Assembly: GCA_902611475.1 (NCBI GenBank)
Contig: CACLZW010000001.1
Coordinates: forward strand, 44,807-108,806
Origin: an uncultured Alphaproteobacteria bacterium
GTDB taxonomy: Bacteria; Pseudomonadota; Alphaproteobacteria; Rhodobacterales; Rhodobacteraceae
Direction of reading: 5' to 3'
Length of the DNA: 64,000 nucleotides
This document shows positions 1 to 64,000 of the stretch, piece by piece. A program made the translations under genes and the position numbers. Each line of letters starts with the position of its first letter. Position 1 is the stretch's first letter. Under the pieces are notes generated by a model, which was not told the origin of the DNA, made no database searches, and saw only the letters and a list, made by a program, of their open reading frames with translations.

Positions 1-488
1 TATACATCCATTATGGAAACTTTTTGCATCATAACATCACCAACCCAATCTAAATCTTGAACCTGATCGACTTGCCAGCCTGGAGGAGGGAGGCCTTTTG
101 CTCCTGATCTCATTGAAAACAAAAAAGCTCTAAAGTTGGTAACAATATATTTTTCAGTTCCTGTGGGTGTTCTTTCACCTTTAAACTCCGACGAAAATAT
201 TCCCGACAACTTTCTAGCCGAACCATCATCTTTAGACTTTATTTTCTTATGAATATATCCCCGAATTATCTCTTCCGCCGCGCTTCCTGCATCAACTTCT
301 ACAAGTGATGCAAGCATTTTTTCTGCACATACTTGTATAAAATCAGGTGATATTTCGGAATAGTGTTCATCTATTGCAACCGAATACTTTTTGACGATTG
401 TGTTTATAGGGGCTGAGTAAAGAAGGGTTTCCCTAGCGGCGTTTGCACAAAAAATGCAGAGTATCCAGCCTGGGCAGTGTAAAGCCAT
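1..488 (-). CDS. Hypothetical protein, C-terminus cut by window edge
   Basis: An open frame runs on the minus strand from an ATG at 488 through the left edge, giving at least 162 residues; it is missing from the ORF track because its stop lies outside the window. The N-terminus is rich in Cys (CPGWILCIFC) and is followed by a soluble-looking acidic and basic mixed segment. I recognise no family. The reading frame is uninterrupted and its codon use resembles its neighbours, so it is probably a real gene. A 105-base gap separates it from the SCO1-like gene upstream of it on the same strand. Confidence 0.6.
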   Translation of the reverse strand, partial: MALHCPGWILCIFCANAARETLLYSAPINTIVKKYSVAIDEHYSEISPDFIQVCAEKMLASLVEVDAGSAAEEIIRGYIHKKIKSKDDGSARKLSGIFSSEFKGERTPTGTEKYIVTNFRAFLFSMRSGAKGLPPPGWQVDQVQDLDWVGDVMMQKVSIMDV

Positions 489-593
489 TTATGTATTATC
501 CTTACCTCAGTAATTGTTAAAGACATTGTTAGCATATTTTTCTAAACATGAAAAATAAAAACCGATCTAACCTTTGCAATTTATAAGCAAAAT

Positions 594-1208
594 TTAATAA
601 AAACATTTAATTTTTTCAGAGATTTTTTCAGGAGATTCTCTTCTATTAAAATAAGATAAGACTTCTCCATCCTTATTCACAAGATAAGAGAAAGTTGAGT
701 GATCAACTAAATAGGATTGATCTTCGTTATCTACCTTATTTGATTTTCCAAAAACACCATACGCCTTCTTGAGGGCTTCTATTTGTTCATTTGAACCAGT
801 TAAAGCAATCATTGATTTATGAATATACTCTGAAAAATCTTTCAATCGCTCTGTTGTATCTCTAGATGGATCAAGGGTGATAAATACTAAGTTAATATCC
901 AATTGCTGTTCATCCATAATATCTTTTACGTAGGCATTTCTTTCTAAATCATAGGGACAGATATCAGGACAATAGCTATACCCGAAGTATAATAATGAAA
1001 GGGAAGCATTTTGTTTTTCCAAAGAGAAAGTAGTTTCATTCTGATCAATTAAATCTATTGGTCCCCCTAATCCACTAACAAAATTGGTTGATTTATTACA
1101 GGTTCCAGATTCTGATATATGCGTGTAGATGTTATAGGAAAAAGAAAATATTATTACGATGCCAGAAAACAGTAATAAATAAAAAAATTTACGATCTTGG
1201 GATAACAT
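594..1208 (-). CDS. SCO1/SenC family copper chaperone
   Basis: This is a 204-residue thioredoxin-fold protein anchored by one N-terminal membrane segment (about residues 8-28), so the active domain faces the periplasm. The copper site is visible as C80 and C84 in YCPDICP plus H170 in VDHSTFSYLV. SCO proteins deliver copper to, or reduce, the CuA site of cytochrome c oxidase; that role is family knowledge. No cytochrome oxidase gene is nearby, so the partner enzyme must be encoded elsewhere. Length and motif spacing are normal for the family. Confidence 0.9.
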   Translation of the reverse strand: MLSQDRKFFYLLLFSGIVIIFSFSYNIYTHISESGTCNKSTNFVSGLGGPIDLIDQNETTFSLEKQNASLSLLYFGYSYCPDICPYDLERNAYVKDIMDEQQLDINLVFITLDPSRDTTERLKDFSEYIHKSMIALTGSNEQIEALKKAYGVFGKSNKVDNEDQSYLVDHSTFSYLVNKDGEVLSYFNRRESPEKISEKIKCFY

Positions 1209-1458
1209 TTACTGATGCCCTTGGTAAACTATTTTTAATTTCATCAGAATTAGTTAAAATTACTTGTAACTCAGGATACTGAAAATCACTAAATATCATT
1301 CTTTTTTACTTTGCCTGACGCGTTAGATAATGAAAGTTTGTATGTCTTCAAAATCTATAAATGTCAAATAGAATTGCACCAAACACAGAAAACCAATAAA
1401 AGATAAAACAAAAATAGAGTTCGACAAATTGAAGCGGGATGAAGGAGATTTTTATATA

Positions 1459-2100
1459 ATGGTTAAAGAGCTGGTAAATGGGTTTAAAAATTTTCGAGAG
1501 TCCTATTTTGAAAAAAGGAGTCAAGTTCTTCAACAGCTAGCTAAAAAAGGCCAGTCACCCGAAACGATGGTCATTTGCTGTTCTGACTCCCGTGTAGAAC
1601 CATCTATTCTGTTTGGTACCGGGCCAGGTGACTTATTTGTTGTCAGAAATGTAGCAAATCTAGTGCCTCCATTCACATCAAAAGATAATGTAAGCATCGG
1701 CTCAGCATTAGAATACGCTGTAAAGATTTTAAGGGTCAAAGATATTATTGTGATGGGGCATGCCCACTGCGGAGGCGTTGCAGCCCTATGTAAAAGCATT
1801 AATAATGATAAAGAAGGAGAGGCTAAAGATAATCCGACCGATTTAATTAAAAGTTGGGTTGATATTGCAAAACCGGCTTTATCAAAAATAGACTTTGATC
1901 ACAACGACGCAAATATTGAAGTTAATTCAGAGAGGGCGGTGGTGCTATATTCCTATAATAACTTGCTTACTTACCCTTGGCTAAAAGATGCGGTGAGTAG
2001 AAATTCTTTAAAAATCCATGCATGGTGGCTAGATTTCAAATCAGTAATGTTATGGAAAAAGGCTCAAGGGTCTGACTCTTTTATACCCATGGAGTTTTGA
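1459..2100 (+). CDS. Beta-class carbonic anhydrase
   Basis: Catalyses reversible hydration of CO2 to bicarbonate in the cytoplasm. The zinc and catalytic set of the beta class is present: C41-x-D43-x-R45 in CCSDSR, then H101-x2-C104 in HAHCGG. The track starts at a TTG at 1429, but the ATG at 1459 has a GAAGGAGA ribosome site 9-10 bases upstream and gives a 213-residue protein of usual length, so I use that start. The next gene begins within a few bases of the stop, suggesting co-transcription. A SulP anion transporter elsewhere in the window (53085) could supply bicarbonate, but no link is shown. Confidence 0.92.
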   Translation: MVKELVNGFKNFRESYFEKRSQVLQQLAKKGQSPETMVICCSDSRVEPSILFGTGPGDLFVVRNVANLVPPFTSKDNVSIGSALEYAVKILRVKDIIVMGHAHCGGVAALCKSINNDKEGEAKDNPTDLIKSWVDIAKPALSKIDFDHNDANIEVNSERAVVLYSYNNLLTYPWLKDAVSRNSLKIHAWWLDFKSVMLWKKAQGSDSFIPMEF

Positions 2101-2105
2101 CTTTA

Positions 2106-2705
2106 ATGAGCGTTGATCAAAAAACTTTAGATGTATATGACAAGTGCATTTCGGAATATGAAAAACTAATATCAAAAGAGCTGAAAGATGCAAACTTAGA
2201 TATTTTTATGAAAATGATAGAAAGAGATGGAAAGGTACTTGACCTTGGTTGTGGCACCGGAACTGCATCACTCGAGCTTAAGAAAAATGGCTTTACACCT
2301 TTTCCTGTTGATGCTTCTCTCGAGATGGTAAAACTCGCAGAAACCTTATTGGATATTAAGCCAAGAAAAATATCTTTTGATGAAATAGATGAGCATGATT
2401 TTTATGATGCAATTTGGGCTAACTTTAGTTTGCTTCACATAAAAAAGAATAAATTTAGTGATATCTTGAAGCAATTATTTTTTGCACTCAAGGAAGGAGG
2501 AATTCTATTTTTCAGCCTTAAACGAGGCATGGGCGAAAGTCGTGACAAGTTAGGTAGGTTTTATAGCTACTATGAAAAGAGTGAGGTAGAAAAACTTCTT
2601 GAAAAAGCACGCTTTCGAACTAGATCTTTCACCGAAGGTGCTAGTATTGGTTTGGCTGGCGAGAAAGAAAATTGGATGGGTTTTTTTTGCGAAAAGATAA
2701 GATGA
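2106..2705 (+). CDS. Class I SAM-dependent methyltransferase
   Basis: A 199-residue protein with the SAM-binding motif I VLDLGCGTGTASLEL, an acidic residue at the end of the next strand (FPVDAS), and the DAIWANFSLLHI region typical of motif IV. The substrate cannot be read from the sequence. The track start is a TTG at 2097 overlapping the carbonic anhydrase stop; the ATG at 2106 with GGAG 12 bases upstream is preferred. The stop overlaps the start of the following lipoprotein gene by four bases (ATGA), so the two are probably translated together. Confidence 0.8.
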   Translation: MSVDQKTLDVYDKCISEYEKLISKELKDANLDIFMKMIERDGKVLDLGCGTGTASLELKKNGFTPFPVDASLEMVKLAETLLDIKPRKISFDEIDEHDFYDAIWANFSLLHIKKNKFSDILKQLFFALKEGGILFFSLKRGMGESRDKLGRFYSYYEKSEVEKLLEKARFRTRSFTEGASIGLAGEKENWMGFFCEKIR

Positions 2706-2995
2706 CTAAAGTTGCCATATTGTTACAACTTGCAATGATATTGTTTATTGGAATGGTAGGCTGTATGAGCAACGAAGAATATAATGCACAATTAGAAAAC
2801 ACTTTTTCGGCCGAATGCCAGAGAGCGGGCTTTCAATTAGATACGAACGCGCACAAATTGTGTATGGAAAACAAAAGAGACTTAAATAAATTAGACCAAC
2901 GAAACAGGCTTAATTCGTCATTAAATGCTTCTACCGCTCTGCCGACTACTTCCGGAAGTAACTTCTCTTTTTCTTACACTGTTAAGCTAAAATAA
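2702..2995 (+). CDS. Small lipoprotein with paired cysteines
   Basis: The protein is 97 residues. It has a lipoprotein signal peptide ending in GMVGC, so the mature protein should be lipid-anchored. The mature part has two further cysteines in ECQRAGF...HKLC, about 15 residues apart, and a low-complexity Ser/Thr tail. The track start at 2672 lies inside the methyltransferase; the ATG at 2702 overlaps that gene's stop by four bases and places the signal peptide correctly. Function unknown. The same kind of C-x14/15-LC pair occurs in the small lipoprotein at 33177. Confidence 0.7.
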   Translation: MTKVAILLQLAMILFIGMVGCMSNEEYNAQLENTFSAECQRAGFQLDTNAHKLCMENKRDLNKLDQRNRLNSSLNASTALPTTSGSNFSFSYTVKLK

Positions 2996-3060
2996 GCGTT
3001 TTTGAATAGATTATCGTTGCATTAATCGTATAATCGGGCATTAAGCACTACTGGCCATAA

Positions 3061-4008
3061 ATGAGAGCAAACAACAATCAAATAGGAATGATTTTCATAG
3101 TTATTGGTATGCTAATTTACAGCTTTCATGATTTAGCTGTCAAAATGATAGCTAGTGAAACAACTATATTTCAGCTCTTTATAACGCGAGCATTTGTTGG
3201 TGTAATGGTAACTTTGACTTGCCTAAAGTGTCTAAATTATAAAATTGGATTAATCCCAGTTTATCCCAAGTTAACGTTAATCAGGTGTGTGTTAATGCAT
3301 TTTGGGTTCTTTATATTCTTTATAAGTTTAGAAAAATTATCACTTTCCACAGTGACGGCTCTATTCTTTGCTGCTCCGTTTTTCATTACTATTTTATCTG
3401 CATTGGTTTTATCAGAGAGAATAGGCCTTATTAGAGTTTTGATCATAGTTCTTGGTTTCATTGGGGTATTTCTTATAGTGAAGCCTTTTAAGGAATCTGA
3501 ATTCAGCTTTTTTATGTTAGCTCCTCTATTCACTGCGTTTTCTTACGCTATTGCAATGGTAATTTCTAAATATACCAAAGAGAATGAAAATGCATTTCTT
3601 CAAGCATTTCAGCAGTATTCTGTCAGTCTTCTTCTTTCAATAATTACTTATACTATTATTTTAGTGTTTCCATTAGACATGATAGATAAAGAGGAGTGGA
3701 GATTTATATTTGGTTCGATAAAATTTGATAACTATAATATTTTAATTTCAATGGCTATATTATCAATTTTTGGGACCCTCGGTATGACCTCATTGATACA
3801 TGCTTACCAAGTTGGGTCTCCAATTACCAATGGGCCGACGGAGTATGTTTTGTTAATTTTAGCTATAATAAATGGATATTTCTTTTTTGGTAATATTCCA
3901 GATTACTTATCTTTAGCAGGAATTATTTTAATAATACTTGGAGGATGGGCTTTATTTTTTCGGGAACATAAACGAAATAAACTAGGCACTCAAGTTCCCC
4001 CTACGTAA
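3061..4008 (+). CDS. EamA/DMT family permease
   Basis: A 315-residue integral membrane protein with about ten hydrophobic segments arranged as two repeated EamA halves, typical of drug/metabolite transporters. The first half carries the familiar SALVLSERIGLIRVLIIVLGFIGVFL stretch after helix 4. Substrate is unknown; family members move amino acids, nucleotides or small organics across the inner membrane. It is one of three full-length EamA proteins in this window (also 6519 and 16872). It has its own ATG at 3061 after a 65-base gap. Confidence 0.85.
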   Translation: MRANNNQIGMIFIVIGMLIYSFHDLAVKMIASETTIFQLFITRAFVGVMVTLTCLKCLNYKIGLIPVYPKLTLIRCVLMHFGFFIFFISLEKLSLSTVTALFFAAPFFITILSALVLSERIGLIRVLIIVLGFIGVFLIVKPFKESEFSFFMLAPLFTAFSYAIAMVISKYTKENENAFLQAFQQYSVSLLLSIITYTIILVFPLDMIDKEEWRFIFGSIKFDNYNILISMAILSIFGTLGMTSLIHAYQVGSPITNGPTEYVLLILAIINGYFFFGNIPDYLSLAGIILIILGGWALFFREHKRNKLGTQVPPT

Positions 4009-4073
4009 ACTTCTTGACTTATGTAAATATAAATACAACAATATTCACGTTTGCATTTTTATGGACTTCCAAA

Positions 4074-4451
4074 ATGGATTTAAATGCTGTTGAACAATTA
4101 AAAAAAGTGCTTTCTTCCATAAATATCGAAAAAGACCAGATTATCTATGAAGAGGGCGAGCCTCTCGGTGATGGGTATATTTTGTCTCTAGGCAAAGTCC
4201 AGCTCTTTAAGAATACTAACAATGGAAAACTAGCCGAAAGACAAACTATTAATTCTATGCAGGTCTTTGGGGTTTGGAATTCTATATTAGGAAATAACGT
4301 ACGACTATTTACCGCTAAGGCTTTGGAAAAGTCATCCGCGTTAATCATACCAAAAGCTACTCTGGATAAGAAATTGTTAACACTTGACCCTTTTCTTAGG
4401 CTGCTATTTAGACAAGCACTTACTCATAACCAAAATTTTGGTTCGCCATGA
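4074..4451 (+). CDS. Cyclic-nucleotide-binding-domain-like protein without HTH
   Basis: A short protein (125 residues from the ATG at 4074; the track uses a TTG at 4014) that resembles the CRP/FNR sensor fold: an EEGEPLGDGYILSLGKVQLFK stretch matches the beta-roll of the cNMP-binding domain, and F-x-V-W-N follows where a PBC would lie. There is no C-terminal helix-turn-helix, so it is not a DNA-binding regulator by itself. The phosphate-binding Arg-Ser pair is not evident, so ligand binding is doubtful. The start is uncertain because neither candidate has a strong ribosome site. Confidence 0.6.
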   Translation: MDLNAVEQLKKVLSSINIEKDQIIYEEGEPLGDGYILSLGKVQLFKNTNNGKLAERQTINSMQVFGVWNSILGNNVRLFTAKALEKSSALIIPKATLDKKLLTLDPFLRLLFRQALTHNQNFGSP

Positions 4452-4466
4452 CTTATGTTTAAATAT

Positions 4467-5654
4467 TCAGCCTGTTTTTAGTCTAAAAAATCCAAATTGA
4501 CGAGAAAAGAATATCAAACCTAAGACCGGTCCAGGCAATAAGATCCATACAAAATACAGACCAAGAGATTCATGAAACTGAGTGGTAAGAAAAATAGTTA
4601 TCATACTGATCGAGAAGCCAACACAATTCTGAGTAGTTAAAGCGGTTCCAACTAAATGTTGTGGGCAAACACTTGCGGAAATTGCCGAAAATTGAGGCGA
4701 GTCAGAAATAACAAAAAATCCCCATAGCATCAGTAAACATAGATCAAGAAAAAAGCTAATATTGCCCAGCAGTGGATAAATTAAGCAGATGGAAAGACTA
4801 AAGGCTAGCGATAGTGAGGCAACTCTGCTGCTATTTAAAGATTTTGCTAAAATTCCACCCAAGACACAACTTATAAAACCTAAGCTAATAATTAAGAAGC
4901 TTAATAATGAAACAAGAAACTCTTTGTTATGAATTTGATGCTGTGACACCGATATTGCTATTAGAATCGGAACACAAGTCCAGAAAGCATATAACTCCCA
5001 CATATGTCCAAAGTAGCCAACTGCAGAAGCTATATATTTTCTGTTTTTTAACAGTTCGCTGAATTGGTCTAGTAGTCGAAAAGAAGGTTTTTTGCTTATT
5101 ACTAAATGAGGTCCGTCACCCATGAGATATATTGTAATTCCTGCAATGTAGCATAGCCCAGAAGTAAGTATAACGGTATATTGCCAATCAAATGAAATAC
5201 CTAAAGCTCTTATAAGATAGGGTAAAGATGAACCAAGGACTAACATGCCTACAAGAAGCCCTAACGTGTTGGGCGCCTTTTGAGGGTTCCAACTAATAAT
5301 GAGTTTCATGCCAATTGGGTATATTCCTGCTAGCGCCACCCCAACAACTAATCGAGAAAAAATAACAAAGGTAAAAGAAATTTCTTCAAATATGATTAAA
5401 GCATTGGATGTTGCCCCCAAGAAACAGCAAAGCATTACAATTCGTGATGGTTTAAACTTGTCTGCAAATCCAGTTACTGAAAAGAGTAGTGTGCCAACAA
5501 TAAAACCAAATTGAACAGAATTTGTTAACAAACCGAGATCACTAGTAGAAAGCAACCATATTCGTTCAATCTGTTTCAATACACCGTTGGTGCTGAACCA
5601 TAACGAAGTACCAAACATTTGGGCTACAACTATTAGTAAAATAGGATTATTCAT
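4467..5654 (-). CDS. Major facilitator superfamily transporter
   Basis: A 395-residue protein with about twelve hydrophobic segments and the MFS-type loop GFADKFKPSRIVML between helices 2 and 3. The first helix region (VVAQMFGTSLWFSTNGVL) resembles MFS proteins annotated as cyanate or nitrate-type permeases, but substrate is not readable. Its start overlaps the stop of the enoyl-CoA hydratase-like gene by eight bases, so the two form one minus-strand transcription unit. It may carry a carboxylic acid related to that enzyme; this is inference only. Confidence 0.8.
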   Translation of the reverse strand: MNNPILLIVVAQMFGTSLWFSTNGVLKQIERIWLLSTSDLGLLTNSVQFGFIVGTLLFSVTGFADKFKPSRIVMLCCFLGATSNALIIFEEISFTFVIFSRLVVGVALAGIYPIGMKLIISWNPQKAPNTLGLLVGMLVLGSSLPYLIRALGISFDWQYTVILTSGLCYIAGITIYLMGDGPHLVISKKPSFRLLDQFSELLKNRKYIASAVGYFGHMWELYAFWTCVPILIAISVSQHQIHNKEFLVSLLSFLIISLGFISCVLGGILAKSLNSSRVASLSLAFSLSICLIYPLLGNISFFLDLCLLMLWGFFVISDSPQFSAISASVCPQHLVGTALTTQNCVGFSISMITIFLTTQFHESLGLYFVWILLPGPVLGLIFFSRQFGFFRLKTG

Positions 5655-6465
5655 CTATCGAAAAACGTTTGTCTCTAAACTTTATAGCTTCTCGCATTCC
5701 TTCTTTTCTCGCTATTTCCATAAAATTTTTTTTGTCTGGCGATCCCTGGGATTCTATCTGGTAATCTATCTCAAGATTATTTTTCAAAGATTCATGAATT
5801 CCTGCAGTCTCAAAACTTTGGTTAATAGCCTTTTTCGTTCTTTTGACTAAGGTGGGATCAATAACTGAGATGTGTTTCGCAATTTGCAACGACCTTTCCA
5901 ATACCTGATCATTTTCGGTTATCTCGGTAACAATTCCTAATTCTAGAGCTGTTGATGCTGATATATCGTCTTTCCCTAATAGAATTATTGCTTTTGCTGC
6001 TTTCATGCCGATTACCCAGGGCAATAGCATTGTAACAATTCCCGCTCCGAACTTTAGTTCAGGCTCACCGAAAAAGGAGTCTTTCGAACAAATTGTAAAA
6101 TCACAAGCGAGAGATAGTTCAAATGCGCCGGCCAAACACGCTCCCTTTACTACCGCTATTGTTGGCTTTGGGCTATTCCAAAAACGCATGATAGTTCGAT
6201 GGTCTAATTCAAGGATTGGCTTCCATTCCTTACCTTCAGGGGCTTTTTCCATTTGATCTTTCAAATCAAATCCGGAAGAAAAGGTATCGCCTTGACCGGT
6301 AATTAATATAACCCGAACCTTTTCATCACTTTCTGCTCTGTCTAGTAAAATATTAATCTGTTCTAAAGTTTCTGCATCAAGAGCATTGCGTCTTTCTGGT
6401 CTATTTATAGTAAGTATGGCTATGTTGCCACTAACTGAATAAAGAATTTTATTAGAATTTTTCAT
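5647..6465 (-). CDS. Enoyl-CoA hydratase/isomerase family (crotonase fold)
   Basis: A 272-residue crotonase-superfamily enzyme acting on acyl-CoA thioesters in the cytoplasm. The N-terminal INRPERRNALDAETL motif, the oxyanion segment KGACLAGAFELSLACD and FFGEPELKFG are all present. Both glutamates used by hydratases appear to be kept (FELSLACD and GEPEL), which favours hydratase chemistry, although isomerase or other crotonase activity cannot be excluded. It is followed directly by an MFS transporter with an eight-base overlap. Confidence 0.85.
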   Translation of the reverse strand: MKNSNKILYSVSGNIAILTINRPERRNALDAETLEQINILLDRAESDEKVRVILITGQGDTFSSGFDLKDQMEKAPEGKEWKPILELDHRTIMRFWNSPKPTIAVVKGACLAGAFELSLACDFTICSKDSFFGEPELKFGAGIVTMLLPWVIGMKAAKAIILLGKDDISASTALELGIVTEITENDQVLERSLQIAKHISVIDPTLVKRTKKAINQSFETAGIHESLKNNLEIDYQIESQGSPDKKNFMEIARKEGMREAIKFRDKRFSIDE

Positions 6466-6518
6466 TAAGTAATCATAACCCTTCTTAATAATAAAAGCGA
6501 TGTTGACTCATACAAAGA

Positions 6519-7400
6519 TTAGTTTTTGGCTGTCAGACTTCTTAAATCCTTATTCTGATTGGCAGAGGAGGTGTAAGTTACATACAATGATGATAGTATT
6601 ATCAATGCAGCGCCTAAAGTGAACCATAAGCTAATTGTCTCTCCAAAGAAAATAAATCCTATACCGGATGCCCAAACTATTTGGACATAGGAGATAGGTT
6701 GAGTAATTGTAATAGGAGCCAGCTTTAAGGCAATTGTCATTGTGAAATGTCCGGCAGTTGCAAACAAAGCTACAATACCCAAAAATAATACTTCTTGAAG
6801 GCTTGGAGTTACCCAAAAAGCTATTGCAAATGGAGCTAATGTAAGGGTCACAATGAAATTCAGTGCAACAAGAATTTCCAAAGTGCTCTCAGTTTTTGAT
6901 AATTTTTTTGCCAATATATATGATGCAGCAAAAAACAGTGTAGCTATTATCATCGACAATTGACCTGTCGCTATACCACTAGTTGTAGGTCTTATGATTA
7001 TAATCATTCCGATCATACAAATAGCTAATGCACCAATAATACTAGTAGAAAGGGTTTCCTTTAAAAAAATAAATGCAGCTATTGAAACAAAAATTGGAGT
7101 TATATAGCCTATTGCCGTAACCTCAGAGACTGGGATTCTTGCCATTGCAAAAAACCAAAGAATAACTCCAAAACCGTGAGCTAAACCTCTAGACCAATAA
7201 ACCCGTCTATTGCTTCTATTTCGTTCAAAAATGAACATTCTTACTATTAATGGAATAAAGAATATTGTACTAATTATGTATCGAATAAATGCAGCTACAG
7301 GTGCAGGAATATCACTGCCAATATACCTTACTATGCCCGTAACAATTGCAAAAAGCAGTGTAGTAACCACCATCCAAAAAATTGCCTGTAGATTTTTCAT
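6519..7400 (-). CDS. EamA/DMT family permease
   Basis: A 293-residue membrane protein with about ten helices in two EamA repeats; IPVSEVTAIGYITPIFVSI and the following FLKETLSTSIIGALAICMIG are typical of the first repeat's helices 3-5. Substrate unknown. A 54-base gap separates it from the crotonase gene downstream on the same strand. Divergently, the SRAP gene starts 70 bases from its start codon, so the intergenic 7401-7469 should hold promoters for both. Confidence 0.85.
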   Translation of the reverse strand: MKNLQAIFWMVVTTLLFAIVTGIVRYIGSDIPAPVAAFIRYIISTIFFIPLIVRMFIFERNRSNRRVYWSRGLAHGFGVILWFFAMARIPVSEVTAIGYITPIFVSIAAFIFLKETLSTSIIGALAICMIGMIIIIRPTTSGIATGQLSMIIATLFFAASYILAKKLSKTESTLEILVALNFIVTLTLAPFAIAFWVTPSLQEVLFLGIVALFATAGHFTMTIALKLAPITITQPISYVQIVWASGIGFIFFGETISLWFTLGAALIILSSLYVTYTSSANQNKDLRSLTAKN

Positions 7401-7469
7401 TTATTTTCTTTCTGCTTTGTTGTTATTCTCTTTTACACAAATGGTCAAAGATTAATATTAGGGGTGAAA

Positions 7470-8051
7470 ATGTGTGGAAGGTTTGTACTTTCAAATTTTA
7501 CTGATGTTAAAGACTTTCATAATATTTTAATTGAACCGTCTTATAATATTGCGCCCTCACACACTACATTAATTTTTAATCAGGAGATGAGGCCAGATTT
7601 TTTAGAGTGGGGCTATTCTCCCATTTGGGCAAAAAAGCCTATGAATTTAATAAATGCCAAATATGAAAGTTTGGATATTAAACCCAGTTTTAAGGATTAT
7701 GAAACCTGCGTCTTTATTGCGGATGGCTGGTTCGAATGGCAAAAGAACTCTAGCGGCGAAAAGCATCCAATATTTATTCATGCTGATAATGAAATTTTTT
7801 ATTTTGCTGGTATTAAAAATGCTTCTGGTGCAGCTATAGTCACGATTAACGCTCATCCAAGCTTGACTAATATTCACCACAGACAACCGATGTTTTTAGA
7901 TCGGCTGGAAACATCTTTTTGGCTAAAAGATAAACGAAAAGTTTCCTCATCTAGTTTATTGGAAAGAATAAAATCTTACCCAGTCAGTAAATATGTTAAC
8001 TCGCCGATAAATAATGACCAAAGATGTATTTTGGAAACCGATTTAGAGTAA
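7470..8051 (+). CDS. SRAP/HMCES-type DNA-protein crosslink protein
   Basis: A 193-residue SOS-response-associated-peptidase family protein. Family members form a thiazolidine crosslink with abasic sites in single-stranded DNA through Cys2 after removal of Met1. The sequence begins MCGRF, has YNIAPS (active Asn), the DGWFEWQ glutamate and a catalytic His in IHHRQPMFL. The track starts at a GTG six bases earlier, but the ATG at 7470 is required to expose Cys2 and has an AGGGG ribosome site. The protein is somewhat shorter than the usual 220 or so residues. Confidence 0.92.
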   Translation: MCGRFVLSNFTDVKDFHNILIEPSYNIAPSHTTLIFNQEMRPDFLEWGYSPIWAKKPMNLINAKYESLDIKPSFKDYETCVFIADGWFEWQKNSSGEKHPIFIHADNEIFYFAGIKNASGAAIVTINAHPSLTNIHHRQPMFLDRLETSFWLKDKRKVSSSSLLERIKSYPVSKYVNSPINNDQRCILETDLE

Positions 8052-8063
8052 TTAAAATCATTT

Positions 8064-9197
8064 TCATAATGTTTGTTTCAAGATTTCCGTAAATCGCTCA
8101 AAGTCGTTAGTATTGTTCCACAAGTGAGGTGTAATTCTTAAATTGCCACCTCTCTCAGAGACAAATATTTTGTTTTCTGCCAAAGTTTCAAGAATGTTTT
8201 TCGGAGCTTTATAAGGTAGTTTTGCACCTATAAAATGAGGCCCTCTATTTTCGGGTCTTGGAATTTGCAACCCCAAATCGCTTAGCTTTTTACAGAGATT
8301 TAGATTAGAGTTATAGAGAGTGTTCTGAATGTTGGGTATACCCCATTTCTGTATTTGACGGAGTGCCTCTAGCACACCGGGAATAAGAGAAAAATTTGAT
8401 CTTTGCCCCATATCATACCTGATTGCTCCAGGTTCATAATTATCCTGGTAATTAACGAGATTTGCAAAATCCTTACTGTTTTTTCTTGTTATCCAGCCTT
8501 CTTCAAGTGGCTCCCCATTATGGAATTTAGGAGAAACATAAAGAAATCCAGTTGAGTAGGGGCCAAGCATCCATTTATAATTTGCTACAATTGCAAACGC
8601 AGGATCTATTTCACTAAGGTCTATATCAAAAGCGCCCGCGGATTGGGTAAGGTCAACAACGAGCTCAGTTTTACATTCCAAGCATTTTGCTTTCACTTTT
8701 TCTAAATCTATTAATGATCCATTTGTCCATAATACATTAGCAGTTGCGCAAACGCTAAAACGTTCATCTAAAGCGTCGATTATATGATCTGTGGCTGCTT
8801 CACCATCAGGGACATTTACGGTTTTGATCTCAGCACCTTTTTGCTTAGCTATACGCCGCCACGGATAGACATTAGATGGAAACTGATCAGATAGAACAAG
8901 TATTTTTGATCCCGCTGAAATCTGTAAATTTTTTGCGGCAGTCTGAACACCATAAGAAGCAGAGGGAATAATAGCTATATTGGTTCCAACTGTATGCATA
9001 AGGTTTGAAAATAAATTTCGAGCCTCTTCAATATCATCAAAAAAATTGCTTATCTTGAGTTTCCATGGATTGGCTTTTAAACGACTTCCACTATCTATGG
9101 CAGTGACAACGCTGTTCAAAAGGGGGGACATGTATGCAGTGTTTAAATATGCGACGTCTTCAGGAATATCAAAAAGATGTCTTTGACAAGGGATCAT
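8064..9197 (-). CDS. Class V aminotransferase / cysteine-desulfurase-like enzyme
   Basis: A 377-residue PLP enzyme of aminotransferase class V. The Schiff-base lysine is in VANYKWMLGPYSTGF and the cofactor-binding Asp in VVDLTQSAGA. The usual substrate-recognition Arg is plausibly in GGNLRITPHLWN. It lies 15 bases downstream of the class III aminotransferase on the same strand and is the last gene of the long minus-strand run that starts with cofD. Reaction unknown; members include isopenicillin-N epimerase-like and kynureninase-like enzymes as well as desulfurases. No Fe-S assembly genes are nearby, which argues against an IscS role. Confidence 0.82.
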   Translation of the reverse strand: MIPCQRHLFDIPEDVAYLNTAYMSPLLNSVVTAIDSGSRLKANPWKLKISNFFDDIEEARNLFSNLMHTVGTNIAIIPSASYGVQTAAKNLQISAGSKILVLSDQFPSNVYPWRRIAKQKGAEIKTVNVPDGEAATDHIIDALDERFSVCATANVLWTNGSLIDLEKVKAKCLECKTELVVDLTQSAGAFDIDLSEIDPAFAIVANYKWMLGPYSTGFLYVSPKFHNGEPLEEGWITRKNSKDFANLVNYQDNYEPGAIRYDMGQRSNFSLIPGVLEALRQIQKWGIPNIQNTLYNSNLNLCKKLSDLGLQIPRPENRGPHFIGAKLPYKAPKNILETLAENKIFVSERGGNLRITPHLWNNTNDFERFTEILKQTL

Positions 9198-9212
9198 GTG
9201 TTCTTGTTTAAA

Positions 9213-10496
9213 CTAGGATATTGCTGCAATGCCCTCAGCCGCTTTTTTAAATGCGCTATCAGTTTTCTGAAGATCTTCTTCGGTAAGCGCAAGGTGTGTA
9301 TAAAGTTTGGCATCTGCTTTGAGTATTCCAAGTTCTCTAACTATTTGATTGAAAGTTTTTGAATATTTAGCCTTATTTTTCTTAGTATCACGGTAATTAA
9401 TAACAGGTGTTTCAGAAAAAATTATATCGAAAAGTGTTGGATCACCAACAATTTGAAACTCTATATTGTTACTCTTAAGATGTTTTGTAATGCTATCAAT
9501 TAAAAACTGCCCGTTTTCTCTTATCCTATTATAAGCACCATCTCTTCTAAGTATTTCCATCGTTTTTAAACCAGCTACTGCTGCCAATGGGTTTCCACTA
9601 AGGGTACCGATTTGGAAAGTAAACTTTTCTTCACCAACAATATTTTTATCAAAATGATTCATAATTTCTTTTTCACCGGCTATAGCCGCCAGAGGTAAGC
9701 CACCTCCAATGATCTTCCCAAGCGTGCATAAATCCGGCACTACGCCGTACAGTTCTTGTGCGCCGCCGTAGGCTAACCTAAAACCAGTTACTATTTCGTC
9801 AAAAATCAAAAGCGCACCAATTCTTTTTGTTTCAGCCCTTAGGTGCTCTAAAAATCCTCTTATTGGCGGAATTATTCTTTGAAGTGGTTCTACAATTACC
9901 CCAGCAATTTGATCTGAATACTCATTCATTATTTCCGTAGCTACTTGAGGATCGTTGAATGGTGCGACCAGGATATCATCTCTGACGGCTTCAGGTATTC
10001 CCGCTGAATCTGGCACTGCTAATGGAAAATTTACCATTTTGTTAGGTGCAAGACTCATCAATGAGTCTCCACTCATCCCATGATACCCTCCCTCAAACTT
10101 GAGGATTTTATTTCTACCTGTATGTGCTCTTGCCAATCGCATCGCATACATATCAGCTTCTCCGCCAGAGCTTACAAATCTAATCTGATCGGCGCATTTC
10201 ACTGCGCTACAAATTTCTTCAGCTAACTCAACTCCTTTTGAATTATTGGTGAAAAAAGTAAGGCCTTCACTGAGTTGTGCTCGAATAGCATCTAATACTT
10301 CTTCATTTCCATGGCCCAATATCATTGGCCCTGAACCGATTAAAAAATCTATATATTCTTTGTTATCTTCGTCCCATACTCGTGAACCTAAACCTCTTTT
10401 TAGACTGATATTAGGGTCGAAATTACCGAAACCAGCGCCTGGAAGTACCTTCTGAGCTCGGCTTTGCCACTCTTTTAGAGAAATATTCTTATTCAT
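9213..10496 (-). CDS. Class III aminotransferase, glutamate-1-semialdehyde-aminomutase-like
   Basis: A 427-residue PLP enzyme of fold type I. It has LIFDEIVTGFR (Asp binding the pyridine ring) and the lysine in CTLGKIIGGGLPLAA. It resembles GSA aminomutase most closely. A haem role is unlikely if the host uses the C4 pathway as most Alphaproteobacteria do, and the location after hydantoinase and carbamoylase genes suggests transamination of a beta-amino acid such as beta-alanine, which is inference. A strong hairpin at 10515-10540 separates it from the ABC binding-protein gene, so it may be transcribed at a lower or separate level. Confidence 0.85.
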   Translation of the reverse strand: MNKNISLKEWQSRAQKVLPGAGFGNFDPNISLKRGLGSRVWDEDNKEYIDFLIGSGPMILGHGNEEVLDAIRAQLSEGLTFFTNNSKGVELAEEICSAVKCADQIRFVSSGGEADMYAMRLARAHTGRNKILKFEGGYHGMSGDSLMSLAPNKMVNFPLAVPDSAGIPEAVRDDILVAPFNDPQVATEIMNEYSDQIAGVIVEPLQRIIPPIRGFLEHLRAETKRIGALLIFDEIVTGFRLAYGGAQELYGVVPDLCTLGKIIGGGLPLAAIAGEKEIMNHFDKNIVGEEKFTFQIGTLSGNPLAAVAGLKTMEILRRDGAYNRIRENGQFLIDSITKHLKSNNIEFQIVGDPTLFDIIFSETPVINYRDTKKNKAKYSKTFNQIVRELGILKADAKLYTHLALTEEDLQKTDSAFKKAAEGIAAIS

Positions 10497-10514
10497 TATT
10501 TTCTTCTATATAAG

Positions 10515-10540
10515 AAAAGGCGGAGGAATTTCCGCCTTTT
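10515..10540 (-). terminator. Hairpin terminator after the ABC binding-protein gene
   Basis: A perfect ten-base stem AAAAGGCGGA / TCCGCCTTTT with a GGAATT loop. It lies 26 bases after the stop of the substrate-binding-protein gene on the minus strand and ends in TTTT on both strands, so it could work in either direction. It would reduce read-through into the aminotransferase gene whose start codon is 19 bases further on. Confidence 0.75.
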
Positions 10541-10565
10541 CAAATTTTAATTTATTCAAGTAGCA

Positions 10566-11552
10566 CTAATTCAGCGCTGCGTTTGTAATTTCGTTAGTCC
10601 AAGCGCCTGATGGCTTCTTTGTTATTACAGGGTCAGAATCACCGGACATTAGCACCTTTACTGTTCTTTCGTAATCTGCAGGATCAAGTGACCCATTAGA
10701 TCCAGCTGTAAGTTTTGCAATTTCGCCCATCATTCTAACTTGATGCTTCTCGGTTTGCACACCCGCATCATCGTTATCTAGAATAATCATCGCGGCCTCT
10801 TTCGGGTTTGCTTCTGCATACTTCCAACCTTTCATAGATGCTCGAACAAATCTTACCATTTTATCTTTGAATGCAGCGTCGCTTAGGTTTTTCTCATGTA
10901 CATATAACCCATCTTCAAGAGTTGCGGCACCTTCCGACTGGTATTTGAAAACTGTTAGCTGTTCAGGAGAGTAACCAGCGTCTCTAACAACCCAATACTC
11001 ATTATACGACATAGTAGATACGCATGCAGCTTGGCCCTCTGTTAAAGGCTCAACACCCCAACCTTGTCTCAATACAGTCACTCCATTTGCACTACCGTCG
11101 GTTTTTAAGCCTAGTCGGCTCATCCAACTCAGGAATGGATATTCGTTTCCATAGAACCATACTCCCAACGTTTTCCCTTTAAGGTCAGCGGTAGTGTTTA
11201 CACCCATATCTTTTCTGCAAGTAAGCATCATACCAGAGCTTTTAAATGGTTGTGCTATGTTTACCAGTGGAAGACCTTTTTCTCGAGCTGCTAGAGCAGA
11301 AGGCATCCAGTCAACCATAACGTCGGCCCCACCACCTGCTAAAACTTGTGCTGGAGCAATATCTGGCCCACCTGGTTTAATAGTTACATCTAGGCCTTCA
11401 GCGTCGTAAAAGCCTTTATCTTTTGCTACATAATATCCAGCAAATTGAGCTTGAGTAACCCATTTTAACTGAATTGTGACCTTGTCAGCAGAAAAAACGG
11501 CTGATGCACTTAATATAAAAGCACAGGTCAATACAGATAGAATCTTCTTCAT
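10566..11552 (-). CDS. ABC transporter substrate-binding protein, NMT1/THI5-like
   Basis: A 328-residue periplasmic binding protein with an N-terminal signal peptide (MKKILSVLTCAFILSASAVFSA). The mature start VTIQLKWVTQAQFAGYYVAKDKGFYDAEGL is the hallmark of the NMT1/THI5/ThiY group. Relatives bind thiamine-pyrimidine precursors, other pyrimidines, sulfonates or nitriles. The next genes upstream on the strand are two permeases and an ATPase, so it completes an importer. Neighbouring hydantoinase and carbamoylase genes point to a cyclic amide or pyrimidine as cargo. Confidence 0.9.
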   Translation of the reverse strand: MKKILSVLTCAFILSASAVFSADKVTIQLKWVTQAQFAGYYVAKDKGFYDAEGLDVTIKPGGPDIAPAQVLAGGGADVMVDWMPSALAAREKGLPLVNIAQPFKSSGMMLTCRKDMGVNTTADLKGKTLGVWFYGNEYPFLSWMSRLGLKTDGSANGVTVLRQGWGVEPLTEGQAACVSTMSYNEYWVVRDAGYSPEQLTVFKYQSEGAATLEDGLYVHEKNLSDAAFKDKMVRFVRASMKGWKYAEANPKEAAMIILDNDDAGVQTEKHQVRMMGEIAKLTAGSNGSLDPADYERTVKVLMSGDSDPVITKKPSGAWTNEITNAALN

Positions 11553-11612
11553 TTTTTTCCCTCTTAGTAATCGTTTCTTTAATTGTTAATCAAATTCAAT
11601 TGATACGCAATG

Positions 11613-12455
11613 TTATTTTTGTTGACTAGGATGCCAAAAAGTTGTGCGTTTTTCAATTAACGCAATTAAGCCATAAAAAAGGCAGCCAGCAATTGCTGCA
11701 ACAAAAATTTCCGCCCATACCATGTCCAATGCAAATCGACCAACTTCCGAGGATATTCGAAATCCCATCCCCTTTATAGGAGATCCAAAAAACTCAGCAA
11801 CAATCGCCCCGATTAGTGCAAGGGTTGAGCATATTTTTAATCCATTAAAAATAAAGGGTAATGCAGATGGCAAACGAAGTTTAATTAGTGTTTGAGTGTA
11901 GGACGCGCTGTATGTTCTCATAAGGTCTTGTCGGCTAGGATCTATAAGTTCTAATCCTTGCACGCTATTTACAAGCATTGGAAAATAAACCATAACTACA
12001 ACAATAGCGCACTTTGATTGCCAATCGAACCCAAACCACATTACAAAAATTGGGGCCATACCCACAATTGGTAGCGCCGAAATAAAATTACCTAAAGGTA
12101 ATAGACCTCGTTTAAGAAAATTGAACTTATCAATCGCAATAGCTGTAAGAAAAGCTGAGCCACAACCCAATATGTAACCAGACAGAGCACCTTTTACCAA
12201 GGTCTGTACAAAATCAATCCACAGAATGTCTAAAGAACGAGAAAACTTTAAAGCTATTGCCGACGGAGCAGGTAACAAAATAGGATTTACTTGTAATCCA
12301 ATGACAGCTAACTCCCACATTAAGAGAATAACAATCCCGAATAAAGATGGGACTATAAATCTAGGCAAACTAGCGTCCTTGTAGTTGGATATTTTTATAT
12401 TAATCCACCATCCTCCAAGCCAAATAATGAAAAAAAGAATTAGAAAACTATTCAT
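11613..12455 (-). CDS. ABC transporter permease, SsuC/TauC type
   Basis: A 280-residue inner-membrane protein with about six hydrophobic segments. The ATPase-docking EAA-like loop is recognisable around SYTQTLIKLRLPSALPFIFNGLKI. Its start overlaps the stop of the second permease gene by four bases (12452-12455), indicating translational coupling. Together the two permeases form the channel of a heterodimeric importer served by the ATPase at 13336 and the binding protein at 10566. Confidence 0.9.
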   Translation of the reverse strand: MNSFLILFFIIWLGGWWINIKISNYKDASLPRFIVPSLFGIVILLMWELAVIGLQVNPILLPAPSAIALKFSRSLDILWIDFVQTLVKGALSGYILGCGSAFLTAIAIDKFNFLKRGLLPLGNFISALPIVGMAPIFVMWFGFDWQSKCAIVVVMVYFPMLVNSVQGLELIDPSRQDLMRTYSASYTQTLIKLRLPSALPFIFNGLKICSTLALIGAIVAEFFGSPIKGMGFRISSEVGRFALDMVWAEIFVAAIAGCLFYGLIALIEKRTTFWHPSQQK

Positions 12456-13321
12456 CTAATTATAGCCATTCTTTTAAGCGTGATTTTTTGTAAGAAATCT
12501 ATTGTAAAAACTAAAAATGCGGCAAGAAAAGCAGCAGCAAACAAAGCGCTCCAAATCATAATTGTCTGACCATAATAAGTGCCTGCTAGCATTCGCGCAC
12601 CCAAACCGGCAATAGCACCCGAAGGAAGTTCTCCAACTATGGCCCCGACCAGCGAAGCAGCAACTCCGACCTTTAATGAAGCAAAAAGAAAGGGTAAGGA
12701 AGAAGGAAACCTCAAATACCATAGGATTTCCCTTGAGGATGCAGACCATGTCTTCATTTGATCTAGCTGAATCTGGTCTGGTGATCTCAAACCTTTTACC
12801 ATTCCTACAACAACCGGAAAAAAAGAGAGATACATAGAAATAATTGCTTTTGGTAACAAACCTGTTACCCCAACCGAATTCATCACAACTATTATCATTG
12901 GTGCTATAGCAAGAATGGGTATAGTTTGACTTGCAATTACCCATGGCATAACACTAAGGTCCATTGCCTTGTTATGTACTATGCCTAAAGCTAGTAAAAT
13001 TCCGAGGAGTGTTCCCAAGAAAAATCCAGCCAAGGTTGCCTGCAAAGTAATCCATCCATGGTAAACAAGAGAACGCTTTGAACTGATTTTTTTAAAAAAA
13101 GTTGTATTTACCATTTCAGTAATTATCTGATGTGGGGTAGGGAGCTTTGGTTTTTTTAAACTCCAGCACTTTAGTATATGCTCACTGGCTGTAAGGTTCT
13201 TAAATTGTCTTGAAACCTTATCAGAGTTCATTGGAACCGCAACAAGGTACCAAAATACCCCAATTAAGATTACAATTGTAGAAACGGGAATAAATTTATT
13301 TGCAAAATAAGATGTTTTCAT
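12452..13321 (-). CDS. ABC transporter permease, SsuC/TauC type
   Basis: A 289-residue permease from the ATG at 13321; the track's TTG at 13330 sits one base after the AGGAGGG ribosome site, whereas the ATG is ten bases from it and is preferred. About six membrane segments and an EAA-type loop (ASSREILWYLRFPSSLPFLFASLKV) are present. An additional N-terminal soluble stretch of about 60 residues between the first and second helices is longer than in the partner permease. It follows the ATPase gene closely. Confidence 0.9.
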   Translation of the reverse strand: MKTSYFANKFIPVSTIVILIGVFWYLVAVPMNSDKVSRQFKNLTASEHILKCWSLKKPKLPTPHQIITEMVNTTFFKKISSKRSLVYHGWITLQATLAGFFLGTLLGILLALGIVHNKAMDLSVMPWVIASQTIPILAIAPMIIVVMNSVGVTGLLPKAIISMYLSFFPVVVGMVKGLRSPDQIQLDQMKTWSASSREILWYLRFPSSLPFLFASLKVGVAASLVGAIVGELPSGAIAGLGARMLAGTYYGQTIMIWSALFAAAFLAAFLVFTIDFLQKITLKRMAIIR

Positions 13322-13335
13322 TTCTATCAACCCTC

Positions 13336-14109
13336 CTAAAAAACATCTTCGGTTTGACCAGCCTTTAAGCCTTCTCTCACTCTTTGTGCAATTTTTATAA
13401 ACTCCCTACTATCTCTTATATTTAAATCACGTTTTTTTGGTAGTGTGCTTTCTATTATGTCAGTAATTCTTCCCGGTCTGGGAGACATAACAACAATTTT
13501 TGTTGATAAGAAAACTGCTTCTGGAATTGAGTGCGTCACAAAACATATAGTTTTTCTTGTTCTAGCCCATAAATTTAAAAGTTCTCCGTTCAATCTATCT
13601 CTAACAATTTCGTCCAGAGCTCCGAAAGGTTCATCCATTAATAGGATGTTGGCGTCAAATGCCAAAGCTCTCGCAATGGACGCCCGTTGTTGCATTCCTC
13701 CAGACAACTGCCAAGGGAACTTTTTTTCAAACCCGTTTAATTCTACTAAGTCTATTACTTTTCGTGTGCGGTCTTCTTTCTCACTGGTGGAGTATCCCAT
13801 GATTTCCAAGGGTAATTTAATGTTTCCACTCACCGATCTCCACGGATATAAACCTGCTGCCTGAAACACGTACCCATATTGTCTAGCTTTTCTAGCTTCA
13901 TCAGGTGTCATATTATTTACAGTCACCCGGCCTTCCGTAGGGGTCTCAAGTGCTGCAATTACTCTCAGAAGAGTTGTTTTCCCACATCCGGATGGTCCAA
14001 TAAAGGATACAAAATCTCCTTCATTGACTTCCATAGATACATTCTTCAAAGCATTTACAGGACCGTCATTTGTTTCAAAAGTCAGGTTAACATCAGATAC
14101 GCTTATCAT
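13336..14109 (-). CDS. ABC transporter ATP-binding protein, SsuB/TauB type
   Basis: A 257-residue nucleotide-binding subunit. Walker A is [11 protein letters not shown], the signature is [18 protein letters not shown], Walker B is [13 protein letters not shown] and the switch histidine is in [12 protein letters not shown]. It belongs to the nitrate/sulfonate/taurine/pyrimidine importer group. It lies 21 bases after the dihydropyrimidinase gene, which ties transport to ring-opening chemistry in one transcription unit. Confidence 0.93.
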
Positions 14110-14130
14110 AAGTTTTCCTTCGTGTAGATT

Positions 14131-15591
14131 TTATACTCCAGCTGGTATATTTAAAGGATCACGTTCTATTTTTCTTGGTGTGTTTAGAGCCTTCCACTTT
14201 GATACAGCACTATGCAATGCTGGGAAAGCAGGTCTTGGGACAAATCTACCCCTTCCTGGTTGTGGACTAGAGTTCTTGCCCCATGCCCATATTACATCTC
14301 CTCTAGATAATGTGTATCTTGGTTGTGCTGTGACTTTGAAGCCTTCGAAAACATTGTAGTCTAAAATTGATTTGTGGGTACTTGTTGAAATTGTTTTAGA
14401 AATCTTTGGGTCCCAAACAACAATATCTGCATCTGCGCCTTCTAAAATTGCTCCTTTTTTTGGATAAATGTTTAAAATTTTAGCAATATTACTTGAAGTA
14501 ATTGCGACAAACTCCTGTCGAGTTAAACGCCCCGTTTCTACGCCTTCTGTCCAAAGAACGGATAACCTTTCCTCAAGCCCGTTGCTACCATTTGGAATCT
14601 TAGTGAAGTCATTTACTCCCATTCTTTTTTGTTCCGTCGAAAACGCAGCATGGTCTGTAGCGACAACTTGTAGGGATCCAGACTGAAGACCAGCCCATAA
14701 TCCGTCCTGATGCGATTTGTCTCTAAAGGGAGGCGACATGACCCGTCTTGCAGCATGTTCCCAATCTTTATTAAAGTATTCGCTCTCATCAAGCGTTAGA
14801 AATTGAATAAGGGGTTCACCAAAAACTCTCATACCTTTTTGCCTAGCTCTTCTAATAGCCTCATGAGCCTGCTCACAAGATACATGAACAACATAAAGCG
14901 GTACTCCTGCGGCATCGGCTATCATTATCGCTCTATTAGCTGCCTCACCTTCTACTTCTGGAGGTCTTGAGTAAGCGTGCCCCTCAGGACCAGTTACTCC
15001 TTCTTGAAGGTATTTTTGTTGAAGCTCCGCAACAATGTCACCATTTTCGGCATGAACCATAGGTAGAGCGCCGATAGCTGCACATCTTTTAAAAGATGCA
15101 AACATTTCATCATCTTCAATCATCAGGGCTCCTTTATAAGCCATAAAATGTTTGAATGAATTTACTCCCATCTCAACTACCTTTGGCATATCATCAAAAA
15201 TCTGTTCAGACCAACCTGTAACTGCCATATGATAACCGATATCAGAACAAATTTGAGGCTCTGACTTTCTATGCCACTCCTTGACTGCATTTACCAAACT
15301 TCCATCCTCACCTGGAAGACAGAAGTCCACTAACATCGTTGTTCCGCCAACTGCAGCTGCCCAGGTACCTGTTTCGAAAGTCTCAGCGGCGGTAGTCCCC
15401 ATAAATGGCATCTCAAGGTGCGTATGTGGGTCTATTCCGCCGGGGATCACATAAGCGCCTTCGGCGTCAATGGTCTCATCCCCTTTTAGATTTTCCCCAA
15501 TCTGCTTGATCTTTTCATTTTCTATTAATATATCGGCTTTCCACTCTCTGTCCGCTGTTACAATGGTTCCACCTTTTATTACTTTAGTCAT
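14131..15591 (-). CDS. hydA: Dihydropyrimidinase / hydantoinase
   Basis: A 486-residue amidohydrolase that opens the ring of dihydropyrimidines or hydantoins to N-carbamoyl amino acids. The two-metal centre is complete: H56 and H58 in GGIDPHTHLEM, the lysine to be carboxylated (K153) in KHFMAYKGAL, H180 in MVHAENGD, H236 in YVVHVSCE and D313 in VATDHAAF. The substrate-binding stretch IPNGSNGLEERLS matches that of true dihydropyrimidinases. Length is typical. It is 13 bases downstream of the carbamoylase gene, which would act on its product. Confidence 0.93.
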   Translation of the reverse strand: MTKVIKGGTIVTADREWKADILIENEKIKQIGENLKGDETIDAEGAYVIPGGIDPHTHLEMPFMGTTAAETFETGTWAAAVGGTTMLVDFCLPGEDGSLVNAVKEWHRKSEPQICSDIGYHMAVTGWSEQIFDDMPKVVEMGVNSFKHFMAYKGALMIEDDEMFASFKRCAAIGALPMVHAENGDIVAELQQKYLQEGVTGPEGHAYSRPPEVEGEAANRAIMIADAAGVPLYVVHVSCEQAHEAIRRARQKGMRVFGEPLIQFLTLDESEYFNKDWEHAARRVMSPPFRDKSHQDGLWAGLQSGSLQVVATDHAAFSTEQKRMGVNDFTKIPNGSNGLEERLSVLWTEGVETGRLTRQEFVAITSSNIAKILNIYPKKGAILEGADADIVVWDPKISKTISTSTHKSILDYNVFEGFKVTAQPRYTLSRGDVIWAWGKNSSPQPGRGRFVPRPAFPALHSAVSKWKALNTPRKIERDPLNIPAGV

Positions 15592-15604
15592 TTTACCCTC
15601 CCAA

Positions 15605-16852
15605 TTAAACTATTTCTGCAGCTTCCAATACTGCATGCAATAAAACATCTGCACCTGCTGAAGCCCACTTTTCAAATATCTCTTCTGCCTCATTGTGGCT
15701 TAAACCGTCAACGCACGGGCACATTATCATAGCCGTTGGTGCTACTTTATTAATCCAACATGCGTCATGGCCTGCTCCCGATATAATATTTTTATGTGAA
15801 TACCCTAGTCTTTCAGCGGCTCTTCTAACTTTGTCAACACATCCTTCATCGAAAGTCACAGGGTCAAAATGTCCAACCTTTTCAAATTCCACAGTCAATT
15901 CCAAATCAGAAGCAATTTTTTTTGCTCCTTCATATAAGCGTTTTTCCATATCATCCTGGACGTCGAACGACGGAGATCTAAAATCTATAGTAAATACCAC
16001 TTTCCCAGGTATTATATTTCTACTATTAGGAAAAACATCGCATTGACCTATTCCACCAACTGCGGACGGCTGGTGACTCATAGCGATCTCTTGAACTAGC
16101 TCTGTAATTCTAGCCATACCTAGGCCGGCATTTTTACGCATCGGCATGGGGGTTGATCCCGTATGACTTTCCCGACCATTAAGAGTTACTTGTATCCAAT
16201 TTAGCCCTTGTCCATGGGTCACAACGCCAATATCTGTATTTTCAGCCTCTAATATTGGCCCTTGCTCTATGTGGAGTTCAAAAAAAGCATGCATTTTTCG
16301 TGACCCTACTTCTTCGTCACCAATCCATCCGATGCGCTTGATTTCTTCTCCAAATGTTTTCCCTGCTGCATCCTTTCTATCATAAGCCCATTGCAGTTCG
16401 TGTACTCCTGCAAAAACTCCTGATGCCATCATTGGAGGAGCAAATCGAGTTCCTTCTTCATTTGTAAAATTAACTACTACAATTGGATGCTTTGTTCTTA
16501 TATCAAGTTCATTAAGTGTTCTTATTATTTCTAACCCTCCCAGAACTCCTAAAACTCCATCATACTTACCCCCAGTTGGCTGGGTATCAAGATGGCTTCC
16601 AACATAAACAGGTAACGCATTTGGGTCTGTTCCTTCACGTCTAGCAAACATTGTTCCCATTTTGTCAACACCCATTTCCAAATTTTCCGTATCACACCAC
16701 TTTTGGAACAACTTTCGTCCTTCTGCGTCTTCGTCCGTGAGTGTTTGTCTGTTGTTGCCACCTGCGACACCAGGGCCTATTTTTGCCATCTCCATTAGAG
16801 AGTCCCAAAGACGAGAAGAGTTTATTTTTAAATTAGCTGCTGGTGTTGACAT
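15605..16852 (-). CDS. N-carbamoyl amidohydrolase (beta-ureidopropionase / allantoate amidohydrolase type)
   Basis: A 415-residue M20-family Zaf/AAH/carbamoylase enzyme. Metal ligands are visible in GSHLDTQPTGGKYDGVLG, NFTNEEGTRF, FELHIEQGP and GLSHNEAEE. It removes ammonia and CO2 from an N-carbamoyl or ureido acid; paired with the next gene, beta-ureidopropionase or N-carbamoyl-amino-acid hydrolase is the likely role. Allantoate amidohydrolase is an alternative, but no allantoinase-like or purine gene is present. The order carbamoylase then hydantoinase is typical of reductive pyrimidine degradation clusters. Confidence 0.9.
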   Translation of the reverse strand: MSTPAANLKINSSRLWDSLMEMAKIGPGVAGGNNRQTLTDEDAEGRKLFQKWCDTENLEMGVDKMGTMFARREGTDPNALPVYVGSHLDTQPTGGKYDGVLGVLGGLEIIRTLNELDIRTKHPIVVVNFTNEEGTRFAPPMMASGVFAGVHELQWAYDRKDAAGKTFGEEIKRIGWIGDEEVGSRKMHAFFELHIEQGPILEAENTDIGVVTHGQGLNWIQVTLNGRESHTGSTPMPMRKNAGLGMARITELVQEIAMSHQPSAVGGIGQCDVFPNSRNIIPGKVVFTIDFRSPSFDVQDDMEKRLYEGAKKIASDLELTVEFEKVGHFDPVTFDEGCVDKVRRAAERLGYSHKNIISGAGHDACWINKVAPTAMIMCPCVDGLSHNEAEEIFEKWASAGADVLLHAVLEAAEIV

Positions 16853-16871
16853 TTGATCCTCTTAACAAATT

Positions 16872-17783
16872 TCATATCTTCATTTTTGCATTATCACTAA
16901 TTAGCACTAATAATGCAAAGGCAATTATCAAGCCTCCAAAAATAATGTTTTTATTTGGAAAGCTTGAGTTAATAATTATTTCGCCTAAGGCCACCCAAAA
17001 AGGAACAGCATAGGTGTACGCCATTACTTTTGAAGCGCTTATTCTTTTCGCTGCAAACTGGATCAAGAAAAAAGTAAAAGCTGTCGCAATGGTTGCCAAG
17101 TAAAGTGTAGTTATCCAGACCAATGGAGATAGGTTAAGCCAATTTGTTTCAACAACATCATTAGTAAAAATTAAAATAAGTAGTAGAAATCCAGCACTTA
17201 AAGTTCCTAAGGTTTGCGATGCTGCATTTTCCCCTTTGTTTAAAACAGGGATCAAAATAGCATATAAAGCATGTCCAACACACCCCCAAAAAAAGAGTAG
17301 TTCGCCATAGCCTATTTTAAATGCTAAAACGTTTTCTAGATTGCCTTCAAAAATCACCCAAATTGCTCCCATTGCTCCAAGAAAAATTGCAAATAGCGCC
17401 CTGAGAGTTACTTTTTTCTTTAAAAAATATTCAAAAAAAAGTGCAATAAAAGGGGTGAGCGTAAAAACTACAGCTAGTGATAAAGAAGAAGCCGTTTTTA
17501 GTGCTTCGAACATTAATACAAAATAAATAACTATACTCAATCCGAGTATTAAAAATCGCCATGGTTTTTTGAAGTCCTCTTTCTTAAGGTTTTTTGAAAT
17601 AAATAATAATGTTCCCATTACAATTGCTCCTATTAAAAACCTTGCAGCTGTTATGGCTCCTGGCTCTATATCATTTGCTACCATGGCTCCTAAAATGTAG
17701 GATACTGATACACAAAGGGAGAAAAGGAGCATTGCCCCGTGTCCCCAAACCTCCGATGTCTCTATTGATATTTTTTTTATCAA
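16872..17783 (-). CDS. EamA/DMT family permease
   Basis: A 303-residue membrane protein with about ten helices in two EamA repeats; ITAARFLIGAIVMGTLLF and a Lys-rich linker after helix 4 are typical. The start is a TTG with no clear ribosome site, so it could begin later. It lies between the F420 genes and the carbamoylase, 19 bases before the latter and 98 bases after the LLM gene, so it is probably in the same transcript and might export or import an intermediate. Confidence 0.82.
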   Translation of the reverse strand: MIKKISIETSEVWGHGAMLLFSLCVSVSYILGAMVANDIEPGAITAARFLIGAIVMGTLLFISKNLKKEDFKKPWRFLILGLSIVIYFVLMFEALKTASSLSLAVVFTLTPFIALFFEYFLKKKVTLRALFAIFLGAMGAIWVIFEGNLENVLAFKIGYGELLFFWGCVGHALYAILIPVLNKGENAASQTLGTLSAGFLLLILIFTNDVVETNWLNLSPLVWITTLYLATIATAFTFFLIQFAAKRISASKVMAYTYAVPFWVALGEIIINSSFPNKNIIFGGLIIAFALLVLISDNAKMKI

Positions 17784-17881
17784 GAGCTAATTAACCTAAG
17801 ATATTTCCTGAGCTATATTTGTAATACAGTTTTTTACAGCTAAGAAATAGAGAAAAGTCTGTTTTTCAATAACTGAGGTGC

Positions 17882-18883
17882 TTATGAAAAAGCTGGTATA
17901 ACATTTTCGCCGTATTCTGCGATAATTCTCTCTTCGTCTCCGCTATCCAGATAAATATTGAATTGGGTTACTCCAAGATCCTTTAATGTTTTAAGCTTTT
18001 TTACATGTTGATCAGCGGTTCCTAAAACACAAAATTCTTCAACTATTTCATCTGTGATAAATTCTAAATAAGGATTGTCGCTCTGGCCATGTTTAGAGTA
18101 ATCATAGCCGCGGCGATCTTTGATATAGTCCGTAAGGCTGTTGGGAATGTCTTTATTATCTTCACCATACTTCTCAACTATGTCGGCTACGTGATTTCCA
18201 ACCATTGCGGGAAACCACTTTACTTTCTCAATACTTTCTGCTCTATCTCCAAAGTAAGCAGGTGCAGCCACCATTACCTTGTAGTCTGACATATCACGTC
18301 CGTGTTCTTCTCCTGCTTTCACCGCTTGATCTCTTAGCCATTTGCAAACGGTTGGGGAAGCAATTTGAAGCACCAAACCATCTCCAACTTTTCCTGCAGA
18401 TGTAAGAGCCTTTGGCCCATATGCAGCTACCCAGACTGGCAAATCATATCCTTCTGCCCATGGAAATTGAATTGGGTTAGGAACATCACCATACTGGACT
18501 TCTTCTCCCTTAACCATTGCCTTTACTTTTAAAATAAATTCTTCCATTCGTGCTAGATTCGCAGGCTTCTTTCCCATTACGCGAACAGCGCTGTCTCCTC
18601 TTCCAACACCGATATCAAATCGTCCATTCGATTGTAGAGCTAGTGAGCCAAACATTGATGCCGCTAAAGACCAGTCTCTAGTGTTGGGATTGGTTACACA
18701 TGGTCCGAACCGCATTTTTTTTGTGTGCTCCATACACATAGCCATTTGAGCAAAGCTTTCTCTCCAAAGGATGTGGCTATCGTAGAACCAGCAATATGTG
18801 AATCCAGCGCTTTCAGCCAATCTAACCAGCGCTTTTGCTCGATCTGGTTGAACAAACCCTTTAAAACAAATTGCAAATTCCAT
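17882..18883 (-). CDS. LLM-class F420-dependent oxidoreductase
   Basis: A 333-residue TIM-barrel protein of the bacterial luciferase-like family, closest in feel to the methylene-tetrahydromethanopterin reductase (Mer) side: FAICFKGFVQPDRAKALV at the start, then RFGPCVTNPNTRDW, GRFDIGVGRGDSAVR and VWVAAYGPKAL. The track's TTG at 18916 overlaps the next gene; the ATG at 18883 follows an AAGGAGG ribosome site and is preferred. Upstream lie F420 reductase, cofE and cofD, so F420 is very likely its cofactor. I recall a proteobacterial LLM group of unknown function that fits this, but could not check. Its neighbours suggest it reduces a cyclic amide before ring opening. Confidence 0.88.
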   Translation of the reverse strand: MEFAICFKGFVQPDRAKALVRLAESAGFTYCWFYDSHILWRESFAQMAMCMEHTKKMRFGPCVTNPNTRDWSLAASMFGSLALQSNGRFDIGVGRGDSAVRVMGKKPANLARMEEFILKVKAMVKGEEVQYGDVPNPIQFPWAEGYDLPVWVAAYGPKALTSAGKVGDGLVLQIASPTVCKWLRDQAVKAGEEHGRDMSDYKVMVAAPAYFGDRAESIEKVKWFPAMVGNHVADIVEKYGEDNKDIPNSLTDYIKDRRGYDYSKHGQSDNPYLEFITDEIVEEFCVLGTADQHVKKLKTLKDLGVTQFNIYLDSGDEERIIAEYGENVIPAFS

Positions 18884-18897
18884 ATCTTCCTCCTTTT

Positions 18898-19566
18898 TTA
18901 TTCCTCCGGTGGCCAAATTTTTATTCCAGCATGTGAAAAAGGCACCGCTTTAGACATATTTATTCTTATCAATATAGGCGTTATAGCCTCTAAACATCTC
19001 GCTGATGTTGCATCACCAGCATTGTAAGCTTCGACTTCTAAGTTTTTTAACAACTTTATAGTATCTAACCTAGCATCCAAATTGTTTCCACATACCAAGA
19101 TATCACAATTAATTTTTTTCTCTAGGTGATTAAGTGTATTCGCGGAAACATTATGGAGGGCGCCAACTACTGGTATGTCAGGCCCTAATATGGCTTGGGC
19201 TGCTTCTGTAGCTGAGCCTTCAGGGGGCATAGCTACTTTTCTGGGGTTTCCGTCTTCCAATGGAACTACTATATCAACAAGTACCTTATCCGCTAGCATC
19301 CCTTTGATTTCACAAAGTGTATTGTTGTGACCACTCCAAGGTACTGAAAATATTACAAACTTGTCCGTGAATGCTATTGCTTCGCTATTCGAAAGCCCAG
19401 TTATTGACCCCTCGAGGTTTTGGTTTTTTGATGTTAAACTATCTGCAACTTCGATAGCTCTGGATTCATCACGTGATCCCAAAGCAACTTCAAAACCTGC
19501 CTTAGCAAATCTAAGGGCAAGGCCTTTACCTTGGGGCCCAGTTCCTCCAATAATTGATAATTTCAT
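18898..19566 (-). CDS. npdG: NADPH-dependent F420 reductase
   Basis: A 222-residue Rossmann-fold enzyme that transfers hydride between NADPH and F420. The dinucleotide loop [19 protein letters not shown] is followed by GSRDESRA, where Ser and Arg suit the NADP 2'-phosphate. Downstream [13 protein letters not shown] and CGNNLDA match the F420-contacting part of Fno-type proteins. Its start overlaps the cofE stop by four bases, and 14 bases separate it from the LLM gene it would supply with F420H2. Confidence 0.9.
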
Positions 19567-20351
19567 CTAAACATATCCTCATTTTGTTTCCGTAGAATGT
19601 CGTTTGCAGAGCCATATTTGCCACTCCAGCTAAGCCCTCTTAATAAAATTGCAGGACATTTCCCTGCTTTGCTCATAAGCAACCCCGAAGATGCTGCTAT
19701 TTCATCACAAAAAGCTGGTTCTGTCACGTATAATTGATTTCCCCAAGCATCTGTAGTTCCCTGCTCATTTTTTGTTGCTGGTATTCCTGCAACACCAATA
19801 GCGACATTGACCTGTCCAATCCTCCATGGCCTTCCAAAGGTATCACTCATGACAATCCCTAAATTCTCCAAGTCAAAGTAATTTTTTAGTTTATCTCTTA
19901 AAATTTGCACACTGAGGTCAGGATTTTTTGGAACGGTCACTACAGTTTCCTGACCCGTTATATTAGACTCGTCAACCCCCGCATTAGCGCAGATAAATCC
20001 AAGCTTATGCTGACAAATGAGAGTTCCTTCATTTTGTTCCTCTCTTTTAAAAGAGCGAATAATGCTATTACTTTCTTGTAATACGATTTCGACTTTTCTT
20101 GGGTCCTTGTTAAGGCTTTTCCCGAGTTCGATTGCTTTTCTGGAGGGAGAAATTTCTTTTAAATTTATTATACATCCCTCAGCTTTTGAAAAGATTTTAT
20201 GTGCTATACAAATAACGTCAAATTCTTTCAGACATATAGATGATTTGTTGAGAGCAGAAATCAGGATGTCACTAATGTTATCACCGTTTTCAATGTCAGG
20301 AATATGCGGAATTATATTTAAATTTAACGTTGAATTTGACATTTTCTTCAA
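19563..20351 (-). CDS. cofE: Coenzyme F420-0:L-glutamate ligase
   Basis: Adds gamma-linked glutamates to F420-0 using GTP. The 262-residue sequence carries the family blocks [27 protein letters not shown] and [21 protein letters not shown]. It is a stand-alone CofE, not fused to the nitroreductase-like domain found in actinobacterial FbiB. The track start is a TTG at 20351 with AAGG six bases upstream; an ATG three codons later (20342) is an alternative. It precedes the F420 reductase with a four-base overlap. Confidence 0.93.
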
Positions 20352-20437
20352 TAGTTACCTTAATCTGCGATAATTACTAGTTGTAGATCACGATCTGTAA
20401 TCAACTTTTTTAAGAAGTTCTAAAGTCTTTTAAAAGA

Positions 20438-21379
20438 TCAATCAATAGGTTGATTGATTATGAACTTAGCTAACCGTCTCTTGTCTGCAAGAGAGGTCAT
20501 CAGTGTGTTCGTAAATATAGGTTTTTGATTTAGTAAAATAAATTGTTTCTTTAAGCCTATATCGGACCTATCGAGAATGAATGATTTGCAAATATCTTTA
20601 TAGAACTGCATACAAGAAAAAGAATTTGGCTTGAAACCTAATTGTTTAAGCATTTTTGATGCAGGACCTTTTACAGCCTTTCCTTGAATCAACGGACTTA
20701 TTGCTATCACTTTCTTATTATTTTTTTGAATTATGGATTTAAACCCAGGTATTTCAAGTATAGGTTTTATACTTACTAAAGGATTTGACGGAGCAATAAT
20801 TATAAGTTCAGCGTTACAAAGTGCTTTTTTTGCCTCTTTGGTGATTTTGGCTGATTTAATTCCGGTGTATTTTAGTTTGATAATTCTCGGTGAACACCGT
20901 TTTTTGACAAAATATTCCTGAAATGATATCCAACCCGACTTGGTTTGCACCTCTGTTCTAATCTTATCGTCAGTCGGTAAAATTATATCTGCCGTTACAC
21001 CCATTTTTTTAGCGATCTCATTGGCAATAATAGTCGGACGATGATCTTTTAATAGTCTGTGCTGTCTATATATATGAAGACCAAAGTCGAGATCACCTAA
21101 AGACATCCAGGTTTCTTCCCCTAATTTATTTAACATTGAGAGCGTCTTGTAATCGTCATTTTTTACTCCCCATCCTTGCTTTCGGTTCACCATGCCTGAA
21201 AGTGTATATGTTAAGGTATCTATATCTGGAGAAACCCTTAGCCCATGGAACTCATCATCATCTGCAATATTGCCAATGATAGCGAGATTTATATTTTTTA
21301 TGGAATTAAGTCCTTCTGCTAATTTTGCACCACCTACACCACCTGCTATAAGAACAATATTTTTGATAGATCTTTTCAT
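20438..21379 (-). CDS. cofD: 2-phospho-L-lactate transferase (F420 biosynthesis)
   Basis: A 313-residue CofD/FbiA enzyme that joins a phospholactyl-type (or phosphoenolpyruvyl) moiety to FO. Visible blocks are IVLIAGGVGGAKLAEGL at the start, then GNIADDDEFHGLRVSPDIDT, GDLDFGLHIYR and IIIAPSNPLVSIKPIL. It heads the minus-strand F420 run; 86 bases separate it from cofE. The other biosynthesis genes (FO synthase and CofC/FbiD) are not in the window. Divergent from it is the TPR gene, with a 161-base shared upstream region. Confidence 0.94.
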   Translation of the reverse strand: MKRSIKNIVLIAGGVGGAKLAEGLNSIKNINLAIIGNIADDDEFHGLRVSPDIDTLTYTLSGMVNRKQGWGVKNDDYKTLSMLNKLGEETWMSLGDLDFGLHIYRQHRLLKDHRPTIIANEIAKKMGVTADIILPTDDKIRTEVQTKSGWISFQEYFVKKRCSPRIIKLKYTGIKSAKITKEAKKALCNAELIIIAPSNPLVSIKPILEIPGFKSIIQKNNKKVIAISPLIQGKAVKGPASKMLKQLGFKPNSFSCMQFYKDICKSFILDRSDIGLKKQFILLNQKPIFTNTLMTSLADKRRLAKFIINQPID

Positions 21380-21540
21380 TTTCGTTAAAGTTAGTTACCT
21401 TTATTTTTGCTTCTGAAAGTGGGTACAATTAACTCAGCAAAAGTTAAATGTAAACATTTGATAGAGTTTTTAAATTCTGGCTTGAAAAAAAGAATATTAC
21501 GCTAATTGTAGAGAAAAGACTAATAGGCATCTACACATCA

Positions 21541-22107
21541 ATGGCAAAAAAATTAATATACATATGCTGCCTTGCAATTTGCTTTACACTTTCGATCACA
21601 TCACTTTCTCTTTCTTCAAAAGAGAAAAACAGAATAGAGCTACTCCTTGATAACCTAGCGTCTTCGCCAAGCCCCTCTAACTCAGGGCTTATAAGAAGAG
21701 AAGTTTGGAGTTTGTGGTTAGAAGGGTATATCGATAGGACAAACAAGAGCAAGATCGATGAAGCATTAGACTTATTTAATGCTGGAAAACTAGAACAAGC
21801 AAAGATAGCGTTCAGCAAAATAATTGAATTAGATCCAGATTATGTCGAAGGATGGAATAAAAGGGCGACAGTAAAATTTTTATTGGGTGATTTCTATGGA
21901 TCACTTAAAGATATTGAGGAGGTGCTCAAAAGACAGCCTCGTCATTTCGGAGCAATATCTGGTTCTGGGCTTATTCATATTCACAATAGCAATTTTCGTG
22001 AAGCATATAAGTCCTACAAGAGGCTGACTGAGATCGATCCCCATAATGAGGATGGTAAAAGGTTTTTGCCTATGCTAGAAAACAAATTATATGGAAAGAG
22101 TTTATGA
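21541..22107 (+). CDS. TPR-repeat exported protein
   Basis: A 188-residue protein with an N-terminal signal or anchor (LIYICCLAICFTLSITSLSL) followed by two to three tetratricopeptide-like repeats, for example ALDLFNAGKLEQAKIAFSKIIELDPDYVEGW and RHFGAISGSGLIHIHNSNFREAYKSY. TPRs mediate protein contacts; partner unknown. It lies three bases before an SMR-type transporter gene, so they are likely co-transcribed. The ribosome site is weak. Confidence 0.8.
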   Translation: MAKKLIYICCLAICFTLSITSLSLSSKEKNRIELLLDNLASSPSPSNSGLIRREVWSLWLEGYIDRTNKSKIDEALDLFNAGKLEQAKIAFSKIIELDPDYVEGWNKRATVKFLLGDFYGSLKDIEEVLKRQPRHFGAISGSGLIHIHNSNFREAYKSYKRLTEIDPHNEDGKRFLPMLENKLYGKSL

Positions 22108-22110
22108 AAA

Positions 22111-22449
22111 ATGCAACCAATAACGGCATATCTCTGCCTTCTAGCTGCAATAGTCTTTGAAGTAAGTGGTACACTTTTGTTACCTGCGTCTCAAAATTTT
22201 ACGAACGCAAAAGCTACTGTATCTCTAGTGTTACTCTACGGTGTTTCCTTCTACTTTTTGTCAATCGTTGTGAACTTTATTCCTATTGCGATAATGTATG
22301 CTACTTGGAGTGGATTAGGAATTTTTACTTTGGCCCTAGTATCTTATTTTGCTTTCAATCAATCTCTCAATTTTTGGTCTGTGATTGGATTAGCTCTAAT
22401 AGTTATTGGTGTTGTTCTCGTAAATATAAATATAACATTACCCAAATAA
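22111..22449 (+). CDS. SMR-family small multidrug-resistance-like transporter
   Basis: A 112-residue, four-helix membrane protein. The key membrane glutamate of EmrE-like proteins is present in LLAAIVFEVSGTLLLP (E17), and IAIMYATWSGLGIFTL matches the conserved third-helix motif AYAxWSGxG. Members work as dimers and export cations, guanidinium or polyamines by proton exchange. The TLLLPAS stretch differs from the usual TxMK of drug exporters, so substrate is open. Confidence 0.88.
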   Translation: MQPITAYLCLLAAIVFEVSGTLLLPASQNFTNAKATVSLVLLYGVSFYFLSIVVNFIPIAIMYATWSGLGIFTLALVSYFAFNQSLNFWSVIGLALIVIGVVLVNINITLPK

Positions 22450-22461
22450 ATTTACTAAAAA

Positions 22462-22893
22462 CTATTTCTTCATTCCATGCGTATCGAACAGGAACCCAGT
22501 ATGAAGACAGGAAGCCACCAATTTATTCTTTTCCTTAAAAATCTTACCCTCTACCGAAACGATATTCTTGCCTATTTTCAAGATGGATGCCTTTATTGTT
22601 GCAGGCTCTAGAGACAATGGCCGATGGAATGTTGTGTGGAAGTCCGTTGTGTTGGGAAATCTTTTGCCTTTAGTAGAAAACAAAACACATAGTGCAGTGC
22701 AATCATCCAGTACGCTAGTGATCATTCCACCCTGTACAGTTCCTTGAGGGTTTAAACAATCAGGAGGAAAGCACACCTCAAAAACAAATTCGCCATCCGT
22801 TTCCACCAAAAAATTGATTGAGAAAAATTTCCCAACACCTTTGCTTTGGTAGACCTTCATAATTGCGTTAATCAGAGCTTTCTCAATAGACAT
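22462..22893 (-). CDS. PaaI-type hotdog thioesterase
   Basis: A 143-residue hotdog-fold protein. LNPQGTVQGGMITSVLDDCTALCV corresponds to the PaaI active region (the Asn/Asp-Pro-x-G-x-x-x-G-G block and the helix Asp), so hydrolysis of an acyl-CoA thioester is likely. It is convergent with the SMR gene, ending 13 bases after that gene's stop. Substrate not readable. Confidence 0.8.
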   Translation of the reverse strand: MSIEKALINAIMKVYQSKGVGKFFSINFLVETDGEFVFEVCFPPDCLNPQGTVQGGMITSVLDDCTALCVLFSTKGKRFPNTTDFHTTFHRPLSLEPATIKASILKIGKNIVSVEGKIFKEKNKLVASCLHTGFLFDTHGMKK

Positions 22894-22970
22894 CTCTACT
22901 TATCCAATGGGCTATGCTGTTTTCTTAAACTGTTATTTCTGATCTTTAAGTCAATTATAAATTTTATAGT

Positions 22971-23000
22971 TTGAGATGATTACAAATTAACTTACATTAT
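22971..23000 (+). promoter_or_regulatory. Possible promoter for the mini-gene before pobA
   Basis: TTGAGA and CATTAT are separated by 18 bases, which resembles a sigma70-type -35 and -10 pair, and they would start RNA about 30 bases before the mini-gene ATG. The match is partial and AT-rich DNA gives such pairs by chance. Confidence 0.3.
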
Positions 23001-23035
23001 TAATTAGAGTTTAACAACTGAAAGGAGGTGGTCCA

Positions 23036-23116
23036 ATGTCTAGTGATTATTCGATGATGGTGGCAGACATAGATACCCTCTCGACAAAAATTTTCGAGGG
23101 GCAAAAAGGGGTCTGA
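23036..23116 (+). CDS. 26-residue mini-protein or leader peptide
   Basis: A short frame encoding MSSDYSMMVADIDTLSTKIF and six more residues, with a near-ideal AAAGGAGGTGG ribosome site eight bases upstream of the ATG, the strongest such site in the neighbourhood. It has no Cys and no signal peptide. An eight-base stem (CCTCTCGA / TCGAGGGG) lies inside the frame, and a terminator follows 20 bases after the stop. It could be a stand-alone small protein, the leader of an attenuator for pobA, or part of a structured small RNA. Too short for the ORF track. Confidence 0.5.
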   Translation: MSSDYSMMVADIDTLSTKIFEGQKGV

Positions 23117-23135
23117 CACTAAATCGTCAGTCACC

Positions 23136-23168
23136 GAAGGAGGCTTAACAGCCTCCTTTGCTTTTTTA
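23136..23168 (+). terminator. Rho-independent terminator directly before pobA
   Basis: The stem AAGGAGGC / GCCTCCTT with a TTAACA loop is followed by TGCTTTTTT. The run of T ends seven bases before the pobA start codon. It must end transcripts of the mini-gene and, unless read through, would prevent pobA being expressed from the same promoter. Confidence 0.8.
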
Positions 23169-23173
23169 TAGTT

Positions 23174-24355
23174 ATGGTAAATTTTAAAACGCAAGTAACA
23201 ATAATAGGTGGTGGTCCATCGGGCCTATTATTATCCCAGTTGCTTATGAATGAGGGTATAGACACCATTATTTTGGAAAAACAAACTCAAAGCCATGTAT
23301 TATCAAGAATAAGAGCTGGTGTTTTGGAGAGTGGGACCGTAGAAATATTGAAGCAAGCTGGTGTAGGTGAAAGAATAGATATTGATGGGTTTGTTCATGA
23401 AGGTACTTATCTTTCATCTGAAAATAAAGGTTTCAGAGTTTCTTTTTCCGAGACCGTGGGTAAGAGTGTTACAATTTTTGGACAAACTGAAGTAACAAAA
23501 GATTTATACCAAAAGCAGGAGGAGAAAGAAGCTAATATCTTTTTCCAGGTAAAAAACGTAAATATAATCGACCCAAAATGTTCAAAGACGGAGGTAATAT
23601 TTGAAGATGAAATTGGGAAAGAAATTAAAATTGTATCTGACTTTGTTGTAGGCTGTGATGGCTTTCATGGCGTTAGCAGGCAGCGAATCCCCCTAAACCA
23701 AAGAAAAGAGTATGAAAGAATATATCCATTCGGCTGGTTAGGTATTTTGTCCGAAACCCCTCCAGTCAGTGATGAGTTGATTTATGCCAACACTAGTGAT
23801 GGATTTGCCTTATGCTCCATGAGGAATAATAATCTTTCAAGATACTATATTCAGTGTGATGTGAATACTAAAGCAGAGGACTATTCGGACGATTATTTTT
23901 GGAAGGAATTAATTAAACGACTACCCGAGAATTCAAAGGATAATTTAAGGACTGGCCCTTCAATTGAGAAATCTATTGCTCCGTTGAGGAGTTTCGTGGT
24001 CGAGCCACTTCAATACGGCAATCTTTTTCTTGTTGGAGACGCTGCTCACATTGTGCCTCCAACTGGGGCTAAGGGCTTGAACTTAGCGGTGTCAGATGTG
24101 CATTATTTATCAGAGGGCCTTCTAGCCTTTTATAGAGGAGAGGGTGATAAGAAATTATTTAACTACTCTAAAACGGCTTTGAATAGAATATGGAAAGCTG
24201 TGAGGTTTAGTTGGTGGATGACTACTTTGATGCATGAGTTTCCTGAGACTAAAGAATTCGACAGGAAAATAAAAATAAGTGAATTAGAATATCTGTCTCA
24301 TTCAAATTTTGCACAAGCGCATTTTGCCGAAAACTATGTAGGCATACCATTATGA
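23174..24355 (+). CDS. pobA: 4-hydroxybenzoate 3-monooxygenase
   Basis: A 393-residue FAD enzyme that hydroxylates 4-hydroxybenzoate to protocatechuate using NADPH and O2. FAD motifs are IIGGGPSGLLLSQLL and FLVGDAAHIVPPTGAKGLNLA; RIRAGVLESGTVEIL, VTIFGQTEVTKDL and SRYYIQCD match PobA, with the active-site tyrosines in RYYIQC and ENYVGIP. Length is standard. There is no ribosome site before the ATG, because a terminator hairpin sits there; expression control is therefore unusual. No pca genes for protocatechuate breakdown are in the window. The stop overlaps the next start (ATGA). Confidence 0.93.
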   Translation: MVNFKTQVTIIGGGPSGLLLSQLLMNEGIDTIILEKQTQSHVLSRIRAGVLESGTVEILKQAGVGERIDIDGFVHEGTYLSSENKGFRVSFSETVGKSVTIFGQTEVTKDLYQKQEEKEANIFFQVKNVNIIDPKCSKTEVIFEDEIGKEIKIVSDFVVGCDGFHGVSRQRIPLNQRKEYERIYPFGWLGILSETPPVSDELIYANTSDGFALCSMRNNNLSRYYIQCDVNTKAEDYSDDYFWKELIKRLPENSKDNLRTGPSIEKSIAPLRSFVVEPLQYGNLFLVGDAAHIVPPTGAKGLNLAVSDVHYLSEGLLAFYRGEGDKKLFNYSKTALNRIWKAVRFSWWMTTLMHEFPETKEFDRKIKISELEYLSHSNFAQAHFAENYVGIPL

Positions 24356-24933
24356 AAAATTTCATAGAAAGAGCTTTGAGGGTAATCGAAGAAGAAATAA
24401 TTCCAGAAACAAAAAAAGGAGTTGCCAAAGGTAATAAAGTTTTTGGAGGCGCCATTCTAACTAAAAGTGACTATGCAACCATGACTATTGGGGTTAATCA
24501 AGAAACTGAGAACCCGCTCTTTCATGGCGAAATATCTACTTTAAACAAGTTTTTTGCCGAAAACAAAAATAGGTCCACAGGTGATCTAATATTTTTGTCA
24601 ACACATGAGCCTTGCCCAATGTGTTTATCAGCTATTACTTGGGCCGGGTTTAATACTATTTACTATTTTTTTAATTACCAAGATACAAAAAAGGCTTTCA
24701 ATATAGCTCATGATTTAGACATTCTGTCGGAAGTATTCGGAAGGTCGGATGGAACATATAGTAAAGAAAATTATTTTTGGAAATGTTATGCAATAAAAGA
24801 GCTGATCAGTATGCTAGAACCAGAAAGCAGAGATAATTTATTGAAAATATCTGAGCGTATATCGTCAATATATGAGAGTTTATCTGAAGAGTACCAAAAT
24901 AAGAAAAATGACAATAGTATTCCGCTCAGCTAG
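24352..24933 (+). CDS. Cytidine/deoxycytidylate-type zinc deaminase
   Basis: A 193-residue deaminase-fold protein with the zinc motif HGE (position about 58-60) and PCPMCLSAITWAG. Relatives deaminate free bases, nucleosides or tRNA adenosine. The HGE in place of HAE and the long C-terminal tail (EVFGRSDGTY onward) set it apart from TadA. It is translationally coupled to pobA by a four-base overlap, which is an unexpected partner. Substrate unknown; cytosine or guanine deaminase-like activity is possible. Confidence 0.8.
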   Translation: MKNFIERALRVIEEEIIPETKKGVAKGNKVFGGAILTKSDYATMTIGVNQETENPLFHGEISTLNKFFAENKNRSTGDLIFLSTHEPCPMCLSAITWAGFNTIYYFFNYQDTKKAFNIAHDLDILSEVFGRSDGTYSKENYFWKCYAIKELISMLEPESRDNLLKISERISSIYESLSEEYQNKKNDNSIPLS

Positions 24934-25009
24934 ATATAATTTTAGGTTGGTCTATTTATTTAAATGTTACAAAAAATAGAACTAAAAAAGTTTTTAAGGA
25001 GTATGAAAT

Positions 25010-25408
25010 ATGTTTGATGAAAAAGAGTACTTTGACCCAAGAAAATCGCAATTAAATGTGATTGGTACAACACTTGAACCCTGTTCTAGTGACCCATTAA
25101 CTGGGTTTTTGAGAGACGGTTGTTGTAGCTGGGATTCTAGAGACATAGGAAGTCATACTGTTTGTGCAATAATGACAACAGAGTTCCTTGAGTTTTCAAA
25201 AGAAAGAGGAAATGACTTATCTACGCCTAGACCAGAATATCAATTTGAAGGTTTGAAGGATGGAGATCGTTGGTGTCTATGTGCAGCAAGGTGGGAAGAA
25301 GCTAGAATGGCAGGTAAAGCACCTAAAGTTGTTCTTGAAGCAACGAATATCAAATGCCTAGATATTTGCGATTTGGAACACTTAAAAAAACATACTGGAG
25401 GAAATTAG
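25010..25408 (+). CDS. DUF2237-type conserved protein
   Basis: A 132-residue soluble protein with the conserved features NVIGTTLEPCSSDPLTGFLRDGCC, GSHTVCAIMTTEFLEFSK and DGDRWCLCAARWEEA, which I recognise as the DUF2237 family. Several conserved cysteines suggest metal binding or redox chemistry, but no function is known to me. A clear AAGGAG ribosome site precedes the ATG, and the next gene starts right after its stop. Confidence 0.85.
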   Translation: MFDEKEYFDPRKSQLNVIGTTLEPCSSDPLTGFLRDGCCSWDSRDIGSHTVCAIMTTEFLEFSKERGNDLSTPRPEYQFEGLKDGDRWCLCAARWEEARMAGKAPKVVLEATNIKCLDICDLEHLKKHTGGN

Positions 25409-25819
25409 ATGTCTGAAAATACTCATAATACCCAAGATTTTAGGGTCTTCTCGTTATCTATAGAGTTTTTAACAACACTTTATGGCTTTTTTATGGTCAT
25501 TTGGGGTATTTCTATATCATTAATTTCTGGGAGTTCTTCTATAACGTCTATGATACCTGCCTTCATCGGGGTGCCACTTGCGTTAATTGGCTTTATATCA
25601 ATGATAAAACCGACATTTAGGAAGGCTTTGATGCATATAGCAGTAGTTATCGGCATAATCATTTTTTTGGGTGGGCTCGATTTTTTTAGAGGCATGTTTA
25701 ATAATTATTATGCTGGATTATCAAAGCTTATGCTTTTGATCACAGGGTTTGTTTATGTATATTTTTGCGTCCAAAGTTTCATATTTGTGCGACGACAAAA
25801 AAAACTGCAGTCTAATTAA
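25409..25819 (+). CDS. Four-helix membrane protein, unknown function
   Basis: A 136-residue protein with four hydrophobic segments (about residues 15-35, 42-62, 70-90 and 105-125). The ATG directly follows the stop of the DUF2237-type gene, with GGAGG inside that gene's end as ribosome site, so both are co-translated. Its length and layout are like small integral membrane proteins of unknown role. Confidence 0.75.
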   Translation: MSENTHNTQDFRVFSLSIEFLTTLYGFFMVIWGISISLISGSSSITSMIPAFIGVPLALIGFISMIKPTFRKALMHIAVVIGIIIFLGGLDFFRGMFNNYYAGLSKLMLLITGFVYVYFCVQSFIFVRRQKKLQSN

Positions 25820-25915
25820 AAAATAATCTCTTTGGGTTTTTATATTTTTGGTTGACACCACCCAAATTTACTCCATGTTACAGCTTGTGGGTTACATATT
25901 GTATAGGAGGATAAT

Positions 25916-26356
25916 ATGAGACTTTTTTCATTAACGGTAACATTGTTGGCTAGTTTTTTTGTATCTGTTGCTGCTTTCGCAGCTGACATAGAAGTAAAAA
26001 TGCTAAATAAGGGCGAAGAAGGAAAAATGATATTCGAGCCTTCATTTATCAAAGCCCAAGTAGGCGACAACATAATTTTTCTACCGACGGATAAGGGGCA
26101 CATGGCTGCGTCCATAAAAGGATTAATCCCCGAGGGGGCAAAAAAGTTCAAGAGTAAAATTAACAAGAAATTTAGTTATACGGTAGAAGTTGAAGGACTT
26201 TACGGGATCCGGTGCACACCTCATTATGCGAATGGAATGGTGGCTCTAATCCAAGTTGGAGACTCTGCAGATCCTACTGATTTTCTTAAAGGACAAAAAG
26301 TTCCAAAAAAATCTAAAGAACGGCTCGAAAAATATTTGAGTCAAGTCGGTTCTTAA
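25916..26356 (+). CDS. Pseudoazurin (type 1 blue copper protein)
   Basis: A 146-residue exported cupredoxin with signal peptide MRLFSLTVTLLASFFVSVAAFA. The type 1 copper ligands are visible: His in DKGHMAAS, then Cys, His and Met in GIRCTPHYANGMVAL. Pseudoazurins carry electrons in the periplasm, classically to copper nitrite reductase, but also in other respiratory chains. No denitrification gene is nearby, so its partner is unknown. A strong ATAGGAGGATAAT ribosome site suggests high expression. Confidence 0.93.
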   Translation: MRLFSLTVTLLASFFVSVAAFAADIEVKMLNKGEEGKMIFEPSFIKAQVGDNIIFLPTDKGHMAASIKGLIPEGAKKFKSKINKKFSYTVEVEGLYGIRCTPHYANGMVALIQVGDSADPTDFLKGQKVPKKSKERLEKYLSQVGS

Positions 26357-27094
26357 TTAAGTATTTTGTTTAAAGGATCTCCTTAGGGAGATCCATACAA
26401 AATAAGCTGTGCTGATTAGCCATAGTCCAAAGATCATCGCATGAAACTGGTGTAACAAAAAACTGTGTTTGTGTAGTATTAGAAAAACTGCGCTTGTAGA
26501 CCATACTCCTACCATCAATATTGAAGAATTACGTAGCTCTTTAACTCTGAATGGGTGTATTATTTTTATCGGAATAAATGTCAATATCAAACATAAGCAT
26601 ATAGCTCCGAAATTAAACCAAAGCCCGAGATCTAAAATAAAAAGAAAGAAAACCAGCAAATTCCAAAGCGCAGAAAAGCCTTTAAAGTAGTAATCTGTTG
26701 TTTTCATATTCTTATCAGAAAACGTATAACAACTAGCCAATAAAATAGAAATGCAGGTTAAATGAACGAGATTATATGGAACCATTGAAAACCAATAAAT
26801 CATCAATACGGGTAGTATTGAGTAGTTAAACATGTCTATAACGTTGTCTAAAGTGCTCCCATCTACTTCTGGAAGTGCTTCTTCCACATTGACGTATCTA
26901 GCTAGAGTGCCATCGACGCCATCAATAACTAAAGCAAAGCCCATAAATAAAAAAGCAAAAGTTTGTTCACCATTCAATATTGCTATAAGTCCCAGAAACC
27001 CGAAAATTAGTCCTGATGCAGTGAAAATGTGAGCCGCCCACGCAAACGCTTTATTTATTTTTTTTGATTTAAAAACAATATCTTTTAACTTCAT
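26357..27094 (-). CDS. pcs: Phosphatidylcholine synthase
   Basis: A 245-residue membrane enzyme making phosphatidylcholine from CDP-diacylglycerol and choline. The CDP-alcohol phosphotransferase motif is DGVDGTLARYVNVEEALPEVDG followed by STLDNVIDMFNY; this spacing and the NYSILPVLMIYW continuation are characteristic of Pcs. About seven to eight hydrophobic segments. It converges on the pseudoazurin gene with no spacer between stops. PC synthesis in this one-step way is common in Alphaproteobacteria. Confidence 0.92.
   Translation of the reverse strand: MKLKDIVFKSKKINKAFAWAAHIFTASGLIFGFLGLIAILNGEQTFAFLFMGFALVIDGVDGTLARYVNVEEALPEVDGSTLDNVIDMFNYSILPVLMIYWFSMVPYNLVHLTCISILLASCYTFSDKNMKTTDYYFKGFSALWNLLVFFLFILDLGLWFNFGAICLCLILTFIPIKIIHPFRVKELRNSSILMVGVWSTSAVFLILHKHSFLLHQFHAMIFGLWLISTAYFVWISLRRSFKQNT
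26375..26394. repeat. Perfect inverted repeat at a convergent gene junction
   Basis: GGATCTCC TTAG GGAGATCC forms an eight-base stem inside the last codons of pcs, 19 bases after the pseudoazurin stop. There is no T-run on the plus strand and only a short TTT on the minus strand, so it is a stem-loop at both 3' ends rather than a classical terminator. Confidence 0.5.
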
Positions 27095-27140
27095 GCCCTA
27101 AAAATAAATAAAAGTGGATATATGTCAAATAATTAGAAAG

Positions 27141-28391
27141 TTAAGATTTTTCCATTATTTCTGACACCTGAAACCCGTCTTCCCTTAGCGCCTCGATGAT
27201 AGAGGCAATATGTTCTACGCTTAACGCTTCAATAATAGCATCAATTTTTGCATTCTTAACTGGAACGTCATTAAACATTCTTTGGTGATAGATTTCAATA
27301 ATGTTGCCCCCATACTTAGCAATTAAATTTGAAATTCTAGCTAACATGCCAGGCTCATCAATTATATCGATCCGCACTTTTGTCATCCTTCCATCCATCA
27401 AGAGCTTTCGGTTTAATATGCTGGCAAATAGCCTAGCATCAATGTTACCTCCACAAATAACTGTTCCTACTTTTTTACCAGAAAATTTGTCTTTATTTTT
27501 CATTATTGCCGCTACACCTGCAGCGCCTGCTCCTTCAGCAACAATCCTTTCGTTTTCAAATAAAGAGCTAATTGCTTTTTCGAGCTCAAATTCGTTAATG
27601 AGCAAAATATCATCAACATGATGTTTTATTATCTTCGAAGTAATTTCTCCAGGCCTTTTTACAGCTATACCATCAGCCAAGGTATCTCCCAATATTGCAA
27701 GATCCCTTTTGTGAAGCACATTATACATAGAGGGAAATTTTTCAGTTTGCACTCCATATATTTTTATGTTGGGGTTTAAAGCCTTGGCCACTATTGATAC
27801 TCCTGATATCAATCCACCCCCTCCAATAGGAATGACTAATAGGTCTAAATCTTTAATATCTTCCATAAACTCTAGTCCGAGGGAGCCCTGTCCAATTACA
27901 ACGTTAGAATTGTCATATGGATGTATAAGGGTCAATTTTTTATCGTTTGCCAATTCGGAAACATAAGTTTGAGACTCATTTAGGGTGCGTCCCCTCAGGA
28001 TAACGTCTGCACCTAAACTTTTTGTTTTCATTACTTTGAATAAAGGAGCATGCTCTGGCATAACAATTGTCGCGTTAACGCCTTCTTTTTTTGCCCACCA
28101 AGCTACAGCTTGAGCATGATTACCCGCAGACATAGCAATTACGCCCATTTTTTTTTGTTCTTCTTTTAAACGTGTTATGGATGTGTAAGCCCCTCTAACT
28201 TTGAAAGAAGATGTATATTGAAGGTTTTCTAGTTTAAGAAAAACCTCCCCATTGATTTCACTACTTAAATACTGAGATCGAATAGTAGGTGTTCTAATTA
28301 TATTACCTATCAATTCCTCACTAGCGCGCGTTATTGTATCTATGTTGATTTTCATTTTTTTCGAAGCGTTATTAAGCTCTTTATTTACCAT
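27141..28391 (-). CDS. ilvA: Threonine ammonia-lyase with C-terminal ACT domain
   Basis: A 416-residue fold-type-II PLP enzyme converting threonine to 2-oxobutanoate and ammonia. The PLP lysine is in SSFKVRGAYTS, the phosphate loop is PIGGGGLISG, and VAEGAGAAGVAA is typical. After about residue 335 a regulatory ACT domain starts (MTKVRIDIIDEPGMLARISNLIAK). This 400-residue type is common in bacteria for catabolic or biosynthetic use. An alternative start is the Met at residue 13. Confidence 0.9.
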   Translation of the reverse strand: MVNKELNNASKKMKINIDTITRASEELIGNIIRTPTIRSQYLSSEINGEVFLKLENLQYTSSFKVRGAYTSITRLKEEQKKMGVIAMSAGNHAQAVAWWAKKEGVNATIVMPEHAPLFKVMKTKSLGADVILRGRTLNESQTYVSELANDKKLTLIHPYDNSNVVIGQGSLGLEFMEDIKDLDLLVIPIGGGGLISGVSIVAKALNPNIKIYGVQTEKFPSMYNVLHKRDLAILGDTLADGIAVKRPGEITSKIIKHHVDDILLINEFELEKAISSLFENERIVAEGAGAAGVAAIMKNKDKFSGKKVGTVICGGNIDARLFASILNRKLLMDGRMTKVRIDIIDEPGMLARISNLIAKYGGNIIEIYHQRMFNDVPVKNAKIDAIIEALSVEHIASIIEALREDGFQVSEIMEKS

Positions 28392-28432
28392 TTCAATCTA
28401 AAAATAAAGAAAAATAATTTACGAAGATCAGA

Positions 28433-28495
28433 ATGGTAATAGCGTAGACATGGTAATAGCCACCGTCTGATTTTTAACAAACGCTATTTTTTTTT
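28433..28495 (+). promoter_or_regulatory. Structured leader with direct repeats and terminator before hpf
   Basis: The 11-base sequence ATGGTAATAGC occurs twice, 17 bases apart. The first copy's AATAGCGT can pair with ACGCTATT (eight bases) at 28481-28488, enclosing a second hairpin (AGAC..GGT / ACC-GTCT), and the outer stem is followed by nine Ts. The AATAGC of the second repeat could pair with the same 3' strand. It reads as a terminator or attenuator on the plus strand, just before the hibernation-factor gene. Confidence 0.5.
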
Positions 28496-28536
28496 ATGAA
28501 TTGATATATAATGAAACTTGGGAGCGTGAATTAAAT

Positions 28537-29160
28537 TTGAATATAAAAATAGTCGGTAAAAACATTGAACTTGGAGAATCGTTTCAAGTTTACAGTAGTG
28601 CTAGGATAGGCGAAGTTTTGGACAAATATTCATATGATGCCGTTAGCACTCAAATAACTTTAGAAAAAAGAGTTGGGAACTTTAAAGCTAAGTTGAAAGT
28701 ATATCTCAAGAACAAAATTGAATTAGATGCAACAGGTAGAGGAAAGGATGCAAATACCAGTTATGAGGATGCCTTAGATCATATAGAAAAAAAACTAAGG
28801 CGTTATCATAGAAGGATGAAAAGTCACAGGAATATTGAGAATAAAAATATTTCATCAACTGATGAACCATTAAAGATTTATCAAAGCGTTTTGAATTTAG
28901 ATGAAGATGATTTAGATAGTCACGATGGGGATAGTTTGCCTGTGATTGCAGAATTATCATATAAGATAGAGGAAATGACGGTTGAACAAGCTGTTATGCG
29001 CCTAGAACTAGAAAATGAAAGTTGCATATTTTTCAGAAATGCTTCGCATTCAGGATTAAACTTAGTTTACTATAGGAAGGATGGTAACATTGGTTGGATT
29101 GATCCAAGAGGAAGTCGAGAGAAAACCATAGCCAAAAACCACAACTCCTCGCAGGGTTAG
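28537..29160 (+). CDS. hpf: Long-form ribosome hibernation promoting factor
   Basis: A 207-residue protein with an N-terminal RNA-binding HPF/RaiA domain (NIKIVGKNIELGESFQVY, later HIEKKLRRYHRR) and a C-terminal dimerisation domain (EEMTVEQAVMRLELENESCIFFRNA to GWIDPR). It dimerises and inactivates 70S ribosomes in stationary phase. The track starts at a TTG at 28501; the TTG at 28537 fits the family start and has GGGAG about 12 bases upstream. rpoN and ptsN, common neighbours in this class, are absent. Confidence 0.88.
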   Translation: MNIKIVGKNIELGESFQVYSSARIGEVLDKYSYDAVSTQITLEKRVGNFKAKLKVYLKNKIELDATGRGKDANTSYEDALDHIEKKLRRYHRRMKSHRNIENKNISSTDEPLKIYQSVLNLDEDDLDSHDGDSLPVIAELSYKIEEMTVEQAVMRLELENESCIFFRNASHSGLNLVYYRKDGNIGWIDPRGSREKTIAKNHNSSQG

Positions 29161-29176
29161 TAAAAACGAGTGCATT

Positions 29177-29623
29177 ATGAATGAAGACGAAATCATATCC
29201 CTTTTTTACGCAAAAAGTCATTTGGAAACTTATGAAGTATTAATTCCCCTTGCACAAAATGGTAATAAATTTGCTACTTATTTTTTAGGTAATATGCTTA
29301 TTTCACCTATAGACCAGACTGTTGAGACAGACATTATTAGAGGGGTCAGTTACTTAAAATTGTCTGCAAAAGCTGGTCATTTACCAGCGCTTGAATTTTT
29401 AGGGAATCTATATGCTTACAACGAAAAGGTAAAAAATGACTTAGTTGTCGCACATACTTTTTTTTATCTCGCAGCTTTAATCGATAATAAAGTTGATATA
29501 GGCTATCACTTAATGATTGAAGATGAGTTTGACATTTCTGAGGCTAATATTAATAAATCTAAGGAACTCGCTGCAGCTTGTATGGCAGTTGGTCTAGAAA
29601 ACTGTGAATTACTTAAAGAATGA
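29177..29623 (+). CDS. Sel1-repeat-like protein
   Basis: A 148-residue soluble protein with Sel1-like helical repeats (GNMLISPIDQTVE...GVSYLKLSAKAGHLPALEFLGNLYAYN, then VVAHTFFYLAALID). These repeats usually mediate protein contacts. It starts 16 bases after hpf, so it is likely co-transcribed. No signal peptide is evident. Function unknown. Confidence 0.7.
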   Translation: MNEDEIISLFYAKSHLETYEVLIPLAQNGNKFATYFLGNMLISPIDQTVETDIIRGVSYLKLSAKAGHLPALEFLGNLYAYNEKVKNDLVVAHTFFYLAALIDNKVDIGYHLMIEDEFDISEANINKSKELAAACMAVGLENCELLKE

Positions 29624-29675
29624 GCAGTCAATAATATACTATGGCAAATCTTAAAGTTTTTAATAATCAAAGAAT

Positions 29676-30830
29676 ATGAAAAGTTCCAAGAGAAGTATAA
29701 TAAATCCCTTTATTGTGATGGATATCATGGAAAGAGCTAATTCAATTGAGCAAAAAGGACAAACAGTGGTTCATATGGAAGTCGGACAGCCAGGAACCTC
29801 AGCGCCAGAAGCTGCCAAGGATTTCTTAAAAAAAGCTATGGCAGATAATCCAATGGGTTACACAGTAGCTCTAGGGCTACCGGAGTTACGAAAAAAAATT
29901 GCTGAATTATATGGCAATTGGTATGGACTGGATGTCGATTGGAACAGGATTATAATAACTGGTGGTTCATCGGCAGGTTTTATCCTAGCTTTTACCGCAC
30001 TCTTTGACAAGCTTGACAAAGTGGGATTAGCTAATCCAGGCTATCCCAGTTATCGGCAAATTATGAAAACTCTCAATTTAGATCCGGTACTTATAAACAC
30101 AACTGAAAAAAATAAATTTCAACCAACTCCGAGTGATCTTAGCCGTCATAATATTAATGGCTTATTAATTGCCTCACCAGGAAATCCTACTGGCTCTATG
30201 ATTGATAGAGAGCCTTTAGAGGCTTTAGTGAATTATTGTGTCGATAGAAAAATCTCATTAATAAGTGATGAAATATATCACGGCATACAATACGATATGC
30301 AACCTTCAACTGTCTTAGAGTTTAGTGATAACTGCTATATAATAAACTCATTTTCAAAATATTTTTCGATGACAGGGTGGAGAATAGGTTGGATTGTTGT
30401 TCCTAAAGAACATGTAAGGATAGTTGAAAGAATACAGCAAAATATGTTTATATGTGCTTCTCACGCTAGTCAAATTTTAGCAGTTGGAGCATTTGAGGGT
30501 TCAGTGGAATTGGAAAAAAACCTTATGACCTACAGAGAGAATAGAGAGAATTTATTAAACGCGTTACCCGAATTTGGTTTTAATAATATAGCGCCGCCAG
30601 ATGGCGCATTTTATTTATACATAGATATCAGTGAATTTTCGTCTGATAGCTATGATTTTGTGAAAAAAATGCTAGATGTTGGAGGGGTAGCTATAACACC
30701 GGGGATAGATTTTGATCCAATAAATGGAAACTCAAAGATTAGGTTATCCTATGCTAGAAGCACACCCGAGATATTAAATGGTATAGAAAGAATTAAAATA
30801 TTTATGAAAGAAAAGAAATATCTTCAATAA
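29676..30830 (+). CDS. Class I/II aminotransferase
   Basis: A 384-residue PLP enzyme of fold type I. The lysine is in NSFSKYFSMTGWRIGW, the cofactor Asp and Tyr in LISDEIYHGIQYD, the substrate-carboxylate Arg in IRLSYARS, and GNPTGS is kept. It resembles the aspartate/aromatic or alanine-type group, but substrate cannot be assigned. It is 12-27 bases before an SDR gene on the same strand. Confidence 0.87.
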   Translation: MKSSKRSIINPFIVMDIMERANSIEQKGQTVVHMEVGQPGTSAPEAAKDFLKKAMADNPMGYTVALGLPELRKKIAELYGNWYGLDVDWNRIIITGGSSAGFILAFTALFDKLDKVGLANPGYPSYRQIMKTLNLDPVLINTTEKNKFQPTPSDLSRHNINGLLIASPGNPTGSMIDREPLEALVNYCVDRKISLISDEIYHGIQYDMQPSTVLEFSDNCYIINSFSKYFSMTGWRIGWIVVPKEHVRIVERIQQNMFICASHASQILAVGAFEGSVELEKNLMTYRENRENLLNALPEFGFNNIAPPDGAFYLYIDISEFSSDSYDFVKKMLDVGGVAITPGIDFDPINGNSKIRLSYARSTPEILNGIERIKIFMKEKKYLQ

Positions 30831-30857
30831 AAACAAATGTAAATGATAGGATTGGTT

Positions 30858-31700
30858 ATGGTAAAAAGATTACTGGATAAAGTGGTTGTTATTACAGGAG
30901 CAACAAGTGGCATAGGGCTTGAAATAGCAAAATATTCAATTTCTCAAGGAGCTGAAGTGGTGATTTCTGGCAGGAGAGAAGATACAGGAAAAAAAATAGC
31001 AACGGAGCTAGGAAAGCAGTGCCGATTTATGAAGTGTGATGTATTATACGAAGATCAAATCTGCACACTCGTCGAACAAGTATCTAGTCACTACGGAAAA
31101 ATTGATGCTATGTTCAATAATGCGGGGGCACCAGATTTTGTTAGAAATATTGAAGATATTTCTTACGATAAAATAAAGCAAAGTCTGGATCTTCTTCTGA
31201 CTAGTGTCATTATTGGGACCAGAGAAGTAACAAGAATTATGAGTAAGCAGAATAATGGTAGCATAGTGAATACAGCTAGTATTGCGGGCCATTGGGGGGG
31301 CTGTGGTGGTTCCGTTTATTCGGCAGCCAAAGCAGGGGTTATACACTTCAGCAAGGTTACCTCTCTCGAATTAGCGAAATATAATATACGAGTTAACTCA
31401 ATTTCTCCTGGAGCAATAATAACCGAAATATTTGGTGTTGGTCAGAAATTATCGGGCGAAAAGCTCTCTTTGAGTGATGATCATCTTAAAGAGAGCGAAG
31501 CCTTTAATGATTTTCAACCAATAGCCCGAGCAGGATTGCCAGAAGATATTGCTAACTTGGCTATATATCTTGCCAGTGATGAAAGTACATTTGTAACTGG
31601 CCAGGATTTTGTCGTGGATGGAGGCTTGTTGGCTGGTCGACCTCTCAACGTAGCAAGTGAGTCCTTTAAAAAGATTAATAGGTCTCTGAAATCGATTTAA
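30858..31700 (+). CDS. Short-chain dehydrogenase/reductase
   Basis: A 280-residue Rossmann oxidoreductase. TGATSGIGLEIAKY is the cofactor loop, NNAG is kept, and the catalytic set is Ser in NTASIAGH and YSAAKAG. GRRE after strand 2 suggests NADP preference. I choose the ATG at 30858, with AGGA upstream, over the one at 30843. The C-terminal VTGQDFVVDGGLLAG is typical of classical SDRs. Substrate unknown. Confidence 0.87.
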   Translation: MVKRLLDKVVVITGATSGIGLEIAKYSISQGAEVVISGRREDTGKKIATELGKQCRFMKCDVLYEDQICTLVEQVSSHYGKIDAMFNNAGAPDFVRNIEDISYDKIKQSLDLLLTSVIIGTREVTRIMSKQNNGSIVNTASIAGHWGGCGGSVYSAAKAGVIHFSKVTSLELAKYNIRVNSISPGAIITEIFGVGQKLSGEKLSLSDDHLKESEAFNDFQPIARAGLPEDIANLAIYLASDESTFVTGQDFVVDGGLLAGRPLNVASESFKKINRSLKSI

Positions 31701-31725
31701 GTTTCATAGTAAACCCAATAGTCTT

Positions 31726-32148
31726 CTAACCAAGAAGTTGGCTAAAGAGCAAAGGGTTTTCTATTAAAAACATTGCGACTGCAGTAGCACTTATCGCAGA
31801 ACCAATCATAATAGCTCTGTCGCCCCACTGCATACCTACATAAATCCATCCTATCGCACTTATCAAGTAAGCTAGCTGTCCAAAAAGGTATACTTCGGCA
31901 GAGATAAGAAATACTCCAATAACTCCTAAAATCATAGAGCTCCACTTCACATACCAGTCTCTTGTTCCTGTTGGTGTCAGGGGTTTAATATCATCGTATT
32001 CTCCCTGTAGTTCTTCAAGTTCCTGTGCAAGACGCTTTTTTTCTGCTGCTAATTCCATAGCCAATCTTCCAGCCTTTGAAGTAATATTGTGCATCTTGCC
32101 AGATTCTGCTGCTTCACTCATTTCATCATGCTCTATTTCTTTGGCCAT
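31726..32148 (-). CDS. Coiled-coil membrane protein, unknown function
   Basis: A 140-residue protein from the ATG at 32148, which has TTGGAGTCA as ribosome site; the track's longer start at 32202 lacks one. Residues about 15-55 are charged and coiled-coil-like (MELAAEKKRLAQELEELQ), followed by three hydrophobic segments. Function unknown; it is convergent with the SDR gene. Confidence 0.65.
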   Translation of the reverse strand: MAKEIEHDEMSEAAESGKMHNITSKAGRLAMELAAEKKRLAQELEELQGEYDDIKPLTPTGTRDWYVKWSSMILGVIGVFLISAEVYLFGQLAYLISAIGWIYVGMQWGDRAIMIGSAISATAVAMFLIENPLLFSQLLG

Positions 32149-32296
32149 ATTGTGACTCCAATCTAAATAGTGCATAACTACAAAAAATTTTCTTCTTTTC
32201 AAGTATTTATTTTTATGATGCCTAAGTTTTAGGCATATAGGGTGAAGTTATTATCGAACAGAGGTTTAGTAAAATATTTTCTTACTAATTCACAGG

Positions 32297-32321
32297 GTTT
32301 TCCACAGATTATATGGAAAAC
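32297..32321. repeat. Inverted repeat upstream of the Sel1 protein gene
   Basis: GTTTTCCA, nine bases, then TGGAAAAC: a perfect eight-base inverted repeat in the 259-base intergenic region between divergent genes. It could be an operator. The first arm with CA after it (TTTTCCACA) also resembles a DnaA box with one mismatch. Nothing else in 32149-32407 stands out. Confidence 0.45.
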
Positions 32322-32407
32322 ATTCAATAAAAGACAAAATAAATAAAATATGATTTAAATACATTTATCTATATAACTAAAGAACCTCACAACAGAATAA
32401 AGAATTC

Positions 32408-33175
32408 ATGTCAACAATATTTGCTAAAAATGACTTTTCAAAAATAACCACAATCTTTTTATTCTTTTGGTTCTATGTGTATAGCGGGCTTACTCTAGCA
32501 GACTCGCCTAAAAGCTTAATAAGAGAAGGGCTGACATTTTATGATAAAGGAAACTATGCTGATGCGTTGCTGAGTTGGAAATCTGCCTCTGAAGTAGGTA
32601 GTAGAGAGGCTGATTTTCTTTTGGGCTTCTTGTATGATGGAGTTTTGCAGAATGATAAAGAAGCATTATCCTTTTTCACAAAAGCAGCTTCTTCTGGTCA
32701 CATACAGGCACAAATCAATGTTGGACTGAAGTATGAAAAGGGTGAAGGAACAAAGATTGATAAAGAAAAAGCTCTTTATTGGTATTCGCAAGCGGCATTT
32801 AATCAACATGATATTGCTCAATTTAGGCTCGCATCTTTATTACAAGAAGAATTTGGAAATTTTAAAGAAAGTCACTTCTGGTTTTCAAAATCAGCTCAAC
32901 TAGGAAATCCAGAGGCACACTTAGCTCTAGCTACAAATTTTATTTTAGGACGTGGGGTAGACAAAAACTTAACTCTTGCACATGTCAGTTGCAATTTGGC
33001 AACTTTACTTTCAAGAGATATTGGAAGTATTAGTAGAAGTATTCAGTTAAGAACTGAGCTAGAAACTAAGATGTCTGCAGATCAAATAAAGAGAGCTGAA
33101 AAGCTATCGAGAAAATGTGTTGAAAAAAAGTTTAAAGAGTGTATGTATGATGCTGATCTGGATGTAAGGCAGTAG
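32408..33175 (+). CDS. Exported Sel1-repeat protein
   Basis: A 255-residue protein with an N-terminal hydrophobic signal segment (about 14-32, ending GLTLADS) and at least four Sel1-like repeats: YDKGNYADALLSWKSAS, EADFLLGFLYDGVLQ, AQINVGLKYEKGEGTKID and AHLALATNFILGRGVDK. Likely a periplasmic scaffold or regulator. The last repeat is followed by a Cys-containing tail. One base separates its stop from the next small lipoprotein gene. Confidence 0.82.
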   Translation: MSTIFAKNDFSKITTIFLFFWFYVYSGLTLADSPKSLIREGLTFYDKGNYADALLSWKSASEVGSREADFLLGFLYDGVLQNDKEALSFFTKAASSGHIQAQINVGLKYEKGEGTKIDKEKALYWYSQAAFNQHDIAQFRLASLLQEEFGNFKESHFWFSKSAQLGNPEAHLALATNFILGRGVDKNLTLAHVSCNLATLLSRDIGSISRSIQLRTELETKMSADQIKRAEKLSRKCVEKKFKECMYDADLDVRQ

Positions 33176-33176
33176 A

Positions 33177-33383
33177 ATGAAAAAAATAATTTGTAGTTTG
33201 ATCACATTAAGCGTTCTCGCTTGTTGTTCTGGACCAAGTTATTTCAATAGTCCCGCCGACTATGTAGGTGGAAATAGGGCAGCTGCTGTTGAAATGCACT
33301 GCGCTAGAAAGGCTGGAGAGGGTAAAGATAACTTGATCTATAAACTGTGCGAACAGTCATTTAACACGCATTATGGAAAATAG
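33177..33383 (+). CDS. Small Cys-pair lipoprotein
   Basis: A 68-residue protein with a lipoprotein signal (MKKIICSLITLSVLACC). The mature part carries MHCARKAGEGK...YKLCEQS, a Cys pair 16 residues apart and ending in LC, resembling the lipoprotein at 2702. It starts one base after the Sel1 protein gene and is surely co-transcribed. Function unknown. Confidence 0.65.
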   Translation: MKKIICSLITLSVLACCSGPSYFNSPADYVGGNRAAAVEMHCARKAGEGKDNLIYKLCEQSFNTHYGK

Positions 33384-33384
33384 T

Positions 33385-34326
33385 CTAGGATAAGAAGTAG
33401 ATCCAAAAAGACGAAGTAAAGATGGTAAGTCCAGTTGAAACTAAAATAGTGGTGGCTACTATATCTTTGCATTGACCGTAAATGTTGGCAAAAAAATATG
33501 CATTTAATCCAGGAGCCATAGCAGCCATAATTACTGCGTTTCTTATTAATTCTATTTCAATATCCCAAGAATATATTCCGAGTAGATAAACGACTGCAGG
33601 CTGAATCAATAGAGAAGTTAATATTATTGTAAAAGGTAGTTTGAAAGAGTTGGTTATTCTATAGTAATATAAAACGCCTCCCATTGTAAAAAGTGAAATA
33701 GGTATGATCCATACTGTTCCTCTTTTTAATAAATCCTCAGTATGTGTTGAAAATTCTAATTTTAGTAAGTTAAAACTTATACCTAATAAAATTCCAATAG
33801 CTAGGTTATTTAGAACAATCGCTTTGAAAGCACTTTTAAGGGAATCAAGAAATGTGTTTTTTTTATTATTAGCATTAGCGACCTCTATAAATGCTATGCC
33901 AACTAAATAGCATAGTGGAGCATGTCCAATTATAATTGTATAATTTATGAAAAGACTGTCGGCTCCATAGGCGAGTTCACTAATTGGTAGACCCAACAAA
34001 ACTCCATTAGAAAACATCGCACAAAATCCAAGTATTATAGAACTTTTGTAAGGTTGCTTAAAGATGAAATAGCTAGTACAGCTTATTATAAAAAATGAAA
34101 TTACCATTGAGCTGTAGAAACAAATTAAGACTCTGAAATCGAAGGCTTTATCTAGGTCAAGTATTGCTAGGTTGAAAAACAAAAGAAAAGGTATACCAAA
34201 ATCCTGACAAAATTTCGTCAGGCCATCAACTGAGTGCCTTTTCAAAAACTGGATATAAGAAGAAATGAAGCCTACCGTTACTAATATAAAAACCGGCAGA
34301 ATTACAAGAGCTATCTCGAAAAGCAT
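33385..34326 (-). CDS. AEC family transporter (auxin-efflux-carrier type)
   Basis: A 313-residue membrane protein with about ten helices in two halves. LGFCAMFSNGVLLGLPISELAYG with the central Asn-Gly block, and the late AVIMAAMAPGLNAYFFANIYG, are typical of the family, which moves carboxylates such as malonate or malate, or auxin-like acids. Its start codon overlaps the stop of the MBL hydrolase gene by one base (TAATG). Confidence 0.86.
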   Translation of the reverse strand: MLFEIALVILPVFILVTVGFISSYIQFLKRHSVDGLTKFCQDFGIPFLLFFNLAILDLDKAFDFRVLICFYSSMVISFFIISCTSYFIFKQPYKSSIILGFCAMFSNGVLLGLPISELAYGADSLFINYTIIIGHAPLCYLVGIAFIEVANANNKKNTFLDSLKSAFKAIVLNNLAIGILLGISFNLLKLEFSTHTEDLLKRGTVWIIPISLFTMGGVLYYYRITNSFKLPFTIILTSLLIQPAVVYLLGIYSWDIEIELIRNAVIMAAMAPGLNAYFFANIYGQCKDIVATTILVSTGLTIFTSSFWIYFLS

Positions 34327-35120
34327 TATTTCAGTTTTACTTCAAGCCCATCAAATGCTGGTTCAACGTTTTTTGGTAGCTCTTTTTTCAGTTCAGAATA
34401 ATCTAGATCATTATGTAAGTTAGTTAAAATAGCTCGTTTTGGGCCCAACTTTTTTAGCCAATGAAGTGTTTTTTCTAGGTGAGTATGAGATGGATGGGGA
34501 TCTCTACGAAGCGCATCAATTATTAAAATGTCAAGATTTTCTAATTCTTTCCAACTGGCAAGCGGTATATTTAGAACATCAGGAATATATGCCAACTTAT
34601 CTATTTTAAAACCTAAAGATTCTATATCACCATGATTAACTGATAAAGGTCGAAAGGTGATTTCGCCTCCAGCACCCTGAACTTTTACATCTTTTGCCTT
34701 AATTAGATTCAATTTACAAATAGGTGGATACTTACTCTTTATTGGAGTTTGAAAAATATATGAGAAACCTTGTAATAATCTTTCCTGAGTCATTTTATCT
34801 GCCCATACGGGAATTTTTTCTTTTTTTCTGTAGGCTAGAGTCCTTAAATCATCTATACCATGAACATGATCGGCATGTGAGTGAGTGTATAGTACGGCAT
34901 CTAAATTAGAAACTTTTGCTTGTAAAAGTTGCTCCCTCATATCTGGACCAGTATCTATGAGCACGGTTGTTTTTTTTGAGCTTGTAGTTCTTTCTACAAG
35001 CAAAGAGCACCTTAATCGCCTATTTTTTTTATTCATTGGATCACAATTGCCCCAACCAAAACCGACTCTTGGAACCCCACCAGATGACCCACAACCCAAA
35101 ATTCTAAATTGGTATGACAT
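34326..35120 (-). CDS. MBL-fold metallo-hydrolase, PhnP-like
   Basis: A 264-residue metallo-beta-lactamase-fold phosphodiesterase-type protein. The metal motif is YTHSHADHVHGIDDLR; SVNHGDIESLG, IIDALR and LTNLHNDLDYS give the other ligands. The N-terminal SSGGVPRVGFGWGNCDP fits the PhnP/cyclic phosphodiesterase group often found next to tatD in Alphaproteobacteria. Two bases separate it from tatD. No phosphonate genes are near, so the substrate is open. Confidence 0.88.
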   Translation of the reverse strand: MSYQFRILGCGSSGGVPRVGFGWGNCDPMNKKNRRLRCSLLVERTTSSKKTTVLIDTGPDMREQLLQAKVSNLDAVLYTHSHADHVHGIDDLRTLAYRKKEKIPVWADKMTQERLLQGFSYIFQTPIKSKYPPICKLNLIKAKDVKVQGAGGEITFRPLSVNHGDIESLGFKIDKLAYIPDVLNIPLASWKELENLDILIIDALRRDPHPSHTHLEKTLHWLKKLGPKRAILTNLHNDLDYSELKKELPKNVEPAFDGLEVKLK

Positions 35121-35122
35121 AG

Positions 35123-35920
35123 CTAAAATGCTTTCTTGAAAAGAGTGAAAAAATTTTTTGTAGTTTGAGTTCTGAAAAAGCCTTCGTCAACATCAAGAAC
35201 TTCTGCTCCCTTTTTAGCAATAAAGGAAACAAAAGCTGGTTCATTAGATTTTCCACGATGTGGAACAGGCGCTAAATATGGACTGTCAGTTTCAACTAAG
35301 ACTTTATCTATCGGAACCTTTGCAAATATTTCTCTAAGATTTTGAGAATTTTTAAAAGTAATAATGCCTGACATTGAAAAATAAAAACCTAAGTCAATCA
35401 CCTCCTCTGCTAGATAAGAACTGGAAGAAAAGCAGTGCATAACACATTGAAAAGGACTTTTATGATATTGCTCAGATAAAATTTGCCCAATCTCTTTATC
35501 TGCATTTCTTGCATGAATGATAACTGGTAGATCTGCTTCTTTAGCTACTTCAATATGTTGTATCAATGATTTTATTTGATCTTTTTTACTATCTCGAGAA
35601 TAGTGAAAATCTAAACCAGTCTCACCCACTCCAATCATTTTTTTATGTGCACAAATCGATAGTAAATCGTCGCTGTTAAATTTTAGATCATCTGATGGCT
35701 GGTTAGGATGTACCCCCGTTGCAAAAAATATTTCTTCGAACCTTTCGCTTAAAGAAATGGTTTCACTTATTTCTCTATAGTTTGTCCCGATAGTTAACAT
35801 CTTATGGACGCCCTCAGACTTCGCCCTGCTCAGTACACCAGATATATCATTGTTCAGAGTCCTAAAATCTAGATGACAATGGCTGTCCACTATAACCGGT
35901 TTATTATTTGTATTTTTCAA
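35123..35920 (-). CDS. tatD: TatD family metal-dependent deoxyribonuclease
   Basis: A 265-residue TIM-barrel hydrolase with VDSHCHLDF, IGVGETGLDFHY, PVIIHARNAD, MHCFSSS and LVETDSPYLAPVPHRG, giving all expected metal ligands. TatD proteins act as 3'-5' exonucleases. The track start is a TTG overlapping the holB end by 17 bases; a GTG ten codons later gives a start closer to the common family N-terminus, so the exact start is uncertain. Confidence 0.92.
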   Translation of the reverse strand: MKNTNNKPVIVDSHCHLDFRTLNNDISGVLSRAKSEGVHKMLTIGTNYREISETISLSERFEEIFFATGVHPNQPSDDLKFNSDDLLSICAHKKMIGVGETGLDFHYSRDSKKDQIKSLIQHIEVAKEADLPVIIHARNADKEIGQILSEQYHKSPFQCVMHCFSSSSYLAEEVIDLGFYFSMSGIITFKNSQNLREIFAKVPIDKVLVETDSPYLAPVPHRGKSNEPAFVSFIAKKGAEVLDVDEGFFRTQTTKNFFTLFKKAF

Positions 35921-36962
35921 AGGCCAATTCTATCATGTTTAGGGCTAGAAAGAGAACTTTTCTAGCTTCAACATTGTACTCCATTGATTGATGTCTCAAA
36001 AGCGAAATTTGTGGATACAAATGAGCTGCTATAAGATTGATCTCATCTTTAACTGATTTTTTATTTACCAATAGATCGATTTCGTTTTTTGCAAGAGACG
36101 CAAGTAACTTTAAAAGAACACCAAACGCGGATTTATCAGGATCGTCGTTACCTAGGTATTGTTTGTTACCTGTTAACAATTTAATAGCTTTTCGTTTATT
36201 GAGGTTTGGTAGATCAAATAATAACTCCTTCATGCCATTAAAAAATTTTATATAATCTTTGTCTAGAAAGTTAAGAAGCTTTTTTACAGATCCATCGCAA
36301 GATGTCAGAGCACCAGTCCTCTTGATCAGATCAAAGTGATTTTCTTCTAATAAGCCCAAAGTTATATTCTGAAGGTCATCCTCACTCAGTCTTTGGAAGC
36401 TAATTTTTTGACATCTAGAAAGTATGGTTGGCAGGATAGATTGCTTGTTGTTTGAAACTAAAATAAATAGAGTATTTTTTGGTGGTTCTTCAAGCATTTT
36501 TAATAAGGAATTTGATGCAGAAATGTTTAGATCTTCTGTAGTATCAACTATGCAGACTTTGTATGAGTAGTCAGCTGAAGATAAATAGAATTTTCTACCG
36601 AGCTCTCGTATATCATCAATAGAAATATTCTTTTGATAAAGCTTCTTTTTGTCATCCCATTTTCTTTTGCACAAGAAAATATTCGTTACATGTAAGGAAG
36701 CATTTGGATTTCTTATATCTTTTTCAGAAAGATAACTCAGACCGTTTTTTTTTAAAACGTTAGTATTTGATAATACTTTTGCCACATTTAATGCAAGAGT
36801 AGCTTTACCGATCCCAACCGGTCCGTGAAAAAGCCACGCGTTAGGAATTTGGTTAGCCCTAATGCAATTAAGCAGAAACGCTATCTGTTCTTTATGCCCA
36901 AAAAGAAAGGAATTATCTCCATTTGACAGTCCTGTAAACTTATGATTTTCGTTTTCTTTCAT
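35904..36962 (-). CDS. holB: DNA polymerase III delta-prime subunit
   Basis: A 352-residue clamp-loader subunit. GPVGIGKATLALNVAK is the P-loop region, and LKMLEEPPKNTLFILVSNNKQSILPTILSRCQ with the SRC motif is highly characteristic. It loads the sliding clamp with the gamma/tau and delta subunits. The gene sits between tmk and tatD, as in many Alphaproteobacteria. Few of the zinc-binding cysteines are evident. Confidence 0.92.
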   Translation of the reverse strand: MKENENHKFTGLSNGDNSFLFGHKEQIAFLLNCIRANQIPNAWLFHGPVGIGKATLALNVAKVLSNTNVLKKNGLSYLSEKDIRNPNASLHVTNIFLCKRKWDDKKKLYQKNISIDDIRELGRKFYLSSADYSYKVCIVDTTEDLNISASNSLLKMLEEPPKNTLFILVSNNKQSILPTILSRCQKISFQRLSEDDLQNITLGLLEENHFDLIKRTGALTSCDGSVKKLLNFLDKDYIKFFNGMKELLFDLPNLNKRKAIKLLTGNKQYLGNDDPDKSAFGVLLKLLASLAKNEIDLLVNKKSVKDEINLIAAHLYPQISLLRHQSMEYNVEARKVLFLALNMIELAFEKYK

Positions 36963-36963
36963 A

Positions 36964-37581
36964 TCACTTAATTAGGGTCTCTATACTCTCGATTATTTGG
37001 GTTGCTACTTGCTGTGGCGAACTATTTCCGTCAACTATCTTTATTCTGTCACTATGTGTGTTTGCAATATCTAAAAAGTTTTGTCGTAGTTGGCGTTGAA
37101 AGTTAATTCCATAGTTTTCAAATCGATCTTCGTCAGTTGCCCGATTCAATGCACGTTCTAAAGCGATTTCAGGGTCCATATCAATCAGAAATGTTATGTC
37201 TGGATTAATACCTATAAGTTCAAATAATATTAGGCTCAATTTTTTAGCCTTAGGGCTTCGCATTCCTTGGTAAACTATTGTGCTATCCATGAATCGGTCA
37301 CATATAACAATTTTATTGTCTCGAATGGCTGGTTTAATAACTTTTTCGACATGATCATTTCTAGCAGCCATGAAAAGTAATGCTTCTGACTCTACTGACC
37401 ACTGAAAATTATTCTCTCTGAGAAGGATTTTTCTGATTTCATTCGCCCCTTCAGTCCCTCCTGGTTCCTCGGTCTTAACAAAAGATTTTTTCTGCTTTGC
37501 AAAGTGTTTTGAAAGAAGATTTATTTGAGTAGATTTTCCACAACCATCAATTCCTTCAAAACTAATAAAAATACCTTTCAT
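36964..37581 (-). CDS. tmk: Thymidylate kinase
   Basis: A 205-residue P-loop kinase converting dTMP to dTDP. The P-loop is FEGIDGCGKSTQINLL, the DRF motif is CDRFMDSTIVYQG, and the LID region is RATDEDRFE. Two bases separate it from holB and it overlaps the end of the carboxypeptidase gene by one base, so the three are one transcript. Length is usual. Confidence 0.95.
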   Translation of the reverse strand: MKGIFISFEGIDGCGKSTQINLLSKHFAKQKKSFVKTEEPGGTEGANEIRKILLRENNFQWSVESEALLFMAARNDHVEKVIKPAIRDNKIVICDRFMDSTIVYQGMRSPKAKKLSLILFELIGINPDITFLIDMDPEIALERALNRATDEDRFENYGINFQRQLRQNFLDIANTHSDRIKIVDGNSSPQQVATQIIESIETLIK

Positions 37582-38747
37582 TATTTAGATCCGAGTAAAG
37601 AGAAAAGTTTAGATTTCAAAGTATCCAGATTAGTTGACAATTTATTTGCCAAACCTCCTCTTTCTAAATCTTCACCAACTTCTATTGGAAAAATTAAATG
37701 TCTTTTCTCGACACCTGTTTCAGCGAGGGGGGCTGTTTTGATTGCTAAGTAACCATTTATTTTTTGCCCTTTCTTCAAAGGCGCTTCCAGTGGTTCTTTT
37801 AAAACAATTTGGATCTCAGTATCCTCTTTAGCATCAGAAGCAAGGAGTGTCCGAACATCGTTTGTCGCAGATATCTTCACCCTTTCCTTTTTACCTCTCC
37901 AAACGGGCGCTTCCAAAATGATAGAGTTCTTTTTAAAATATGTTTTCAACTTAAATTTCTTGAAAGCCCATGTCGCTATGCCTTTAGCCTCGCGTGCTCT
38001 TTGCTCAACTGAGTTAAGGCCGGTAATAACAAAAGTTACTCGTCTTTTGTCTTGTTTTACTGAAGCAATTAATCCATAACCAGCCTCCTCTGTATATCCG
38101 GTCTTCAACCCATCGGCACCAAGGTTCATGAAAAGTAGAGGATTTCTATTTTTTTGAGAAATATTATCCCAGGTAAACTCTAAATCATCAAATATTGTGT
38201 AATAGGAAGGATATTCTTCCCTTATTTTATTTGCCAAGGTAACAAGATCTTTGGATGACATTTTGTGTTCGGGGTCAGGCCAACCTGTTGAATTTGTAAA
38301 GTTTGAGCTTGTCAACCCAATTTCCTTCGCTCTTATGTTCATTAGTTCTGCAAAATTCGCTTCTGTTCCAGCTATTCCCTCGGCTAATACGATGCATGCA
38401 TCATTTCCCGATTGGATAATAACACCCTTAATTAGGTTTTTAATTGTGACGTATTCTCCTTCTCTGAGAAACATCTTAGACCCACCCTTTTTCCACGCTT
38501 TTTTCGATACTCTGAAAGTGTCAGCCAATTCTATTTTGCCTTCCTCCAAACTTTCAAATACCATCCATAGTGTCATCAATTTTGACATTGAGGCTGGAGG
38601 AATCGGTCGATCAATATCCTTAGAGAGTAAAACTTCACCAGTCGTGTTATCAACAACCAATGCTGTCTTAGCAGTCGTGGAAAACCCAAGAGCTATTGTA
38701 CTCCAGACACAAATTAGAAAAGTGGTAAAAATAAATAATTTTGCCAT
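37581..38747 (-). CDS. D-alanyl-D-alanine carboxypeptidase (peptidase S11)
   Basis: A 388-residue penicillin-binding protein 5/6-type enzyme that trims the terminal D-Ala of peptidoglycan stem peptides in the periplasm. N-terminal signal segment, then S53-x-x-K56 in ASMSKLM, S113-G-N115 in IQSGNDA and the K-T-G at about 215 in GLKTGYTEEAG. The C-terminal beta domain (VWRGKKERVKIS onward) is present. It heads the dac-tmk-holB-tatD run; the 92-base gap to the divergent CoA ligase should hold promoters for both. Confidence 0.93.
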   Translation of the reverse strand: MAKLFIFTTFLICVWSTIALGFSTTAKTALVVDNTTGEVLLSKDIDRPIPPASMSKLMTLWMVFESLEEGKIELADTFRVSKKAWKKGGSKMFLREGEYVTIKNLIKGVIIQSGNDACIVLAEGIAGTEANFAELMNIRAKEIGLTSSNFTNSTGWPDPEHKMSSKDLVTLANKIREEYPSYYTIFDDLEFTWDNISQKNRNPLLFMNLGADGLKTGYTEEAGYGLIASVKQDKRRVTFVITGLNSVEQRAREAKGIATWAFKKFKLKTYFKKNSIILEAPVWRGKKERVKISATNDVRTLLASDAKEDTEIQIVLKEPLEAPLKKGQKINGYLAIKTAPLAETGVEKRHLIFPIEVGEDLERGGLANKLSTNLDTLKSKLFSLLGSK

Positions 38748-38839
38748 AAATTGATTTCTTTAATTTTTTTTTCTCTATTATTATAAGCCTATAATAAATT
38801 ATAAATATTGCTTTTAATATTAAAATCGGAGTCTTAAAC

Positions 38840-40378
38840 ATGATTGATAATACCCATTTCGATATTTTAAATGTAATTGAGACCCATGGTATTTATCAAC
38901 CTGAGAAGCCAGCTATATGTTGTGGTGAAATAACGAGGCTGTGGAAAGATTTTAGCCAAAATATCAACAAGGTAGCAAATTTTTTTAAGAAAATGGGTGT
39001 TCATAAGGGAGATAATGTCGCCCTCTTAATAGGTAATCGGCCCGAAATACTTGAGCTAATTTTTGGTATAGTGAAAATGGGGGCGTGTGTTGTACCTCTT
39101 TCTGGCCTTTTAACTAAAGAACAAATAACTGTTTTAGTAAATAATAGTGATGCAAAATTATTTATCGTAGATAATGAACTCATAGATTTAGTCACTTCAG
39201 ATTTAGCGCAATTTAAAAATATTGACGAAGATAAGTTACTTTTTTTAAGCGGCGAGTTAGATTGTTGGGAAAAAATTTCCTCCGAAGAGAAAGAGTATGG
39301 TTTCGATTATAATTGCAAGCCAGAAGATAATTTTAATATTATTTATTCATCAGGAACAACTGGTGTTCCAAAAGGCATAGTTCAAACGCATAGAGCAAGA
39401 AGTCATTGGGCAACATCTAATGCGATCGAAATGTCGTTCAATTCAGAATGTAAGTCTCTAACTACAACAGCACTTTATTCAAATGGCACATGGCTAATGA
39501 TGCTTCCCACATTATTTGTCGGGGGCACCCTTCATGTTATGAATGGGTTTGATCCAAAAGCTTTTGTAGATTTGGTCCAGAGAGAAAGAATTACACATAC
39601 GTTCCTTGTTCCACCACAATTTAGTGCAATCTTATCTTTAGAAAACCTAGAAAAAGATAGTTTCAGTTCTTTAAAGACAATCTTGTCAGCAGGATCTCCG
39701 CTAAGGCTTGACGTAAAGGAAAATATTTTAACCTGTATGAGTGAAAACCTATTTGAGCTGTACGGATTTTCTGAAGGATTCGCTACAATGTTAAAACCTC
39801 ATGATCAAAGGAAAAAATTTGGTTCTGTTGGCACTCCCGTCTTAGGGTTTGAAATTAAAATTATTGATGAAAAAGGCAATGAGTGTTCTCCAAATGTAGC
39901 AGGTGAGATAGCGGGTTATGGAGCCGGAATGATGAAGGAATACTATAGTGAAGTCGAACTAACAAATAGCCTTATCTGGACTGATAATAGGGGTAGAAGT
40001 TTTATAAAATCTGGAGATATTGGTAGCTTGGATGAAGATGGGTTTTTGACCATCCTGGATAGAAAAAAAGATATGATAATATCGGGAGGCCTCAACGTAT
40101 TTCCCGTAGACATTGAAGAGGTGGTTGGCAAACACCCCGATATAAATGACGTTACAGTCATTGGCGTTCCTCATGAAAAATGGGGGGAAACGTGCGTAGC
40201 ACTTATTATTCCTAGGGATGGAGTAGAAATAGATTGCGATGAAATTAAAAATTGGTCAAATGAAAAGTTGGCCAAACATCAGAGATTGTATAAGGTTGAA
40301 ATTAGGGAGGAGTTTCCTAGAAATGCCTTGGGGAAAGTCTTGAAAAGAGTTCTAAGAGAGCCTTACTGGTCTCAGTGA
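38840..40378 (+). CDS. Class I AMP-forming acyl-CoA synthetase
   Basis: A 512-residue ANL-superfamily ligase. The ATP loop is IIYSSGTTGVPKGIVQTHRA, then ELYGFSEGF, the hinge KSGDIGSLDEDGFLTILDRKKDMI and the C-terminal catalytic Lys in RNALGKVLKR. It activates a carboxylic acid as an acyl-CoA; the chain type is not readable. It faces the thiolase-P450-OYE genes, and its 3' end overlaps that of the thiolase by seven bases. The ribosome site is GGAG. Confidence 0.9.
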   Translation: MIDNTHFDILNVIETHGIYQPEKPAICCGEITRLWKDFSQNINKVANFFKKMGVHKGDNVALLIGNRPEILELIFGIVKMGACVVPLSGLLTKEQITVLVNNSDAKLFIVDNELIDLVTSDLAQFKNIDEDKLLFLSGELDCWEKISSEEKEYGFDYNCKPEDNFNIIYSSGTTGVPKGIVQTHRARSHWATSNAIEMSFNSECKSLTTTALYSNGTWLMMLPTLFVGGTLHVMNGFDPKAFVDLVQRERITHTFLVPPQFSAILSLENLEKDSFSSLKTILSAGSPLRLDVKENILTCMSENLFELYGFSEGFATMLKPHDQRKKFGSVGTPVLGFEIKIIDEKGNECSPNVAGEIAGYGAGMMKEYYSEVELTNSLIWTDNRGRSFIKSGDIGSLDEDGFLTILDRKKDMIISGGLNVFPVDIEEVVGKHPDINDVTVIGVPHEKWGETCVALIIPRDGVEIDCDEIKNWSNEKLAKHQRLYKVEIREEFPRNALGKVLKRVLREPYWSQ

Positions 40379-41625
40379 GATCCTTCTAAAATTATTACAG
40401 AACACGCAGCCTCTTCAAAGCCAATTACGCCTCCACCATTTTCTGCAAGCCCAATCTTATTTCGTTCGCTTTGCCTTTTTCCTGCTTCTCCCCTTAGTTG
40501 CACAGCTAGTTCATGTATCATAGATAATCCAGTTGCACCTACAGGATGGCCCTTCGACACCAATCCTCCCGATAAGTTAACGGGTAATTTGCCGCCAAGT
40601 TGAGTATGACCTTCCTCAACAAATTTTCCTCCTGAACCAATCTCACAAAAACCAAGCATTTCAAGCTGATATATTTCACAAAACGACGTTGCGTCATGGA
40701 CTTCAACAAAATTAATATCTTTTGCTTCTAGATTAGCCTGTCTATAGGCCTTTTTTGCAGCCACTCTGGATAATCCTGTTTCTTGAGGGGTTCGGTATTT
40801 TCCACCGGAAAGTACACTTGCCCTGATTTTTATAGCCCTTTGTTGAATTTCTGTTGGAAAGTGTTTTAGACCTTTTTCGGAACAAATAAGAGCTGCTGCT
40901 GCTCCATCTCCAATGGGAGCACACATTGCCCTTGTTAGTGGATATGAAATTTCTCTATCTTTTAAAACATCCTCTACGCTTACTTCAAATTGATATTGAG
41001 CTTTTTCATTTAAGGAGCCATGAAAATGATTTTTCGAGGCAGCAAAAGCAATTTGCCTTTGAGTGGTTCCATAGGTCTTCATATGCCAGAGGGCCTGAAG
41101 ACCATACGTATCCATAAAAATTGTCCCTTTTTTATTTCCAGGGTCAAAAGGTTTCCCAAGTTCATTACCAATTGATTCATAAAATTCTAGCCAATCATTC
41201 CGATCAAATTGATCAATGCCTCCATCATATATTTCTTGAATTTTCTCCGGTTGATTTGGCTGATATATTTTCTCAACACCTATTGCTAAGGACACGTCCT
41301 CTGTTCCAGAAATAACATCTTTCCAAGCTCCATGAAATGCCATTGACCCTGTAGCACAACCTCCTTCTACATTGATAATGCCAACTCTTTCAGGGAATAG
41401 TTTTTTTTGCACCAGAGGAGTAAAGCAAACTTGACCTCTAATATTATTTTGTCCGAAGGTACCCATTCCACAATTACCAAACCATGCTTGTCCAATCATA
41501 TTACCCTTTTCTACTTTAGCTGATTTTAGTAAGTCGCAATAAACCTCCTCCGTAAGGCTTTTAAATGTCTGATCTGCTTTTTTCTCGAACTTGGTGCATG
41601 CGGTGGCAATGAGATAGGCTTCCAA
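40372..41625 (-). CDS. SCP2-type thiolase
   Basis: A 417-residue thiolase-fold enzyme. The nucleophilic Cys is C90 in NVEGGCATGSMAFHGA, and the His is in SGGLVSKGHPVGATG. The usual second Cys is replaced by ENGGGVIGFE near the end, as in sterol-carrier-protein-type thiolases. It probably cleaves or forms a 3-ketoacyl-CoA of an unusual, possibly branched or ring-bearing, acid. The start is a TTG with a strong AAGGAGG ribosome site. Confidence 0.88.
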   Translation of the reverse strand: MEAYLIATACTKFEKKADQTFKSLTEEVYCDLLKSAKVEKGNMIGQAWFGNCGMGTFGQNNIRGQVCFTPLVQKKLFPERVGIINVEGGCATGSMAFHGAWKDVISGTEDVSLAIGVEKIYQPNQPEKIQEIYDGGIDQFDRNDWLEFYESIGNELGKPFDPGNKKGTIFMDTYGLQALWHMKTYGTTQRQIAFAASKNHFHGSLNEKAQYQFEVSVEDVLKDREISYPLTRAMCAPIGDGAAAALICSEKGLKHFPTEIQQRAIKIRASVLSGGKYRTPQETGLSRVAAKKAYRQANLEAKDINFVEVHDATSFCEIYQLEMLGFCEIGSGGKFVEEGHTQLGGKLPVNLSGGLVSKGHPVGATGLSMIHELAVQLRGEAGKRQSERNKIGLAENGGGVIGFEEAACSVIILEGSH

Positions 41626-41639
41626 TTTATCCTCCTTTT

Positions 41640-42845
41640 TTAGCTTAAATTAACGTCCAACTTTTTAAGACCGCGGGGCACCATTGCATCAATCCATTCA
41701 AAGGAGTTCTCCGCTTTCAGTCTAGTTGTTGGATATTGCTTGAAGAAATTTAATATAGCGATACGTCCTTCCTCTCTGGCGAGGGCAGCACCAATACAAA
41801 GATGAGGACCATACCCAAATGTTAAATGCCTATTCGGTGAACGATCGATTTTAAAAACATCTGGTTTGTCAAAGATATTTTCGTCTCTGTTTGCACTAGA
41901 AACCATGGCAAACACTCTATCACCTTTTTTGAGTGTTTTATTATGAAGTTCATGTTCTTTTTCCACATTTCTTACGAGCGAGTTTGTTGGCCCGTCATAT
42001 CTCATTATTTCTTCTATGGTAAGATCAAGTAGATCCGGATTTTTAAGAAGTTTTGAAAGTTCTAATGGATTTTTAATCAGAGTGAGAATCCCGTTTGATA
42101 TAAGATTGGTTGTGGTTTCATGACCAGCAAATAAAATTAACATGCAAGTCGCAATCAACTCATCATCAGAAAACTTATCGTTTGCAACAGATGCATTTAT
42201 CAAATCCATTAGAAAACCCTCGGAAGGATTTGCTCTCCGCTCTTCAATAATTTCCCTAAAGAAAGAAACCATTTTTCTACATCCACGAGACGCTTTCTCA
42301 TACTTATGCTTATCATTCCTTGCGCCGCCAATAAATTTTGACATATCATCCGACCATGATTTAAATTCGTCTAGCATGTCTATTGGAACGCCTAGTAGAT
42401 GCATTATAGTAAGTGCGGGAATGGGAGACGCATAATGATTAACTAAATCAATTTCTCTCATATTTTTTAGTTTAGATAATGTGGCATCCGTTATAGCATT
42501 TATCTTTGGGTGCATTTCGTTAATAGATTTTCTTGTGAACGCAACCATCATTATCTTTCTCATTCTGGTATGATCAGGAGGATTTCTGAATGCAGCCCAT
42601 AGATTTAAATATTTTACAATTTCTGCCAATAGCTTTGCTTCCTTGGTAGGGAGTTTACTATAAAAGTTGTTTAACCTATCAACAGTAATATTATCACTAG
42701 AAAGTATAGATCTAACGTCGTCGTATCTCGTAATTATCCATGATTTCAATTTCGTGTGCCAGTGTATAGGATCTTCATTTCTAAGTGCCAAGAAATAGGG
42801 ATATGGATTAGCCAAAGTATTTGGATCAGATGGGTCGTAGTTCAT
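41640..42845 (-). CDS. Cytochrome P450
   Basis: A 401-residue soluble bacterial P450. The haem-binding loop is FGYGPHLCIGAAL with C350, the oxygen-activating I-helix motif is AGHETT (240-245), and ExxR is E279-x-x-R282. It lies between the thiolase and the Old-Yellow-Enzyme genes with an overlap to the latter of four bases, so the three probably act in one pathway. No ferredoxin or ferredoxin reductase is adjacent. The substrate is unknown. Confidence 0.93.
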   Translation of the reverse strand: MNYDPSDPNTLANPYPYFLALRNEDPIHWHTKLKSWIITRYDDVRSILSSDNITVDRLNNFYSKLPTKEAKLLAEIVKYLNLWAAFRNPPDHTRMRKIMMVAFTRKSINEMHPKINAITDATLSKLKNMREIDLVNHYASPIPALTIMHLLGVPIDMLDEFKSWSDDMSKFIGGARNDKHKYEKASRGCRKMVSFFREIIEERRANPSEGFLMDLINASVANDKFSDDELIATCMLILFAGHETTTNLISNGILTLIKNPLELSKLLKNPDLLDLTIEEIMRYDGPTNSLVRNVEKEHELHNKTLKKGDRVFAMVSSANRDENIFDKPDVFKIDRSPNRHLTFGYGPHLCIGAALAREEGRIAILNFFKQYPTTRLKAENSFEWIDAMVPRGLKKLDVNLS

Positions 42846-43924
42846 GCTGATTCACTTACAAAATTTTTCCAGGTAGCCATATAGTTGACAAATGTTTCTG
42901 ATAAACCTTCTTTCAAAAGATGATCCCTTGTAACAGGAGCAGAGTAGGGCTGAAAGTTTGATCCTTCAGCCTTAAGGCGGTTTGGAAATTGATGATCTAA
43001 AATTGCAGCTCTCCCTAAACAGAAAAAGTCAACACTATTATTTTGTAAAATTTCTATATCTTCATAAGAAAAAATCTTTCCTGCTACAGTTAATAGCTTT
43101 GAACCTCTGTCGATAGTGGTAAATAGTTTTAACAAGCTCTCACCTGTGAAAGGTCCATCATCGACCAATTTAAACGAATCCCAGAGTGAAATATCGATAA
43201 AATGAATATTATTATTTTCACAAAGTGTTTTATACAGTGTTATCATTTCGTTAGTATCTAAACCAAACCTTTCTGGAGAAATCCTCACACCAATCAGAAA
43301 GTTCGAGGAAGTCTTTTCTTTAATTTCCTTGATAATATCTATTAGAAACTTGGCTCTGTTTTTGAAAGAACCTCCATACTCGTCTTCTCTTCTATTGAAC
43401 TTTTTAGAAAGGAATTGACCAATGAGATAGCCGTGAGCAGCATGCAGCTCTATGCCATCATAGTTACATTGGTGTGCTCTAATGGCACATTCTACAAACG
43501 CCAATTTCATTTCTTCAATTTCTGCTATCGACATCTCTCTCGCAGACTTTTCTGAATTCATACTCGGACCTATTTTATCTCCTGAATAATTAATGTCTGC
43601 CCTTATCCCTGCATGGAAAATTTGTGCTATAGAAAGTGCCTCTAAATTGTGTAATCTCTCATTTAAACGATAGTGGCCATCTTCATGTCTAGGATCATAT
43701 ATGCCAAGTTGTCCTTTCCAACCAATTCCAGATTTTAACACTGGCATGGCGCATGTCATTATTATCCCAAAACCTCCCTCTGCCCTTTTTGTAAGCCAAA
43801 GAAACTCATCATCAGAAATTCTCCCTTGATCAGGACTTTGCATATTGGTGAGTGGTGCAAGCAGAAATTTATTTTTTGCTTTTACCCCGTTTGAAAACGT
43901 GAGTTCTTTAAATAATTGCTCCAT
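42842..43924 (-). CDS. NADH:flavin oxidoreductase / Old Yellow Enzyme family
   Basis: A 360-residue TIM-barrel FMN enzyme. AQIFHAGIRAD, GIELHAAHGYLIGQFLSKKFNRREDEYGG and GVRISPERFG are characteristic, and the Fe-S cysteine cluster of 2,4-dienoyl-CoA reductases is missing, so it is the single-domain OYE type. It would reduce an activated C=C bond using NAD(P)H. It is translationally coupled to the P450 gene. Confidence 0.9.
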   Translation of the reverse strand: MEQLFKELTFSNGVKAKNKFLLAPLTNMQSPDQGRISDDEFLWLTKRAEGGFGIIMTCAMPVLKSGIGWKGQLGIYDPRHEDGHYRLNERLHNLEALSIAQIFHAGIRADINYSGDKIGPSMNSEKSAREMSIAEIEEMKLAFVECAIRAHQCNYDGIELHAAHGYLIGQFLSKKFNRREDEYGGSFKNRAKFLIDIIKEIKEKTSSNFLIGVRISPERFGLDTNEMITLYKTLCENNNIHFIDISLWDSFKLVDDGPFTGESLLKLFTTIDRGSKLLTVAGKIFSYEDIEILQNNSVDFFCLGRAAILDHQFPNRLKAEGSNFQPYSAPVTRDHLLKEGLSETFVNYMATWKNFVSESA

Positions 43925-43968
43925 AGTTATATATTAAAACATACTTTCTTCTGATCAAAGGCCTATTA

Positions 43969-44544
43969 ATGCATTTAAAAAATTTATTGCGGTTTGAAAT
44001 TATATTAATTTTTTTTGCATTTTCTTTATTTGTAAATAACGTTTTTGCAAGTGAAAGATATACAATTGCAAATTCAAAAGCACTTAAATTTACCTACTTT
44101 GTGAGTGGCATTCCTTTATATGGTGAGTTTCATGTAGAAACATCACATTTTACTATCGATTTTACTGAAGAACAGCAATCTAAGTTTTACATTAAAGTAG
44201 ATGTCAGAAAAAGTACCGCAGGTTTTCCTTTGGCTACCAGCGCCATGTTAGGACAAAGTGTCTTAAATGCAAACAAATTTCCATTTATGGAGTTCAAAAG
44301 CACTAGTATTTCTAAAAAAGATAAGGGATATCGAGTAAGCGGCCTACTCGAACTGAAAGGAGTACAGAAAAATATTGTTATTATGGCTTTTACCAAAGAC
44401 AAATACAGAAAAAATGCAAAAACTCTTTTGTTTGAAATAATATCTTCTATTAACAGATATGATTTTGGCGCTAATGGATTCCCTTTTCTTGTTGGCAAGG
44501 AAATCAAATTAAATTCTAGTATCGAATTAAAAAGAGGGGATTAA
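43969..44544 (+). CDS. YceI-like periplasmic protein
   Basis: A 191-residue exported protein with an N-terminal signal (ILIFFAFSLFVNNVFASE) and the YceI beta-barrel features FTYFVSGIPLYGEFH, FPFMEFKSTSISKKDKGYRVSGLLELKGVQKNIVI. Family members bind polyisoprenoids such as ubiquinone-like chains. It starts 44 bases from the divergent OYE start and one base ahead of the nuclease-like gene. Confidence 0.85.
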   Translation: MHLKNLLRFEIILIFFAFSLFVNNVFASERYTIANSKALKFTYFVSGIPLYGEFHVETSHFTIDFTEEQQSKFYIKVDVRKSTAGFPLATSAMLGQSVLNANKFPFMEFKSTSISKKDKGYRVSGLLELKGVQKNIVIMAFTKDKYRKNAKTLLFEIISSINRYDFGANGFPFLVGKEIKLNSSIELKRGD

Positions 44545-44545
44545 T

Positions 44546-45319
44546 ATGGCGAGGCATCGTGGAAAATTTGATAAAAATAAGGTTGAGCCCTATGAACTAA
44601 GTAGAAGCAGAATTGAAAACTTTGTTAAATGTAAAGCTTGTTTTTATATGGAACAAGTGGAGGGTATAAAGTTCCCTTCTATGCCGGGGTTCAATATAAA
44701 TGAGGCTACTGATATATTGCTTAAAAGAGATTTTGATAAATACAGAGAAATTGGAGAGCCTCATCCATTTTTGGTTGCCAAAGAACGAGACTTTCTCATT
44801 CCCTTCTCTCATGAACACTTTGAATTATGGACGCAAAGCTTGCATTTTGGAGCAAAAGATAGGCTTAACTTTGTAGATCCTAAAACAAATCTTAAAGTTG
44901 GTGGTGGTCTCGATGACGTTTGGTTAAATATTAACACCAATTGTTTGCATATAGTTGATTATAAAAGTACGTCGCAAAAATCAGATAAAGGGCCTATTAC
45001 ATTAGATGATCCCTGGAAAGCATCTTATAAAAGGCAAATGGACCTCTATGTCTGGGTTTTAAGAAAAAAAGGCTTTCATGTTGATGATGTGGGTTACTTC
45101 CTATATTGCGACGGGGATAGGTTTAGTGACTATAATTTTTTATCAAGTACTGCCGCATCCATGAATTTTAAGATAACTTTAATTGAATACAAAACTAACG
45201 ACACCTGGATAGAGCCGACCTTGCAAGATATTAGCGAGTGTTTGAACGAGAGCAAAAGACCGCTGCATTCAGACTATTGTGAATATGGAAAATTTCTTAC
45301 TCAAAGTTTAAATCAATGA
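44546..45319 (+). CDS. PD-(D/E)XK nuclease superfamily protein, RecB/Cas4-like
   Basis: A 257-residue protein. LSRSRIENFVKCKACFYMEQV is the start of PDDEXK_1-type domains; GGGLDDVWLN and LHIVDYKSTS give the acidic residues and Lys of the catalytic core (D123/D124, D138-x-K140), and YKRQMDLYVWVLR gives the downstream Gln-x3-Tyr. C29, C32, C232 and C245 could hold an iron-sulfur cluster as in Cas4 or AddB. No CRISPR or recombination gene is nearby. A GAGGGG ribosome site is present. Confidence 0.75.
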   Translation: MARHRGKFDKNKVEPYELSRSRIENFVKCKACFYMEQVEGIKFPSMPGFNINEATDILLKRDFDKYREIGEPHPFLVAKERDFLIPFSHEHFELWTQSLHFGAKDRLNFVDPKTNLKVGGGLDDVWLNINTNCLHIVDYKSTSQKSDKGPITLDDPWKASYKRQMDLYVWVLRKKGFHVDDVGYFLYCDGDRFSDYNFLSSTAASMNFKITLIEYKTNDTWIEPTLQDISECLNESKRPLHSDYCEYGKFLTQSLNQ

Positions 45320-46567
45320 ACTCAAAATACTATCTGTATTATTAAGTCTCTCAATGTTAAGACCAGCAACAGATTTATATTTTTCTGAGTGATTTTTAAG
45401 TTCGCTTTGGCTTATGATTTCCTGGATATTATTAAAAGTTCCTCCACAACGGTCTTCAACTACTTGTAGAAGAGCATCGGGACCAGAACTTCTATTTGCT
45501 AATGTTATTTTGGCAGTTAGGGGAAGCATCTCTTCTTCATAGCTCAACAAAGCTGTTTCATTAAGTCCATTTACTTTTAAATGAAACGCAAGTTTTCTAG
45601 CATCAATAATAGCTTGGCTGGCACCATTTGATCCAACTGGATATGTTGGGTGGGCAGCATCACCTAACAATGTTGTTCTTCCAAAAGTCCATTTTTCTAA
45701 TGGATCTCTGTCAACCATTGGATATTCATAGATTGAGCTTGTTTCTGTAATAAGGCTTAAAGGATTTATCCATTCAAAGGACCATTCTGTAAAACTACCT
45801 ATAAATTTTGATTTATCTACCTTTTTACTCCAGTCACTTTTCATATATATTTTTTCAGGATTAAATTTTAGTTCCGCTATCCAGTTTATTTTTGCATTCC
45901 CGTGACTGTCTTTTTGACTTATGGGGTATGAAACAAATCTTTGCGTATCATGTCCAATCATCACCATAGAAGCACCTGTCCTAAAAGGAGTAGCAGCTGT
46001 TAGCCCACGCCATAAAATTGCTCCGTTCCATAGAGGGTCCCCTTCATCTGGGAATAACTGTTTTCGAATATTTGAATTTATCCCATCACAAGCAACAAGA
46101 ATATCGCCGTAAAAGGTTTCATTTTTTTTTGTATTCTTATTCAAGTATTGCAATTCTACTGAAGAGGATAAATTTTTGAAGCCAGTAGCTCTAATACCTA
46201 AATTAACAGAGCTTTTTTTCGAACGTCCAATAAGAGTATCATAAAGTAACTTTTGGAGTTCTCCTCTATGGACAGAAAATTGTGGTACATTATAACCTGC
46301 TTTTAAGCCCCGTGATTCAGTCCAAATTTCCAAACCTTTTTTTGAAAATAATCCAAATTCTTCGGTTTGCACCCCAATTCTTGTCAGACTATCTTTTAAT
46401 CCTAATGCAAAAAGTTCCCTTACAGCATTAGGTTGAAGGTTGACTCCAACTCCTAATGGTTCAATAGATAATGAGGTCTCAAATATTTGAAATGGTATTT
46501 TTAGTTGTTGTAAAGATAGCCCTAAACACAAACCACCTATTCCTGCTCCACTAATCAGAACTGTCAT
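45308..46567 (-). CDS. FAD-dependent aromatic-ring-type monooxygenase
   Basis: A 419-residue flavoprotein hydroxylase of the salicylate-hydroxylase group. FAD binding is ISGAGIGGLCLGLSLQQL, the middle DG motif is DILVACDGINSNIRKQLF, and LLGDAAHPTYPVGSNGASQAI binds FAD again. It hydroxylates an aromatic or heterocyclic compound with NAD(P)H and O2. It converges on the nuclease-like gene with a 12-base overlap. Confidence 0.88.
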   Translation of the reverse strand: MTVLISGAGIGGLCLGLSLQQLKIPFQIFETSLSIEPLGVGVNLQPNAVRELFALGLKDSLTRIGVQTEEFGLFSKKGLEIWTESRGLKAGYNVPQFSVHRGELQKLLYDTLIGRSKKSSVNLGIRATGFKNLSSSVELQYLNKNTKKNETFYGDILVACDGINSNIRKQLFPDEGDPLWNGAILWRGLTAATPFRTGASMVMIGHDTQRFVSYPISQKDSHGNAKINWIAELKFNPEKIYMKSDWSKKVDKSKFIGSFTEWSFEWINPLSLITETSSIYEYPMVDRDPLEKWTFGRTTLLGDAAHPTYPVGSNGASQAIIDARKLAFHLKVNGLNETALLSYEEEMLPLTAKITLANRSSGPDALLQVVEDRCGGTFNNIQEIISQSELKNHSEKYKSVAGLNIERLNNTDSILSSLI

Positions 46568-46620
46568 TTTAAATTAATTCTATTTGAGTGACGTATATGT
46601 GGACCATAATAAGCCTTCAT

Positions 46621-48132
46621 TCAATTTACGTACATTGGTAGTGCTGTGGAAAATGTCCAAGCCAATGCTATTCCATTGGCTAACCCTACCGAAAGAGTGT
46701 TATTGTACTTTCTACTTATCATATTTGCTAAAAATCCAAATATTAAAGCGAAGGCAAGAAATAAAATTATTGCATATCCCATAATAAACAACTGAGAGAT
46801 ATCTAAAAGTATTGAAGCTGATATGGAGATTATTAGAAACAATTTAAATATATTTCCCACTATCCAACCATTTGCATAATTGTCATAATACATTTGCATC
46901 AACACCATCAAAGGGATAGACCCAATTAAGCAAGAGAAAAACAAAGGTACTCTGGTCCCACTCAAAAGAAACGAGCTCACGTAGTTATCCAAAATGGACC
47001 CAAATACAATACAAAATAAAATAAATAAAAAGGCAAATAATGGAAAATTAAATGATTTTGATAACTCCTTTAACTGGGTGGATGGAATACTGAAAAAAAG
47101 GATTATTGATATTAGGATCATTTGATTAATGAGATGATTGTGGGCGGGGAAATTAACAAATTTAAAGGAAAAGCTATACAATATAATTGGTGGGAGTGCA
47201 CAAGCGATAATATTTATGGAAAAGAACCGTATATAGCTAAGCCGATATTTCCCGAAGGCTTTTTTTGGAAGGAACTTGGTCAGTAATATAATGAGAAAAA
47301 AAATACTAAAAAATAAAATACCTGTCCATATTCCAATATTGTTGCCAATTAATATTTGTTTATCCTTTTCAAGGAAATTAATCCAATCTACCAGCTCTCT
47401 CTGAGTGCGAACAGAATATAAAACGCCTACATGATCGGCGTTCTCTATAAAATCTACTTTTCTTATGGTATTATCATCAAGGGCTCCATATAATTTTCCC
47501 TCCTTTGGATTATCAAATCCAATATTTTGTAAAATTTCTAAGGATTTCGATCTCAATTGAGGTTCCCACTGACCATTAAGAATGAGGACATTTTTAGGTT
47601 CTTTTGCTTTTAAAGCGTCAGTATAAGCGGAAATAGCAACTGCACTATTAAGACTAGGATGCAAAGAGGCTGACCTGATTATTATATCGGATGCCATTGA
47701 ATGGCCAATTATCATTGAAAAGCTGGGGCTATATTTTAATAAATAATGAGAGATTAACTCATTCGTTTGATTAACGAATTTCTGCGTCGCTCCCTCAACC
47801 GTTGTAATATCTCCTGAGTACGGTAAAGGATGACGTCCATGCCCTAAAAAATCAAAACGAACTGTTAAATAACCAGCCTCTGCAAGAGCTACAGCTATTG
47901 GTCTCATAAAACTAGTAGATCCAGCAAATCCATGTGCTAAAAATACTATGCCCTTAGTTTTTATATTGTCTTTGAACGTTAGAGTAACGGGTGTTTTATC
48001 AACGAACTCTCTGACGCTCGTCAAATTTCTTTCAGCAAAATCGAGTTTCCAAAACGCAAATAGGGCTATTAAAATCAATAAAAGGCAAAAGACTTTATAT
48101 ATGGAGTTCTTAGAGCTCTTTAACAAATACAA
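46621..48132 (-). CDS. Alpha/beta hydrolase fused to a multi-helix membrane domain
   Basis: About 503 residues from a TTG at 48132 (AAGGA ribosome site at the end of the preceding gene; the track's start at 48192 overlaps that gene by 59 bases). Domains: one N-terminal helix, then an alpha/beta hydrolase (HGFAGSTSFMRPIA, nucleophile elbow GHSMAS, late His in ENADHVGVL), then about eight membrane segments from around residue 260 to the end. Esterase or lipase-like chemistry at the membrane is likely. I do not recognise this fusion. Confidence 0.72.
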   Translation of the reverse strand: MYLLKSSKNSIYKVFCLLLILIALFAFWKLDFAERNLTSVREFVDKTPVTLTFKDNIKTKGIVFLAHGFAGSTSFMRPIAVALAEAGYLTVRFDFLGHGRHPLPYSGDITTVEGATQKFVNQTNELISHYLLKYSPSFSMIIGHSMASDIIIRSASLHPSLNSAVAISAYTDALKAKEPKNVLILNGQWEPQLRSKSLEILQNIGFDNPKEGKLYGALDDNTIRKVDFIENADHVGVLYSVRTQRELVDWINFLEKDKQILIGNNIGIWTGILFFSIFFLIILLTKFLPKKAFGKYRLSYIRFFSINIIACALPPIILYSFSFKFVNFPAHNHLINQMILISIILFFSIPSTQLKELSKSFNFPLFAFLFILFCIVFGSILDNYVSSFLLSGTRVPLFFSCLIGSIPLMVLMQMYYDNYANGWIVGNIFKLFLIISISASILLDISQLFIMGYAIILFLAFALIFGFLANMISRKYNNTLSVGLANGIALAWTFSTALPMYVN

Positions 48133-48133
48133 C

Positions 48134-48640
48134 TTATCCTTGCGCGCTGGGATTCTCAAACGTGTATCTAAAAGTACAGCATTTCCCACCACTCATGATA
48201 GTGGTTTCTCGATTAAGTCTTGCATCTTGGTTGAATCCTTCAATCATTGCGGCATCTCTATTGCAAGACAAAACAGCCCCAAGGTCTTGTATTCCTAACG
48301 CCTTATACATTTCGGCATATCTACACCTTGTTACATTGAAATCTAGTTTTGTATCATTCTTCTCCAGCAAGTCTATTTCCAGCGCTCCATCTTGGGTCCA
48401 GAACTTTAGTGTTTCAAGAAAAGCAGAAACATCATTGCCATATTCTTTTGCCAGCGATGAGCCTTGGTTACGAGCTAGCTCCATAACTGTTTTTTCTAAA
48501 ATCGGTATTATTTTTTCTTTGCCAAAGTTTTTTATAAGGGCATCTACGAAAGGTGCGATGATTCTAGCTTCTGTTTCTCGCCGTGTTAAAACTCCAATCT
48601 TTTGCGTTAGCTCATCTTTTAACTTTGTGTTGCTTTCCAT
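48134..48640 (-). CDS. ATC-hydrolase-like protein (L-2-amino-thiazoline-4-carboxylate hydrolase family)
   Basis: A 168-residue protein with a helical N-terminal half and CRYAEMYKALGIQDLGAVLSCNRDAAMIEGFN, then SGGKCCTFRY at the end. This matches the ATC hydrolase family, whose founding member opens a thiazoline ring on the way to cysteine; most members have unknown substrates. The conserved Cys residues may be catalytic or metal-binding. Its stop is one base before the hydrolase-membrane fusion gene. Confidence 0.78.
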   Translation of the reverse strand: MESNTKLKDELTQKIGVLTRRETEARIIAPFVDALIKNFGKEKIIPILEKTVMELARNQGSSLAKEYGNDVSAFLETLKFWTQDGALEIDLLEKNDTKLDFNVTRCRYAEMYKALGIQDLGAVLSCNRDAAMIEGFNQDARLNRETTIMSGGKCCTFRYTFENPSAQG

Positions 48641-48669
48641 TTATTATCTCCAAATTAAACATTTACTTC

Positions 48670-49446
48670 CTAAATTACTGCAATGCTGACTTTCCCATGA
48701 TTAGAAAGAATATGGTTTATCTTATCCCCCACTTTTGCTTGTCTTACTTTAAAGACACTTCCCGTTATTATAATCATTCCAGGTTTTAGTTCACTTTTAC
48801 GCGAGTGTAGCTCATTGATCAACCAGCACAGATTTTCAAAAGGCTTCGCGTCAAGCACGCCAGTTGTTAACCTTGGTTCATTATTCCATTCACAGGTCGA
48901 TTGTATGTCCAGAAAATCTTTTTCCTGCCAATTATTTATTGGATCTCCTAAAACTAGGCCACCGGACCACGCATTATCACAGGCTAGAGAAAGTGGATCT
49001 AGACCATCATAATTTGCACCCCTATCATCTATAAGCTCGATAGCGGGTAAAACATTTAGAATATCGTGAACAATATTTTCTGGTTTTCGTTGGATAGAGG
49101 GATCTATAATGCGTTCAGATAGTTCAAAGGCTAATTCAAACTCGACACTCATTCTATGGTAGTTCTTTAGAACGATTGTCTTAGGACTATTGAAAATTTC
49201 ATTCTTAAAGAGACCACCATAAACTGGGTGACTGATTTTGTGATAGTCTTGTTGTATTTTAGAAGATAGGGCAATTTTGTATCCTCCAAGTGATCCTCGG
49301 GGTAACTTTTGCCGTAATTGCGTCTGAACTTCGTAAGCTTCATCGAAATCTTTTGGTTTCATATCTTTTTCAAGATTTACAAATCTATCACCGGCTTCGT
49401 GCGCCTCAAAAAGGAAGGTACTTATTTTTTCGACATTTGACTTCAT
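48670..49446 (-). CDS. 2-oxopent-4-enoate hydratase / FAH-fold family enzyme
   Basis: A 258-residue protein of the hydratase/decarboxylase branch of the FAH superfamily. LGGYKIALSSKIQQDY, VEFELAFELSERI (metal-binding Glu pair) and GVVLGDP-like SGGLVLGDP are characteristic, together with PGMIIITGSVFKVRQAKVGD. It may add water to a 2-oxo-enoic acid from aromatic breakdown. It is 30 bases from the ATC-hydrolase-like gene. A second homologue is at 58501. Confidence 0.8.
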   Translation of the reverse strand: MKSNVEKISTFLFEAHEAGDRFVNLEKDMKPKDFDEAYEVQTQLRQKLPRGSLGGYKIALSSKIQQDYHKISHPVYGGLFKNEIFNSPKTIVLKNYHRMSVEFELAFELSERIIDPSIQRKPENIVHDILNVLPAIELIDDRGANYDGLDPLSLACDNAWSGGLVLGDPINNWQEKDFLDIQSTCEWNNEPRLTTGVLDAKPFENLCWLINELHSRKSELKPGMIIITGSVFKVRQAKVGDKINHILSNHGKVSIAVI

Positions 49447-49468
49447 GTACTTTATGTAACATTTTTTT

Positions 49469-50281
49469 TCAATTTTCCAAAAGCTTTAGTATCCATTGTG
49501 TTCTAGCATTCGCCTGAGCGATCATTGCTATTGCAACCTGTTCCAATATTTTCGCTTTTGCCAATTTCATACTCTCCGCGGCAAAATCTGCGTCTTCAAT
49601 AGTACTTCTGGATTTGATCAGGTTTACTTTACTATTATCGAGGTTGGACATTATGAAATCCAGTCTATTTGATAATGCTCCGGCAGCGCCTCTTTTTTCA
49701 TTAATATCTTCTATCGCCGTATCAATGATGCTCAAATAGTTCTCCGCGTTGCTTCTCGTCGTTAAATCTTGTGTTAATCCTAGTGTAGAGGCGCTCAGAG
49801 TATAGGCTTGAACCTCCAGCGTGTTACCGGATCGAGGTCCAATCTGAAGATAGTGCAGGTTTCCATCAAATACTGGTTTGCCTCCGAAAGAGGTAGTGCT
49901 ACCGATGCGAGTAATTTCCAGTTCTAGTTGCGATAACTCGGAGTCTAACGCCAATCTATCAGCGGCAGAATTCGTATCACTTATAGCTTGGATAGTTAGC
50001 TCGCGCATTCTTAGCAAGATAGATTGTACTTCAGATAAACTTGTTTCCAAAGTGTCTATTAAAGATTGTCCGTCTGCTGCATTTTTCGACGCGGTCTCTA
50101 TTCCTTGGATTTCTGCATTTAGTCTCATTACTTGATGAATTCCGGCGGGATCATCAGATGCCTTGTTAATTCTTTTACCAGTGGACAAACGTTCCATAGC
50201 TTCATTCATCAAACTCGACGAACGACTCAACGCAATCAATGCAATTCCAATTGCACTGTCATTGTTTATAGTTAACGACAT
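49469..50281 (-). CDS. Flagellin
   Basis: A 270-residue flagellin-fold protein. The conserved N-terminal D0/D1 part includes MNEAMERLSTGKRINKASDDPAGI and NAADGQSLIDTLE; the C-terminal end IEDADFAAESMKLAKAKILEQVAIAMIAQANA is the matching helix. The variable D2/D3 domains are missing or reduced to a short central section, so it is a short flagellin. No other flagellar gene is in the window; it lies alone between a hydratase gene and a GST gene. Confidence 0.88.
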   Translation of the reverse strand: MSLTINNDSAIGIALIALSRSSSLMNEAMERLSTGKRINKASDDPAGIHQVMRLNAEIQGIETASKNAADGQSLIDTLETSLSEVQSILLRMRELTIQAISDTNSAADRLALDSELSQLELEITRIGSTTSFGGKPVFDGNLHYLQIGPRSGNTLEVQAYTLSASTLGLTQDLTTRSNAENYLSIIDTAIEDINEKRGAAGALSNRLDFIMSNLDNSKVNLIKSRSTIEDADFAAESMKLAKAKILEQVAIAMIAQANARTQWILKLLEN

Positions 50282-50396
50282 ACCAAACCCATTATCCCAA
50301 TACTATAAACGACAAAAATTACCAAATTTATATTTATATATATTGTTTAATTCAGAATATGAACTAAGCTTACCTTCGAAAAATAGGGAAAAATTT

Positions 50397-51029
50397 ATGA
50401 AACTTTATCAATTTGATCTAGCTCCTGCCTCTAAGAGAGTTAATTTATTTCTCGCAGAAACAGGAATTGAGGTGCCAGTGGTGCAACTTAATGTTAGAGA
50501 TGGGGATCAATTTGAAGAGCCTTACAACTCGCTTAATCCATTCCATTGCATTCCCTTTCTGGAATTAGCTGATGGGACTGTAATTTCCGAAAGTATAGCA
50601 ATCTGTAGATTTTTAGAAGAGACTAATAACGCTTCAAAAAAGCTATTTGGAAAGACTTCTAAAGAAAGGGCGATCATTGAAATGTGGAATAGACGACTTG
50701 AAATTGATGGTTATATTCCGCTTATTAATGGCATCAGAAATAAATTTGAGAGATACGAAGGAAAAGTTTTACCCGGAACGCGTAACGATTTACCACAAGT
50801 CCCGGCGATTGCGAAAAGAGGGATAGAGTCGTGCCGAATATTGTTCGAGAGACTAAACGGTCATTTAAATACAACCTTATATGTAGCGGGTGAAGCGTTT
50901 AGCATCGCTGATATAACGGGCTACGAGGTAGTACAGCTAGCCATTGCTATTGAAATGAATTTTGATGAATTTGAAGAAGTCAAAGCGTGGCATAAAAAAC
51001 TGGATAAAAGGTTCAAGTCATATGAATAA
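50397..51029 (+). CDS. Glutathione S-transferase
   Basis: A 210-residue two-domain GST. MKLYQFDLAPASKRVNLFLAETGIEVPVV is the thioredoxin-like half, with IPFLELADGTVISESIAICRFLEE as the glutathione site; the C-terminal helical half follows. The track ORF begins at 50163 in the flagellin antisense, but the ATG at 50397 with AGGG upstream gives the normal N-terminus. It overlaps the next SDR start by eight bases. Confidence 0.87.
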   Translation: MKLYQFDLAPASKRVNLFLAETGIEVPVVQLNVRDGDQFEEPYNSLNPFHCIPFLELADGTVISESIAICRFLEETNNASKKLFGKTSKERAIIEMWNRRLEIDGYIPLINGIRNKFERYEGKVLPGTRNDLPQVPAIAKRGIESCRILFERLNGHLNTTLYVAGEAFSIADITGYEVVQLAIAIEMNFDEFEEVKAWHKKLDKRFKSYE

Positions 51030-51732
51030 AAAATTATGTATATTAACAGGAGTCGGACCGGAAACTGGTACAGGTGCCGAAATTGCGCGTTTTTTTTCGG
51101 AAAATGGCTATCATGTTGCCATGATTGCTCGAACTGAAGAAAATCTAAAATATTTAGAAAGAAAGTATGGCAATACCTCGGCTTATCCTTGCGATGTCGG
51201 GAAAATAGAGGACTTTCAAAAAACAATTAAAAAAATAGAAACCGACCTTGGCCCAGCTGAGGTTGTGATACATAATGCTCCTTTGGGAACACGAGGACCC
51301 ATCCTTGATTTGAGCTACGAAGATTTGGAAAAAAATTTTAGAGTTAACACAACCGCGTTACTTATTTTATCGCAAATGACTCTTCCAAAAATGTTAGAAA
51401 GAGAAAGCGGAACAATTATTGTAACTGGCAACACAGCTGCGGAAAGAGGAAAAGATGGATGGGGTTTTTTTGCTGCATCTAAATCTGCTCAGAAGATACT
51501 AGCAGAATCCATGGCTAGGGAATTTGGGCCAAAAGGAATTCACGTAGCTTACATAATTATAGACGCGTTAATTGACACACCAAGAACGAGGCCTCGGCTT
51601 GCTCCAGATAAGCCAGACAATTTTTTTGCTTCACCAACAAACATTGCAAAAGAAATATTTAATGTCGTAAAGCAGAATAAATCAGCGTGGTCATTTCGTG
51701 TCGAATTAAGACCCTTTGGTGAGTATTGGTAG
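51022..51732 (+). CDS. Short-chain dehydrogenase/reductase
   Basis: A 236-residue SDR from the ATG at 51022, eight bases inside the end of the GST gene; the track's upstream start runs in the GST frame region. The cofactor loop is the atypical TGVGPETGTGAEIAR rather than TGxxxGIG, NAP replaces NNAG, and YxxxK is replaced by FAASKSAQK in which Phe stands for the catalytic Tyr. It may therefore not be a classical dehydrogenase. The C-terminus is RVELRPFGEYW. Confidence 0.8.
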   Translation: MNKKLCILTGVGPETGTGAEIARFFSENGYHVAMIARTEENLKYLERKYGNTSAYPCDVGKIEDFQKTIKKIETDLGPAEVVIHNAPLGTRGPILDLSYEDLEKNFRVNTTALLILSQMTLPKMLERESGTIIVTGNTAAERGKDGWGFFAASKSAQKILAESMAREFGPKGIHVAYIIIDALIDTPRTRPRLAPDKPDNFFASPTNIAKEIFNVVKQNKSAWSFRVELRPFGEYW

Positions 51733-51760
51733 AACCACTATAGAAATTGCAACCTAAATA

Positions 51761-52030
51761 TTAGTTCACGCCAACCAAATCAAGTGCTTCTTTGCACTTA
51801 TCAGTTTCATATGTTGATAAACCTAAATTTACATTATAATGACATTCGGTTGTTAACTGATCAACCTTTCGTAGGGTTGCACTATCAAGAGATGCCACTT
51901 CTATAGCTTTATTTATTTTGTTAGTGAATAACGCTGTTTTTGCACCACAATTTGCATTCCATCCTTCTCCAGCAAAGGACGCAGTGCCCAGACAAAAAAC
52001 ACCAGCGGTGAATAATAATTTAAGATCCAT
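51761..52030 (-). CDS. Small exported protein, unknown function
   Basis: An 89-residue protein with a signal peptide (LLFTAGVFCLGTASFAGE) and three cysteines in the mature part (NANCGAK, TTECHYN, TDKCKE), so a periplasmic or secreted disulfide protein is plausible. A strong AAGGAGG ribosome site precedes the ATG, suggesting real translation. It converges with the SDR gene. Confidence 0.65.
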   Translation of the reverse strand: MDLKLLFTAGVFCLGTASFAGEGWNANCGAKTALFTNKINKAIEVASLDSATLRKVDQLTTECHYNVNLGLSTYETDKCKEALDLVGVN

Positions 52031-52113
52031 AATAAGCCTCCTTTTGTTCAGTTCTACAGTGGTAACATAAAAGCTATAAAGCGTAAAGGTTTATATTTTG
52101 AACTTTCTGATTT

Positions 52114-52818
52114 TTATTTCAGAATATTTCGAAAGATCACCTTATCGTTATTCCAATCAATTATTGCTTTTTTCTCTGGTAATTGGTCGAAACGATTAAT
52201 TAGCTTTTTAAATGTTTTTTTATTACTTTTTACCAATAATCTAATTGATTTTCTTGCATTATAACCTTGAACTAACGCTCTTATTTCTTTAAGAAATAAT
52301 TTCTTTAGTTTTTGACTTTTTACCTTTGTAACAAAAAAAATTCCAAGGGAGAGCATAACAAAAAATTGCTCTACATCTCCAAAGCCTCGGATATTTTTCC
52401 CAGAAAAAATTTTTTCAATCATAATTTCTGTATTTTTTAGTTCCAAATTGCCTTGATTTAAGTTTTTTAAAAATTTCCTTTTCTCGAAAGTTCTACGCGT
52501 TGCAGATTTTTCTTTACACACTGGTGCTAAGACTGAGTTTAAGAAATGCGACTTATCGTTAAGTGATATCTCGATAGAGTTTTCTAGCTTTACATACAAT
52601 AGGATCATGTCCACATTGGTGCTCACTAACCATGACTTGATGCCACTTAGAGACAATTTATTTTTATGTTTATTAAAAGTAGTTTTCATAGGAGAATCAG
52701 AGATTTCTCTGACTGCTAGCGAAATAGTTGCATTAATTTTTTGTTTAAAGTGATATCTTATTGCACATTGATAAGCAGAAAAAAAAATCCATGACAGATT
52801 ATTTGAAACAGATGCCAC
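52114..52818 (-). CDS. Acyl-CoA-dehydrogenase-like protein, N-terminus unclear
   Basis: A 234-residue frame from a GTG at 52818. SLAVREISDSPMKTTF and LSGIKSWLVSTNVDMILLYV align by eye with the middle flavin-binding domain of acyl-CoA dehydrogenases (E-P-x-x-G-S-x-x-K-T-T and L-N-G-x-K-x-W-I-T), but the rest is divergent and Lys-rich. The same frame stays open upstream to 52989 and would reach an ATG at 52998 except for a TAA at its third codon. It may be a decaying gene or an enzyme-dead relative. Confidence 0.5.
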   Translation of the reverse strand: MASVSNNLSWIFFSAYQCAIRYHFKQKINATISLAVREISDSPMKTTFNKHKNKLSLSGIKSWLVSTNVDMILLYVKLENSIEISLNDKSHFLNSVLAPVCKEKSATRRTFEKRKFLKNLNQGNLELKNTEIMIEKIFSGKNIRGFGDVEQFFVMLSLGIFFVTKVKSQKLKKLFLKEIRALVQGYNARKSIRLLVKSNKKTFKKLINRFDQLPEKKAIIDWNNDKVIFRNILK

Positions 52819-53084
52819 AGTAATTAGAGACCTAATATAATCGGTTTTTGATAGATTTTTTTGCCTCCAGAATTGGAAAAAACGCTCTTCTTTTTGAAGC
52901 CGGGAAGCAAGATTTTTTCGTTCAAAAAGTAGATTAACAGGAGGTATTTTTAAATAGTAATTAATTTTATTAGTCCTTGCAAAAATTTTTTATTCCATTG
53001 GAAACGAGAAAACAGCCTTTACATATTTATTTAAAGTTCATATTAAGTGGTACAAATTTTTTTTAAACCATTAATGAGGCGGTC

Positions 53085-54683
53085 GTGATAAAAACAGCAA
53101 TTTCAATATTAGCTGAGAGTTATCAAAATAATTCTCTTAACAACCAGCTCTCAATATCATTATTACGAGTTGAAATTCTTGCAGGACTAACGGTCGCAAT
53201 AGCATTAGTTCCTGAAGCAGTTGCTTTTGCTTTTGTGGCGGGAGTAGAGCCTCTTGTTGGACTATACGCCGCTTTTATCGTTGGTTTGATTACTGCTCTT
53301 TTTGGAGGAAGACCGGGGATGATCTCGGGAGCGACAGGTGCATTGGCTGTTGTTATGATTTCCCTTGTATCGGAGCACGGTGTTCAATACCTATTTGCTA
53401 CTGTAATCCTTATGGGTATACTTCAAATACTTGCTGGTGTTTTTAAGCTAGGAAAATTTATTCGGATGGTTCCTCAACCAGTGATGTTGGGTTTTGTTAA
53501 TGGGCTCGCAATAGTAATTGGCCTCGCCCAAATAAGGCAATTCCAATATGAAACTGCAGATGGCAATTTGGAATGGATGAGCGGTATGTTATTAAGCACT
53601 TCGGTCTTGATAGTCTGTATTACAATGGTATTAATTTGGCTTACTCCAAAAATAACACGACTATTGCCTGGACCCTTAGCAGCAATAATAATTGTCAGCC
53701 TAGTTGTTATTTATTTTGATATTCCTGTTCCATCCGTCGGAGATCTCGCCCCGGTGGCTGGTGGTTTGCCACTTTTTTCTATTCCGATGGTTCCTCTAAA
53801 CTTAGAAACTTTATATATTATTTTCCCTTATGCGATAGTGCTGTCTGCTATTGGATTAATTGAAAGTCTTTTAACTCTGAACCTGGTTGGGGAAATCACG
53901 AATAAAAGAGGTGGAACGAGACAAGAGTGCATGGCGCAAGGCGCTGCAAATACCATTACGGGTTTTTTTGGTGGTATGGGTGGATGTGCGATGATTGGTC
54001 AGTCTATGATTAATGTTAAATCTGGCGGAAGAACAAGAATTGCCGCCACGGCCGCCGCTCTTTTTCTACTTTTCTTTATTTTATATGGCAGTGTGCTTAT
54101 TGAAGCCATTCCAATAGCCGCTTTAGTGGGCGTTATGTTCATGGTGGTAATTGGTACCTTTGCTTGGAATTCTATCAGCTTAATCACAAAAATCCCAAAA
54201 TCTGATGCTCTTGTTATCGTCTTGGTAACTGTTGTCACAGTTCTCGAAGACTTAGCTGTTGCTGTTTTAGTGGGTGTTATAGTTTCTGCTTTAGTATTTG
54301 CATGGAACTCTGCTATAAGGATAAGAGCCGTTGAACGCCCCTCTATAAGAACAAAGGGAGCTAAAGTTTATGATATTGAAGGACCTCTTTTTTTTGGATC
54401 CGTCGAAAGTTTTGTTGATATTTTCAAACCAGATGATGACCCGAAAACAGTTATTCTAGATTTTGCTAAGTCAAAGGTAGTTGATCAATCAGCGTTGAAA
54501 GCCATTGAAGATATTGCTGAAAAATATCAAAGTTCTGGAAGAGAGGTGAAATTACGTCACTTAAGCCGTGATTGTCATGACCTCTTGACAAAAACAGGTC
54601 AGCTTATGGTAGACAGCGATGACGATCCAACTTACCAGATAGCTGTTGATTATAATGTAAAGACAGGCGTTTTAGCTAAATAA
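53085..54683 (+). CDS. SulP family anion transporter with STAS domain
   Basis: A 532-residue SLC26/SulP-type membrane protein with about 12-14 helices; LTVAIALVPEAVAFAFVAGVEPLVGLYAAF and GRPGMISGATGALAVV are the hallmark blocks. A C-terminal STAS domain starts around residue 440 (VYDIEGPLFFGSVESF, TVILDFAKSKVVDQSALKAI). Substrates of relatives include sulfate, bicarbonate and dicarboxylates. GTG start with GAGGCGG upstream. Confidence 0.92.
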   Translation: MIKTAISILAESYQNNSLNNQLSISLLRVEILAGLTVAIALVPEAVAFAFVAGVEPLVGLYAAFIVGLITALFGGRPGMISGATGALAVVMISLVSEHGVQYLFATVILMGILQILAGVFKLGKFIRMVPQPVMLGFVNGLAIVIGLAQIRQFQYETADGNLEWMSGMLLSTSVLIVCITMVLIWLTPKITRLLPGPLAAIIIVSLVVIYFDIPVPSVGDLAPVAGGLPLFSIPMVPLNLETLYIIFPYAIVLSAIGLIESLLTLNLVGEITNKRGGTRQECMAQGAANTITGFFGGMGGCAMIGQSMINVKSGGRTRIAATAAALFLLFFILYGSVLIEAIPIAALVGVMFMVVIGTFAWNSISLITKIPKSDALVIVLVTVVTVLEDLAVAVLVGVIVSALVFAWNSAIRIRAVERPSIRTKGAKVYDIEGPLFFGSVESFVDIFKPDDDPKTVILDFAKSKVVDQSALKAIEDIAEKYQSSGREVKLRHLSRDCHDLLTKTGQLMVDSDDDPTYQIAVDYNVKTGVLAK

Positions 54684-54697
54684 TTTAATCTTGTAAA

Positions 54698-55864
54698 TCA
54701 ATTAGTGGGCAATTGCTTTTCTACCAGCCTAGCTAAAACTGATGCACCCACCGGAATTATATCTGGATCTAGTGTAAACTTAGGGCTATGCAGCGGTTGA
54801 GTTCCACTGTGGCCTATCCTACAGTATGCTCCTCTAACATGTTTTAACATATCTGCAAAGTCTTCAGAGCCAGTAGCAGGCCGTGCGGTTCTTATAATAT
54901 TCTCTTTTCCAACAATTTCTTCTGCGGCATCCATATAACAATCACTTAGTTCATTGTCATTATGTAGAACATCAAAAGTATTTCGAAGATCAGGTATCAC
55001 TTCAACGTTATAGGTTGCTTCAAGCCCTCTGCATATCGCTTTTACACGATCTTCAACTAACGCATAAACTTCTTCGGAAAAATACCGTATTGTTCCACAA
55101 AGAATAGCTTCCTCAGGTATTACATTGTACGCCGAGCCAGAATGGATCTGAGTTATTGATAAGACAACGCTTTCTAGCGGTGGCGTGTTTCTTGAAACTA
55201 TAGCCTGCATTTGATCAATCATGTTTGCGCAAATAATAATCGGATCTATTGATTGATGAGGCATAGCAGCATGACTTCCTTTTGCATTTATTGTTATATC
55301 AAAAAAAGAAGCACCAGCCATGGCTTTACCTTTGCATATTGTAATCTCACTATGTCTACCATTTGGAGAATTATGTATTCCATAAATTTCAGAGCATGGG
55401 AATTTTTCAAATAAACCCTCTTTTAGCATAAGTCGCGCTCCTCCTAGTCCTTCCTCAGCTGGTTGAAAAATTAAGATAGCCTTTCCTTTAAAATTGCGGG
55501 TTTCACACAGATGCTTTGCTGCCCCCAGTAACATTGTAGTATGCCCATCGTGCCCACAAGCATGCATTTTGCCAGGGTTTTTTGATGCATAATCAAGATT
55601 AGTGGTTTCCTCAATTGGGAGTGCATCCATGTCTGCTCTTAAACCAATTTGATTAGCACCTTTTTGCTTGCCATTTATTACAGCTACCACTCCTGTTTTT
55701 CCAATATTTGTATGTATCTCATCCACTCCAAAATCTTGAAGCCTTTTTTTTACTATTTCAGATGTTCTTACCTCTTCAAACCCTAATTCGGGATGCTGGT
55801 GAAGATCTTTAAAGATTTTTTTTAGTTCATTGGATATTTTGTCTATTTCTGGTAAAATATTCAT
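54698..55864 (-). CDS. M20 family amidohydrolase (hippurate-hydrolase type)
   Basis: A 388-residue metallopeptidase of the M20D group. LHQHPELGFEE at the start, KMHACGHDGHTTMLLGAAKHL, FQPAEEGLGGARLML and RPATGSEDFADML give the metal-site residues. Members hydrolyse N-acyl amino acids such as hippurate or indole-acetyl amino acids. It converges on the SulP gene with a 14-base gap. Confidence 0.9.
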   Translation of the reverse strand: MNILPEIDKISNELKKIFKDLHQHPELGFEEVRTSEIVKKRLQDFGVDEIHTNIGKTGVVAVINGKQKGANQIGLRADMDALPIEETTNLDYASKNPGKMHACGHDGHTTMLLGAAKHLCETRNFKGKAILIFQPAEEGLGGARLMLKEGLFEKFPCSEIYGIHNSPNGRHSEITICKGKAMAGASFFDITINAKGSHAAMPHQSIDPIIICANMIDQMQAIVSRNTPPLESVVLSITQIHSGSAYNVIPEEAILCGTIRYFSEEVYALVEDRVKAICRGLEATYNVEVIPDLRNTFDVLHNDNELSDCYMDAAEEIVGKENIIRTARPATGSEDFADMLKHVRGAYCRIGHSGTQPLHSPKFTLDPDIIPVGASVLARLVEKQLPTN

Positions 55865-55960
55865 ACATTTATTCCTGCTTTAATAAATTGCGATAACTAG
55901 CATGCAAAGAATACGAGCTTAAATTATTTATAAATTTTAACAAGCTAATTGGAGAAAAAA

Positions 55961-56935
55961 TTGTCAAAGGCGATCATCGTAAGTGCATATGGTTCCTCTG
56001 AAGTCTTGTACTACAAGGAAAGGGACATCAGTGAACCTTCTGCTAATGAAATTAGAATTAGAAATACGGCTATAGGTGTAAACTATCATGACGTATATGT
56101 ACGATCGGGACTTTACAAAACACTGACTTTACCCGGCATTCCAGGGTGCGAAGCTAGTGGTATAGTCGAAAAGATTGGCGATAATGTCGAAGGCTTTGTG
56201 GTTGGAGAAAGAGTAACGTTTTGCACAAGAGAATATGGGGCTTATGCAACCCACATAAATATATCGCATGATAAAGTAATTAAAATCCCTGATTTTTTAA
56301 GTGATGAATTAGTTGCAACAAATTTCCTAAGAGCGATGACAGTAGAAATGCTTATTAATCGAATAACATTAGTTGACTCATCAAAAACAATTTTGGTAAC
56401 AGCCGCGTCTGGGGGCGTTGGTCGCCTACTTTGCCAATGGGCAGCGGCAATGGGTGTGAAGGTAATAGGGAGTGTAGGATCACAAGAGAAAATAGAGGAC
56501 GCGAAATTGAATGGATGTATTGAAACTTTAGTTTCGAGTGACAAAAATTTTAGTGAGAAAGTGTTAGGTATTACTAATGGAAAAGGTGTGGATATCGTTT
56601 TCGACTCTGTGGGGAATGACACCTTTGAGTCTTCTCTATTATCACTAGCGAATTGTGGATATCTCATTAATTTTGGTCAATCATCAGGTCCCGTCAAACC
56701 CGTTTTAATGAGTACATTAGCTGAGAAATCACTATCTATTTCTCGCCCTATACTTTTTCATTATTTTGGTAATCGGAAAAACTATGAAAATATGGCAGCT
56801 TCGGTCTTTAAAGCTTTTGAAGATGAAATAATTAAGGTTTCGGAATTTTTGCCATTTGATTTGAAAGATGCATCAAATGCGCATGACACTCTAGAATCTA
56901 GAAAGGGCGGGGGAAGTATATATTTAGTCCCTTGA
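55961..56935 (+). CDS. Quinone oxidoreductase-type MDR dehydrogenase
   Basis: A 324-residue medium-chain dehydrogenase without structural zinc cysteines, like quinone oxidoreductase. IGVNYHDVYVRSGLYKTLTLPGIPGCEASGIVE is the catalytic-domain start and VTAASGGVGRLLCQWAAAMGVKVIGSVGS the NADPH loop. The start used is a TTG at 55961 with GGAG six bases upstream, replacing the track's TTG at 55949. It precedes the rhodanese gene by nine bases. Confidence 0.88.
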   Translation: MSKAIIVSAYGSSEVLYYKERDISEPSANEIRIRNTAIGVNYHDVYVRSGLYKTLTLPGIPGCEASGIVEKIGDNVEGFVVGERVTFCTREYGAYATHINISHDKVIKIPDFLSDELVATNFLRAMTVEMLINRITLVDSSKTILVTAASGGVGRLLCQWAAAMGVKVIGSVGSQEKIEDAKLNGCIETLVSSDKNFSEKVLGITNGKGVDIVFDSVGNDTFESSLLSLANCGYLINFGQSSGPVKPVLMSTLAEKSLSISRPILFHYFGNRKNYENMAASVFKAFEDEIIKVSEFLPFDLKDASNAHDTLESRKGGGSIYLVP

Positions 56936-56944
56936 TTCAATAAA

Positions 56945-57835
56945 ATGGAAAAAATAGAAATAGGCTGGAAGTATCCTGAAGCTATAATATCATGTAAATG
57001 GCTCCAAAAAAATTTAGGAAATAAGAATTTACGTATTTATGATTGTACAACATTTTTGCACTACACAGATGATCATCCTTCTAAACCCTATGACGTTGAG
57101 AGCGGCCACCAGGATTATTTAAGGGAACATATTCCTGGGGCATCATTTCTAGATCTTCAAATCCAGATTTCAGATCCAGAAAGTCAATATAAATTTACTT
57201 TGCCTGACATTGAGCGCTTAAGTAATAGTTTTGGTAAGTTAGGAATTGGTGACCCATACCATATTATTTTGTATTCAACAAATGGACTTCAGTGGGCCAC
57301 CAGGGTTTGGTGGATGATTTACATGCTGGGATATAAAAAGGTTAGCGTATTAAACGGTGGTTTAAGAGAGTGGAATCGAAATAATTATGATATTGAATCT
57401 GGAGAAAATTTTTATCCTAGAACAGAATTCTCAAGTTCCAAAAATCAAGGCTTTTTTGTGGGTAAGGAAAAAACATTAGATGCCATGGAAGATAATAGGT
57501 GTATTTTAATTAATGCACTGACAAGTGATATTCACAATGGAGAAAGTACGCGTTATGGGAGACCAGGTAGGATCCCAGGAAGTATAAATATTCCATTTAG
57601 TGATCTGATGGATATGAGTACGCATATGTTAAAATCACCTAAAGAAGCATTGTCGGTTTTTGCAAAACATAATATCACAAAAGATAGTGAGATACTTAAC
57701 TACTGTGGAGGTGGTATTGCAGCCACATTGAATGCTTTTGTTTTGTACCAACTTGGTTTTCAGAAATTAAAAGTTTACGATAATTCTCTTAGTGAATGGG
57801 CTATGGATAAGAGTCTTCCTATGGAAATGGATTAG
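56945..57835 (+). CDS. Rhodanese-domain sulfurtransferase
   Basis: A 296-residue protein of two rhodanese domains, as in thiosulfate or 3-mercaptopyruvate sulfurtransferase. The second domain has the active loop LNYCGGGIAATLNAF, where the Cys carries the persulfide; the first has HIPGASFLDLQ. It transfers sulfur to cyanide or a thiol acceptor. It lies between the quinone oxidoreductase and GST genes on the same strand. Confidence 0.88.
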   Translation: MEKIEIGWKYPEAIISCKWLQKNLGNKNLRIYDCTTFLHYTDDHPSKPYDVESGHQDYLREHIPGASFLDLQIQISDPESQYKFTLPDIERLSNSFGKLGIGDPYHIILYSTNGLQWATRVWWMIYMLGYKKVSVLNGGLREWNRNNYDIESGENFYPRTEFSSSKNQGFFVGKEKTLDAMEDNRCILINALTSDIHNGESTRYGRPGRIPGSINIPFSDLMDMSTHMLKSPKEALSVFAKHNITKDSEILNYCGGGIAATLNAFVLYQLGFQKLKVYDNSLSEWAMDKSLPMEMD

Positions 57836-57871
57836 GTTTTGATTAAATAATGAAAAATTAGAGAGGTTTTT

Positions 57872-58504
57872 TTGGGTAAAGACGTTCCAATACTATATAG
57901 TTTTCGTAGATGTCCATATGCCATAAGAGCTAGGTGGGCCCTTCTTTCATCAAACATTGAAGTGGAATTAAGAGAAGTTGTTTTGAAGGATAAGCCACAT
58001 GAATTCTTGAAGGCTTCAAACACTGGCACCGTTCCATGCTTAAAATTAAAGAATAAAATAATTGACGAGAGTATTGATATAATGATCTGGGCTTTAAGAA
58101 AAAATGACCCAGAGGGCTGGTTAGATATGCCTGCTGAAGGGTACCGTTTAATTGATGAGGTTGAGAAAAAATTTAAACCTAACTTGGACAAAACAAAATA
58201 CGCTACTCGGTATCCCCAAAATGATTGTAAAGTCAGCAAGAATTTGGCCATAGAGTATTTGATTAATCTAGACAAAAAAATAAAGGGGGAATTCCTTTAT
58301 GGTGAGCAACCAAAGTTAGCTGATATAGCTATATTTCCATTCGTTAGACAATTTGCAAACATAGACATAAAGTGGTTTAGTGAATTTGGGTGGCAAAAGC
58401 TTCAAAATTGGCTAAATGCTTTTGTTGGATCAAATATGTTTGATAAATCACAAAAGAAATTTGTTAAATGGAGGCCGGCGGCTGACCCGGTATTTTTCCC
58501 TTGA
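57872..58504 (+). CDS. Glutathione S-transferase, CPY(A)-type active site
   Basis: A 210-residue GST with RRCPYAIRARWALLSS at the start of the thioredoxin-like domain, so a Cys-based (omega/beta-like) active site is probable; TGTVPCLKLKNKIIDESIDIMIW is the glutathione site. The start is a TTG following GAGAGG. The stop overlaps the TTG of the next gene. Confidence 0.87.
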   Translation: MGKDVPILYSFRRCPYAIRARWALLSSNIEVELREVVLKDKPHEFLKASNTGTVPCLKLKNKIIDESIDIMIWALRKNDPEGWLDMPAEGYRLIDEVEKKFKPNLDKTKYATRYPQNDCKVSKNLAIEYLINLDKKIKGEFLYGEQPKLADIAIFPFVRQFANIDIKWFSEFGWQKLQNWLNAFVGSNMFDKSQKKFVKWRPAADPVFFP

Positions 58505-59304
58505 TCACCAGAAAAGATCTTTCAAATTACTTAATTGAATGCTTAGAAAATATGTCTCAAGCACAATTACCAAGTAAAACTATTCCCAACTTCTCTCTGT
58601 CAGATGCCTACAGGACCGCTTTAGAGATTAAAGAAATTCGTGAAAATAAAAAGGAAAAAGCTTCTGGCATAAAAGTAGGTTTTACAAACAAAACAATTTG
58701 GGACAAATACTCTGTAAACGCACCAATCTATGGATTTATGTATTCTTCAACGGTGTTGAACACCAGGCAATCATTTTCACCAGAAAAATTTCTTGAACCG
58801 AAGTTTGAGCCTGAGATCTTTTTCAGACTTAGCAAAAAACCACATAGTGAAATGAGTGATATTGAACTAATCGCTTGCTGTGAGAGCTTTGGAATTGGCG
58901 TCGAGTTAGTTCAGAGTATCTATAAGGGATGGACTTTTAAGTTACCGGATACAGTTGCCGGATTTGGTTTGCATGGCCAGTATAAAATTTTAGAAGAGAT
59001 GGCAATCCCATCCAATGAAAACAATAGAGTTGCTCTTATCGATGAATTAAAAAACTTCAATCTTACCTTGAGGAAAAACTCTAAAATATTAGAGCAGGGA
59101 AAGTCAAAGAATATATTAGAAGAAAGCCCTTTAGCTGCCCTAAGATCTTACATAGAATTTTGTGAAAAAAATTTAGATTGGTTAGTCCTTGATGGGTTAA
59201 TTACAACTGGTACTATTACAGACGCTTACGATATAAATAAGGCTGATGTTTTTTCCTGTGAACTTGATCGCTTATTTGAAAAGAAGTTTGTTGTTAAGTT
59301 TTAA
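58501..59304 (+). CDS. 2-oxopent-4-enoate hydratase / FAH-fold family enzyme
   Basis: A 267-residue relative of hydratases and decarboxylases of meta-cleavage pathways. ASGIKVGFTNKTIWDKY, LEPKFEPEIFFRLSKKP and DGLITTGTITDAYDI match the fold; the metal-binding Glu pair is in FEPEIF. The start is a TTG overlapping the GST stop by four bases, so it is co-translated. It may act on the product of the GST or rhodanese neighbours. A second homologue is at 48670. Confidence 0.8.
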   Translation: MITRKDLSNYLIECLENMSQAQLPSKTIPNFSLSDAYRTALEIKEIRENKKEKASGIKVGFTNKTIWDKYSVNAPIYGFMYSSTVLNTRQSFSPEKFLEPKFEPEIFFRLSKKPHSEMSDIELIACCESFGIGVELVQSIYKGWTFKLPDTVAGFGLHGQYKILEEMAIPSNENNRVALIDELKNFNLTLRKNSKILEQGKSKNILEESPLAALRSYIEFCEKNLDWLVLDGLITTGTITDAYDINKADVFSCELDRLFEKKFVVKF

Positions 59305-59306
59305 AG

Positions 59307-60368
59307 TCACCAGACTTTACCTCTTGCGATAACTTTAACTTTTTTTATTTTTTTCTCTTCAGTTATAAGATTTACTTCATTAAGCATGTTCGTTACTACG
59401 CATGCATGATTAGGGATAATTTCTATTTTTTGTCCAATTACTAAATTTGTGTTTTGTTCGCTCACAATCGTGCCATGCTCTTCTGTTAATTGTGTAATTC
59501 TGAGTTCAGGGTAGTTTACTACAGAACCATGATCATTCATTCCAAAGAGGTCAGACGTTAATACTTTTGACCCAGCATCAATTATGGCTCTGTTTTTTGT
59601 CGGAGTTGACACTACAGTTGCTAAAACGGTTAAAGCGACTTTTTTTTCTGAACAAATCTTGTTTTCTACAAGAGATCTATCATTAAATATGTAAGTTCCA
59701 ATTCTATACTCTGTTGCAACCGGAATATCTTTGACTTTCCACATGTCAGGCGAGCCACCGATAGAAACTGTATTTACAGCAATATTTTTTGCTTCAATTA
59801 GTTTTTTTGCGTCAGTTAAAAAGCTGTTAATTTTTTGAGCTTGAGAAGTAGGAGGGTAGGTCATTAACCCACCGAAAATTAGTCCAGGGCTTCTATTAAT
59901 CAATTCTGCCAATTCACATGCTTCTTGAGGACTTATGACCCCGCAACGGTTGGCTCCAGTATCACACTCCACTAACACAGGTAAAGCTTCCTTAGCCCCT
60001 TCAAATGTCTTTGATAAGCCCTTTATGCAAAAAGAGCTGTCAGCTACGACGGAAACTTTAACTTTCTCACATAGATTTCGAAGAGCCCTTAATTTTTGTT
60101 CTCCTATTATATTGTAGGTGATAAGAACATCATCAATACCGCCCTCGGAAATTATCGCTTCGGCCTCACTTATTTTTTGAGCCGTAATTCCGACCGCTCC
60201 AGCTCCAATTTGTAATTTAGCTAAGGCTGGGATTTTATGTGTCTTAATATGAGGTCTTAATTTTATCCCTATATCATCACAATATCTTTGATATTTATAT
60301 ATGTTTTCTTTGACAATATTTAAATCCACAATAATTGCGGGGGTATCAATCTCTTTGATCAGACTCAT
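59307..60368 (-). CDS. D-threonine-aldolase-like PLP enzyme (fold type III)
   Basis: A 353-residue enzyme with an N-terminal alanine-racemase-type barrel and a C-terminal D-serine-dehydratase-like domain. RPHIKTHKIPALAKLQIG holds the PLP Lys, GAVGITAQKISEAEAI follows and VSIGGSPDMWKV is typical. The C-terminal NHACVVTNMLNE has the metal-binding His/Cys of D-threonine aldolases and DSD1. Substrate is a D-beta-hydroxy amino acid; aldolase or dehydratase not decided. Confidence 0.87.
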   Translation of the reverse strand: MSLIKEIDTPAIIVDLNIVKENIYKYQRYCDDIGIKLRPHIKTHKIPALAKLQIGAGAVGITAQKISEAEAIISEGGIDDVLITYNIIGEQKLRALRNLCEKVKVSVVADSSFCIKGLSKTFEGAKEALPVLVECDTGANRCGVISPQEACELAELINRSPGLIFGGLMTYPPTSQAQKINSFLTDAKKLIEAKNIAVNTVSIGGSPDMWKVKDIPVATEYRIGTYIFNDRSLVENKICSEKKVALTVLATVVSTPTKNRAIIDAGSKVLTSDLFGMNDHGSVVNYPELRITQLTEEHGTIVSEQNTNLVIGQKIEIIPNHACVVTNMLNEVNLITEEKKIKKVKVIARGKVW

Positions 60369-60399
60369 TTATTTACTCAGTTAGTAACTTTCATTTCTT

Positions 60400-61383
60400 T
60401 TATAGTCTTGAGAGAAATTCTAAAATGAACTTATTGACTTCTTTTGGTTTTTCTTGTTGAACCCAGTGCCCCGCATCATCCAGTAGGCATGCTGATAAAA
60501 GGTTTTCATAATTTTTACCAATTCTGTTCCTTAGATCTTCACTGCTTTCATAATTAGATCCTGTGAAGAAATTTACAGGATCATACTTCCCTGTTAAGAA
60601 AGCAGAGGGTTGTTTAATTTTTGCATCCGTGAGCTCAAGTAAGTCCTCAAAATCAATTTGTTGTGCTCTATATCTATTGAGAGGCCCTCGCATCCCACTA
60701 TTCTCAAACTCGCTGACTAGATAGTCCATATCTTCATTAGTCATCCAAGAGGGGTAAGTATCGAATTCAGGTATACCATCTAGATATCTCGCATTAGGGC
60801 CTTTCGAGCTAGCATTTATAGCATTCTCTTTCTGAACCCGCATTCCTCTCGCATCGATCGAAAAATAGGTAAGCTCCAAATATCTTCGTATATTTTCTTC
60901 AAATTCTCCTTCAGCAACACCTTCTTCTTGGAAATAGAGCTGATAGAAAAACTTACCCTGATATATTTTTTTAAATAAATCGATTGTGGAAATTTTTCCT
61001 CTTGGGAAAAATGGTACAGAAAGGCCTAAAACAGCAGATATTCTATTTTCATTTAAAGCAGCAGTATTCCAGACAATCGGGCCACCCCAATCTCGACCCA
61101 TTAAGATGGCCTTTTCAAAGCCAAGAGCATTTACGACACCAATTACATCTTTAGTAAGTTCTCTCATACTATAGGCTTCAACCTCATATGGCTTTGATGA
61201 ACCTCCATATCCCCTCACGTCAATGGCGGCAACGGTGTAGCCATTCTCTGCTAGCAAAGGGATTTGATGTCTCCAACTATACCAGCTTTCAGGACATCCA
61301 TGGACTAAAACGATTAGTGGCCCTGATCCTTCTATTTTTGCCCTTATATCTATGTTATTTGATTTCAAAATTTTGAAAGTCAT
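60400..61383 (-). CDS. Epoxide-hydrolase-like alpha/beta hydrolase
   Basis: A 327-residue alpha/beta hydrolase of the epoxide hydrolase group. HGCPESWYSWRHQIPLLAENGY carries the HGxP oxyanion motif, LMGRDWGGPIVWNTAAL has the nucleophilic Asp in GRDWG, DARGMRVQKENA lies in the lid and AGHWVQQEKP has the catalytic His. It may also be a haloalkane dehalogenase relative. Seven bases separate it from the small gene before it. Confidence 0.88.
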   Translation of the reverse strand: MTFKILKSNNIDIRAKIEGSGPLIVLVHGCPESWYSWRHQIPLLAENGYTVAAIDVRGYGGSSKPYEVEAYSMRELTKDVIGVVNALGFEKAILMGRDWGGPIVWNTAALNENRISAVLGLSVPFFPRGKISTIDLFKKIYQGKFFYQLYFQEEGVAEGEFEENIRRYLELTYFSIDARGMRVQKENAINASSKGPNARYLDGIPEFDTYPSWMTNEDMDYLVSEFENSGMRGPLNRYRAQQIDFEDLLELTDAKIKQPSAFLTGKYDPVNFFTGSNYESSEDLRNRIGKNYENLLSACLLDDAGHWVQQEKPKEVNKFILEFLSRL

Positions 61384-61390
61384 TTCTGGT

Positions 61391-61642
61391 TTACCTTGTT
61401 CCTTCTAAGACAGAAACTTTTGCCATCGCTTGCTCTTTTAAACTTTGCATAGCTTTTAACACATCAAGATTAGAGCCCGCTACTTGTTTTGAAGGAAATA
61501 TTTCAATAATAAAGCCAGTATTGTCACTTGATTTAAAAAGATTTCTTTTTAAATCTTCGGTTTCAATAGGCTGTGCTACTGCTTCGACTACAGACCATAA
61601 GGAAGGTGCCAACAGAGTGAAATTAATTGCTCTTCCGTACAT
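61391..61642 (-). CDS. Small conserved-looking protein, unknown
   Basis: An 83-residue soluble protein with no signal peptide. Its start overlaps the stop of the GYD-type gene by one base (TAATG), and its stop lies seven bases before the epoxide hydrolase start, so the three genes are one unit. No family recognised; the sequence FTLLAPSLWSVVEAVAQ followed by TGFIIEIFPSKQ suggests an alpha/beta dimeric fold. Confidence 0.6.
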   Translation of the reverse strand: MYGRAINFTLLAPSLWSVVEAVAQPIETEDLKRNLFKSSDNTGFIIEIFPSKQVAGSNLDVLKAMQSLKEQAMAKVSVLEGTR

Positions 61643-61992
61643 TAAGAGTTCTCTGCCGCTTGCATGGTTGTTACATAAGAGGCCATACCAGTTTTTGCTT
61701 TTTCATAGATTTTCATATGCTCTAATGAATCAAATGCTCTTGACCAATACATGTTGGTCCATGTCCCTGACGCTCTAGTGATATTCATTAAAGATTCCAT
61801 ATCTTCGTCACTATTGGCATCTAACACACTGAAAAAGGTAAAGCTTTCCGTATGCGTAAAAAGGAATTCCCTGATTTTCATGCCAAATTGATCGGTGAGG
61901 TTTTTAATTATTGGGAGTCTATCCTGAGGTTTATTAAGCATGCCGCTGGCATATTCTGAATTAGCTTTTCCATAAATGATGTAAGTTTTCAT
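61642..61992 (-). CDS. GYD-domain-like small protein
   Basis: A 116-residue protein. MKTYIIYGKANSEYASGMLN and LPIIKNLTDQFGMKIREFLFTHTESFTFFSVLDA resemble the GYD/ferredoxin-like dimeric fold; the match is by eye and partial. Function unknown. It begins a minus-strand unit with the 83-residue protein and the epoxide-hydrolase-like enzyme; a dimeric alpha/beta barrel partner in a catabolic step is possible. Confidence 0.55.
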   Translation of the reverse strand: MKTYIIYGKANSEYASGMLNKPQDRLPIIKNLTDQFGMKIREFLFTHTESFTFFSVLDANSDEDMESLMNITRASGTWTNMYWSRAFDSLEHMKIYEKAKTGMASYVTTMQAAENS

Positions 61993-62123
61993 TTTTTACC
62001 TTTATTTTGACTTGTTTAAAGTATTAGCGTTAACATGTTTAGATATTCTAAAATGTCATCACTATATTATATGACCACGATACATCAAACCTTCGTTAAA
62101 TTAAATCATGTTGAGTCTGTTTT

Positions 62124-62777
62124 ATGAAATTTAAGCTTATTGTAGCTCGATGGATCCATAAATTTCTCATTCATACGGAATTGATGACAGAAAATATGAG
62201 GTCACCAAAAACGATAGGGCTCGCCTGGGTAGCAAGAACATTAATGAATTATTCAAATGCGCAAGTAAGCATTGATATTGTAAGTAAAATGAAACTAGAA
62301 AAAACCGATCATGTACTGGAGTTGGGAGTAGGTAACGGATTGGCGATAAAGGAAATTGCAAAGATTATTGGAAATAAAATCATTGGAGTAGAAATAAGTG
62401 CAGAGTTTAGAAGAAATCTCCTCAAAATGAAACTGCCTAAAAATATAGTAATTTTAGAAAATGATGCAAAAGATTTGAGCAATAAAGTTCCAGATGGGTC
62501 TATAGATAAACTCCTAGCGATTAATGTAATATATTTCTTAAAGCCAATAGAAGAATATATCCTTGAGTTCAAAAGAATATTAAAAAAGGGGGGTATTGGT
62601 TATCTGGGATGTAAATTTGAAAGTATAAAGAATTTTGACATTGAAGTTGCCCCCAATAGGGATGAAAAAGCAATCATAAGTCAGCTATCAAACCTTGGTT
62701 TTAGCGCTTCAAGTGAGTTTATAGATTTAGGTGAGGATAGATCGCGCTACACTCTTATTAAATTTGAAAAACTATAG
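62124..62777 (+). CDS. Class I SAM-dependent methyltransferase
   Basis: A 217-residue methyltransferase. DHVLELGVGNGLAIKEIAK is motif I, IIGVEISAEFRRNLL the acidic loop, KLLAINVIYFLKPIEEYI motif IV, and RILKKGGIGYLGC the post-III strand. The N-terminus has about 60 extra residues before motif I, as in some lipid or small-molecule methyltransferases. It precedes the MaoC-type gene by 12 bases. Confidence 0.85.
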   Translation: MKFKLIVARWIHKFLIHTELMTENMRSPKTIGLAWVARTLMNYSNAQVSIDIVSKMKLEKTDHVLELGVGNGLAIKEIAKIIGNKIIGVEISAEFRRNLLKMKLPKNIVILENDAKDLSNKVPDGSIDKLLAINVIYFLKPIEEYILEFKRILKKGGIGYLGCKFESIKNFDIEVAPNRDEKAIISQLSNLGFSASSEFIDLGEDRSRYTLIKFEKL

Positions 62778-62789
62778 AGAGGAAAAAAG

Positions 62790-63236
62790 ATGGAAAAGCG
62801 ATATGCAGAGGATTTTAAAAAGGGGGACATTTTTGATCTTGGGGAGTATGCTTTTTCAGAGGATGAAATAATAGATTTTGCAAAAAAGTATGATCCTTTT
62901 CCTTTTCATATTAACAAAGATGCAGCTGAAAAAACTGTATTTGGCGGTATTATATCAAGTGGATGGCTGACAGCTCTTATTTGGCTTGGAATGATGCATA
63001 AAAGTTTTTTATCCTACGATACGATAATGGGATCACCGGGGCATGAGGAAATGACCTGGCCAAAACCAGTAAGACCTGATGACAAAGTGACCGGTCAATT
63101 AGAAATATTGGAGAGTAGAAACTCAAAAAGCAAACCCGGACTTGGTTTTGTTAGATATGAGGCGAAGTTGTTCAATCAAGACAATGAAATAGTGTTTCTC
63201 ACTAAAAGCACCTTGATGATTAAGTCTCGAATTTAA
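62790..63236 (+). CDS. MaoC-like dehydratase (hotdog fold)
   Basis: A 148-residue (R)-specific enoyl-CoA hydratase-type hotdog protein. FAKKYDPFPFHINKDAAEKTVFGGIISSGWLTALI contains the catalytic Asp-x4-His (D and H of DPFPFH) and the following Gly-rich loop. DKVTGQLEILESRNSKSKPGLG matches the MaoC C-terminal strand. Strong GAGAGGAAA ribosome site. Substrate chain unknown. Confidence 0.87.
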   Translation: MEKRYAEDFKKGDIFDLGEYAFSEDEIIDFAKKYDPFPFHINKDAAEKTVFGGIISSGWLTALIWLGMMHKSFLSYDTIMGSPGHEEMTWPKPVRPDDKVTGQLEILESRNSKSKPGLGFVRYEAKLFNQDNEIVFLTKSTLMIKSRI

Positions 63237-63237
63237 T

Positions 63238-64000
63238 TTAGATATATTTTGTGACTAATTTGGAAAAGTTTTTTCTTGCACCAAATTTTCGACCTAGAAG
63301 AAAAATACCTCCTAATTTTCTTTGAATAAAGAGGATTTGAGGATCGGGTAGCTGAAATTTATCTTTTTGGTTTATCAGTGTTGATGAAAGCAAGTTCAAA
63401 TCCTCTGTAGAAATGCAATTTAGGAAATCAAATTCCTTATTTTTCCGTAAAGGCAAAGATAAGTTCCAGATTATGTCTAGAAGATACTGCTTTACCGAAT
63501 TACTGGCGGTAGGACTGAAGATCTTCAAAGTTATAAGAGCTTTTTCAACCATTTCCTTTCTATCAAGCGCTAAGCCGTTAAGAATATCTTTAAAGACTTG
63601 GATATTTTTTTTAGAGACTTTACTAGTTGCACCAAAGTCCAGTAATACAATTTTTTTCGATGTATCATCAAATAGAAAGTTAGCAAAATTTGGATCTGTT
63701 TGAATTAAATTAAATTCAAATATCTCTTTGAAGGCAAGTTCTACTAAATTATTTATTATTGAATTTTTTGTTTTTTGATCATGATGTGCGACCTGATCAA
63801 TTGTTATCCCATTATGATACTCCATTGCCAAAATTCTTGTAGTGGTAAGTTTTTTATTAATCTTTGGTACAACAAATTTTTTATCTGTTTTAAGTAGACG
63901 ATGAAAATTTTTCTGGTGCGCTGCTTCGAGCAAGTAATCGGTTTCGTTTAGTAACTGTGTTTTCCCAGCTTCAAGCACTTTATCAAAATCAAAGGATTTT
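63238..64000 (-). CDS. COQ8/UbiB-type ABC1 family kinase-like protein, N-terminus cut
   Basis: The frame is open through the right edge (SFDFDKVLEAGKTQLLNETDYLLEAA), so the track's GTG start at 63978 is an artefact of the edge. ETDYLLEAAHQKNF, NLIQTDPNFANFLFDD and IVLLDFGATSKVSKKN are the ABC1/ADCK blocks; the TDPNxxNF form is closer to mitochondrial COQ8 than to bacterial UbiB (DPHPGN). These atypical kinases support ubiquinone synthesis. It converges on the MaoC gene with a one-base gap. Confidence 0.87.
   Translation of the reverse strand, partial: KSFDFDKVLEAGKTQLLNETDYLLEAAHQKNFHRLLKTDKKFVVPKINKKLTTTRILAMEYHNGITIDQVAHHDQKTKNSIINNLVELAFKEIFEFNLIQTDPNFANFLFDDTSKKIVLLDFGATSKVSKKNIQVFKDILNGLALDRKEMVEKALITLKIFSPTASNSVKQYLLDIIWNLSLPLRKNKEFDFLNCISTEDLNLLSSTLINQKDKFQLPDPQILFIQRKLGGIFLLGRKFGARKNFSKLVTKYI

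Follow-up and report, generated by a model that had tools for sequence, protein, structure and literature searches.

Genes of the locus and the family of the LLM protein

The window, a stretch of 64,000 nucleotides from an uncultured Rhodobacteraceae bacterium, carries a run of minus-strand genes in which an LLM oxidoreductase gene lies between genes of F420 synthesis and reduction on one side and genes for a permease, two hydrolases and a transporter on the other. In the order of transcription, the features are as follows:

20438..21379, minus strand: cofD, phospholactate (or related) transferase of F420 synthesis (TIGR01819, 255.4 bits, slightly below the cut-off of 257.5)
19563..20351, minus strand: cofE, F420-0:glutamate ligase (TIGR01916, 223.2 bits, cut-off 180.7)
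18898..19566, minus strand: npdG, NADPH:F420 oxidoreductase, which supplies F420H2 (TIGR01915, 171.9 bits, cut-off 149.8)
18884..18897, minus strand: spacer of 14 bases between npdG and the LLM gene, with an AGGAGG ribosome-binding site (from the sequence)
17882..18883, minus strand: TIGR03842 LLM oxidoreductase, proposed F420H2-dependent uracil/thymine reductase (dihydropyrimidine-forming) (TIGR03842 match, AlphaFold2 model, preTA position)
16872..17783, minus strand: EamA-family permease (PF00892)
15605..16852, minus strand: M20 Zn-dependent N-carbamoyl-beta-alanine amidohydrolase (beta-ureidopropionase) (nearest structures 8apz/8aq0, 8c46)
14131..15591, minus strand: dihydropyrimidinase (DHPase) (TIGR02033, 592.3 bits, cut-off 393; nearest structures 4tqt, 3dc8)
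13336..14109, minus strand: ABC transporter ATPase (74–76% identical to the ATPase of PreTA operons L162 and L164)
12452..13330, minus strand: ABC transporter permease (position and order as in PreTA operons)
11613..12455, minus strand: ABC transporter permease (position and order as in PreTA operons)
10566..11552, minus strand: NMT1/THI5-like substrate-binding protein (PF09084; 64–74% identical to PreTA-operon copies)
9213..10496, minus strand: class III aminotransferase (PF00202; nearest to GSA aminomutases)
8064..9197, minus strand: class V PLP enzyme, the last gene of the same-strand run (PF00266)

The LLM frame starts with an ATG at 18883 and its stop ends at 17882 on the minus strand (333 aa); the plus-strand frame over 17882–18883 is riddled with stops. 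The spacer that separates it from npdG reads aaaaggaggaagat, in which the AGGAGG match is perfect, and cofE and npdG share a 4-base overlap. The preliminary description had placed the LLM gene 14 bases from its F420 reductase and one permease away from the ring-opening enzymes, and both statements are exact: npdG ends 14 bases upstream, and the EamA permease is followed by the Zn-hydrolase and the DHPase. The window cofD is orthologous to the cofD genes of complete cof operons, and among the structures nearest to the Zn-hydrolase, 8c46 is an 'N-carbamoyl-beta-alanine amidohydrolase'. The ligands of the NMT1/THI5-like binding protein are probably pyrimidines, and the class III aminotransferase would possibly convert beta-alanine to malonate semialdehyde; the class V PLP gene is kept beside it across the window's genus. 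Furthermore, we observed that the ABC block (10566–14109; ATPase, two permeases and binding protein) is only 58–70% identical in some genomes of the genus (L045, L046, L050, L053), the same genomes in which the DHPase is 98–99% and the aminotransferase 96–97% identical to the window copies. The block seems to have been exchanged as one unit within the genus.

In an NCBIfam profile search, the LLM protein scored 498.9 bits against TIGR03842 (cut-off 295.45) and is therefore a member of this family (F420_CPS_4043), a 'hypoth_equivalog' without an assigned function. Its scores against the Mer models fell far short of their cut-offs (123.5 bits against 276 and 116 bits against 348.7), and the further models matched after Mer were other F420 LLM groups. 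PF00296 is its sole Pfam content. The solved structures closest to it by sequence are those of the F420-dependent Mer (phmmer 1e-25), and an AlphaFold2 model built from 52 relatives (pLDDT 85.5, pTM 0.88) gave the same picture in Foldseek, with Mer first (2e-23, TM about 0.8) and F420-dependent alcohol and glucose-6-phosphate dehydrogenases next; Mer, Adf, FGD2 and FGD1 stood on top and most flavin monooxygenases ranked lower. The view that this is a Mer-like LLM enzyme thus held in both fold and sequence. Taken with the F420 synthesis and reduction genes of the operon, family and fold support the use of F420 rather than FMN.

The protein shares the GPxVTNP and GxGD stretches with Mer, but Mer has a Glu at position 6 (the deposited mutant 8qq8 is E6Q), whereas the equivalent residue in the LLM family is Cys in 31 of 52 members and Thr in the other 21, never Glu. 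This replacement and the scores below the Mer cut-offs led us to reject Mer itself as the identity of the protein. In addition, a conserved segment at about residues 223–270 (WFxxMVGNHVAD...GYDY..HG) finds no match in Mer, whose sequence it replaces. This segment may form a substrate lid; the likeliest lid region, at about 221–280, is where the model is least reliable (pLDDT 51–73).

Could the LLM protein instead resemble RutA, as a pyrimidine monooxygenase that depends on FMN and opens the ring by oxidation? RutA belongs to the same superfamily (PF00296) and acts on uracil, which the preliminary description had taken as an argument for pyrimidine binding. RutA, however, depends on FMN and oxygen, opens the ring itself and has no detectable subfamily relation to the LLM protein. 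The latter did not match the RutA model (TIGR03612), its nearest folds are F420 enzymes, no RutA was among its top 50 Foldseek matches, and F420 genes stand in its operon. Nor was a close RutA or RutB found in the LLM neighborhoods, and a DHPase would be pointless after oxidative opening. With no model match and the wrong partner genes, we rejected this reading, which is extremely improbable. Since RutA is not found among the families of the LLM protein, the argument from RutA carries little weight.

Exchange of PreTA for the F420 cassette

PreTA (PydA) is a two-subunit FMN/FAD/Fe-S enzyme that uses NAD(P)H, whereas the LLM protein is an unrelated single TIM-barrel chain and a proposed user of F420H2; in the family search only PF00296 was found in it, and no homology to PreA. 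The two have in common their genomic place, the downstream enzymes, the transporter and the regulator family. If the LLM enzyme replaces dihydropyrimidine dehydrogenase (DPD), then PreA should be missing where the LLM gene is present, and the LLM gene should lie in its place. By profile search, no PreA exceeded the cut-off in the 23 genomes from the window's genus and G054, whereas 34 of the 38 remaining genera of Rhodobacteraceae had one above it (Fisher p 5e-13, uncorrected for relatedness). The genomes of the genus are single-cell or metagenome assemblies, 58–91% complete, so it is the group as a whole, rather than any single genome, that carries the evidence for absence. A hidden DPD in the genus was rejected, as the 23 genomes gave just weak matches of the dihydroorotate dehydrogenase/ferredoxin type. 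Across 50 LLM-bearing genomes, 35 had no PreA over the cut-off, and 15 also carried PreTA.

What stands at the position of the LLM gene where PreTA is present? We compared 19 PreA regions: LLM-free genera supplied 14 of them, and the other 5 are from genomes with both PreA and an LLM gene. In all except one (L166, with the Zn-hydrolase alone nearby), preT-preA was followed, in many cases via EamA or an aminotransferase, by the Zn-hydrolase and the DHPase, and the ABC transporter of the window type was present wherever the region extended far enough. The window order is cofD-cofE-npdG-LLM-EamA-Zn-DHPase-ABC-SBP. The LLM locus L095 and the PreTA locus L164 have a common order of EamA, a reversed RutR-type gene, Zn-hydrolase, DHPase, ABC transporter and SBP. 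The window EamA is 44% identical to the EamA that lies between preA and the Zn-hydrolase in L164, the Zn-hydrolase is 71–77% identical to PreTA-linked copies, and the DHPase is 84% identical to those of L162/L164. Because PreTA operons match it downstream, the operon of the window is the usual uracil operon of the family, its head exchanged. The presence of a DHPase and an N-carbamoyl-beta-alanine hydrolase orthologous to the PreTA-operon copies fits a role in reductive pyrimidine degradation. The preliminary description had proposed an F420H2-dependent LLM enzyme for the C5-C6 bond in place of DPD, and both the absence of PreA and the preTA position support it.

RutR relatives (PF08362) occurred at all 19 PreTA loci and at 38 of the best 80 of 217 LLM loci; there was none within the window. 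E. coli RutR is a uracil sensor, and the RutR-type protein of Leisingera is 42% identical to it.

The histories of the hydrolases argue in the same direction. In the DHPase tree, LLM-linked and PreTA-linked enzymes are interleaved, and branches with good support require at least 6 partner changes. The DHPases of L063 (LLM, no PreA) and L162 (PreTA) are 94% identical, and those of L095 and L124 (LLM, no PreA) are 86–88% identical to the PreTA-linked ones of L167/L177. The Zn-hydrolase tree has the same outline with weaker support and just 2 forced switches. That the reductase was repeatedly exchanged upstream of a single set of hydrolases is most readily explained if LLM and PreTA do the same reaction. 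Moreover, a DHPase was found in all 50 LLM-bearing genomes tested, exactly one in each of the 35 without PreA and two in 14 of the 15 with PreA (Fisher p 1.6e-11, uncorrected for relatedness). Shimia G502 alone combines PreA with a single DHPase.

F420 supply and the proposed reaction

The window lacks cofG, cofH and cofC, but these genes lie outside it on the same contig (G000:C1:21590-24547), about 39 kb from the LLM gene. By gene content, F420 synthesis is therefore complete in the window's own genome, and the possibility of an incomplete pathway was rejected. Gene order varies within the genus: the window's subgroup has this separation, but in G009 and G021, cofG, cofH and cofC share one operon with cofD, cofE, npdG and the LLM gene. 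The cofH of G021 (L038; G021:C2:64009-65047) is split over two frames, with two TAA inside the matched stretch, which is a frameshift or an assembly error. Within Rhodobacteraceae, cofE was present in 15 of 16 LLM genomes but not in any of the 38 genera that lack the LLM gene; in the sole LLM genome without it (G020), the LLM gene lies 689 bases from a contig end. The window's genome has a second LLM gene (L002, G000:C3:23134-24048), so the TIGR03842 protein may not be the only enzyme that F420 serves. This second gene scored under the threshold of all NCBIfam LLM models listed, the best being TIGR03619 at 104 bits.

Gene content and order, the family and fold of the protein, its substitution for PreTA and the accompanying F420 synthesis set are all observed, and on this basis we propose that the LLM protein would very probably act as a non-homologous, F420H2-dependent replacement of dihydropyrimidine dehydrogenase (PreTA/PydA). 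Its substrate, direction, stereochemistry and catalytic residues are inferred. Uracil, and probably thymine too, would be imported via the ABC transporter (an NCS1 symporter in other lineages), and NpdG would reduce F420 to F420H2 with NADPH. The LLM enzyme would then transfer a hydride from C5 of F420H2 to the C5=C6 bond of the pyrimidine, the neighboring carbon would be protonated, and 5,6-dihydrouracil would be formed. The DHPase would open the dihydrouracil ring, the M20 Zn-hydrolase would release beta-alanine, CO2 and ammonia, and the aminotransferase would take beta-alanine onward. This order of enzymes follows the known pathway, with the LLM step placed by its substitution for PreTA.

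The preliminary description had considered cyclic imides broadly, including hydantoins. Ring opening of hydantoins needs no prior reduction, which makes them unlikely substrates of the LLM enzyme; its natural substrate is most likely uracil/thymine.

Does the LLM enzyme work in the reductive direction and at this step? Characterized F420 LLM dehydrogenases, Adf and FGD, are among its fold matches, and the protein might thus act elsewhere, in malonate semialdehyde or beta-alanine metabolism, or in reverse as an F420-reducing dehydrogenase. Such a role, however, would leave the absence of PreTA at LLM sites and the one DHPase per reductase unexplained, and NpdG already provides F420H2. Several LLM clusters also contain pntAB, whose product makes NADPH; its position beside the cassettes fits the NADPH demand of an NpdG-driven F420 reduction and supports the reductive direction. 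We consider another step or the reverse direction very unlikely, and reduction of the pyrimidine remains our preferred reading.

Distribution of the family and the purpose of F420

A scan of 85,462 species genomes gave 217 LLM relatives, and the best 80 of the 217 loci were analyzed. These come from Rhodobacterales, Pseudovibrio, Cohaesibacter, Roseibium, SAR116 and some Gammaproteobacteria (Marinomonas, Marinobacterium, a Vibrio). Among these 80 loci, all from other genomes, npdG stands immediately before the LLM gene in 73, cofE is present in 70 and cofG with cofH in 57, all of these counts being depressed by contig ends. Of the 44 loci whose flanks are complete, 27 have a close DHPase no more than 10 kb from the LLM gene, where chance would give about 0.5% on the assumption of one DHPase per 4 Mb. 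The LLM-npdG-DHPase arrangement is not due to chance. When a close Zn-hydrolase or a pathway transporter within 10 kb is also counted, the number rises to 32 of 44, and the remaining 12 have none of the three at that distance, which speaks against the proposed role. The preliminary description had asked whether the family always accompanies a hydantoinase; a DHPase was present somewhere in every LLM genome sampled.

On Leisingera plasmids, the LLM gene (a TIGR03842 member) ends a cofG-H-D-C-E-npdG-LLM arm that is followed by a RutR-type regulator, and the divergent arm carries an NCS1 symporter, DHPase, Zn-hydrolase, class III aminotransferase and pntBA. Paracoccus denitrificans (L084), in which no PreA was found, similarly has NCS1-DHPase-Zn divergent from a cofG-H-D-C-E-npdG-LLM cassette, with a RutR-type gene present, and the Paracoccus alcaliphilus protein is TIGR03842 by the annotation of its record. 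The evidence across phyla consists of one locus, on a Streptomyces megaplasmid, where a TIGR03842 gene (590 bits, about 44% identical) immediately follows a DHPase gene, with no cof genes adjacent. It is likely that TIGR03842 represents a new, non-homologous class of F420H2-dependent dihydropyrimidine dehydrogenases, whose cassette is transferred whole among Proteobacteria, takes over from PreTA repeatedly and explains the F420 of marine Alphaproteobacteria and Paracoccus denitrificans.

Is uracil the right substrate everywhere? The same chemistry could serve another unsaturated pyrimidine or ureide (thymine only, 5-hydroxymethyluracil or a modified base), the product of which would also be opened by the DHPase. 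PreTA is kept in the 15 LLM genomes mentioned above, 14 of which have the second DHPase, and where both reductases are present the LLM set may act on another substrate or on a wider range. The cluster transporter is of the NCS1 and not the ABC type in Leisingera, Paracoccus denitrificans and Pseudovibrio, and an F420 LLM enzyme of Chloroflexota uric-acid clusters has been proposed, from gene context, as a yanthine reductase (PMC12507026). That candidate resembles ours by gene context in that an F420 LLM gene takes the place of a PreA-like pyrimidine-ring reductase, but it belongs to another pathway and another phylum, and its role is itself a proposal (PMC12507026). On the other hand, no RutA was found by profile search in the window's own genome, and neither PreTA nor RutA in its genus, which nevertheless retains a transporter, DHPase and Zn-hydrolase of the PreTA-operon type. 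The ordinary substrate of the PreTA operon is therefore the simplest choice, and a different one is unlikely. We thus retain uracil, probably with thymine, as the substrate.

A ferredoxin-dependent variant of PydA has been described from gene context and assay (PMC7332683). In our search of the open, non-subscription literature, we found no paper linking F420 or TIGR03842 to uracil reduction or pyrimidine degradation. A 2021 review listed the purpose of F420 in Proteobacteria as an unanswered question and, since just traces of F420 had been detected in Paracoccus denitrificans, called its role there 'minor or niche-specific' (PMC8498797). If the proposed role is correct, F420 in these bacteria would be made for pyrimidine catabolism, a specific answer to the question of the review, and the traces in P. 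denitrificans may reflect a lack of induction. It would also give a function to the orphan family TIGR03842, add another chemistry for the first step in uracil breakdown, and allow the annotation gap 'DHPase without DPD' to be filled.

In Roseibium (L090, L098), the TIGR03842 LLM gene has no npdG directly ahead of it and is divergent from a more remote cof set, which in L090 includes another LLM-like gene. The Poseidonocella sedimentorum genome (G541) carries an LLM gene and, on contig C14, three RutA genes over the cut-off. A Caballeronia plasmid (L029:12001-15982) has a 128-residue LLM remnant, a Zn-hydrolase and a partial pntB, and is a decayed copy of the LLM system in a betaproteobacterium. 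Finally, L081, from a record labeled Nocardioides marinus, has a Leisingera-like cassette (cofG 93%, RutR-type gene 92%), and this genome is probably mislabeled or contaminated.
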